From NCBI GenBank assembly GCA_009619075.1, contig WJOY01000013.1:1-42602 (forward strand): 42,602 nt of DNA. Reading direction: 5' to 3'. This document shows positions 1 to 42,602 of the stretch, in pieces. The stretch comes from Dehalococcoidia bacterium. GTDB lineage: Bacteria > Chloroflexota > Dehalococcoidia > GIF9 > AB-539-J10. The position numbers and the translations under genes are program-made. The notes beneath the pieces were generated by a model. That model did no database searches, had not been told where the DNA came from, and saw nothing but the letters and a program-made list of their open reading frames with translations. The stretch's first letter is position 1. The number at the start of each line of letters is the position of its first letter.

Positions 1-141
1 TGAGCAGCGTGGGCTCATTACTAGCTAAAAAACTTGATTATGTTTTCTTTGATACTGGCCTTATGTATCGCGCCTTTACCTGGAAAGCACTTAAATCAGG
101 CATCTCACCTGATAATGAAAACGAACTTTCTCAGCTAGCTT
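1..141 (+). pseudogene. cmk: Truncated 5' fragment of cytidylate kinase (partial duplicate of the cmk at 8722)
   Basis: Translates as SSVGSLLAKKLDYVFFDTGLMYRAFTWKALKSGISPDNENELSQLA, matching intact cmk codons from 8769 on; homology stops at ~140 and the frame then reads out of cmk. The window edge cuts the 5' side. Confidence 0.9.
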
Positions 142-1270
142 CACCCATGACAACGGACTCGTAGGAGTGAGAGCATGGAGGTCCGGTACTGTAGAGCATC
201 TTTCCTTCGGTCAAATCAATGATCATTGAGGTGAGCGTCTCCCACTGTTCATAGGGGTTGAGGCGCTCATCACGATGCCGGCAGATGGAATTAGGATAAC
301 CAAAGTGGTCCTTCAATACATCTTTAATGGTATCCCACTCCAGATTTCCTCTTTTTTCTTGAAAAAGCCGAAACGCCCGATGGCTACGGATCACTGTATC
401 CGGCAACGCGCCTTTCCCTGTATCTTTTACTCGGAGATTTGGAGATTGGAAATGGTTAGCATGAGTGAGAATACCGCTCTTTGGGTAAAGGAAGAACACA
501 TCGTCCGGTGTACATTCTACATCAATGACCTCCCCATCACGATGAGCAATCACCATATTCACAGAATTTGGCCCTTCAAAGGTCATGAGCATTTTTATAC
601 AGTCAGGTAAGCTTTCGGAATTAAGGATGCCTCGGAATTTGATCCAAGTGGGCAAACCCAGTCGAAAGGAGTCATTTTCGCATCGAATGTAGCTGGGAAC
701 AACTCCTATTCCCGCAGAGTTAAACCCTTTTTGGCTGATAATGCCCGCTTCAGTGTGCATGATGATATCGGGTTTCTTCTTTTGATTGATTCGCAAAATA
801 AGGCATAAACTCTCTACCCCGGGCTTATAATCCCAATTCATACCCACAAATGTATGTTGGTTTCGGGTCGCTTCAGGGGCTAGAGCATAGACTGTACATC
901 CCCCCGGAGCAGTCCAAGTTGGAATCGGGGGCATGTAAGCATAGCTCAGCTCGTATCTGGCATTCAAGGCGACGATTTCTTCGAATTGCAACCCAGACCC
1001 TTTAGCCACTCCCTTTAGTTCCTCGAGTATTTCAGGATCCAATTTCTCAATATAGGGGATAAACTTTTGGGCATCCTTTAGAATCTGATCTCGCTTCGCA
1101 CCCCCGAAATATTCCCAGAAGTTCATGTAAAAAAGAACATTTTTTTGAATCGCTTCCTTAGCCTGTCTCCCATGCTGAAATCCCAAATCATAAGGGTTAC
1201 CACTTACAGAGATCACAGGAATATTCATCTTTTTCCCTCCTTTGGTTTTAGCCTTCCACAGCTTTTCCAC
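131..1270 (-). CDS. C45-family acyl-CoA:6-aminopenicillanic acid acyltransferase-like Ntn hydrolase (likely start at MNIPVISVSG, ~1228)
   Basis: ORF 379 aa; GGCTVYAL nucleophile-Cys region, NWDYKPG, GFNSAGIGV and N-terminal GNPYDLGFQHGRQ motifs typical of peptidase C45/AAT proteins. Confidence 0.8.
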   Translation of the reverse strand: MEKLWKAKTKGGKKMNIPVISVSGNPYDLGFQHGRQAKEAIQKNVLFYMNFWEYFGGAKRDQILKDAQKFIPYIEKLDPEILEELKGVAKGSGLQFEEIVALNARYELSYAYMPPIPTWTAPGGCTVYALAPEATRNQHTFVGMNWDYKPGVESLCLILRINQKKKPDIIMHTEAGIISQKGFNSAGIGVVPSYIRCENDSFRLGLPTWIKFRGILNSESLPDCIKMLMTFEGPNSVNMVIAHRDGEVIDVECTPDDVFFLYPKSGILTHANHFQSPNLRVKDTGKGALPDTVIRSHRAFRLFQEKRGNLEWDTIKDVLKDHFGYPNSICRHRDERLNPYEQWETLTSMIIDLTEGKMLYSTGPPCSHSYESVVMGEAS

Positions 1271-1276
1271 ATGTGC

Positions 1277-2014
1277 TTACTTTTGTTTTCCTCTACCTCC
1301 AAGATATGAGAGCCTTACCTCTTCATTTTCTAATAAGCTTTTGCTTTCGCCTTTGAATTTAATTTTACCCATATCCATTACATATCCGCGATGAGAATTA
1401 GCTAGCGCCCTCACGGCATTTTGCTCCACCAGAAGAATTGTTACGCCTTCTTGATTTATTTCTCTTATCGCTTGGAAAAGGCTATCAACTAATTTAGGGG
1501 CAAGGCCGAACGAAGGTTCGTCTAAAAGCAACAGCTTTGGATTCCCCATCAGGGCCCGGCCGATCGATAACATCTGGCGCTCGCCCCCGCTTAGAGTACC
1601 ACCTTTTTGCGATTTTCTTTCTTCCAAACGAGGGAAGAGATGAAAAACTTTTTCACGTATAGTTTTTATCTTGTCCTTGTCTTGCAGTGTCCAAGCGCCT
1701 AAATCGAGATGTTCTTCCACAGTCATATGTGGAAAAATTGCCTTCCCTTGGGGCACATAAGCTACACCCATCTTCGTGACGATGTGGGGTGCACACCCTG
1801 AAATATCCTTCTCTTGGAAAAATATGTTACCTTTCATAGGTTTCAGAAAACCCATTATAGTGTCCAATAAAGTGGTTTTGCCCACTCCATTGCGGCCTAG
1901 AATAGTGGTTATCTCCCCCTGTTTAGCTTCTATAGATAGCTCGTGCAAGATTTCCTTCTTTCCATATCCTGAGCTTAGCTTCTTTGTCTTGATAATATAG
2001 CCATTTTCTTTCAT
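1277..2014 (-). CDS. livF: Branched-chain amino acid-type ABC transporter ATPase (LivF-like)
   Basis: Walker A GRNGVGKTTL, signature LSGGERQML, LLLDEPSFGLAP; start trimmed to MKENGYI. Confidence 0.88.
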   Translation of the reverse strand: MKENGYIIKTKKLSSGYGKKEILHELSIEAKQGEITTILGRNGVGKTTLLDTIMGFLKPMKGNIFFQEKDISGCAPHIVTKMGVAYVPQGKAIFPHMTVEEHLDLGAWTLQDKDKIKTIREKVFHLFPRLEERKSQKGGTLSGGERQMLSIGRALMGNPKLLLLDEPSFGLAPKLVDSLFQAIREINQEGVTILLVEQNAVRALANSHRGYVMDMGKIKFKGESKSLLENEEVRLSYLGGRGKQK

Positions 2015-2045
2015 GTCTTTCCTCTCCAATGAACAAAATAATACA

Positions 2046-2798
2046 TCAAGCCCCAAAATAGACTCGTATTACTTTTTCGTTGTTTTGAACTTCCTTAGGC
2101 GTTCCTTCTGCTATCTTTTCACCAAAATTCAGGCAAATAACCTTATCACAATGTCCCATTATTACATCCATATCATGCTCGACGATAAAAAACGTTTTTC
2201 CCTTCTGGTCACAAAGATTGTGAATAAGCTCTAGTGCTGCCAGTTGCTCGGTTGGATTGATACCTGCTGCTACTTCATCTAATAGCATCACGTCGGCATC
2301 AAACATTAAGATTCTAACTAACTCAAGAAATTTTTGTTGCCCGGTCGATAGTTCACCGGCATAACTATCCTTTTCAGCAACTAAGCCAGCTAACTCAAGT
2401 AGCTCCAGGGCTTTCTCACCTGCATTTCTTTCTCTTAAATTAGCTGCTGTCATTAGGTTTTCTAGCACAGTCATGTTAGGGAATATTCGGATTACCTGCC
2501 AAGTTCTTCCTATGCCTCTTCGCGCAATTTGATAAGGCTTTAGTTTAGTTATATCTTTGCCTCGAAAGAAAACCTTACCCTTATCTGCCCTAAACTGTCC
2601 TGTGATCACATTAAATAACGTGGTTTTCCCAGCTCCGTTCGGTCCGATTAATCCTGTTATTTTACCTTCTTCTATCCATATTGACACATTGTTTAGGGCT
2701 ACGAGGCTTCCAAACTCTTTGGTTACATTTTGAACTTCGAGCACGTTTTTCCCATCTTTCAGCCTTCCTTCCTCATCTCTATCTACCGAGATCATCAT
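2046..2798 (-). CDS. livG: Branched-chain amino acid-type ABC transporter ATPase (LivG-like)
   Basis: GPNGAGKTTLFNVITG, LSTGQQKFLELVR, MLLDEVAAGINPTE, FFIVEHDMDVIM. Confidence 0.88.
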   Translation of the reverse strand: MMISVDRDEEGRLKDGKNVLEVQNVTKEFGSLVALNNVSIWIEEGKITGLIGPNGAGKTTLFNVITGQFRADKGKVFFRGKDITKLKPYQIARRGIGRTWQVIRIFPNMTVLENLMTAANLRERNAGEKALELLELAGLVAEKDSYAGELSTGQQKFLELVRILMFDADVMLLDEVAAGINPTEQLAALELIHNLCDQKGKTFFIVEHDMDVIMGHCDKVICLNFGEKIAEGTPKEVQNNEKVIRVYFGA

Positions 2799-2833
2799 TA
2801 CACCTCCTTTTGAAAAGTTTTGTTACACCACTG

Positions 2834-3814
2834 CTAAATAGCTCTTGTCCTTGGGAGTATCCCCCTGCTCTTGAACCATGTTATTATTCCACCAGGCAGT
2901 AACAAAACTAGCAGTACGATAACAGCTCCGCAGGCCATAAAGTATGTCTCAGGCAAAACTGACCAAAAAAATTCTTCAACGAAAGTCATTATAACAGCAC
3001 CTACTACCGGCCCCCATAGGGTCCCTATACCTCCAAGCAAAACCATTATTATAGGTAAGCTGTTATACCACGCACTAAATGCCGAAGATGGATCAATATA
3101 ATTCTGAAAGGCGAAAAAGACACTAGCTGCCAGCCCAGCGAAAAAGCCACTTATAGCAAAAGCACTGATTTTTTCTTTTGTCGTATTTATCCCTATTGAA
3201 CCCGCCCCTTCCTCATCTTCCCTAATTGCCAGCAGTTTAGCTCCAAAGCTTGAAGTAATTATCTTATAGGCCACAAAGACAGTTGCTGCACTGATGAAAA
3301 ATGCCGAGTAGTACATCGTCAGGTCACTTACAGGTTGGACAAATTGAAATCCGTAACCGCCATGGGTTAGCGGTATAAGATATTCAGTGGTAGCTAGGAC
3401 TGGTGCCGCTAGTAATAAGCACAACATACCTATGGCAAAGTATGAACCCCTCAGCCTCAGCATAAACGAACCTAAAATAAGAGCACCTATCGAGGCAAAA
3501 ACACCTCCGAGCAACCACCCAACCGGCCACCATATTCCGTGATCGATGATAAGAATCGCACTGGCATAACCACCTATCCCGGCAAACACTGAAAAACCGA
3601 AATTTATATAGCCAGTGAAACCGGTCATAATATTCCAGGCTTCGGCATAGGCTATATATATAAACATTAGAAAAACTACGCTACATAAATATGGACTCAC
3701 TATGCGAGGCAAGGCTATGAGTAATGCTACCACGATAACTGCTATAGCATAGAGCCACAATCTTTTATCTGTTTTGAATTTTTCTGCTAATCTTAGTTTA
3801 TCACTCTTATTCAA
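2834..3814 (-). CDS. livM: Branched-chain amino acid-type ABC transporter permease (LivM-like)
   Basis: Multi-TM protein with AEAWNIMTGFTGYINFGFSVFAGIGGYASA and GGIGTLWGPVVGA motifs. Confidence 0.87.
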   Translation of the reverse strand: MNKSDKLRLAEKFKTDKRLWLYAIAVIVVALLIALPRIVSPYLCSVVFLMFIYIAYAEAWNIMTGFTGYINFGFSVFAGIGGYASAILIIDHGIWWPVGWLLGGVFASIGALILGSFMLRLRGSYFAIGMLCLLLAAPVLATTEYLIPLTHGGYGFQFVQPVSDLTMYYSAFFISAATVFVAYKIITSSFGAKLLAIREDEEGAGSIGINTTKEKISAFAISGFFAGLAASVFFAFQNYIDPSSAFSAWYNSLPIIMVLLGGIGTLWGPVVGAVIMTFVEEFFWSVLPETYFMACGAVIVLLVLLLPGGIITWFKSRGILPRTRAI

Positions 3815-3854
3815 GCAGCACTCTCCTTTCTGGAAAATTACGATAACAACTTGC

Positions 3855-4721
3855 TTAGTCCACCCGTTCTACCACTCCCCATAAGCCTTGGGGTCTAAAG
3901 ATAAAAACTGCTATGACCGTTAGGGGCGCAATAACGCCAGCTATCGTTGCCCCCCAATACATGGTCCCCACACTTTCAGCTATGCCTAAAAATACTCCGC
4001 CTAAAAGAGCCCCCGGGAGGCTTCCTAGCCCTCCCAACGCTACCATAGCAAAACATTTCAGGATAAGGATCTGACCAATGGAAGGGTAAATAGCCCATTG
4101 AATGGCAATTAAACCTCCGGCAATGCCAGCCAAAGCCCCTCCCATAGCATAGCTAAGGAGCCTGATTCTATGTATGTTAATGCCACTTATTAAAGCAACG
4201 CGCGGATTTTGTGATGCTGCTCTCAATGCTTTTCCAATTCTTGTCCATTTCAGAGACGCAAAAAGCACACCGGCTATAATGAGAGCAACTACAAAGCATA
4301 TAATCTTATTTACGGAAAGGTAACTACCCAGGAAACCTATTGAACCGGTAGGATAATTAACCGATCTAAACGTGCTGCCAAAAGCAAATTCACTAAAGTT
4401 CCATAAAAAGATTGCAAGGCCGAAGGTTAATACACGGGATAGTAACGGAAATTTACCAACTACTCTAAATATAGCTACTTTGTAAAGAAAGGCTGCAAGG
4501 GCAGCTATAACAAGCATTGCAACGAACGTTGCCCCAATTGGGTTCATCCCTAGCAAAAACCACAGCCAAAAACAGGTAAAAGCACCCAACATGAGAAATT
4601 CACCATGTACCAAGTTAATGATTCTCATTATTCCAAATATCAAGCTTAGCCCCATTGCCCCTAAACCATAAACACTTCCCAACAATATTCCTTCGACAAG
4701 AGCTATAATTAACAGTTCCAT
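3855..4721 (-). CDS. livH: Branched-chain amino acid-type ABC transporter permease (LivH-like)
   Basis: GILLGSVYGLGAMGLSLIFGIMRIINLVHGEFLMLGAF; MVALGGLGSLPGALLGG. Confidence 0.87.
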   Translation of the reverse strand: MELLIIALVEGILLGSVYGLGAMGLSLIFGIMRIINLVHGEFLMLGAFTCFWLWFLLGMNPIGATFVAMLVIAALAAFLYKVAIFRVVGKFPLLSRVLTFGLAIFLWNFSEFAFGSTFRSVNYPTGSIGFLGSYLSVNKIICFVVALIIAGVLFASLKWTRIGKALRAASQNPRVALISGINIHRIRLLSYAMGGALAGIAGGLIAIQWAIYPSIGQILILKCFAMVALGGLGSLPGALLGGVFLGIAESVGTMYWGATIAGVIAPLTVIAVFIFRPQGLWGVVERVD

Positions 4722-4733
4722 AAACGCACCTCC

Positions 4734-4781
4734 CCTATTAACAAATAAGATTCTGCACGCAGAATCTTATTTGTTAATAGG
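4734..4781. repeat. 48-bp near-perfect palindrome (23-nt arms, 2-nt centre) between livK and livH
   Basis: CCTATTAACAAATAAGATTCTGC-AC-GCAGAATCTTATTTGTTAATAGG; arms are exact reverse complements. Confidence 0.95.
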
Positions 4782-4850
4782 AACTTGACTTACTTCCTCA
4801 GCTAGCAACGACCCCATTCTATCCCATCATAAGTATATAAGATTACATCT

Positions 4851-6158
4851 TTAGTCCCAGCCGGGGTGTGGCCAGATTGGCTCTGCTGTGGCAAGTTCGT
4901 AAGGATATATAACTTCTTTTACCCAATCGCCTATTATAACTTGACCAGGTGGATACTCGACCCCCACTTTCTTCGGTTGCCATTGAATTAAAAGTCCCTT
5001 GGACGCAGTTTGGAATCCCGAATCCGGTGAATCAAGTGGCAGTACTTTATATGGTCCGTAGACAGTCTCAACCTCCATCTCAAACAAGGTATCTCTAATA
5101 GCTTCCTTATCAATCGCACCGACCTCCTTTACAGCTATCTCCATAAGTTGGCCCGCTAGATAACCAAAAGTGGTGTGGTACTCATGTTTTTCCGGTGGAA
5201 GACCCGCTATCCTATAAGTGGCCTCCAGATATTCCTCGTTGCCTGGTGTATCAAGTATTCCTTCCCAAAGTGACTCACAACACATAGCGTAGCAGGCATC
5301 TCCTACGGCCTCAACATAAGTAGGCGCTCCAGCTCCGACGGTCCAAACAAAAATCCCTGCATCTGCCTTGAGTGCCTGAGCAGCTTTTGTAAGCCCTATT
5401 GAGTCAGGTTCATATCCTCCGATTCCTACGACATCCGGTTTTGCCGCCATAGCTTTAGTTAGAATAGGCGTCCAGTCTGTTATTCCTTTTGGATATGCCT
5501 CACATAATACGACTTCTATTCCCTTCGCTTCCAATTGACCGCGGAAGGAATTCATTAGAGATATCGGAAAGGCTGTGTCCTCATGTATTATGGCTGCAGT
5601 TTTAGCTCCCATTTTAGCAGCTATATCAGCCACTCCCGGGAAGTATTCATCTGTTGGCTGCATCCCTTGGACCATCCATTGTAGATTATTCCCTCCCCAT
5701 ATTCCGGGGTCAGAGGCCCCACATGATGCAGTTGGCATTTCATATCTTTCTACCACGGTAGAAATGGCTTTAGCGATAGCACTACTATAGGGGCCAAAGC
5801 ACAGATCTACTTTGTCTTCTGTAATTAATTTGTGGTATAATTTTACCCCTGTAGCAGGATCACTTTTATCATCGTAAATTATGACTTCTACCGGCCTCCC
5901 ATCTATAAGTCCTGGTTCAGTATGCCCACACCATTCCAAACCCGAACTATAACCTCTTTCATTTACCTGTGTTTGCCATACGAGGAGACCTTCTTTATAT
6001 CGCTCTCCCGTCCATGAATATTTCCCTGTTAGGGCAAGAGAGCAACCTATCTTGATGGGCTCCACCTCCTCCTTAGGTGGTGCACAACCAGGTAGGACAA
6101 ATGCTGCTACCAACACCACAGCCAATCCCAAAACCAATACTAACTTAACCTTCTTCAT
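4851..6158 (-). CDS. ABC transporter substrate-binding lipoprotein, LivK/type 1 periplasmic-binding fold
   Basis: Lipoprotein signal MKKVKLVLVLGLAVVLVAAFVLPGC; IKIGCSLALTGKYSWTGERYKEG; adjacent to liv permeases and ATPases. Confidence 0.87.
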   Translation of the reverse strand: MKKVKLVLVLGLAVVLVAAFVLPGCAPPKEEVEPIKIGCSLALTGKYSWTGERYKEGLLVWQTQVNERGYSSGLEWCGHTEPGLIDGRPVEVIIYDDKSDPATGVKLYHKLITEDKVDLCFGPYSSAIAKAISTVVERYEMPTASCGASDPGIWGGNNLQWMVQGMQPTDEYFPGVADIAAKMGAKTAAIIHEDTAFPISLMNSFRGQLEAKGIEVVLCEAYPKGITDWTPILTKAMAAKPDVVGIGGYEPDSIGLTKAAQALKADAGIFVWTVGAGAPTYVEAVGDACYAMCCESLWEGILDTPGNEEYLEATYRIAGLPPEKHEYHTTFGYLAGQLMEIAVKEVGAIDKEAIRDTLFEMEVETVYGPYKVLPLDSPDSGFQTASKGLLIQWQPKKVGVEYPPGQVIIGDWVKEVIYPYELATAEPIWPHPGWD

Positions 6159-6324
6159 TCTCTTCTCCTTTTACTTTTTATTTAACTTCTTACCTCTTAT
6201 TACATCCCAAACTATCTAACCTATAGGCACCACCTCCTTTGCCACTTTTCCTTATTGCCCTAAGCTAAATTCTGTTTATAATATCTGCATCTATAATAAA
6301 ACCACTATAATATCTCTACCTAGA

Positions 6325-6625
6325 ATAATTTGTCAATACCTCGAAGGCTCTATACGGCTCCAAAACTGATAGCCTCGTCTACGCCATCAGAGCCCCAACC
6401 ACAGTAATTAATCCAACCAATCCGATAAGTATGGCAAACGACGGTCCTATTGCTGAGATTACTGACGCTTTAAGTCAGGTTCTAAGTCGACTCTCGGTAA
6501 TACCCATTTGCCTTCCTGTACTGAGTGCTTTAGGCAGGAATATGATTGTCCGCAAGAAAACAACAGCCACGGCCATCTCCCTCACTATCCAGAACCCAAA
6601 TTTATTGGCACTTCTAAATATCCAT
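6325..6625 (-). pseudogene. Decayed membrane protein, DUF5058-like C-terminal region
   Basis: Minus-strand reading NKFGFWIVREMAVAVVFLRTIIFLPKALSTGRQMGITESRLRT*LKASVISAIGPSFAILIGLVGLITVVGALMA*TRLSVLE, with an in-frame TGA and TAG. Family assigned from memory of motif style. Confidence 0.5.
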
Positions 6626-6721
6626 TAGCCACTTTCTACCTCTTGACTTGGCATTAATTTGTGCCGTGTTTAATCTTTCAATATTATCTTTCGCAAATCT
6701 CTTGTCTTTCCCTCCAAGTTG

Positions 6722-7936
6722 CTATTTTAGGTAGTTAATTGCAAGAGCAATGTAATACTTAACAGAATCTATAACCTGCGATATTTCTACATATTCATTT
6801 GGCTTGTGGCTACGGCTGGGGTCACCTGGTCCATAAATAATCATTGGGATATATTTTTCCTTTTCGAATGAAACACCATCGGTGTAATAATACACCCCAG
6901 CTGGACCAATTTCTTTGCCAAAAACCTGTTTGTAGGTATTAAAAGCTACTTTGGTGAATTCATCACCCATACTCGTTTCAATTGGTGGGTAATTGTTCAG
7001 AGGTTCTACGTCAATGCGACAGGTCCCATCTTCCTTTCTCATTTTGTCCAAAATTTCATGGATATCAGCCATGACTTTGTCATGTGATATGCCTGGCACC
7101 GTTCTTATATCAACGGTAGCTTCACACTTCTCGGGAAGGACATTAGTATTTCTTCCAGCATGCATAGTTGTTATGCTCATAGAAGGGCTGCTCAGCAAGG
7201 GGTGCTCTTGCACTTGGAACTCATAATGTCGGAAGGTTTCAAAAAATTTGAGCATGTGAAGCAATGCATTAATCCCTTCTTTTGGAAGCCCACCATGGGC
7301 TGTCTTCCCATATGAAGTAAATTTAAGCCAAAAGGCGCCCTTTTCTGCCACGTAGATCTTTCTTTCACTGGCCTCACTAATAGCCAAAGCATCGATGTCA
7401 TCTACTCCATATTTCTTTACATATGCTTTACTTCCATAGCAGTCAACCTCTTCACTGGCAGTGTTTACAAATGTCAGAGTTCCATTCAGCTTAATTCCTG
7501 CTTTCTTCAAAAGACACATTGCCATTATCATAGCAGCATCGCCGGCCTTCATATCACTTGTGCCACGCCCGTACATTAGATCCCCTTCAATCTCCGCCCC
7601 AAATGGATCATGCTCCCAGTTCTGCTTCGTTGCCGGCACTACATCTAAGTGGCCACTGTACACAAGATTTGGTCTCGGTTCAGCTCCGCTTAATTTCGCG
7701 ATGAGGTTCGCCCGATTCACTCCTTCCAGATCATCAATTTGCGGACTAAATCCATACTCTTTAAATTTTTTTCCGACTATTAAGGCTACGTCCTTTTCAT
7801 TTCCTGGTGGATTAGAACTGTTCACCTTAATCAGTTCGGCAAGAAAATCGATAACTTCCTGCTTATTCATTAGACCTACACACTGCCTATATGTATCTTC
7901 ACTCGAATAATTTCCCATTGTACACACTCCTTTCAA
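6722..7936 (-). CDS. M20-family metallopeptidase / ArgE-DapE-type deacylase
   Basis: SGHLDVVPATKQNWEHDPFGAEIEGDLMYGRGTSDMKAG, ASEEVDCYGSKA, YGPGDPSRSHKPNEYV. Confidence 0.88.
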   Translation of the reverse strand: MKGVCTMGNYSSEDTYRQCVGLMNKQEVIDFLAELIKVNSSNPPGNEKDVALIVGKKFKEYGFSPQIDDLEGVNRANLIAKLSGAEPRPNLVYSGHLDVVPATKQNWEHDPFGAEIEGDLMYGRGTSDMKAGDAAMIMAMCLLKKAGIKLNGTLTFVNTASEEVDCYGSKAYVKKYGVDDIDALAISEASERKIYVAEKGAFWLKFTSYGKTAHGGLPKEGINALLHMLKFFETFRHYEFQVQEHPLLSSPSMSITTMHAGRNTNVLPEKCEATVDIRTVPGISHDKVMADIHEILDKMRKEDGTCRIDVEPLNNYPPIETSMGDEFTKVAFNTYKQVFGKEIGPAGVYYYTDGVSFEKEKYIPMIIYGPGDPSRSHKPNEYVEISQVIDSVKYYIALAINYLK

Positions 7937-8009
7937 CTATCTAAACTCCTTATATAGGCCCGCTCAGGTTGAGAGCGAACCTATATATCAAAGAGGCCTG
8001 ATATGGGCA

Positions 8010-8480
8010 TTAATTGTACACGTTCATATGATTAGTGACACCCCACCTCCTTTCTTTAAACTGCTGTGATGTGAGGTGTCCCACTGCCTGGTGAGGTCGG
8101 ATAGTATTATACACCTTCTCCCATTTCAGCAAAGCTCGATTCAGCTCCAGTATCTCGAAACTGACATCCGTTACTTCGTAAAACTCCTCGGTGTGTGTCC
8201 TTTGTGCTCTCTCCAGATGGCCATTGAGTTTGAGTGAGTGTGGTGGGCAAGACGAATAACTTAATACCTCTTCGCTGACCCTCCTTCTTAAATGCGTCTT
8301 GAAATTCTGAACTCCCATCTACCTGGATAACCCTGATAGGAAAGGACATTCACTCTAACAGGGTATCAATGAATTCAGAGGCGGTGGCGAGGCTTGCTCT
8401 ACTATGAGCCTCCAGTACATCCCAGCCCAGCCCAGCCTTCTTGGATAGCTTGGGGATGCTCGACAGACGTCTATATCCCG
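8010..8480 (-). pseudogene. Degraded DDE integrase-core transposase remnant (IS481/IS3-like)
   Basis: Minus strand: GLGWDVLEAHSRASLATASEFIDTLLE*MSFPIRVIQVDGSSEFQDAFKKEGQRRGIKLFVLP, then frameshift to LNGHLERAQRTHTEEFYEVTD...LLKWEKVYNTIRPHQAVGHLTSQQF; in-frame stop plus frameshift. Confidence 0.8.
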
Positions 8481-8721
8481 GAATTGTACTATAGACATTC
8501 ATAATACAACCATTATAGCGCCCTTTCATAAGTCATGTGTCACCTATCTATCTGAACAAGATCACTTGTGCCACAGTGGTATGTAGCTGTATTCTAAGTC
8601 TGCTCTGGGGTCTGATAGCTGTTTTTGGTGCAGCTCAATGTTAGCGCTGCAAGCTCACTGCTTGGATATGATTCCTTAAAACTTTAAAAGCCAAACCCAG
8701 GATGATAAGATAGGAAACAAT

Positions 8722-9393
8722 TTGAAGTTGTCGCTAATTGCCATAGATGGCCCGGTAGCAGTAGGCAAGAGCAGTGTGGGCTCATTACTAGCTAAAAAAC
8801 TTGATTATGTTTTCTTTGATACTGGCCTTATGTATCGCGCCTTTACCTGGAAAGCACTTAAATTTGGCATTCCTCCCACCAATGAAAAAGAGCTTTCTCA
8901 ACTAGCTGGTATAACTAAATTTGATTTCGTTTCACACCAAGAAGGATATCTCTTCCCTCTTATTGATGGTGAAGATGTTTCTGCTGAGCTACTTTGCCCC
9001 GAGATAGAGGAGCAAGTTTCCTTGATATCGAAGGTAGCCGGGGTGCGCCAGATGATGGTATCAGAACAGCAGGTGGTAGCCCGGCGAGGGAAAGTGATAA
9101 TGGCAGGCAGAGACATTGGCACGGTGGTTTTACCTTGGGCGGAACTAAAGATTTTCTTGGTTGCTTCTGTCAAAGAGAGAGCTAATCGCAGGTATAAGGA
9201 ATTGCTGGAGCGAGGAGAGAAGGTAGATTACGATGCTACCCTTGCTGACCTCAAGAGACGAGATGGCATTGATACCCACCGCACTATTTCACCACTTAAG
9301 CCTGCTGCCAATGCTATAATCATTGATACAGAAAAACTTAGCCTAAAGCAAGTTGTGGATAAAATATATAATTTGGCGGCCAAACTTAGCTAG
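8722..9393 (+). CDS. cmk: Cytidylate kinase (TTG start)
   Basis: IAIDGPVAVGKSSVGSLLAKKL, AGRDIGTVVLPWAELKIFL, LADLKRRDGIDTHRTISPLKPA. Confidence 0.95.
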   Translation: MKLSLIAIDGPVAVGKSSVGSLLAKKLDYVFFDTGLMYRAFTWKALKFGIPPTNEKELSQLAGITKFDFVSHQEGYLFPLIDGEDVSAELLCPEIEEQVSLISKVAGVRQMMVSEQQVVARRGKVIMAGRDIGTVVLPWAELKIFLVASVKERANRRYKELLERGEKVDYDATLADLKRRDGIDTHRTISPLKPAANAIIIDTEKLSLKQVVDKIYNLAAKLS

Positions 9394-9438
9394 TTAGAGA
9401 TTGCCTCGCCTTCGGCTCAGAATGAGGGTGTTTAAAAT

Positions 9439-9486
9439 GTAGTGCGAGGCTTTAGCCTCGTGCACGACCCTAAAGGGTCGCACTAC
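9439..9486. repeat. Three-way-junction palindromic repeat (outer stem plus two 6-bp hairpins)
   Basis: GTAGTG-[CGAGGC TTTA GCCTCG]-TGCA-[CGACCC TAAA GGGTCG]-CACTAC. Confidence 0.9.
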
Positions 9487-9592
9487 GAAAGTTTTTGCGA
9501 GATCAGGTATTAAAGCTGAGTGAGACAATTCTAGTTTCGTATCGGAGGCAAAATTAAGCAGCCTAAATAGCAACAAAGGGGCGGTTACCCAA

Positions 9593-10234
9593 ATGACTCT
9601 ATCTCAAAGGATTGTCTTAGCCATACTCAAACTACTCTCCAGGATTTTCCTTTCCTGGAAAGTCAAGGGGAGGGAGAATATGCCCTTAAATGGCCCGCTC
9701 ATCGTGGTAGCCAATCATGTTCACCTTGTTGATGGCATATTGCTGCAGCTTAGCTTCCCCAGGTGGATTAATTTTATGGCTAAACAGGAGCTTTTTCGCT
9801 ATCCTTTCTTAAGAATCATCTTCCGGTGGGCACAAGCCTTTTCCGTGCCTCGTCGAGGGACAATTAGGGATAAGCGAGAGGCAGTTAAGCAAGCCAAAGA
9901 GATACTAAACAAGGGGCTAGTTCTGGGTATGTTCCCCGAGGGTAAGAGAAACCGCGATGGCAAGCTTTTACCTGGTAAATCAGGTTCGGCTGTAATTGCT
10001 TCACAAACGGGTGTTGCTTTGCTTCCTATTGGCATTATTGGCACAGAGAAGCTTAAAGGGATAAGCTGGCTATGGAAGCGTCCTAGCATAGTCATCAATA
10101 TTGGCCAGCCTTTTGAGCTTCCTTCAAGTGATGGCCGGTTAACCAAATCGCAAACTAAAATGTCCACTGACTTAATGATGAACAAAATCGCTGCCCTTCT
10201 GCCCCTGGAAAACCGAGGATGGTATGGAAATTGA
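9593..10234 (+). CDS. plsC: 1-acyl-sn-glycerol-3-phosphate acyltransferase (PlsC-like)
   Basis: VVANHVHLVDG (HX4D), FPEGKRNRDGKLLPGKSGSA. Confidence 0.9.
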   Translation: MTLSQRIVLAILKLLSRIFLSWKVKGRENMPLNGPLIVVANHVHLVDGILLQLSFPRWINFMAKQELFRYPFLRIIFRWAQAFSVPRRGTIRDKREAVKQAKEILNKGLVLGMFPEGKRNRDGKLLPGKSGSAVIASQTGVALLPIGIIGTEKLKGISWLWKRPSIVINIGQPFELPSSDGRLTKSQTKMSTDLMMNKIAALLPLENRGWYGN

Positions 10235-11102
10235 GAAAGCTCGAGAACTTGGCTTATGCTTTGGCGTGAGACGAGCCATCAAACTGTTAAAGGAAGCGGC
10301 AAGCAAATACGGCAATATAGAGACCCTGGGACCAGTAGCGCATAATCAGCAGTTGCTGCAAGCATTGACCAAAGTAGGGATAAAACCGATAGACAACCTA
10401 GAACAGGTTCAAGGCAAAATCCTGGCGGTAACCACCCACGGGGTAAGCCCGCAAGTACTATCTCAAATCGAAGCCCGCCATATCAAATTAGTTGATACTA
10501 CTTGCCCTATAGTTCTCCAGGCTCAAAATGCCACCAAGGAGTTAGCCGATAGTGGCTTTGATGTTATCATCTTCGGGGAGGCAGAGCACCCCGAGGTTAA
10601 AGGATTGCTGGGTTGGGCGGGAAATAAAGGTATCGCTGCTCTTGAGGTAAAACAATTATTAGCTGCTAACAAAACGACGCCATATCGCCTAGGCATCATC
10701 TCTCAAACCACTCAAAGCCACTCTGCCTTCATCGAGTTCATAATACAGCTTATAGCTGCCCTTCCTTCTGTCATTGCGAGCGAAGCGAAGCAATCTCTTA
10801 AGGAAATACGCATCATTAATACCTTATGTCAAGTAATTCAAAAACGCCAGGAAGAGGCTATAAGATTGGCGCAAAAAAACCAGCTTATGATAGTGATCGG
10901 GGGACATGACAGTGCCAATACTAAACGTCTGGCTGAAGCATGCTCACCCCTAGTGGAAACTCATCTGGTGGAAGGAGCAAGTGAGGTGAACCGCTCCTGG
11001 CTTGCAGGTAAACACCATATTGGCATCGTTGCTGGGACATCCACTCCAGATGAGGCTATAGAGGAAGTGGTAGCTAAACTGAAGGCCCTACCGGGGGTTT
11101 AG
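10224..11102 (+). CDS. ispH: 4-hydroxy-3-methylbut-2-enyl diphosphate reductase
   Basis: LGLCFGVRRAI, VDTTCPIV, IINTLCQVIQKRQEEA; three Fe-S Cys motifs; carries in-frame repeat-derived insert PSVIASEAKQSLKE. Confidence 0.93.
   Translation: MEIEKARELGLCFGVRRAIKLLKEAASKYGNIETLGPVAHNQQLLQALTKVGIKPIDNLEQVQGKILAVTTHGVSPQVLSQIEARHIKLVDTTCPIVLQAQNATKELADSGFDVIIFGEAEHPEVKGLLGWAGNKGIAALEVKQLLAANKTTPYRLGIISQTTQSHSAFIEFIIQLIAALPSVIASEAKQSLKEIRIINTLCQVIQKRQEEAIRLAQKNQLMIVIGGHDSANTKRLAEACSPLVETHLVEGASEVNRSWLAGKHHIGIVAGTSTPDEAIEEVVAKLKALPGV
10768..10800 (+). repeat. Short palindromic-family repeat inserted in frame in ispH
   Basis: CTGTCATTGCGAGCGAAGCGAAGCAATCTCTTA; reverse-orientation near-copy in miaB at ~12479-12511. 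Confidence 0.85.
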
Positions 11103-11105
11103 TTA

Positions 11106-11166
11106 TCACCCTAAGCGATTAGGAAGGGTCTCACAGATTCTTCGGCCTACGGCCTCAGAATGACAC
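11106..11166. repeat. Intergenic palindromic repeat (CCCTAAGCG...GATTCTTCGG...CTCAGAATGACA family)
   Basis: tcaccctaagcgattaggaagggtctcacagattcttcggcctacggcctcagaatgacac; shares blocks with copies at 11943, 18119 and 35801. Confidence 0.8.
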
Positions 11167-11180
11167 ACAGCAAAAAATTT

Positions 11181-11528
11181 TTAGCCTAGCTGATCACTCA
11201 GCTTCCTGCCACCAATGAGGTGGAAGTGAAGATGAGGCACCACCTGTCCCCCTTCAGGACCACAATTTATCGCCAAACGATAGCCGCTCTCCGCTATCCC
11301 CTCTTTCTCAGCTAGGTTCCTGGCTAATATTATCAGGCGTCCTATAAGCCCCTGTTGTTGCTCAGTAAGCTCTGTTAAAGATGCGATGTGAGTTTTGGGT
11401 ATGATGATTACATGCTTAGGCGCCTGAGGGTTGATATCCCTGAAAGCTAGGAATTCCTTATCTTGGTAAACAATATCACCGGGTATCTCACCAGCAACAA
11501 TGCGGCAAAAAAGACATCCTTCAGCCAT
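11181..11528 (-). CDS. HIT-family (histidine triad) protein
   Basis: CLFCRIVAGEIPGDIVYQD and C-terminal HLHFHLIGG histidine triad. Confidence 0.93.
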   Translation of the reverse strand: MAEGCLFCRIVAGEIPGDIVYQDKEFLAFRDINPQAPKHVIIIPKTHIASLTELTEQQQGLIGRLIILARNLAEKEGIAESGYRLAINCGPEGGQVVPHLHFHLIGGRKLSDQLG

Positions 11529-11550
11529 GCTTATTTTCTATTAACTTTAT

Positions 11551-11790
11551 CTAGGACAGGCCCATTGAAAGGCAAGTTATCGTTCTGCTAATGCCTGGGA
11601 TGGGATGAATCTTCCCGGTAACCAGATTTCCGATGCCCTCAAGGTCCTGAGCCTCGACTGCGGCAATGATGTCGTAAGGTCCAGTTACAGCATCAGCCGA
11701 TTTTACCCCCTCCACCTTGCCCAGAGCAGTAACGACGTTCTTGGTTTTCCCGACTCCGATCTCGATAAGTACAAAAGCTTTGACTGCCAT
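11551..11790 (-). CDS. Stand-alone Lrp/AsnC ligand-binding (RAM) domain protein
   Basis: MAVKAFVLIEIGVGKTKNVVTALGKVEGVKSADAVTGPYDIIAAVEA; no HTH domain present. Confidence 0.85.
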   Translation of the reverse strand: MAVKAFVLIEIGVGKTKNVVTALGKVEGVKSADAVTGPYDIIAAVEAQDLEGIGNLVTGKIHPIPGISRTITCLSMGLS

Positions 11791-11942
11791 ACTCCACCTC
11801 CTTATCAAATTTTAACCCGATATGTCTTTTAGTGCAACCGAAAGATTCTTCCATGATTTCGCTTGCTTCAAATTATTATATACTTTGACTATAATTTTTG
11901 ACTATAATTGTAGAAAGCTTGCGGGTTAGAGAGCGTTTATTT

Positions 11943-12078
11943 TGTCACCCTGAGCCGAAGCCCTGAGCGCAGAGAAGGGAATAGCGAAGGGTCTAGATTC
12001 TTCGCGGAGCCTGTCCTGAGCGGTGTGAGATTCTTTGCTATGCTCAGAATGACGAGGGGCGAAGGGCTCAGAATGACA
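11943..12078. repeat. Compound intergenic palindromic repeat upstream of miaB
   Basis: TGTCACCCTGAGCCGAAG...GAAGGGTCTAGATTCTTCG...CTCAGAATGACGAGGGGCGAAGGGCTCAGAATGACA. Confidence 0.85.
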
Positions 12079-12112
12079 GGAGGAGGTTGCTAAATAGCCT
12101 CTGGGCTAAATT

Positions 12113-13408
12113 ATGTCAAAGTATTTTATCTGGACCATCGGCTGCCAGATGAATAAGGCAGAATCGCTGCGGATAGCTAGCTATCTAGATTTCCTCAGCT
12201 ATCAAGTTGCACCCTCCCTCCGGGAAGCTGACTTAGTAGTGCTCAATACCTGTGTCGTGAGGCAGAGTGCCGAGGATAAAGTTTTGGGCACGTTGGGTTT
12301 GTTGAAAGGGCTAAAAAAGGAGCACCCGAATCTCTCTATACTGGTTACTGGCTGTTTTGTTGATTCCAACATCGCAGGATTGAAGAGAAGATTTCCCCAG
12401 GTTGATTTTTTCTTCAAGCCAGGAGCTTACCCCGAGCTAACTAACTGGGCTCAAAAGCAGGGCATTTCTACCGCTGAGCAAGGATTGCTTCGCTACGCTC
12501 GCAATGACACATGGAAGTCTCCTTCTCCTTGCGCCTTTGTCCCCGTCATCCAGGGTTGCAATAAATTTTGTTCTTACTGTATCGTCCCATACAGGAGAGG
12601 TAGAGAGGTAAGTCGTCCTTTAGAAGAAGTAGTTTGTGAAGTCAAAGGGCTGGTGAAGCAAGGAGTAAGGGAGGTAATTTTGCTGGGGCAGAATGTCGAT
12701 TCTTATGGCCACGATTTGCCTGGCAATCCCGATTTGGCTGATTTGTTAACCAAATTAAATAACATTAACGACTTAGCTAGAATTCGCTTTTTGACTAACC
12801 ATCCTAGAGATATAAGCCAAAGTCTCATTGAAGCTATGGCTTTCCTGGACAAAGTTTGCGAACATTTAGAGCTACCTATTCAGTCAGGCGATGATGATAT
12901 ACTGAAGGCTATGAGGCGAGGGTATACTGTGGAGCAATATCGTAAGCTTATCCACGCTATTCGATATCATATCCCTCAAATATCTTTGAGCACTGACATT
13001 ATCGTTGGCTTTCCCGGGGAAACTGAGGAGCAATTTGAGCATACTTATTCTTTGCTAGAAGAAATGCGGTTTGATGTTGTTCACGTGGCCGCTTATTCTC
13101 CTCGCCCTGGCACCATCGCCGGGAGAAAATATGAAGATACTGTTCCCCCAGAAGTTAAGAGGGAAAGATTTAATAAAATTGAACAACTCCAGGCAAATAT
13201 AGCTACTGAACTAAACTCCGCTTACCGAGGCAAGACAATGGAGGTATTAGTGGAAGGTGAGAGGAAAGGAAAGTGGTATGGACGCACCAGAAGTGATAAG
13301 CTAGTATTCTTTGAAAACAAGGATGATTGCACAGGGCAACTGGTGAAAATCAGGATTGAGAAAACAAGCCCTTGGGCACTGCAGGGCAAGGTTGGATATA
13401 ATAGCTAA
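12113..13408 (+). CDS. miaB: tRNA-2-methylthio-N6-dimethylallyladenosine synthase (MiaB)
   Basis: TIGCQMNKAESLRIA, radical SAM GCNKFCSYCIVPYRRGREVSR, TRAM-like C-terminus; contains repeat-derived EQGLLRYARNDT insert. Confidence 0.93.
   Translation: MSKYFIWTIGCQMNKAESLRIASYLDFLSYQVAPSLREADLVVLNTCVVRQSAEDKVLGTLGLLKGLKKEHPNLSILVTGCFVDSNIAGLKRRFPQVDFFFKPGAYPELTNWAQKQGISTAEQGLLRYARNDTWKSPSPCAFVPVIQGCNKFCSYCIVPYRRGREVSRPLEEVVCEVKGLVKQGVREVILLGQNVDSYGHDLPGNPDLADLLTKLNNINDLARIRFLTNHPRDISQSLIEAMAFLDKVCEHLELPIQSGDDDILKAMRRGYTVEQYRKLIHAIRYHIPQISLSTDIIVGFPGETEEQFEHTYSLLEEMRFDVVHVAAYSPRPGTIAGRKYEDTVPPEVKRERFNKIEQLQANIATELNSAYRGKTMEVLVEGERKGKWYGRTRSDKLVFFENKDDCTGQLVKIRIEKTSPWALQGKVGYNS
12479..12511 (-). 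repeat. Short palindromic-family repeat inserted in frame in miaB (opposite orientation to the ispH copy)
   Basis: Reverse complement GTCATTGCGAGCGTAGCGAAGCAATCCTT vs ispH GTCATTGCGAGCGAAGCGAAGCAATCTCT. Confidence 0.85.
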
Positions 13409-13426
13409 TTAAAAAGGAGGAATGCA

Positions 13427-13705
13427 ATGGAACAACTTCAAGGCATAGCCCCAATTCTCTTTCTGGTATTGATCTTCGCCGCGATGTATTTCTTTATGAT
13501 TAAACCACAGCGCAAGAGACAGAAAGAACAGCAAGAACTAGTGCAGGAACTGAGAAGGGGAGATAAGGTGGTTACCACTGGCGGAATCTATGGACAAATT
13601 GAAAACCTCAGCCAGGATACTGTAGTTCTGCGGATAGAATCAGGGGCAACAATTAAGGTAGCTAGAATCAGCATAGCCGGCAAACAAGGTAAACAGATAA
13701 GATAG
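13427..13705 (+). CDS. yajC: Preprotein translocase subunit YajC
   Basis: LFLVLIFAAMYFFMIKPQRKRQKEQQELVQELRRGDKVVTTGGIYGQI; SD aaaaggaggaatgca upstream. Confidence 0.93.
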   Translation: MEQLQGIAPILFLVLIFAAMYFFMIKPQRKRQKEQQELVQELRRGDKVVTTGGIYGQIENLSQDTVVLRIESGATIKVARISIAGKQGKQIR

Positions 13706-13782
13706 AGAGAGATAATTAGCTCACAGCAGACAGCAGTCAGCAATTAGCTGATAACTGAAGGCTGAAAGCTGATAGCTGAAAG

Positions 13783-14691
13783 GTGAATCCCAAACAAGCT
13801 AAAGAAAGGATAGCTAAGCTAAAAAGGGAGCTTAACGCTATTATCGTAGCTCATAATTACCAGCGCCCCGAAGTGCAGGATATCGCTGACTTTACCGGTG
13901 ATTCTCTTGAGCTAGCGCAGAGATGTGTTGGCGCCGATGCGGAGATAATCGTCTTGTGCGGCGTTCGCTTTATGGCTGAGACAGCAGCTATTCTTAATCC
14001 AGCTTCTACAGTGCTCTTATCTCATCCTGATGCTGGCTGTCCTTTAGCAGACATGATCAATGTTGGGGAGCTAAAGCAATGGAAAGAGAGATACCCCAAA
14101 GCTACTGTGGTGGCTTATGTTAACACTACGGCGGCAATTAAGGCGGAAAGCAATATCTGTTGCACCTCGGCTAACGGGATTGAGGTGGTGACCTCCTGCC
14201 TGGCTAAGGAAATCCTCTTTATCCCTGATCAAAACCTAGGACATTATATTTCCACCAAGACCAACAAAAGAATGATTCTCTATCCCGGCTTCTGTGATAC
14301 TCATGCTAAGGTTACTGCTGAGCAAGTTAGCTTAGCCAAGCAGAGGTATCCCCAGGCCAAAGTTTTGGTTCATCCTGAATGCCGTCCAGAGGTTATAAAT
14401 TTGGCTGATGCTGCTTTAAGCACCTCACAAATGCTTCGCTATGCTAAGTCTTGCAATGAGAAAACTTTCCTCATCGGCACGGAGGAGGGAACATTACATC
14501 CCTTAAGGAAGCAAAATCCGGAAAAGGAATTTTATCTTATCAGCGATGGCTTTATCTGCCCTGATATGAAGAAAACAACTTTAGAAACGGTTATTGAAGC
14601 TATGCAGACAAAAAGCAACGTGGTCATCGTGCCCGAGGAAACAAGAATAAAAGCCAAGCAAGCTATTGATAGGATGCTGGCCATAACCTGA
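13783..14691 (+). CDS. nadA: Quinolinate synthase (GTG start)
   Basis: IIVAHNYQRPEVQDIADFTGDSLELAQ, GCPLADM, CCTSAN, HPECRPEV, GTEEG. Confidence 0.95.
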   Translation: MNPKQAKERIAKLKRELNAIIVAHNYQRPEVQDIADFTGDSLELAQRCVGADAEIIVLCGVRFMAETAAILNPASTVLLSHPDAGCPLADMINVGELKQWKERYPKATVVAYVNTTAAIKAESNICCTSANGIEVVTSCLAKEILFIPDQNLGHYISTKTNKRMILYPGFCDTHAKVTAEQVSLAKQRYPQAKVLVHPECRPEVINLADAALSTSQMLRYAKSCNEKTFLIGTEEGTLHPLRKQNPEKEFYLISDGFICPDMKKTTLETVIEAMQTKSNVVIVPEETRIKAKQAIDRMLAIT

Positions 14692-14700
14692 AAGGAAAGA

Positions 14701-14727
14701 TCCCCTCTCCCTTCACGGGAGAGGGGA
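14701..14727. repeat. Inverted repeat/hairpin in the nadA-nadC intergenic region
   Basis: TCCCCTCTCCC-ttcac-GGGAGAGGGGA, 11-bp perfect stem followed by AGGGTGAGGGTGG; no T tract. Confidence 0.85.
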
Positions 14728-14783
14728 AGGGTGAGGGTGGAAAAAATGTTTAAAAAAATCGTAGCACCAAGGTTTTAGCCTCG

Positions 14784-15686
14784 ATGGAAGAGATTATTGA
14801 CCGTGCTTTAGCTGAAGACCTCGGCAAAGGCGATGTCACTACTGAAGCCTTAATACCAAATGACCAGCAAGGGAGTGCCTCCATTATAGCAAAGGAACAA
14901 GGCATTTTGGCTGGCATCGAAGTAGCTAAGAAGGTATTTCCCAAAGTAGATCCAGGGCTAAGAATGGACGTTTTGCTTGAAGATGGATTCAGGATTAAGG
15001 CGAGTGATGTAATCGCCAGGGTAGAAGGCAAAGTAGCTAATATTCTAAAAGCAGAGAGGGTGGCTTTAAATTTCCTGCAGAGGCTGAGCGGGATTGCCAC
15101 GGAAACAAATCGCTATGTGGAAGCAGTCGAGGGATTGCCAGTGCAAATTATGGATACCAGAAAGACAACCCCTAGCTTAAGGTCGCTGGAGAAATATGCT
15201 GTCAGGGTTGGTGGCGGTGAAAATCACCGTATGAATCTGGGCGATGGCATACTTATTAAAGATAATCATCTGGCAGCTCTTCGTAGCCGTGGATTAAGCC
15301 TCAAGGAAATTATAGCCAAGGCTCGGCAAAATGCGCCTTTGTCATTGCGAGGCATCCCAAGCCGAAGCAATGTCGAAGCAAGGCAAATTCAAATCGAAGT
15401 GGAGGTCAAGACTGTGCCAGAAGCTCTGGACGCTGCTGAGGCTGGGGCAGATGTCGTTATGCTGGACAATATGAGTCTTGGAGATATGCGTCAGGCAGTT
15501 AAGATGATAGGTGGTCGTGCCTTAATTGAAGCCTCTGGAGGAATTACCCTCGATAGAGTTCGTGCTGTGGCTGAAACTGGCGTTGATTTTATCTCAATTG
15601 GCGCCCTTACCCACTCAGTCAAGGCTTTGGATATTAGCCTGGAGCTTGAGCCATCTTCTTCTCTGGGGCAAGGCCATGGGCCCTAA
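14784..15686 (+). CDS. nadC: Nicotinate-nucleotide pyrophosphorylase (carboxylating)
   Basis: EDLGKGDVTTEALIP, LNFLQRLSGIAT, MDTRKTTPSLRSLEKYAVRVGGGENHRMNLGDGILIKDNH, IEASGGI. Confidence 0.95.
   Translation: MEEIIDRALAEDLGKGDVTTEALIPNDQQGSASIIAKEQGILAGIEVAKKVFPKVDPGLRMDVLLEDGFRIKASDVIARVEGKVANILKAERVALNFLQRLSGIATETNRYVEAVEGLPVQIMDTRKTTPSLRSLEKYAVRVGGGENHRMNLGDGILIKDNHLAALRSRGLSLKEIIAKARQNAPLSLRGIPSRSNVEARQIQIEVEVKTVPEALDAAEAGADVVMLDNMSLGDMRQAVKMIGGRALIEASGGITLDRVRAVAETGVDFISIGALTHSVKALDISLELEPSSSLGQGHGP
15341..15371 (+). repeat. Degenerate palindromic-family repeat inserted in frame in nadC
   Basis: GTCATTGCGAGGCATCCCAAGCCGAAGCAAT: same GTCATTGCGAG...CGAAGCAAT ends as the ispH/miaB copies. 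Confidence 0.65.
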
Positions 15687-16368
15687 GCAAAGAGATATCA
15701 TTTAAAATCCTCTCAGTGCTGCCATCAGTAACTATTTCTCCTTCATCCAGTACCACAGCCCGCTGGCATAGAGCCTTTACCAGCTCTAAATCGTGAGCAG
15801 CAACGATCTTAGTCATTGGCAATTGTCTCAGCAGCTCAATTAACGCCCACTTGCTCTTCGGGTCGAGGTTGCTGGTGGGTTCATCTAAAATTAAAAGCTC
15901 TGGACTTAGGGAAAGAACAGTAGCAATAGCAATCCTTTTCTTTTCACCAATGCTGAGGTGATGGGGAGAACGCTGCTCATACCCAGTCATCCCTACCCAT
16001 TTCAGGGCTTGTTTCACACGCTGCTTAATTTCTAACTCAGAATAGCCCATGTTTAGTGGGCCAAAGGCAACATCATCAAAGACAGTTAAGGAGAAAAGCT
16101 GGTCCTCGGGGTCCTGAAACACCAGACCGACTTTTCTCCTTATTTCCTTCAGGTTCCTTTCCTCGACAGGTAACCCAAATATCTTTACCATACTATTGCC
16201 ACGAAGGATACCATTAAGGTGAAGTAAAAGTGTTGATTTGCCAGCGCCATTAGGACCAATCACTGCCACATTCTCACCAGGATAAACCGCTAAATTAATA
16301 TTTTGGAGTCCTTGGTGCCCATCGGGATAAAAGAAGGAAAGATTTTTAATCTCTATAACTTTATCCAT
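15634..16368 (-). CDS. cbiO: ECF cobalt/nickel transporter ATPase
   Basis: GPNGAGKSTLLLHLNGIL, VGLVFQDPEDQLFSLTVFDDVAFGPLN, LSIGEKKRIAIA. Confidence 0.92.
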   Translation of the reverse strand: MDKVIEIKNLSFFYPDGHQGLQNINLAVYPGENVAVIGPNGAGKSTLLLHLNGILRGNSMVKIFGLPVEERNLKEIRRKVGLVFQDPEDQLFSLTVFDDVAFGPLNMGYSELEIKQRVKQALKWVGMTGYEQRSPHHLSIGEKKRIAIATVLSLSPELLILDEPTSNLDPKSKWALIELLRQLPMTKIVAAHDLELVKALCQRAVVLDEGEIVTDGSTERILNDISLLRAHGLAPEKKMAQAPG

Positions 16369-16381
16369 AATCCTTTAAAAG

Positions 16382-17146
16382 CTACCAAAAGAGAATACCC
16401 GAGGAGAGAAGAACAAGGCCAAAGGTAACGCCAAAATAAGCATCGATTCTTTTGAAATTTAACTGGTGCAAGCTGCGAACTTCGCCATCAAAGCCCCTAG
16501 CTAACATGGCAGCATAAACCCTTTCGCCTCTCTCATAGCTCCGAATAAACAGAGTGCCAAGCATATTGCCGAGAGTCCTTAACTGACGAAGCCTGCCACC
16601 ACCAAAGTTGCGACTATCCCGCGCCCGCCGCATCCGCATCACCTCATCTACCAGAACGAAAATATAACGATACATAAAAGAAAGTATCAGTATTATTACC
16701 TTGGGTATGCCTAACTGCTTCAAGCCCCTTAGCAAGTCAGCAAACTTTGTTGTCGCAGAAAGTAAAATCAAACTTAAAATACAGAGCCAAGCTTTAATCA
16801 CTACATTTGCTAGAACAAGCAAACCATCGTAAGTCACTGAGACCTGCCACAGCCAGATGTTGTAGCTGCCAGCTACTTCGCCAGGCTTAAAAAATGGGAT
16901 AAAGATGGCAATCAGCAAAACAAAAGGAAAAATTAGCAAAGACCTCTTCAGGACATAAAGGGGCGGTAACCTGGAGATAATGAGTAAAGTAGCAATAAGG
17001 CCGAAGTAAAAGGCAAAAGCTTGACAATTTCTAATTGGTGTTAATACCATGACGAAAGCTAGGCTAGCAATAAACTTGGTTCGTGGGTCAAGCCTATGGA
17101 TTAGACTATCTAAGTCGCTATACTGGTCAATAAAACTATGCTTCAC
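16382..17146 (-). CDS. cbiQ: ECF cobalt/nickel transporter T component
   Basis: HSFIDQYSDLDSLIHRLDPRTKFI; MRRARDSRNFGGGRLRQLRTLGNMLGTLFIRSYERGERVYAAMLARGF. Confidence 0.9.
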   Translation of the reverse strand: MKHSFIDQYSDLDSLIHRLDPRTKFIASLAFVMVLTPIRNCQAFAFYFGLIATLLIISRLPPLYVLKRSLLIFPFVLLIAIFIPFFKPGEVAGSYNIWLWQVSVTYDGLLVLANVVIKAWLCILSLILLSATTKFADLLRGLKQLGIPKVIILILSFMYRYIFVLVDEVMRMRRARDSRNFGGGRLRQLRTLGNMLGTLFIRSYERGERVYAAMLARGFDGEVRSLHQLNFKRIDAYFGVTFGLVLLSSGILFW

Positions 17147-17420
17147 CTTTCGTCCTTAATAACTTAGCTAGTCCATAACCAATGCTGAAGAGTATAAGTG
17201 TACCGATTATGCCAGCCAGAATTGTTGCTATAGCTTCGCTCCTTATTCCTGGCATCACATAGTCAGGGATGACCTCAAAAACAGCTTCACGGGCTGTTTC
17301 CATAAATCCCTTGTCCTCAGCTACCCTCTCCAGTCCATCAGGAGAGGAAGAAGCCAAAGGAGATAATAAAGCCAAAACCAAGGCAAAAATCAAAGCACCA
17401 TGCCACCACCTAAATCTCAT
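17136..17420 (-). CDS. PDGLE-domain protein (CbiN/NikN-like small component)
   Basis: LASSSPDGLERVAEDKGF plus two TM segments, located between cbiM and cbiQ. Confidence 0.88.
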   Translation of the reverse strand: MRFRWWHGALIFALVLALLSPLASSSPDGLERVAEDKGFMETAREAVFEVIPDYVMPGIRSEAIATILAGIIGTLILFSIGYGLAKLLRTKGEA

Positions 17421-17432
17421 GTGTTCCTCCTT

Positions 17433-18071
17433 TTAAGCCTTCTGTATTTCCAGTAGGTCAGCTCTGGTAGCCATGATAAAACTGAGCACCGCGGCAGTTA
17501 TCGCGCCTTCACCAATACCAATAAGGGCATGAACACCTGCCATTGCCGGCAAAGCTACCCCTAGTGGTACTATGCCTGAAATAGCTAGCTCAAAGGCACA
17601 GGCAATAGATGCTATCACCACTGATAACCACGCAGCCAAGCCTCCACTACCTAGTATCCTCTTTCTATGCCCGCCGAAAAGCGAAGCATCACCTCGATGA
17701 ACATAATAACCAATAAAGCTAGCAACAATTCCCATGTTAAAGATATTAGCCCCTAAGGCAAAAAGCCCCCCATCTTGAAAAATCAGGCATTGAACCACCA
17801 GCACACAAGTCATTATTAGCACCCCTGCCCAAGGGCCTAGAAGGATAGCGGCTAAAGCAGCCCCAATAAAATGTCCCGATGTGCCTCCTGCTATGGGGAA
17901 ATTAAGCATCTGAGCAGCAAAGATGAAGGCAGCTAATACACCCATGAGTGGGATTTGCTTCTCCCCCATCTTTTTATTTGTCGCCTTGGCAGCGTGGGCT
18001 ACACAACCGGCAGCTACGACACAGCCAACTGTAGCTACTGGCGCGCTAATAAAACCATCAGGTATATGCAT
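17433..18071 (-). CDS. cbiM: ECF cobalt/nickel transporter S component CbiM/NikM
   Basis: MHIPDGFISAPVATVGCVVAAG, N-terminal metal-binding MHIPDG. Confidence 0.95.
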   Translation of the reverse strand: MHIPDGFISAPVATVGCVVAAGCVAHAAKATNKKMGEKQIPLMGVLAAFIFAAQMLNFPIAGGTSGHFIGAALAAILLGPWAGVLIMTCVLVVQCLIFQDGGLFALGANIFNMGIVASFIGYYVHRGDASLFGGHRKRILGSGGLAAWLSVVIASIACAFELAISGIVPLGVALPAMAGVHALIGIGEGAITAAVLSFIMATRADLLEIQKA

Positions 18072-18118
18072 CTAAAACCTCCCTTAAATCATATTTTGTA
18101 AGCGTTCAGCCGCTCATA

Positions 18119-18183
18119 TGTCACCCTGAGCGAAGCGAAGGGCCTCCGAGATTCTTCGGTCGTTACGCTCCCTCAGAATGACA
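18119..18183. repeat. Intergenic palindromic repeat with imperfect terminal inverted repeats
   Basis: TGTCACCCTGAGCGAAGCGAAGGGCCTCCGAGATTCTTCGGTCGTTACGCTCCCTCAGAATGACA. Confidence 0.88.
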
Positions 18184-18844
18184 CTGGGGGTGACCGGTTA
18201 CGCCAATTTGGTGGACTTCGGACTACTTTCTTAGCGATGACTAAATATCGTTTTGGGCTTTCCTCAAGGTAGGTTATTGTCAAGCCAGTGTGCTTCATTA
18301 GCTCACTTAGCTCAAATTCATCGGGTAAAAGGTCATTGGCAACTACGCTACCAATGGATTGGTGCAGTTGATTGATAGCATCTCGGCTGGCAGTATGACA
18401 GATGACTAACTGGCCATTGCTTTTAAGCACTCTGGCTATCTCCTTTAGCGCTTTAGCTTTGTTGTTGAAATGAGGGAAAACGCTATTGCATATAGCTAAA
18501 TCAATGTAGTTATGCAGCAATGGGATAGCTGCAGCATCTGCTTGAACAAAATCCACAATGGACTGGAATCCCTTGGCTTTAGCCTCATGTAACATCTTTG
18601 CCGAGAGATCTAAGGCTATAATTCTTCCTTCGCCTCCTACTGCCTCAATTAGAAAAGGCAATAGAATGCCTGTGCCACTGCCAATGTCAAGTACATGACT
18701 CCCAAGTTTGATATCTAGCTCCTCGATAATATTGCTGAGGCATTCCAGCCTCTCCGGAGTAACCTCCCTATCCCAATTCGGAACTAACTGGTCAAAGTAA
18801 TCTTGAAGCTGCATAGCTAACCTGTTAATTGAGCCTGTTGCCAT
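18173..18844 (-). CDS. Class I SAM-dependent methyltransferase
   Basis: HVLDIGSGTGILLPFLIEAVG, IALDLSAKML, DLAICNSVFPHF; stop codon lies in the 18119-18183 repeat. Confidence 0.85.
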   Translation of the reverse strand: MATGSINRLAMQLQDYFDQLVPNWDREVTPERLECLSNIIEELDIKLGSHVLDIGSGTGILLPFLIEAVGGEGRIIALDLSAKMLHEAKAKGFQSIVDFVQADAAAIPLLHNYIDLAICNSVFPHFNNKAKALKEIARVLKSNGQLVICHTASRDAINQLHQSIGSVVANDLLPDEFELSELMKHTGLTITYLEESPKRYLVIAKKVVRSPPNWRNRSPPVSF

Positions 18845-19656
18845 CTTTTCAGCTTCCTCTTAGGAGAGAATGCTGTTGCCAGACCAAAGATGATAGACGA
18901 AGTGATTACAATGGAGGCGCCCGAGGGGAGATCCAGAAAATAGGAGGTAGCCAGTCCAGTCCAGCAAGAGATAATGCCGAAAACCGAGGCGATAAGAAGC
19001 ATGCGCTTTAAACTGTAAGTAAGTTGATAAGCAGCGGCGGCAGGATTAAGAATCAGACTATAGATGAGCAAGCCACCGATGCTTCGCAGTGAAGCAGTGA
19101 TGGTCACCCCGGTGGAAAATAGTATGCCATAGAAAATAAGCGTTGCCGGGATGCCCACGGCTAAGGCTACCTGACGATGGCAAATCACCGCCTGAATCTC
19201 TTTGTAGAAGGCAACCGCCAATCCAGCTATTATAGCTGTCACTAGGGCAAGGAAAATTAAATTTCCTCGGCTGACAGTCAGTATACTGCCCCAGAATAAG
19301 TTTAAGGCTTCGGTTCTGGAGCCAGGTATCATGCCCATGAAAAGGAATGCCAGTCCCAGCATTAAAGAGAAAACAATGCCAATTGAAGTATCAGGGTTAA
19401 GTTCTCCGCGGTCAGCCATAGGTCCAATGATGCCCGCTGAAACTAGGCTAAAAAGCAAAGCTCCAACGAGAGGATTAAATCCCAGCCAGACACCGAGGAG
19501 GGCACCAGCAAAGGCAGCATGGGCAATGCATACCCCGATAAAAGAGAGGTGCATGGTAACTACAAAGACACCCACTATCGAGCAGGTTATGCCACCGCAC
19601 AATCCAGCAAGGATGGCATTTTGCATAAATTGGTACTGTAGAATAGAAAAATCCAT
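18817..19656 (-). CDS. Metal (Zn/Mn-type) ABC transporter permease, ABC-3 family
   Basis: FMQNAILAGLCGGITCSIVGVFVVTMHLSFIGVCIAHAAFAGALLG; DTSIGIVFSLMLGLAFLFMG. Confidence 0.9.
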   Translation of the reverse strand: MDFSILQYQFMQNAILAGLCGGITCSIVGVFVVTMHLSFIGVCIAHAAFAGALLGVWLGFNPLVGALLFSLVSAGIIGPMADRGELNPDTSIGIVFSLMLGLAFLFMGMIPGSRTEALNLFWGSILTVSRGNLIFLALVTAIIAGLAVAFYKEIQAVICHRQVALAVGIPATLIFYGILFSTGVTITASLRSIGGLLIYSLILNPAAAAYQLTYSLKRMLLIASVFGIISCWTGLATSYFLDLPSGASIVITSSIIFGLATAFSPKRKLKRWQQAQLTG

Positions 19657-19661
19657 GTTAT

Positions 19662-20429
19662 TCAGAAAGCAATCTCAGCTTTAGCCGGTATTGAAATAGG
19701 AGCCCCATAAAGTTGGCTTAGTATCTCTTCTTTAAGCATTGACCCCGGGCTACCTTGTTGCCATATTTTGCCTTCTTTCATCAGAATCAGCCGCTGGCAA
19801 ATGGAAGGCAGCGTTCTAAGGTCGTGGGTGACAAATAGAGTAGTCATATGGTATTCCCTATGAATAAGCTGTATCAGGCTCAAGATTTCTCGTTGGGCTT
19901 GTGGGTCTATCGAAGCTGTGGGCTCATCAAGGAGAAAGATTTCGGGCTGTTGAACTAAGGCTCGGGCAATAGCCGCCCTTTGGTATTCGCCTCCTGAGAG
20001 ATGTCCTATGGGGCGTTGGGCTAGCCCAGCTACGCCAACCATATCCAATACTCTATCTACATCCTCCCATTGAGCCTGTGTCGGGCGATGTAATAGACCC
20101 AGGCGGCCATAGCGGCCTACCATCACCGTCTCCCTAACATTGATGGGCAAGCGTGGGTCAATATTCTCAACTTGAGCCACATAACCTATGCGCTTTCTCA
20201 ACTTGATGCCACTTCTTTCATTAACAGGCAATCCTAATACCAAGGCTTGACCTTGAACCAGTTTGCCCAAGCCATTGATAACGGTAAGCAAGGTAGTTTT
20301 GCCGGCACCATTGGGCCCAATGATGCCGATGAATTCCCCTTTTCGTACCTTCAAAGACACCCCTTGTAGAGCTACATCCTCCCGATAGGAAACCACGGCA
20401 TCCTTAATACTGATGACCATGTTATCCAT
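19662..20429 (-). CDS. Metal ABC transporter ATPase
   Basis: GPNGAGKTTLLTVINGLG, LSGGEYQRAAIARALVQQPEIFLLDEPTASID. Confidence 0.9.
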   Translation of the reverse strand: MDNMVISIKDAVVSYREDVALQGVSLKVRKGEFIGIIGPNGAGKTTLLTVINGLGKLVQGQALVLGLPVNERSGIKLRKRIGYVAQVENIDPRLPINVRETVMVGRYGRLGLLHRPTQAQWEDVDRVLDMVGVAGLAQRPIGHLSGGEYQRAAIARALVQQPEIFLLDEPTASIDPQAQREILSLIQLIHREYHMTTLFVTHDLRTLPSICQRLILMKEGKIWQQGSPGSMLKEEILSQLYGAPISIPAKAEIAF

Positions 20430-21279
20430 GTTGCTGCCTCCACTGAGCTAAAGCTTCGAGAATCAAATCAACATTCTTATCTATCGCCTTCTCCCAAGTT
20501 TCAGTTCCCTCAAAGCCACCAGGAAAGTTGGATATAGTTACCTGTATAGCTCCGATGTCCTGTACCACAGCTTCGCTTGTCGCTGTTCCGCCACTTTGCA
20601 AGTTATCAATGACTAGGGCAACACCGGCTTGTCTGGCCTGATTTATCAGTTTTTCCACTTCCACCACACTTAACTCTTCAGGACGGCCATAAGTAGCTAT
20701 TACGTCAAAGCCAGCCCAGCTTATGAATTCTGCTTGATAATCGGAGCAGATCACTTTCGCTTGGCTCACCTTCCCCTCTTGTAATCTATTCTTTACCTCC
20801 TGACCCTGGGCCAAAATAGCTTGTGTTCTCTCCTCAGCTCTCCTTTGATAATATTCTGAATTTGCTAAATCTATTTCACTCAGAGCTTGAGCAATTTTAT
20901 CTATAGCTTCACTTTGGACTTCAGGCACCATCGGGGCGTCTGGAACATCTATGACTTTGACAATGAGCTCAGGATTGTCAGCAGCCTCAATAAACCCGGT
21001 TATATTTGCCTTATCCTGCTGCCAGTTATGGATGATAAAGGCTTTACTATTAGCTAGTGTCTCAACATCGCTTGGTTTCACGTCATAATGTCCAGGACAC
21101 ATCCCTGGAGGTATAAGATTATGTATTTCCAGTTTGTCACCAGCAATATCCTGTGCAATTCCAGCTATAAGTGAGCTTCCTGCCACGATGTCAGCCGATG
21201 GACGGGAACAGGATAAGGATGCAAGCAAAGCTACGAGAAGATGTGCTGCCAGGACGATTAGTAGAAATTTTCTTTTCAT
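20422..21279 (-). CDS. Metal ABC transporter substrate-binding lipoprotein (ZnuA/TroA-like)
   Basis: MKRKFLLIVLAAHLLVALLASLSCSRPSADIVAGSSLIAGIAQDIAG, LIPPGMCPGHYDVKPSDVETL; start trimmed from 21333. Confidence 0.85.
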   Translation of the reverse strand: MKRKFLLIVLAAHLLVALLASLSCSRPSADIVAGSSLIAGIAQDIAGDKLEIHNLIPPGMCPGHYDVKPSDVETLANSKAFIIHNWQQDKANITGFIEAADNPELIVKVIDVPDAPMVPEVQSEAIDKIAQALSEIDLANSEYYQRRAEERTQAILAQGQEVKNRLQEGKVSQAKVICSDYQAEFISWAGFDVIATYGRPEELSVVEVEKLINQARQAGVALVIDNLQSGGTATSEAVVQDIGAIQVTISNFPGGFEGTETWEKAIDKNVDLILEALAQWRQQHG

Positions 21280-21338
21280 AGTCCCTCCTTTCAATATTCC
21301 ATGCAACTGCAATAAGATGCAACAACAGAGCAAAAAAA

Positions 21339-21524
21339 TTAATCCTTTTCCAGTTGCACTCTAGACTTTACGAAATCTACCTGGCGTACCCTACCCTGGA
21401 GAATCCTTCTTTCCCCGAAAAGGGTCTCTACTTCTACTTGCTCACCCTCAATTATCATGTAGGCAATATCCTCCAGAATTGGCTTGTCGCCTTCCGTAGT
21501 TTCATAAACTTTAGCCAGACACAT
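21339..21524 (-). CDS. CooT-family nickel-binding small protein
   Basis: MCLAKVYETTEGDKPILEDIAYMIIEGEQVEVETLFGERRILQGRVRQVDFVKSRVQLE; N-terminal MC, ~60 aa. Confidence 0.75.
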   Translation of the reverse strand: MCLAKVYETTEGDKPILEDIAYMIIEGEQVEVETLFGERRILQGRVRQVDFVKSRVQLEKD

Positions 21525-21525
21525 C

Positions 21526-21744
21526 TTAATCCTTCTCCTTGCTCTTTGTTAACGCTTGCCGTGCTTTCATTAGATCATTGCTAGCCGCAGCCATCCTTGT
21601 GGCTGCTTCGTGTAGCTGTTGTGCCACCTTAGCGGATAAAGAAGCCGCCTTTTGAGCCCAATCGCAGAACTCCTTCTCATGCTCACGGTTATGCTCAATC
21701 CAGTAATCAAGCAAAATATGCAGTTTTTCTTGAACGTCACTCAT
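21526..21744 (-). CDS. Small helical protein adjacent to CooT (possible metal-accessory)
   Basis: MSDVQEKLHILLDYWIEHNREHEKEFCDWAQKAASLSAKVAQQLHEAATRMAAASNDLMKARQAL; HNxEHxxEF motif. Confidence 0.65.
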   Translation of the reverse strand: MSDVQEKLHILLDYWIEHNREHEKEFCDWAQKAASLSAKVAQQLHEAATRMAAASNDLMKARQALTKSKEKD

Positions 21745-21746
21745 AG

Positions 21747-22175
21747 CTAATAAGATTGCCCACCTTTCCGGCGACACTCACTGCACTCTCCTGGAATAGC
21801 TAAATGCCTCAAATCAGCTTCAAACCCGTAATCGTGAAGCAAGGTATCTTTTAGCGGATATAATGCAGATTCGTCTAAATCCGTTATCTTGCCACACCTG
21901 TAGCAAACCAGATGATGGTGATGACCCTTCTCAGCGACATGATAGCGAACACGTCCATCGCCAAAATCGGTTTCAGTAACTAAGTTCAGCTCCTTTAGTA
22001 ACTCCAAGGTGCGATAGACAGTGGAAATGTTGCTATAAGGGTAACGACTATGTAGCTGCTCATAGATCTCTTCAGCGCTAATATGGCCATCAGCTCTATG
22101 GAGGGCTTCGATGACCAGCATGCGCTGCGGAGTTAAACGAAACCCCTTTTCTTGAAGGACTTTGTGACAGCTCAT
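21747..22175 (-). CDS. Fur-family metalloregulator
   Basis: GFRLTPQRMLVIEALHRADGHISAEEIYEQL, ISTVYRTLELL, GHHHHLVCYRCGKITDLDE. Confidence 0.92.
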   Translation of the reverse strand: MSCHKVLQEKGFRLTPQRMLVIEALHRADGHISAEEIYEQLHSRYPYSNISTVYRTLELLKELNLVTETDFGDGRVRYHVAEKGHHHHLVCYRCGKITDLDESALYPLKDTLLHDYGFEADLRHLAIPGECSECRRKGGQSY

Positions 22176-22208
22176 TCCAAGGTAAGATTATAACAGGACA
22201 GGGAAATT

Positions 22209-22232
22209 ATTGCAACAGGTCGCTAATGCAAT
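22209..22232. promoter_or_regulatory. Inverted repeat ATTGCA-N12-TGCAAT upstream of the Fur gene; candidate operator
   Basis: attgcaacaggtcgctaatgcaat; related TGCAAY motifs at 21302-21323 upstream of the metal-binding protein gene. Confidence 0.35.
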
Positions 22233-22690
22233 TAATTGATTTTTAGCGGTTTTTTGCTCTCTAGCAACAAAGTTACCGGCCCATCATTATGGATCTCTAC
22301 CAGCATATGCTCTTGGAAAATTCCTGTCTCTACTTTAAGGCCGGTGGAGCGAACTTGAGCGACAAAAAAGTCATATAATTCCTTAGCCTTATCTGGTAGA
22401 GCTGCTTCGGTAAAGCTGGGGCGCCTTCCCTTCCCCGAATCAGCCAAAAGAGTAAACTGGCTTACTATCAAAATTTCCCTCTTTGTTTCCAACGCTGACA
22501 GGGCAAATTTATTTCCTCCATCGGAGAAAATGCGCAGGTTGACTATTTTATTTGCCAAGTAGCCAGCACCCTCTTGTGAATCGCCCTTGGCAACGCCAAT
22601 AAAAACCACTAGCCCTGGACCAATTCTGCCCACCACTCTACCGCTGACACTTACTGAAGCACTGGTAACCCGCTGAATTAGCGCTTTCAT
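22232..22690 (-). CDS. dtd: D-aminoacyl-tRNA deacylase
   Basis: MKALIQRVTSASVSV, ILIVSQFTLLADSGKGRRPSFTEAA, HNDGPVTLLLE. Confidence 0.95.
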   Translation of the reverse strand: MKALIQRVTSASVSVSGRVVGRIGPGLVVFIGVAKGDSQEGAGYLANKIVNLRIFSDGGNKFALSALETKREILIVSQFTLLADSGKGRRPSFTEAALPDKAKELYDFFVAQVRSTGLKVETGIFQEHMLVEIHNDGPVTLLLESKKPLKIN

Positions 22691-22750
22691 TTTTGCATTT
22701 TTTATTTAAGCATGTTAAATTAAATGTTAAAAGGGATATTATATCCAATC

Positions 22751-22773
22751 AAGTGGGCAAAACCCACTTTTTT
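22751..22773 (+). terminator. Intrinsic-terminator-like hairpin in the nusA leader
   Basis: AAGTGGG-CAAAA-CCCACTT followed by TTTT; T tract on the + strand only; ~30 nt before the nusA ATG. Confidence 0.7.
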
Positions 22774-22802
22774 GTTAGATTTGATTATTAGGTTAGGGAG
22801 AA

Positions 22803-24173
22803 ATGAAGACGGAGTTTATGGCTGCTATTGCTCAACTCTCAGCTGAGAGGAACTTACCTAAAGAAGTGATCTTGGCAGCTTTGGAATCAGCGCTTGTCTC
22901 AGCTTATAAAAAAGACATTTTTACCCGCGAGCAGGATATTTCAGCCAAAATTGATCCCAATACTGGTGATATCAAGGTTTATATTAGAAAAGTTGTGGTT
23001 GAGTCATTTATCGACCCGCATCAAGAGATCTCCTTGGATGATGCTCGAAAAGTGCGGGATAGTATTCAAGTTGGCGAAATAGTGGAAGTGGAATCTACAC
23101 CCAGAGATGCTGGGCGTATTGCTGCTCAAACGGCAAGGCAGGTTGTTTTGCAGCGGTTGCGCGAAGCAGAGCATCGGGTAATCTACGAGCAGTTCGCCGG
23201 TAAGGAAGGCGAGATTGTCAGTGGGACGATTCAATTCATCCAGCCTAAACAAATTTATGTTACCTTGGGCAAGGGAGAGGCTATACTGCCCTTTAGTGAG
23301 CAAGTGCCTAATGAGCGTTACCACGTAGGACAGCAATTTAAATTCTATCTTTTGGAGATAAGTCAAAGCGTTAAAGGGCTTCAAATAATAATTTCTCGCT
23401 CTCATCCGAATTTGCTACGCCGCCTTTTTGAACTAGAAATTCCCGAAATTCACAGTGGCGTTGTAGAACTGAAAGCAATAGCACGCGAAGCCGGACATCG
23501 AAGCAAAGTAGCAGTGTCAACTCACCAAGAAGGCATCGAACCTGTAGGTTGTTGCCTTGGACCTCGAGGCGTCAGGCTACAAAGTATTATTAACGAGCTA
23601 AATGGTGAAAAAATAGACATGATTCAATGGCACGCCGACCCTAAAATATTTATCTCCAATGCCCTCAGTCCAGCCAAAGTGGCAAGTACTGAGCTCAACG
23701 AGGCAGAAAAGACCGCCACTGTAGTCGTTCCTGATAGGCAACTATCCCTAGCCATCGGTAAGGAGGGACAAAATGCCAGGTTAGCAGCAAGACTCTCAGG
23801 TTGGCGAATTGACATTAAGAGCGCCTCTACCGCTGAAGCAGAAAGGATAAGCTTACCGGAGGCTGCTCCTCAAGAGTTAGAAACGATAGCTGGAGAGGGT
23901 GAATTTCCTTTCACCGTGCCAAGCGAACCTCAGGCGGCGGAGCCGGTTAGCGGAGGGGAAGTAAAAGAACTAACCACGCTCTTAGCCAGTGAAGAATTTA
24001 TATTAGCCTCGAAAGCTCCTTCTAAGAGGCCTGAAGAAAAACCGCAACTCCGCTTCGCTGAGGATATTTTACCAAGCAGGGGGAAAAGCATAAAGTTGGA
24101 GAAGGACAAGGTTAAGAGCAAAGGACATAGAAAAAAGAAAGCTCACTTTAAAGAGGATGAACCGGAAGAATAA
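22803..24173 (+). CDS. nusA: Transcription termination/antitermination factor NusA
   Basis: [38 protein letters not shown]1 and KH motifs [51 protein letters not shown]. Confidence 0.95.
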
Positions 24174-24447
24174 ACATATACCGCAGCGTACTTGCGTTGC
24201 TTGTCGGCAGACAAGGGACAAAAAGGATTTGATTCGCCTGGTATGCACCGACGGTGGAATTGTCGAGGTCGACCCATCTGCCAAGAAGCCAAGCAGAGGT
24301 GCTTATTTATGTCCTCAAAAGGATTGCTGGGAAATAGGGCTGAAAAGAAATCGTTTGGAGTATGCTTTGCGAACAAAGCTTAGTTTCGATAATCGCCAAG
24401 CTTTAATAGAGTATAGCAATAACTTGCCCGGGAGGAGCCGGATTTGA
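24157..24447 (+). CDS. ylxR: YlxR-family RNA-binding protein
   Basis: IPQRTCVACRQTRDKKDLIRLV...GRGAYLCPQKDCWE-like; between nusA and infB. Confidence 0.9.
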   Translation: MNRKNKHIPQRTCVACRQTRDKKDLIRLVCTDGGIVEVDPSAKKPSRGAYLCPQKDCWEIGLKRNRLEYALRTKLSFDNRQALIEYSNNLPGRSRI

Positions 24448-26216
24448 GTAATAAAAAAATGCACTCGCTAGCTAATCAAAAGGAAACAAATCATCCAGCT
24501 TTGCCTCAAATCGAGCTTCCACCTTCCATAACTGTAAAACGATTAGCTGATACCTTAAAAGTAGAGCCGGTGAAAGTTATTAAGCAGCTTATGCGCAAAG
24601 GCATCATGGCCAATGTCAACCAGGCTATCGATTTTGATACTGCCACCACGGTAGCCCTAGATTTCGGTTATAGTGCTCGGGAAAAAATAGAGCTTCAAAT
24701 CTTGCCTTCCCTCGAGGGACTAGGAGATAAATTACAAATTCGCTCCCCGGTGATTACTGTAATGGGGCATGTCGACCATGGTAAAACAACCCTTCTTGAT
24801 GCCATCAGGAAAACCAATGTAACTGCTCACGAGGCAGGAGCTATTACCCAACATATTGGCGCTTATCAAACTACAGTGGATGGACGCAAAATCACCTTCC
24901 TAGATACACCCGGGCATGAAGCTTTCACTGCTATGAGAGCCCGTGGAGCACAGGCAACTGATATCGTGGTCTTGGTGGTTGCTGCTGATGATGGCGTTAT
25001 GCCTCAGACTGTGGAAGCTATAGACCATGCTAAAGCTGCCAAAGTGCCTATAGTGGTTGCCATCAATAAGATTGATAAACCTGATGCCAATCCTGAGCGT
25101 GTAAAGCAGCAGCTTACTGATTTAGGCTTAATTATTGAAGAGTGGGGCGGCGATGTTGTTTGTGTTCCCATCTCAGCTAAAAAGGAGCAAGGAATCTCAG
25201 ATTTACTGGAAAACTTATTCCTTGTTGCTGACATATTGGAGCTAAAAGCTGACCCTAATTGTACCGCAGAAGGCGTAGTCATTGAAGCTAAGCTTGATAA
25301 AACTAAAGGCCCCTTAGCTACTCTTCTGGTTCAGAAAGGTACTCTCGAGGTGAGCAATATTGTAGTGGCTGGCAATACTTGGGGCAAAATCAAAGCTATG
25401 TTCAATGATAAAGGAAAAAGGATTAAGAAAGCTGAGCCATCAACCCCAGTGAAGGTTCTTGGCATAAATGGCGTGCCAAGGTCAGGAGAGATCTTCACTG
25501 TAGTTACCGATGAGCATCAAGCACGCAGCACTGGAGACAAATATGCGGCTATGAGAGTTCGTGAACCTTTAAGTTTAAGCACCCTTTCCAGCCAGATAAG
25601 CGCCGGGAAGGTAAAGGAACTCAACGTAATTTTAAAGACGGATGTTCACGGCAGCATAGAACCAATAAAGAACTCCATAGAGCGACTGGGCACGGAAAAG
25701 GCGAGGGCTAAGGTTATACACGCTGCTAGTGGCAGCATTACGGAGAGTGATGTCCTTCTTGCTTCAGCTTCAAAAGGCATTGTTATTGGTTTTAACAGCG
25801 ACCCAGCGCCAGGAGCACAGCAGCTAGCTGAAGCAGAAGGAGTAAGCATCCAGAGGTATGATGTAATTTACCGATTAGAGGAAGACGTGGGTAAAACATT
25901 AAAGGGGATGCTTGAGCCAACTTATGCCGAGGTGCTTGGAGGGCGTGCCGAGGTACGCGCTATATTCACCGCTAGTAAGTATGGCAAAGTAGCCGGTGTT
26001 TATGTTAAGGAAGGCAAAGTGTGGCGAGATGCCAAAGTCAAAGTATTGCGACAAAATAAGGTGGTCTGCGAATCTCGACTCTCCAGTTTAAGGCGTTTTA
26101 AAGAGGGTGTCACTGAGGTAGTTGCTGGTCTTGAATGTGGCATAGGCATGGAAGGCTTCACCGATTTCTATACCGGCGATATTATCGAATTTTATAGAAA
26201 GGAAAGGGTAAGTTAA
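24444..26216 (+). CDS. infB: Translation initiation factor IF-2 (short form)
   Basis: [61 protein letters not shown]. Confidence 0.97.
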
Positions 26217-26310
26217 GGTAACAAATGGCATTCTGATTGGAGCGAGGTAGAATGACAGAAGGCGAAGGGCTCAGAGCTTACAGAGGGTGAAGAATTTATA
26301 GGAGGCTCAA

Positions 26311-26658
26311 ATGTCTAGACGTACGGAACGACTAAACAAAGTCATCAAGCAGGAAATCAGCAGATTGCTTGAGCGTGAGGTTAACGACCCAAGGCTGAGT
26401 AATTCTATCTCTGTAACAGAAGTTTCAGTTTCGCCTGACCTCAAGTATGCTAAAGTATTTGTTAGCATACTGGGGAATGAAACCGATAAAACAGAGATGC
26501 TAGCCGGCTTCAATGCTGCTTCTGGATTCTTACGCAAGAAATTGGCTTCGCATTTAAAGTTGCGATGTGTCCCACAGCTTAGCTTTCATTATGATAATTC
26601 TATTGAGCAGGGGGCAAGGCTGCTCAAATTAATCGAGCAGGCTAGCAACACTAAATAG
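26311..26658 (+). CDS. rbfA: Ribosome-binding factor A
   Basis: RRTERLNKVIKQEISRLLEREVNDPRLSNSISVTEVSVSPDLKYAKVFVS. Confidence 0.95.
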   Translation: MSRRTERLNKVIKQEISRLLEREVNDPRLSNSISVTEVSVSPDLKYAKVFVSILGNETDKTEMLAGFNAASGFLRKKLASHLKLRCVPQLSFHYDNSIEQGARLLKLIEQASNTK

Positions 26659-26758
26659 CTTAGGTTTTTACTAGAAACAGCCCCAGGCTATTGACATTGT
26701 CACCTGTAATAAGCTATGTTAGAGATATGCTAGCCAAGCAGAAAGGAGGTAGCTTTTC

Positions 26759-26899
26759 ATGCAAGCATATTGCTTTAAGTGTCGGGCAAAGAGAGATATA
26801 AAAAACCCAACATCCGTCACCCTTAAGAACGGAAAGCCAGCAGTCCGCGGGGTCTGTTCTGTATGCGGGACCAAAGTATTTAGAATTGGCAAGGCTTAA
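26759..26899 (+). CDS. 46-aa zinc-ribbon microprotein (DUF5679-like), absent from the ORF track
   Basis: MQAYCFKCRAKRDIKNPTSVTLKNGKPAVRGVCSVCGTKVFRIGKA*; two CxxC knuckles; strong SD aaaggaggt 8-9 nt upstream. Confidence 0.88.
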   Translation: MQAYCFKCRAKRDIKNPTSVTLKNGKPAVRGVCSVCGTKVFRIGKA

Positions 26900-27232
26900 T
26901 CTCCCAGAGTGACATGACTGAGCTAGCAAAGATAATTTTTGTCAACCTCACCGCAAGAAATAACGAATCTTAGCTCAAAATTTGCTGGCGCGGTAATTTA
27001 GCTTAATGCTGCCTATGGTAGCAATAATCAATCCTGATGTTAATAGATTTTTGCTATTATAAGCATCAAAGTTGATTAGAAGTTTAGTTTTGCTTTTAAG
27101 CACTTATAGCTATGTAGCTGTGGGCAGGAGGCATTTATGTGGGTGCTGAGCCTAAAAATCATGTCATGATAGCTACTAAGGTCGCTGCAGCAAGGTGGTT
27201 TCTTTATTTGTCGTAAGGAGGAAAAACGAGCT

Positions 27233-28357
27233 ATGGGAATGATAAATGTAGCCATTATAGGTGTCGGCAATTGTGCTTCTTCATTGGTTCAGGGAGTCTA
27301 CTATTATAAGAATGCTAAAGAAAACGAGTTTGTCCCCGGTTTAATGCACGTCAATCTGGGAGGCTATCATGTAGCTGATATTAACTTCGTAGCTGCGTTT
27401 GATATTGATAAAAATAAAGTGGGTAAAGATCTAGCTAAAGCTATTTACACGCGGCCTAACAATACTATCAAGTTTTGTGATGTGCCTAAAACCGGCGTCA
27501 GAGTCGAGCGTGGTATGACCCATGATGGACTAGGCAAATATCTCTCTCAAATTATCACCAAGGCGCCGGGCCCAACAGCCGATATTGTAGGCATTCTCAA
27601 GGAGACTAAAACCGATGTAGTGCTTAATTATTTACCTGTGGGGAGCGAGGAAGCCACTAAGTGGTATGTAGAGCAGGTGCTAGCAGCCGGCTGTGGCTTT
27701 ATTAATTGCATACCGGTTTTCACTGCCCGTGAGACTTACTGGCAAAACCGATTTGCTGAGCGTGGATTGCCTGTCATTGGTGACGATATCAAATCTCAGG
27801 TTGGGGCTACTATTACACACCGAGTATTGACAAAACTCTTCCGTGACCGCGGTGTTAAGCTGGAGCGGACTTATCAATTGAATTTTGGTGGCAATACCGA
27901 TTTCCTTAATATGCTAGAACGGGAGCGCCTAGAATCTAAGAAGATTTCCAAGACAAATGCTGTTACTTCGCAGTTAGACTATGATATTGGCACTGATAAC
28001 ATCCATGTTGGTCCCAGCGACTATGTTCCCTGGCTGGCCGACCGCAAATTTTGCCACATAAAAATGGAGGGACGCACCTTTGGCGATGTCCCCCTGAATT
28101 TAGAGCTGAAGATGGAGGTATGGGATAGCCCTAATTCAGCTGGTGTGGTTATTGATGCTCTAAGGTGCTGCAAATTGGCTTTAGACCGTGGTCTAAGTGG
28201 AGCTATAGTGGCCCCCTCAGCCTACTTTATGAAATCTCCGCCAATCCAATATTCCGACGATGAAGCCCACCTGAAGACCGAAGCATTTATTACCGGACAG
28301 GAACAGGAAGAGCCCATCTCGTTGCCTGAGCCACAGCTAGTTGAGATTAAGGCGTAA
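27233..28357 (+). CDS. Inositol-3-phosphate synthase
   Basis: [70 protein letters not shown] taaggagg. Confidence 0.93.
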
Positions 28358-28471
28358 GCCGCTTTTGCGACAAAGGCACCAACCTCAAACTATGTAGCTT
28401 AAAAAGAAATCAATTATTCCGTTACCTTGCTCGATGGGGCTTAATAAGGTTGATGAAGTGGGTGACCTAAG

Positions 28472-29566
28472 ATGATAACCTTGGTGGTAACAATAGGTTG
28501 TGGCGCAATGGATTCATATTCTCAGAAGCTTGCTGAGAAACTGGATGTCCCCAAAGTCTATACGGATATCTACCAGAGCAGTGCTGAGAAGTTCAATATC
28601 TCCTGGCTCTCACGAGGTGCATTAAAGGCTATCTCAGAGGACTGGAGCTTCGTTAAAAAAATCAGCAAATTAACTGGCATAGTTCATTTGCCAAACCAAC
28701 ACTTGGGGCGCTACGGAAACTTCCTCAAAATACCTTATATCATAACTGTGCATGACCTCATCAGATACTTCGACCTAAAGGGATCTGGAAAATATATTCA
28801 CCGTCCCAACCCTAGGGACAAATTCTACTTGGGCCTTGATTACAAGGGTATCAAAAAGGCGGTGAGAGTAATAGCAGTATCTCAAGCAACAAAAAATGAC
28901 CTGATGCATTACCTTGGAATACCTGATGAGCAAATAAGCGTTGTTTATCTAGGTGTTGACCACACAACTTTCAGACCATCGTCTCAAGCAAGTGAGTCCG
29001 AACATCCTTACATTCTTTTCGTTGGCTCAGAGCATCCCAGAAAGAACTTACCGACTTTACTTAGGGCATTTAAAGGGCTCAAGGAACAACCAAGGTTTAA
29101 GGATTTGAAGCTGGTCAAAGTAGGCAAGGCTGGTGGCAAAGAGGCGGATTTCAGGAGACAGACCATCAAGGTTATAGATTCTCTAAACTTAAATGGAAGG
29201 GTAATATTCACAGAGGTTGTCTCTGAGGAGAGCTTAAGAGCTTATTACTCTAACGCAAAGTGTCTTGTCCTTCCTTCCCTCTATGAAGGTTTTGGTTTCC
29301 CCCCGCTTGAAGCAATGGCCTGTGGCTGCCCAGTGATAACCTCTAATAGCTCCTCACTGCCCGAGGTAGTAGGTGAGGCAGCAATCAAGGTCTCCCCCCA
29401 CGATATTGAGGGGCTGGCAGGGGCTTTGGAGAGGGTTCTCACTGACAAGGAGCTCAGGAAAGGCCTTATTGCCAAGGGAAAAGCACAAGCTGTCAAATTC
29501 TCCTGGGACCAAGCAGCAGAAAAGACTCTCGAGGTTTACAAAGAGGTAGAGGGAAGCTTCAGCTAA
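28472..29566 (+). CDS. Glycosyltransferase family 4/group 1
   Basis: ILFVGSEHPRKNLPTLLRAFKGL, LVLPSLYEGFGFPPLEAMACGCPVITSNSSSLPEVVGEAA. Confidence 0.9.
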   Translation: MITLVVTIGCGAMDSYSQKLAEKLDVPKVYTDIYQSSAEKFNISWLSRGALKAISEDWSFVKKISKLTGIVHLPNQHLGRYGNFLKIPYIITVHDLIRYFDLKGSGKYIHRPNPRDKFYLGLDYKGIKKAVRVIAVSQATKNDLMHYLGIPDEQISVVYLGVDHTTFRPSSQASESEHPYILFVGSEHPRKNLPTLLRAFKGLKEQPRFKDLKLVKVGKAGGKEADFRRQTIKVIDSLNLNGRVIFTEVVSEESLRAYYSNAKCLVLPSLYEGFGFPPLEAMACGCPVITSNSSSLPEVVGEAAIKVSPHDIEGLAGALERVLTDKELRKGLIAKGKAQAVKFSWDQAAEKTLEVYKEVEGSFS

Positions 29567-30795
29567 ATCCTTTCACTTGGCTTTAAGTAAAAATTTAACT
29601 GATCTTTTATTATGTCTTCCAATTTGTGTGTAACTTTGAATCCCAATTGCTGAATCTTTCGAGTGTCTGAGAGCAATATCGGAACTTCAGCTGGCCTAAA
29701 TTTACCTGGGTCAAATTCTATTGGTATTTTCCCCTTGTCTGTATAGACCCAAATCCCTTTGTCCTCCAAGGCAAATTCTAATTCGTCGGTTAATAATAAT
29801 TCGTCAACCTTAGTTTTCTCAAACCTTAAGCCGAATATTTCGCCATCCTTCCTTTGTAGCGGATCTAGCACAGTTTTTCTGTCAGTTTCGTTCATAGTTT
29901 CGATCTTTTCCACATCCCACCCAGCATTTTGTAAAGTTAATAAAATATAGCTCAGAACAGCGTTTGTTCGTATCGAACCTTGATTATAAACCTCTCCGGC
30001 ATCGCCTTTTTCGGCAAGAAGGCAGTAACCTCTCACAATATCATCTATATGGCTCCAGTCCCTTAAGGCATTCACATTCCCTATCAATATTTTATTGCTT
30101 TCCCCAAGCTTTAATCTCATAACTTGATTTGCTATCACGGAAGTCACAAACATGCTACCACGTCCAGCACCCTCAGTATTGAAACTTCTGGAAACAATGG
30201 CCTTTAAGCCATAAATATTATGGTAGCCTCGCATCAAGTAATCACCTTGCACTTTACTAATAGCATAAGGTGATTGAGGCCTGAGGGGATTTTCCTCACT
30301 TATAGGCAATTCAGGCATTCTTGCTGGTGAAGGAACTATGCATCCATATTTCTTTAATGCTCTGCTATATTGTAGTTGGGATGAGAATGCCAGGCCATAT
30401 TCCTCACTGGAGCCAGCAAAAACCACTATTGGATCGAGATTTTTCAACCTTATGGATTCAAGTAAATTCGCAGTCCCCAGGCTGTTGGTCATCAGAATTG
30501 CTAAGGGGTTTTCGAAAGATGACGGGATAAAAGACTGGGCAGCAAGGTGAAAAACAATGTCAGGTTTGGCGACTTCGAGGGCAGATCCAATATTGGAAAT
30601 ATCGAGTATATCACCCTCAATTACATGAATTTGGTCATAAATTCTCTCATTGGCCAAATTTTTTGGCGTTGATCCATCCGCTCTCCTTCTGAGCAACCCA
30701 AAAACTTCGTTTCCATTATCAAGCAAATATTTTGCCAGCTGACTACCAACAAATCCTGAAATACCTGTAATCAGTGTCCTTTTATTGCTAAACAT
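29563..30795 (-). CDS. NAD-dependent epimerase/dehydratase (GDP-mannose 4,6-dehydratase-like SDR)
   Basis: RTLITGISGFVGSQLAKYLLDNG, YAISKVQGDYLMRGYHNIYGLKAIVSRSFNTEG, DWSHIDDIVRGY. Confidence 0.88.
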   Translation of the reverse strand: MFSNKRTLITGISGFVGSQLAKYLLDNGNEVFGLLRRRADGSTPKNLANERIYDQIHVIEGDILDISNIGSALEVAKPDIVFHLAAQSFIPSSFENPLAILMTNSLGTANLLESIRLKNLDPIVVFAGSSEEYGLAFSSQLQYSRALKKYGCIVPSPARMPELPISEENPLRPQSPYAISKVQGDYLMRGYHNIYGLKAIVSRSFNTEGAGRGSMFVTSVIANQVMRLKLGESNKILIGNVNALRDWSHIDDIVRGYCLLAEKGDAGEVYNQGSIRTNAVLSYILLTLQNAGWDVEKIETMNETDRKTVLDPLQRKDGEIFGLRFEKTKVDELLLTDELEFALEDKGIWVYTDKGKIPIEFDPGKFRPAEVPILLSDTRKIQQLGFKVTHKLEDIIKDQLNFYLKPSERI

Positions 30796-30942
30796 AAATA
30801 AATCCCCCCTCTTAATATCTATTCTCGCCTACCCATCAAATATCTTAACACAAGCAACTCTTATTTTTAAGCTTTTCCTTGAGTTAATTCCAATCCTGAG
30901 GTATGATGCTATAGGCAAATTTGCTGAAGGGCATAGTTTAAG

Positions 30943-31893
30943 TTGTCCCAGATTTCCCTTTCCACTATGTGGGCTAAAGGTAGATTTGGCAATATGACAG
31001 AATTTGTCATTAAAGCCAAGGAATTGGGCTTTACCCATGTTGAAGCAAGCGCCTCTGTTTCTCCACTAGCCCTTACTGAACTTATCAAGACTTCAGTCCC
31101 TATTTCAAGCATTCATTCTCCTTGTCCAGCTGTCTTATCCTCTAAAGGCATCCCAGTAGCTAACCTGTCTCTAAGTTCTATAGAAAAAAGTGAACGAGAG
31201 GAGGCGGTTGATTTCGCTAAGAAAACGATAGACCTTGCCTCAAAAGTAGGCGCTACCGCAGTCATTATCCATATAGGGGAAATGCCGATTAACCTTGGTT
31301 TAGAAGATAAGTTACGTCAGCTTTATAAACAGCATCTTGCCCAAACCAAGGAATATAGCCGGGTTAAAGAACAGCTCGTTTATCAACGTGTTTCCAAAGT
31401 CTCCCCTTTTCTTGAAGCAGCGCGGGAAAGCCTTACAGAACTTAGCAGATACAGCCAAGGAAAGGGGATAATGCTAGGGCTTGAGACAAGGTTCTATTTT
31501 CATGAGATACCAAATATAGATGAGATGGAGGAGTTACTTAAAGAGACAAAAGGAAGACGGGTTGGTTACTGGCATGATGTAGGGCATGCTGAAGTTCAGC
31601 AGCGGCTGGGATTTGCTTCACACGAAGAATGGCTTTCAAGGTTCGAAAACAGGATGATTGGCGTGCATTTACACGACGTTCTTGGCATCTCCGATCATCG
31701 TCCCCCAGGAAAGGGGGATGTGAATTGGGATATGGTGGCTAAGCATCTACCTCGCGCCCCTCGCCAAATAAAGAGTGGTGAAGAGTGGGCGATCCTCGAT
31801 AGGGTGATAAGAGTTTGTGAAATTGCTGAATGGAATGGGGAGAGGCAAATTCAAGGAGTAGTTACCTTCCTGCAAGGCAAGGGGATACTATAA
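30943..31893 (+). CDS. Sugar phosphate isomerase/epimerase (AP endonuclease family 2 TIM barrel)
   Basis: HSPCPAVLS, AVIIHIGEMP, MLGLETRFYFHEIPN, VGYWHDVGHAEV, GVHLHDVLGISDHRPPGKGDVNW. Confidence 0.82.
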   Translation: MSQISLSTMWAKGRFGNMTEFVIKAKELGFTHVEASASVSPLALTELIKTSVPISSIHSPCPAVLSSKGIPVANLSLSSIEKSEREEAVDFAKKTIDLASKVGATAVIIHIGEMPINLGLEDKLRQLYKQHLAQTKEYSRVKEQLVYQRVSKVSPFLEAARESLTELSRYSQGKGIMLGLETRFYFHEIPNIDEMEELLKETKGRRVGYWHDVGHAEVQQRLGFASHEEWLSRFENRMIGVHLHDVLGISDHRPPGKGDVNWDMVAKHLPRAPRQIKSGEEWAILDRVIRVCEIAEWNGERQIQGVVTFLQGKGIL

Positions 31894-31904
31894 AAGGGAA
31901 CTAG

Positions 31905-32489
31905 GTGGCAAATTTAGTAGAGATTCGAGCGGCTATAGCTTCCCGCATTACTAATCCCTTAGTTGGGATTTTGAGCAAAAGCAGGCTAAAACCCAATACC
32001 CTCACCTTTATTGAGTTGGCCATAAGCCTCGGTGCCGCTTACGCCATTGTCATCGGCTACTTCCTTCTTGGTGGAGCTTTGGTTTTGGTCTCCGGGCTAT
32101 TTGATCTCCTCGATGGGGCACTGGCTCGCTTTACCAAGCAAAGTACAAAGTTTGGCGCTATTCTAGATTCAACGATTGACCGCCTTTCTGAAGCAGCAAT
32201 ATTTTGCGGTCTTTTAGTTTGGTATATGCCAAAAGTAGCCACTCTAGAAATTGTGCTCATTTTTGCCGCTCTAATTGGCTCTTTCCTTGTTAGCTATATA
32301 AGAGCCAGGGCAGAAGGACTAGGTTTGGAATGTCAAGTTGGTTTGTTTACCAGAGCTGAAAGGGTTATAGTATTAGCAGTAGGTTTGCTGGTAAACCAAG
32401 TTTTTATTGCTTTATGGGTTTTGGTAGTCTTTGTTTATATCACTATAGCTCAAAGGCTGCTTCATCTGCATGAAGCAAACAAAAGTTAG
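31905..32489 (+). CDS. CDP-alcohol phosphatidyltransferase (phosphatidylinositol-phosphate-synthase-like)
   Basis: DLLDGALARFTKQSTKFGAILDSTIDR, the DG-A-R-G-D-D-type CDP-alcohol motif; multi-TM. Confidence 0.85.
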   Translation: MANLVEIRAAIASRITNPLVGILSKSRLKPNTLTFIELAISLGAAYAIVIGYFLLGGALVLVSGLFDLLDGALARFTKQSTKFGAILDSTIDRLSEAAIFCGLLVWYMPKVATLEIVLIFAALIGSFLVSYIRARAEGLGLECQVGLFTRAERVIVLAVGLLVNQVFIALWVLVVFVYITIAQRLLHLHEANKS

Positions 32490-32500
32490 GGGGTAATTAA

Positions 32501-33790
32501 ATGCCAGTTATAGCTGTTGTAGGAGGTCAGTGGGGTGACGAGGGGAAAGGAAAGGTAATTGATTCCCTGGCCGAGAAAGCTAAGGTAGTGGCGCGTTTCT
32601 CAGGGGGTGACAATGCCGGCCACACAGTTATTAACCCCTATGGCGAGTTCAGGATGCATCTTGTACCCTCCGGTATTTTTTACCCAGGGGTAACTTGCAT
32701 TATCGGCAATGGCGTGGTTATTAACCCGGCAGTACTCCTTGATGAAATAGCCAACCTCAAGAAGCACGGTGTAGATATAAGTCATCTCATCATCAGTGAC
32801 CGTGCCCATCTCATCATGCCTTATCACACCCTTCTCGATGGACTGGAAGAGGAAAGGCGTGGTAAAGGGGCTTTAGGAACTACCCGTAGAGGAGTTGGCC
32901 CTGCCTTTACTGATAAAGTTGCTCGTATGGGAATCCGCACCGGGGACTTATCAAACAAGGATTTATTTCACAGCAAGCTAAGCTCAATCCTCGAATTTAA
33001 GAATGCCATTCTTACAAAGGTATACGGGCATTCGCCTCTGTTACTAGAAGAAATCTTTGAGCAATATTGCCGTTATGGGGAGCAACTGGCTCCACTTATT
33101 CAGGAAACTAACTCCATAATTCGCCAATCTTTAGCCAGAGGAGAGCTACTTTTTTTAGAGAGTGCCCAAGGGACTTTGCTTGACCCCGACTTTGGCACTT
33201 ATCCTTATGTAACTTCTTCTTCGCCATTAGCCGGCGGAGGCTCTATTGGGGCCGGCATAAGCCCAATGGCATTTGATCGCATTATCGGTGTATTTAAAGC
33301 TTACATCACTAGAGTTGGCAGTGGACCCATGCCCACTGAGCTAAAGGACGAGGTTGGCAAACTCATACGTGAGAAAGGTCATGAATATGGTGCTACGACA
33401 GGGAGGCCGCGGAGGTGCGGTTGGTTTGATGCCGTGGCTGGCCGCTTCGCTACTCAGGTAAATGGTTTTAGTGACATAGCTTTAACCCACCTTGATATTT
33501 TTGATGGTTTTTCTTCCATCAAAATATGCACGGCCTATAAATTTGATAACAAGATTCTAGACTCTTTCCCGAGCGATATAGCTATACTAGAGAAATGCCA
33601 ACCTGTATATGAAGAACTCTCTGGTTGGCAAGAGTCAATAAGGGAAATCCGTAATTTTGACCAGCTACCATTGGAGGCCCGCCGCTACATCAACCGGCTT
33701 GAGGAGCTCCTCTCCTGCTCTATTAGCTTTATCGCCGTAGGATCAAGGAGAGAGCAAACGATAAGGGTGAGACCTATTCTCCCTGGGTAA
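32501..33790 (+). CDS. purA: Adenylosuccinate synthetase
   Basis: VGGQWGDEGKGKVIDSLAEKAKVVARFSGGDNAGHT, GTTRRGVGPAFTDK. Confidence 0.97.
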   Translation: MPVIAVVGGQWGDEGKGKVIDSLAEKAKVVARFSGGDNAGHTVINPYGEFRMHLVPSGIFYPGVTCIIGNGVVINPAVLLDEIANLKKHGVDISHLIISDRAHLIMPYHTLLDGLEEERRGKGALGTTRRGVGPAFTDKVARMGIRTGDLSNKDLFHSKLSSILEFKNAILTKVYGHSPLLLEEIFEQYCRYGEQLAPLIQETNSIIRQSLARGELLFLESAQGTLLDPDFGTYPYVTSSSPLAGGGSIGAGISPMAFDRIIGVFKAYITRVGSGPMPTELKDEVGKLIREKGHEYGATTGRPRRCGWFDAVAGRFATQVNGFSDIALTHLDIFDGFSSIKICTAYKFDNKILDSFPSDIAILEKCQPVYEELSGWQESIREIRNFDQLPLEARRYINRLEELLSCSISFIAVGSRREQTIRVRPILPG

Positions 33791-34688
33791 CCCTGGTGGG
33801 TAAAGGTAAGTCAATTTTATAGTTTTTTAATGCTGCTTTAACAATCTCGGCCGATTTTTCGTCAGGTTCAATCAAAGGCAAGCGCGGTTTGCCCACTGGA
33901 AAACCTAAGTAATTCAGAGCATATTTAACGGGCATAGGATTGGTAACAACAAATAAGGCATTTATCAGAGGCAATAAATGGCGGTGAATGCTAGCTGCCT
34001 CCTGAGTTTCACCGTTAAGAAATTTCTCCATCATGTCTTTTATTTGGATTCCTACTAAATGTGAAGCGACACTGACCACACCATAACCACCCAAAGTAAG
34101 AATAGGCAAGGTATCACTATCATTGCCACTGTAAACTAAAAAGTCATCCTTGGCTCCCTGTATAATCTCAGCTATTTGGCCAAGGTTACCACTAGCTTCC
34201 TTCACACCAATGATATTGTCTATGTGGCTTAGCTTGATTACTGTATCAGCAGCAAGATTAGTGCCTGTGCGTGATGGTACGTTGTAGAGAATACAAGGCA
34301 AAGTTGTGGCTTGGGCAATGGCATTAAAATGCTCAAATAAGCCTTGCTGGGGGGGCCGATTATAATAAGGCACTACTAATACGCAAGCATCAACTCCAAC
34401 CTTCTCTGCTTCTTTAGTCAGCTCCTGACTCTCTCTAGTGTTGTAAGTGCCAGTCCCAGCCACTATTGTTCCACGGTTAGCTATCGCTGACTTGACTTCA
34501 GTAAAAAGACGGAGCTTCTCTTCGAAGTTAAGAGTAGGGGATTCTCCCGTAGTGCCAGAGAGCACCAGACCATCACTACCAGAATTAAGCAAAGCTTGAG
34601 CTAGATTCCTGGCCTGCTGATAATCAACTTTGCCCTGACTATCAAAGGGTGTAACCATAGCTGTTAATAAGCGGCCTGGCTTGTCCAT
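33774..34688 (-). CDS. dapA: 4-hydroxy-tetrahydrodipicolinate synthase
   Basis: GRLLTAMVTPFDSQGKVDYQQA, LSGTTGESPTLNFEEK, YNVPSRTGTNL, IGVKEASGN. Confidence 0.95.
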   Translation of the reverse strand: MDKPGRLLTAMVTPFDSQGKVDYQQARNLAQALLNSGSDGLVLSGTTGESPTLNFEEKLRLFTEVKSAIANRGTIVAGTGTYNTRESQELTKEAEKVGVDACVLVVPYYNRPPQQGLFEHFNAIAQATTLPCILYNVPSRTGTNLAADTVIKLSHIDNIIGVKEASGNLGQIAEIIQGAKDDFLVYSGNDSDTLPILTLGGYGVVSVASHLVGIQIKDMMEKFLNGETQEAASIHRHLLPLINALFVVTNPMPVKYALNYLGFPVGKPRLPLIEPDEKSAEIVKAALKNYKIDLPLPTRVTQGE

Positions 34689-34694
34689 TTTAGG

Positions 34695-35765
34695 CTATCC
34701 CTCCTTTGTCGGATAAGAAGCACGGGAGTGCCTCCCCCTCTTCTTGCGCCCTATCCAGCCCCTTCTTATCCCTTCCTCTGCAATCTGTATAGCATTCAGC
34801 GCTGCCCCTTTACGTAAATTATCAGCTACTACCCACATAACTAATCCATTGGGGTGAGAAATATCCTTTCTGATTCTACCCACAAATACGTGATTTGAAC
34901 CACTAGCTGCCCAAGGTAGGGGGTAGAAGCTAACGCTAGGATCATCAAGAACCCTGACTCCAGGTGCTTGAGCCAAAATTTTCCTTGCCTCTTCCGGAGT
35001 GATAGGTGAAGTAAATTCCACATTCACCGCTTCACTATGCCCGAAGTAAACAGGGACTCGGACGCAGGTTGCCGAGATAGCCATATCCTCAGCATGCATT
35101 ATCTTCCGCGTCTCTTCCACCATTTTCTGTTCTTCTTTAGTATAGCCATTATCCAAAAAGACATCGGTTTCTGGTAACAGATTAAAAGCTATTTGATGGG
35201 AATAGACATGAGGACAAACACGACGCCCCTCTAAAACCAGCTTTATTTGGCTTGTTAGTTCCTTTAAAGCATCAGCACCGCTGTCTGATACCGATTGATA
35301 AGTGCTTACGATGATTCGTTTTATAGGATTAACCTTGTGTAAGGGATAAAGAGCTACTACCATTTGGATTGTAGAACAATTTGGGTTGGCGATTATCCCC
35401 TTGTGCCATTCGATATCCTCAGGATTTACTTCAGGAACCACCAAAGGAACCAAGGGGGCCATTCTAAAAGCAGCGCTATTATCAATAACCACCGCTCCAG
35501 CCTCAGCAGCCAGAGGTGACAGGCGGCGGCTAACATCAGCGCTAGCGGAAAAAAGAGCGATATCAACATTACGAAATATCTCCGGCGTCGCTTCCTCAAC
35601 CTCGATTTTCTGGCGATTAGAAAAAAAGACTTTTATGTCTGAAGAGCGTTCGGGAGCAAGTAGTCGGATCGAAGCTGCAGGGAAATTCCGCTGCTCAAGC
35701 ACCTTGATAAATTCTCGCTCAACAAGCCCAGTGTCACCAACAATAGCTACGTTGAAACCTTCCAT
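34695..35765 (-). CDS. asd: Aspartate-semialdehyde dehydrogenase
   Basis: FNVAIVGDTGLVEREFIKVLEQRNFP, IANPNCSTIQMVVAL, YQSVSDSGADA; start trimmed because the upstream 22 aa are translated repeat. Confidence 0.93.
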   Translation of the reverse strand: MEGFNVAIVGDTGLVEREFIKVLEQRNFPAASIRLLAPERSSDIKVFFSNRQKIEVEEATPEIFRNVDIALFSASADVSRRLSPLAAEAGAVVIDNSAAFRMAPLVPLVVPEVNPEDIEWHKGIIANPNCSTIQMVVALYPLHKVNPIKRIIVSTYQSVSDSGADALKELTSQIKLVLEGRRVCPHVYSHQIAFNLLPETDVFLDNGYTKEEQKMVEETRKIMHAEDMAISATCVRVPVYFGHSEAVNVEFTSPITPEEARKILAQAPGVRVLDDPSVSFYPLPWAASGSNHVFVGRIRKDISHPNGLVMWVVADNLRKGAALNAIQIAEEGIRRGWIGRKKRGRHSRASYPTKEG

Positions 35766-35800
35766 GCTCTTTCCTCGCAACAGTTCACCCCCCTCAAAAA

Positions 35801-35919
35801 TATCATTCTGCGCGCAAGCGAAGAATCTCAAGACCCTTCGCGGAGTTTACCCTGAGCGAGATTCTTCGGTCGCTTCGCTCCCTCAGAATGACAGGAAGCG
35901 AAGGGCTCAGGGTGACAAT
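35801..35919. repeat. Compound palindromic repeat between asd and dapB
   Basis: tatcattctgcgcgcaagcgaagaatctc...ccctgagcgagattcttcggtcgcttcgctccctcagaatgacaggaagcgaagggctcagggtgaca. Confidence 0.9.
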
Positions 35920-35927
35920 AAAGAACC

Positions 35928-36725
35928 CTACAGCTTCAGTAAGGCCTCCAATCCATAAATTAACCTTTTGTGCTTTGCAACCTCTCTGATTGCCAAAATA
36001 ACGCCGGGCATATAAGCTTCTCGACTTATAGCCTCATGGCGTAAGCTCAAGGTCTGGCCTATCCCGCTAAAGATAACTTCTTGTCCCGCCATAAATCCTG
36101 GCAACCTCAGGCTATGGATAGCTACACCCTCTATTTGCCCCCCCCTGACGCTGCTAACTACTTCTCTCTCGGTTTTAGGGCAGATGAAAGGTTTGCCACG
36201 GGCTTGTAGCATAGCTTTTGCTGTAGCCATAGCAGTTCCCGAAGGGGCATCAATTTTCTTATCATGGTGCATTTCTACGATCTCAGCATAATCGAAAAAA
36301 TTGGCAGCAACCTTTGCCAAATGCATCAAGAGCACTGCTCCTAAGGAAAAATTAGGTGCCACCACAGCACCAACGTTATTGGCTCGACATAGCTGCTCAA
36401 TCTCCTTCAGATTTTCCTCAGAAAGTCCTGTGGTACCTATAACCATGTTAACTCCTTGCTTAACAGCGATGCGAGCGGCTGCTATGGAAGCTGCAGCATT
36501 GGTAAAATCTACTAATACGGCAGGATTGCAACTCTTCAAAAGAGAGCCTAAATCAGAGGAAAATGGTATCAGCTCTGAAGTCTCCGGTAAAGGAAGATAC
36601 TGCTGAGTTACTTTCTCCTCCACAGCGCCAACTATCTCTAACCCGAGCTCATTGAGCACAGCTTTAGTCACCTCCCGCCCCATCTTGCCTAAAGCTCCAT
36701 TGATAACTATTCTTATGGCTTCCAT
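35928..36725 (-). CDS. dapB: 4-hydroxy-tetrahydrodipicolinate reductase
   Basis: IRIVINGALGKMGREVTKAV, IGTTGLSEENLKEIE, EMHHDKKIDAPSGTA. Confidence 0.95.
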   Translation of the reverse strand: MEAIRIVINGALGKMGREVTKAVLNELGLEIVGAVEEKVTQQYLPLPETSELIPFSSDLGSLLKSCNPAVLVDFTNAAASIAAARIAVKQGVNMVIGTTGLSEENLKEIEQLCRANNVGAVVAPNFSLGAVLLMHLAKVAANFFDYAEIVEMHHDKKIDAPSGTAMATAKAMLQARGKPFICPKTEREVVSSVRGGQIEGVAIHSLRLPGFMAGQEVIFSGIGQTLSLRHEAISREAYMPGVILAIREVAKHKRLIYGLEALLKL

Positions 36726-36753
36726 GTGTCACTCCTTAACATGCCGATATAGG

Positions 36754-38955
36754 TTATTTATTATAATCGGAATAGCGACCGCCCTTATTAGGCGAATGAG
36801 TATGATGATAGTTTGGCTGCCTCTGCCAACGATGTTCAGAGGCTAAGGAATCCTTCACTTTAGCACCGGGTATGCGAGAAAATCCTTCAACCACTGCTTT
36901 ACGTGATAAGTTTATCCTGCCTAACTCGTCAATCCCAATGACTTTGACCATTATCTCATCACCAACTCTAACCACGTCTTCAACTTTAGCTACATGATAA
37001 TCAGCAAGCTCACTGATATGGACTAGGCCTTCCTTGCCCGGGAAGATTTCTACCATGGCGCCAAAGTTCAGCAGCCTCGTTACTCTTCCAGTATAAATAT
37101 CCCCTGGTTTCGCTTCCTGGGTTAAATCTTCTATCATTTTGATCGCCTTTTGGACTGCCTCCTCACTGGGGGAGCCAACAATAACCGTGCCATCACTCCT
37201 TACGTCTATAGTTGTTTTGGTCTCCTCCGTAATGGATCTTATGGTTCTACCTCCAGGGCCAATAACATTGCCAATCTTGCTTGCAGCAATAGTTATCTCA
37301 TGTATCCTGGGAGCGTAGGGGCTAATTCCGGGGCGGCTAGTACTGATAGTTTGTGCCATCTTGTCCAATATCTCCAAGCGAGCCTGGCGAGCTTGGGTTA
37401 GGGATTCAGCTAGAATTTTGGAGTCCACACCAGCAACTTTAATATCAAGCTGCAAGGCCGTAATTCCCCTAGATGTGCCAGCAACTTTAAAATCCATGTC
37501 ACCACAGGCATCTTCTATACCCTCAATATCAGTTAGGATAACATGCTCCCCATTCTCCCCGGTGACCAGCCCCATAGCTATTCCAGCTACTGGTGCCTTG
37601 ATAGGTACGCCAGCATCCATTAATGAAAGGGTTGAACCGCAGGTACTGGCCATAGATGTGCTCCCATTAGAGCTAAGCACTTCGGAAACCAAACGAACAG
37701 TGTAAGGGAAATCCTCTTCCGAAGGTAGTATTGGCCTAATAGCCCGCTCCCCTAGAGCGCCATGCCCAATTTCGCGCCTCCCTGGCGACCCTGCTCGTTT
37801 TACCTCGCCCGAGGAGAACGGAGGAAAATTATAATGGTGCATGAAGCGTTTGGTTTCTGCCAAGCCTAAACCATCCAATAACTGCTCCTGTCTTGCCGAC
37901 CCCAGGGTGGTGATAGTCAAAGTTTGTGTTCCTCCCCGGGCGAATAGACCCGAGCCGTGAGCACGAGGTAGAAGGCCAACTTCACAGTGGATAGGGCGAA
38001 TTTCATCAGCCCGTCGGCCATCCACATGCCGTTTTCCCTGCAAAATCCTCTTCCTTATCTCTGCTTTAAGCCGGGCTTCAAAGGCAAAATCCACCTCTTC
38101 CTCGGAGAAAGAGTCAATTAACTTCTGTTTCGCTTCATCCCTAAGCGATGCTAAAACTTGCTCTCGCCCTAATTTTCCTGGTTGCCCTAGAGCTTCGTTC
38201 AGCTTGTCACCAAGCAAAGTAGAGATATGAGCTGAGAGTTCAGGAGCAACCTCTCTAGCTTTGACTTCCACTTTGGGTTTGCCATAAGCTTGCTGCAGCT
38301 CCTCCTGGAGTTTAATAATCTCTTGGTTAGCTTCATGCCCAAATTCGATTGCTTCAAGCGCTAAGCTCTCAGAGGCCTCTTTGGCGCCTGCCTCCACCAT
38401 CACTATATCTTGCCTAGTGCTAGCGACAGCTACATCGAGCAAACAGTTTTCAATTTGGGGCAAAGTGGGATTTAGAACCAAATTATCATCTATGTAGCCA
38501 ATATGCACTGCTGATACCGGACCTGAAAATGGAATATCAGATATAGTTAAGGCTGCTGAGGCACCGATAAGGGCGCAAATATCAGGGTCATTTTCCTTGT
38601 CGACGGAGAGCACCGTAGCTATAACTTGTAGCTCGTGGTTAAATTCCTTGAGAAGAAGTGGTCTTAAGCATCGATCGATAAACCGGCAGGTTATAATTGC
38701 TCCCTCAGTGGGGCGTCCTTCTCGCCTGAAGAAACTACCTGGTATTTTACCCGCTGCGTACAGTTTTTCTTCATAGTCCACTGTTAGGGGCACGAAGCCC
38801 ATCCTCTCTGTAGGCTCATTGGCAGCACAGGCAGTGACCAACACCACTGTATCCCCATAACGGACAACGACAGCACCATTCGCCTGCTGTGCGAGTTTCC
38901 CTATTTCGATGGTAAGTATTCGACCGGCTATTGTGCGCTCAAAAATTTGAGACAT
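36754..38955 (-). CDS. pnp: Polyribonucleotide nucleotidyltransferase
   Basis: GKIPGSFFRREGRPTE, RPLLLKEF, KH/S1 domains IGPGGRTIRSITEET, GKEGLVHISELADYHV. Confidence 0.96.
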   Translation of the reverse strand: MSQIFERTIAGRILTIEIGKLAQQANGAVVVRYGDTVVLVTACAANEPTERMGFVPLTVDYEEKLYAAGKIPGSFFRREGRPTEGAIITCRFIDRCLRPLLLKEFNHELQVIATVLSVDKENDPDICALIGASAALTISDIPFSGPVSAVHIGYIDDNLVLNPTLPQIENCLLDVAVASTRQDIVMVEAGAKEASESLALEAIEFGHEANQEIIKLQEELQQAYGKPKVEVKAREVAPELSAHISTLLGDKLNEALGQPGKLGREQVLASLRDEAKQKLIDSFSEEEVDFAFEARLKAEIRKRILQGKRHVDGRRADEIRPIHCEVGLLPRAHGSGLFARGGTQTLTITTLGSARQEQLLDGLGLAETKRFMHHYNFPPFSSGEVKRAGSPGRREIGHGALGERAIRPILPSEEDFPYTVRLVSEVLSSNGSTSMASTCGSTLSLMDAGVPIKAPVAGIAMGLVTGENGEHVILTDIEGIEDACGDMDFKVAGTSRGITALQLDIKVAGVDSKILAESLTQARQARLEILDKMAQTISTSRPGISPYAPRIHEITIAASKIGNVIGPGGRTIRSITEETKTTIDVRSDGTVIVGSPSEEAVQKAIKMIEDLTQEAKPGDIYTGRVTRLLNFGAMVEIFPGKEGLVHISELADYHVAKVEDVVRVGDEIMVKVIGIDELGRINLSRKAVVEGFSRIPGAKVKDSLASEHRWQRQPNYHHTHSPNKGGRYSDYNK

Positions 38956-38956
38956 A

Positions 38957-39223
38957 TTATTTCCTCAAACCTAATCTGGCGGTAAGTGAGTAATATCGTT
39001 CCGGGTCTGTCTTATTAAGGTACTTCAGTAGTCGTCTGCGCTGCCCTAGCAGTTTAAGAAGAGCATGGCGCGAGTGTTGGTCGTGGGAATGCGCCTTGAG
39101 GTGTTCCATTAATTGCTTTACCCTTTCAGTAAGCAATGCCACCTGAACTTCAACCGACCCAGTATCATCCTCACTAAGCCTAAATTGTGTAAAAATATCG
39201 CCTTTCTTTTCTTTTTCTAGCAT
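38957..39223 (-). CDS. rpsO: 30S ribosomal protein S15
   Basis: DTGSVEVQVALLTERVKQLMEHLKAHSHDQHSRHALLKLLGQRRRLLKYL; start trimmed to MLEKEKK. Confidence 0.95.
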   Translation of the reverse strand: MLEKEKKGDIFTQFRLSEDDTGSVEVQVALLTERVKQLMEHLKAHSHDQHSRHALLKLLGQRRRLLKYLNKTDPERYYSLTARLGLRK

Positions 39224-39408
39224 ATAACCCCTCAATCTAATATAATATGGCACATTATATCACAGCAGGAAAATCCCTGTATAGGATGAGGTAAGATAGT
39301 AGTATCCTCCTCACCTGCCCTTTTTTTAAGAAGTAAAGACTATCAAGTATACCAATAAATTGACCAAAAAATTATAACAGTCTATAATTTGCCACGAAGG
39401 CACCCTCA

Positions 39409-40821
39409 ATGCATGAGAGTTGCGGCATCTTTGGAGTTTATGCTCACAGAATAGACATAGCTCGTCTCATCTTCTTTGGACTTTTTGCTCTCCAGCACCG
39501 CGGTCAAGAAAGCGCTGGCATCGCTGTCAGCAATGGTAGTGAAATAAAAATACACACTAAAATGGGGTTGGTTTCCCAGGCGTTCACAGAAAGTGACCTT
39601 GCTCAACTCAAAGGATATATCGGCATCGGGCATAACCGCTACTCTACTGCAGGCTCAAGCAAACCAGCCAATGCCCAACCTATTATAGCGAAATCAGAAG
39701 GGTTGACCCTTGCTTTAGCGCATAATGGTAATATTCTCAATGCCAAGTTACTCCGTGACGAGCTCCACGTGGATGGCTATAGCTTCCATACCTCCTCTGA
39801 TTCCGAAGTCATCGCCAACCTAATTTTGGCCTCTCCTGGCAAAAGCTGGGAGGAAAGAATTAGACACGCTATGTACCGCCTCCAAGGAGCTTATTCGCTG
39901 GTAATCATGACCCAGAATAAGCTCATTGGGGTTCGTGACCCTATGGGTGTTCGCCCACTCTGTTTGGGAACTGTTGATAACGGCTGGGTAATCGCCTCGG
40001 AAAGCTGTGCCCTAGACCACATAGGCGCCCAGTTCACCAAGGAAATCAAACCTGGGGAAATTGTGGTTATCAATGCCGATGGAGTAAAGAGTTTTAAGGG
40101 CAAGAATGATAAAAAGGCTTTATGCATTTTCGAATATATCTATTTCGCCCGCCCTGACAGCATCATCCAAGGTAAACTGCTTTACCCAGCAAGACAAGCC
40201 ATGGGTGAAATATTAGCTCAAGAATACCCTGTTGAGGCTGATCTGGTCATGGGTATTCCCGACTCAGCTACTGCTGCTGGCATTGGCTATTCTCATGTTT
40301 CAGGCATCCCCTATTGTGAAGGCTTACTTAAGAACCGCTATGTGGGACGCACCTTTATTGAGCCTGATCAAAGGCTGAGAGAGCTTGGCGTTCAGTTAAA
40401 ATTCAATCCCCTCTCCCGGATAATCTCTGGAAAACGATTGGTGGTCGTTGATGACAGTATCGTTCGCGGTACCACCACCCCTCGGGTAGTCAATTTACTA
40501 AGGAAAGCCGGTGCTAAAGAGGTGCATCTTCGTATTTGTGCTCCACCTATTCGCCATCCCTGCTTCTTGGGTGTGGATATGGCCACCGAATGGGAACTCA
40601 TCGCTGCCAGAAAGACTACCCCGGAAATCAGGGATTACCTCTGTGCTGACTCGCTTGGTTACCTTAGCCTCGACGGCTTGATTCGAGCTGTTGATCTGCC
40701 CAGAGAGATTTTTTGCCTGGCTTGCTTCACTGGAGACTATCCCATTCCAGTGCAGATGGGAATGGATAAGCTAGCCCTGGAAACGATGCCCGAAGAGGAA
40801 CCCATTGGAAGCCAGAAGTAA
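39409..40821 (+). CDS. purF: Amidophosphoribosyltransferase
   Basis: CGIFGVYAHRIDIARLIFFGLFALQHRGQESAGIAV, VVVDDSIVRGTTTPRVV. Confidence 0.96.
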   Translation: MHESCGIFGVYAHRIDIARLIFFGLFALQHRGQESAGIAVSNGSEIKIHTKMGLVSQAFTESDLAQLKGYIGIGHNRYSTAGSSKPANAQPIIAKSEGLTLALAHNGNILNAKLLRDELHVDGYSFHTSSDSEVIANLILASPGKSWEERIRHAMYRLQGAYSLVIMTQNKLIGVRDPMGVRPLCLGTVDNGWVIASESCALDHIGAQFTKEIKPGEIVVINADGVKSFKGKNDKKALCIFEYIYFARPDSIIQGKLLYPARQAMGEILAQEYPVEADLVMGIPDSATAAGIGYSHVSGIPYCEGLLKNRYVGRTFIEPDQRLRELGVQLKFNPLSRIISGKRLVVVDDSIVRGTTTPRVVNLLRKAGAKEVHLRICAPPIRHPCFLGVDMATEWELIAARKTTPEIRDYLCADSLGYLSLDGLIRAVDLPREIFCLACFTGDYPIPVQMGMDKLALETMPEEEPIGSQK

Positions 40822-41827
40822 GCAAACCTATGCTCTCGCTGGCGTCAATATTGAGGCAGCCGATAAGATAAAAAAAATAATCGCCAGGCAAGCTCAATCC
40901 ACCTTTCGCCCTCAAGTCCTCAATTTTGGCTCCTTCGGCAGTATGTTTCAAATTAAAGGATATGATGAGCCTGTTTTAGTCTCCAGTGTAGATGGAGTAG
41001 GCACTAAGCTCAAGATCGCTTCGCTCTTAGATAAGAATGATACTGTGGGCATTGATATCGTTAACCATTGTGTTAACGACATTCTCTGCTGTGGTGCCGA
41101 GCCACTTTTCTTCCTCGACTATATTGCTATGGGTAAACTCGTGCCCCAGCAAATAGAGGCTATTATTACAGGCATAGCTCAAGCTTGTCAGGAAATTGGC
41201 TGCTCCTTAATCGGCGGTGAAACTGCTGAGATGCCCGGCATTTATTCCCAAGGGAGCTATGATTTGGTTGGCTTTATTGTTGGAGTGGTAGAAAAGGCAA
41301 GTATTATTGATGGCAGTCCCATAAATGCAGGCGATGTAATTCTTGGCTTGCCATCCTCTGGCTTACATACCAACGGCTACTCGTTAGTGCGAAGAGTTTT
41401 TAGAATAGATGATAACCCCTCCTGCCTAAATAACTTCTATCCCGAGCTGGGAAAAACATTAGGCGAGGAATTGCTCCAAGTCCACCGCTGCTATTATCCT
41501 GAGCTTAAACCGATCTTATCCTTAATTAAAGGTTTAGCTCATGTTACCGGTGGGGGGGTTATGGGAAATGTGCCCCGCATTCTACCTGAAGGCCTTGTTG
41601 CTCATCTTCATAAAGGCTCCTGGAATATACCCCCTATCTTCAAACTTATTCAGAAGCAGGGAGATATTGAGGAGGCAGAAATGTATCGCGTGTTCAACAT
41701 GGGAATAGGCATGACCATTGTGTGCTCACCACAACAAGTAACTAAATTGACTGCTGTTTTACCTCAAGCTAAGGTTATTGGTGAGGTTGTTAAAACGCAG
41801 GAGAGACAAAGAGTAATTATACGTTAA
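40805..41827 (+). CDS. purM: Phosphoribosylformylglycinamidine cyclo-ligase
   Basis: YALAGVNIEAADKIKKII, SSVDGVGTKLKIA, GGETAEMPGIYSQGSYDLVGFIVG, HVTGGG. Confidence 0.96.
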   Translation: MEARSKQTYALAGVNIEAADKIKKIIARQAQSTFRPQVLNFGSFGSMFQIKGYDEPVLVSSVDGVGTKLKIASLLDKNDTVGIDIVNHCVNDILCCGAEPLFFLDYIAMGKLVPQQIEAIITGIAQACQEIGCSLIGGETAEMPGIYSQGSYDLVGFIVGVVEKASIIDGSPINAGDVILGLPSSGLHTNGYSLVRRVFRIDDNPSCLNNFYPELGKTLGEELLQVHRCYYPELKPILSLIKGLAHVTGGGVMGNVPRILPEGLVAHLHKGSWNIPPIFKLIQKQGDIEEAEMYRVFNMGIGMTIVCSPQQVTKLTAVLPQAKVIGEVVKTQERQRVIIR

Positions 41828-41863
41828 GAGGCTGAGTAATTCTTTCGAGAGGAGTGTGGGACT

Positions 41864-42304
41864 ATGAATAAGTTAAGAAAACGGGACAAAATGGTAGTAA
41901 TTCTGCTTTTGATTGCAAGCCTTGTATGCCTTGTGGTAGGTTTCCAATCTTTCCATTCAGCAAGAACATACTCCTGCAAAGCGTACGAGGCGATCGGGGA
42001 AGAATTAGACCACGAATGGGAGCTGCAAAATGAGGTTTCCGAACAGATCGCGTATCAAAAATCACACCCCGAAGATACCGCCCTCTCCCGTGTCAACTTT
42101 TTATCCATCATCCTGGCAGAAGAAGCATGCCGCCTATCCCAAATGAAGATTTTAGTGAATCAATCGGCATCAACAACAAATTTTGCTAAGGCAGCCTTTC
42201 TACTAGCTATAGTAGGCTGGCTCGGGGCGGTCACAGGATGGTTGTACGCTTTCAGAAAGACGAATGTTAAAAAATTGACATCTGCAAACAAAAGCAAAGG
42301 GTAA
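41864..42304 (+). CDS. Small two-TM hypothetical protein between purM and purH
   Basis: 146 aa; TM-like segments MVVILLLIASLVCLVVGF and AAFLLAIVGWLGAVTGWLYAF; in line with the pur operon. Confidence 0.7.
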   Translation: MNKLRKRDKMVVILLLIASLVCLVVGFQSFHSARTYSCKAYEAIGEELDHEWELQNEVSEQIAYQKSHPEDTALSRVNFLSIILAEEACRLSQMKILVNQSASTTNFAKAAFLLAIVGWLGAVTGWLYAFRKTNVKKLTSANKSKG

Positions 42305-42325
42305 TAATAAATTGAAGGGGGGATT

Positions 42326-42602
42326 ATGCGTGCCATTATAAGCGTTTCAAATAAGTCAGGCGTAGCTGATTTCGCTCGAGGTTTGCAGGAGCTAGGCGTC
42401 GAGATTTTCAGCACCGGCGGCACTAAGAAGTCACTGGAAGGGGCTGGGATAAAAGTCCACAGTATTTCGGAGCTTACCGGATTCCCCGAAATCCTTGATG
42501 GCAGGGTGAAGACGCTTCACCCTGCGGTTCATGGTGGCATTCTGGCAAGGCGCGACTTACCTCAACACTTAGCTGAGCTGGCTAAAAACCACATCGAAAC
42601 TA
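42326..42602 (+). CDS. purH: Bifunctional AICAR formyltransferase/IMP cyclohydrolase, N-terminal part (runs off window)
   Basis: [77 protein letters not shown]. Confidence 0.95.

Follow-up and report, generated by a model that had tools for sequence, protein, structure and literature searches.

Apparent replacement of a Liv-type transporter operon beside an intact cmk gene in an uncultured Dehalococcoidia genome

The window analysed here (42,602 bases) is the whole of one contig (C15) of a MAG (G000; 936 kb in 47 contigs, 68% complete), with position 1 at the contig end. A first-pass annotation had described a minus-strand transport and hydrolase cluster with a transposase remnant, lying between two copies of the 5' part of cmk, the right one intact. 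We find exactly this gene content: a C45 family hydrolase, livF, livG, livM, livH, a Liv-type substrate-binding protein (SBP), an M20 family deacylase and an IS481-type remnant, followed by an intact cmk ORF (Table 1). Base composition is not decisive, with a GC content of ~40-46% in the segment vs 45% in the rest of the contig. GC at third codon positions (GC3) is lower in the liv and M20 genes (0.35-0.42) than in cmk and three genes measured downstream of it (0.41-0.48).

Table 1. Features at the left end of the window
Feature	Coordinates	Strand	Remarks
Left cmk fragment, host-type part	2..97	+	94/96 to right cmk, 93/96 to G002, 62-75/96 to other genera
Left cmk fragment, foreign-type part	98..140	+	38/43 to G019 cmk vs 32/43 to right cmk
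C45 family autoproteolytic acyltransferase/hydrolase	131..1270	-	Pfam AAT, NCBIfam NF040521; practically complete, last codons overlap the cmk fragment
livF-like ATPase	1277..2056	-	Profile match
livG-like ATPase	2046..2798	-	Profile match
livM-like permease	2834..3814	-	Profile match
livH-like permease	3855..4721	-	Profile match
Perfect hairpin between SBP and livH	4734..4781		23-bp arms, 2-nt loop; attenuator or terminator-like
Liv-type substrate-binding lipoprotein (SBP)	4851..6158	-	Peripla_BP_6; body foreign, signal peptide native-like
Native signal-peptide codons, 5'UTR and promoter	6078..6340	-	From the ancestral cmk-adjacent liv operon; TTGACA-18-TATTAT at 6336-6307
Segment absent from both sister species, promoter-cmk gap	6341..8695		2.36 kb; similarity to both G001 and G002 breaks off at ~6340 and returns at 8696
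M20 family ArgE/DapE-type deacylase	6722..7936	-	Profile match
Decayed IS481-family element	8010..8570	-	NF033577 and rve_3 on 8010-8318; terminal inverted repeats; internal deletion of ~0.5 kb
Intact native cmk	8722..9393	+	TTG start, 223 aa; Pfam Cytidylate_kin 1e-68; NCBIfam TIGR00017

The transporter genes have the composition of a HAAT/Liv ABC importer, with an SBP, two BPD_transp_2 permeases and two LivF/LivG-type ATPases in one operon, and their profile scores fall under the LivFGHM and UrtABCDE equivalog cut-offs. The hairpin between the SBP gene and livH could possibly serve as an attenuator that sets SBP expression above that of the permeases. The C45 gene ends at the same residue as its homologues in G018 and in genus g14, to within a few codons. 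These relatives came from a wider genome search; a pattern search of genome and viral contigs, which was too narrow, had returned none. Through guilt by association only, a Liv/HAAT importer combined with the M20 deacylase and the C45 hydrolase suggests that acylated amino acids or peptides are taken up and hydrolysed. The earlier description of the genes as accessory is borne out by their lineage-specific distribution: none of the 392 other genomes of the class that were searched contains a match to the SBP at E<=1e-60, the M20 deacylase has no close relatives among 83 other genomes of the order, and the C45 gene is absent from the sister species. A plasmid source was rejected, plasmid relatives of the M20 and livH genes all showing <60% identity.

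The closest cmk relatives of the window come from MAGs titled Dehalococcoidia or Chloroflexi, and two genomes of the same genus served for comparison, G001 (PCSL01000084.1) and G002 (JAGMBH010000038.1). The right cmk is 97.6% identical in nucleotides to that of G002 and 94.9% to that of G001. Native-type sequence begins at 8696, 26 bp before the start codon (104/105 to G002 over 8696-8800), and the gene order cmk-plsC-ispH-HIT-radical SAM on this flank is shared with G002, the proteins being 95-98% identical. Because the gene is native from upstream of its start, the right cmk, to judge from this alignment, was never interrupted and carries no sign of disruption and rebuilding. The region beyond it holds several short repeats. 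A palindromic intergenic repeat lies 3' of cmk at 9439-9490 (GTAGTGCGAGGCTTTAGCCTCG...), its core also being found directly downstream of cmk in both sister species. A 35-nt dispersed repeat of the ATTGCGAGCGAAGCGAAGCAATC type occurs in inverted orientation at 10761-10795 and 12483-12517, and further short dispersed repeats are present at 12046, 18147, 26249 and 35857.

On the other side of cmk, both G001 and G002 carry a liv operon (F-G-M-H-SBP) divergent from a single intact cmk, with MmgE/PrpD beyond it and no cmk fragment. The gene is likewise uninterrupted in the other relatives examined. As far as gene order in these genomes tells, a liv operon directly upstream of cmk is the normal occupant of this slot in the genus. 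The liv proteins share 69-93% identity between the two sister species and 31-46% with those of the window (34-35% global identity for the cmk-adjacent SBP); by this measure, the window's operon is non-orthologous to theirs. In cmk, the window groups with G002 to the exclusion of G001, and parsimony therefore places the replacement on the window's branch. The native liv operon and MmgE/PrpD were not found elsewhere in the window's genome, a MAG at 68% completeness. In other genera, cmk has different genes upstream (malic enzyme, ThiE/ThiD2 or a carboxyltransferase), so that a variable site, where divergent genes differ by lineage, adjoins a conserved cmk-plsC-ispH block. In G001, a segment of the intergenic region upstream of cmk (L037:8032-8215) is an interspersed repeat near the slot, and it matches dispersed copies on many contigs (C1, C21, C42, C31, C28 and C9) of the window's genome at 75-97% identity.

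Not all of the ancestral operon is missing from the window. Positions 6078-6248, covering the signal-peptide codons of the SBP gene and the 5'UTR, are 79-80% identical in nucleotides to the cmk-adjacent operons of the sister species, and similarity continues more weakly as far as 6340. Paralogous SBP genes match the leader codons only (contig C121 of G002, 86% over 81 bp) or slightly more (contig C26 of G003). The window has thus kept the promoter and leader of the native operon, and the operon body behind them has been replaced. Between this promoter and cmk lies the segment that both sister species lack, with the M20 gene and the IS481 element. The ends of this element are repeated in many genomes of the family. 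Its two parts lie ~560 bp apart in G012 vs 44 in the window, and therefore ~0.5 kb has been deleted from the window's element. No complete IS481 transposase with a DDE core was found between the inverted repeats, only a 102-aa C-terminal fragment (NF033577 positions 207-279 of 284). The element resembles IS481 family insertion sequences in its C-terminal transposase fragment and terminal repeats; unlike them, it is internally deleted, has no complete transposase and offers no unit that would mobilise the segment.

At the far left, positions 2-140 repeat cmk positions 8769-8907 directly, in the same orientation, as first reported (126/139, 91%; E 2e-50), with a start-to-start spacing of 8767. 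This is the sole long direct repeat within the 42.6-kb window, and the assembly holds no further match to it elsewhere. The left copy had been taken to be truncated at an island border. That description holds on the 3' side, where cmk homology is lost at ~140, inside the last codons of the C45 gene, but not on the 5' side, which is the contig end since the window is the entire contig. In frame, the left copy reads SSVGSLLAKKLDYVFFDTGLMYRAFTWKALKSGISPDNENELSQLA. Its mismatches to the right cmk are unevenly spread, with 2 in 2-97 and 11 in 98-140 (Fisher p = 4e-5). When a cmk from another genus (G019) is used as reference, the count is 27/28 for host-informative sites at or before 96 and 7/7 for donor-informative sites at or after 98. 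On these counts, the left copy is a mosaic of host and foreign sequence, in which the foreign part spans only 43 bp.

The mosaic bears on the origin of the repeat. A simple recent tandem duplication was rejected on this ground. Positions 98-140 encode SGISPDNENELSQLA, the type of other genera, where the window's genus carries FGIPPTNEKELSQLA, and for this reason they look like a foreign or older functional allele rather than a decaying copy. A once-functional allele would also be expected from an old tandem duplication of cmk and the operon in which the intact gene later overwrote 2-97 through gene conversion; however, no second copy of other parts of the segment was found in the assembly where searched, and we regard this history as highly improbable. 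Another explanation is an assembly artefact at the contig tip, in which the first ~97 bp are host cmk reads (from a chimeric read or mixed strains) joined to other sequence, such that there is no host-type left copy. The repeat sits at the very tip of the contig, in a MAG of 47 contigs, its first base would alter the codon of the invariant Walker-A lysine, and 88 identical bases stand beside the sharp change at 97/98. Nevertheless, host and donor have no visible shared word at 97/98 for a k-mer join, the right copy is unbroken, and the foreign 98-140 piece would remain a second cmk fragment beside C45 in any case. We consider an artefact rather unlikely, though to be taken seriously: the left fragment is either a scar of operon exchange or else a chimeric contig tip.

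The first-pass annotation had instead proposed integration into cmk, with a functional copy rebuilt at the far end. An element carrying its own cmk 5' end, in the manner of site-specific islands at gene ends, would explain why the 5' part of cmk is directly repeated on both sides of accessory genes with the right copy intact, and a left attachment joint would be expected to show a host-type 5' stub that runs into foreign sequence. Several observations speak against it. First, the slot in both sister species holds a liv operon and no cmk fragment, which comes close to what the annotation itself had named as incompatible with its proposal, namely relatives with the cluster ancestrally upstream of cmk and no duplicated fragment. 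Second, the native promoter and leader (6078-6340) lie inside the supposed island, and the right cmk is native from 8696. Third, no integrase or tyrosine/serine recombinase is encoded among the main ORFs in 131-8349, where the only mobile-element gene is the IS481 fragment. Near-identical direct repeats at both segment ends, as an integrative element would leave, are not seen, the left copy matching at 94/96 and then 32/43. Lastly, the window contains no tRNA or Rfam family, which leaves no classical tRNA-associated island. Since the right cmk and the 26 bp upstream are native, a recombinase is missing and the native promoter lies within, integration with reconstitution is disfavoured, and we see very little chance that it is correct. 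A Campbell-type insertion was considered and set aside; it would leave the 5' half of the right cmk foreign, contrary to what is observed, although a donor with a genus-like cmk start would escape this objection. Recombination at or near cmk, which the annotation had offered beside integration, may have occurred at the left junction, given that the fragment is a host/foreign mosaic, but there the contig ends.

We favour, as the probable though by no means certain account, operon replacement by homologous recombination, with a small insertion as a separate event; the left cmk fragment would represent the other joint of the exchange. The ancestral state would be a Liv-type (branched-chain-amino-acid-type) ABC operon divergent from cmk. 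The operon body, from ~6078 inside the SBP signal-peptide codons leftward, has been swapped for a non-orthologous liv operon and then the C45 gene. With native promoter, 5'UTR and signal peptide kept, the imported transporter would be expressed and exported by host signals. RecA-type homologous recombination is the likely route, and one arm, accounting for the right joint, may have been the leader codons (86% nucleotide identity between paralogous liv SBP genes). The 2.36-kb piece with the M20 deacylase and IS481 remnant would have entered separately between promoter and cmk. For the left joint, the simplest scenario is a crossover from host cmk into a cmk stub of the donor, by which part of cmk was duplicated. 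The purely host-type 5' region of the right cmk counts against this, in that it is not predicted by a simple single crossover with a foreign cmk. The relatives searched yielded no donor locus in which C45 adjoins liv or cmk adjoins C45, and the left arm is consequently deduced from 139 bp at the contig tip; the foreign cmk piece and C45 end have no exact match in viral contigs either. A more specific version, in which SBP signal-peptide codons act as recombination handles with cmk as the other arm, so that whole ABC operons are swapped at a fixed slot under the host's own promoter and export leader and a hybrid cmk stub is left behind, we consider speculative and unlikely.

Operons at a conserved chromosomal slot are known to undergo allelic replacement by homologous recombination. 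The window resembles such cases in that site, orientation and flank are kept while gene content is exchanged between sister species; it differs in that one breakpoint lies inside signal-peptide codons, with promoter and leader retained. For the left joint, a parallel is provided by transformation-induced merodiploidy and tandem duplication, where alternative pairing and interchromatid integration produce a hybrid host/donor repeat together with a duplication (PMC3784515). As hybrid repeats with duplication are known from donor DNA integrated between sister chromatids, the hybrid cmk stub is the natural candidate for the left joint. The hybrid repeat at a joint and the partial duplication are common to both cases, although the duplications in that work cover ~100-900 kb and were tested by genetics (PMC3784515), whereas the window shows only a 139-bp fragment.

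Overall, the locus is best read as ordinary genome plasticity. It is also a warning that accessory genes next to a repeat at a contig tip need not imply an island inserted into an essential gene. In small-genome uncultured Dehalococcoidia, an uptake operon would be exchangeable with the host's promoter and lipoprotein signal left in place, and if this is general, it may allow rapid change of substrate range without new regulation.
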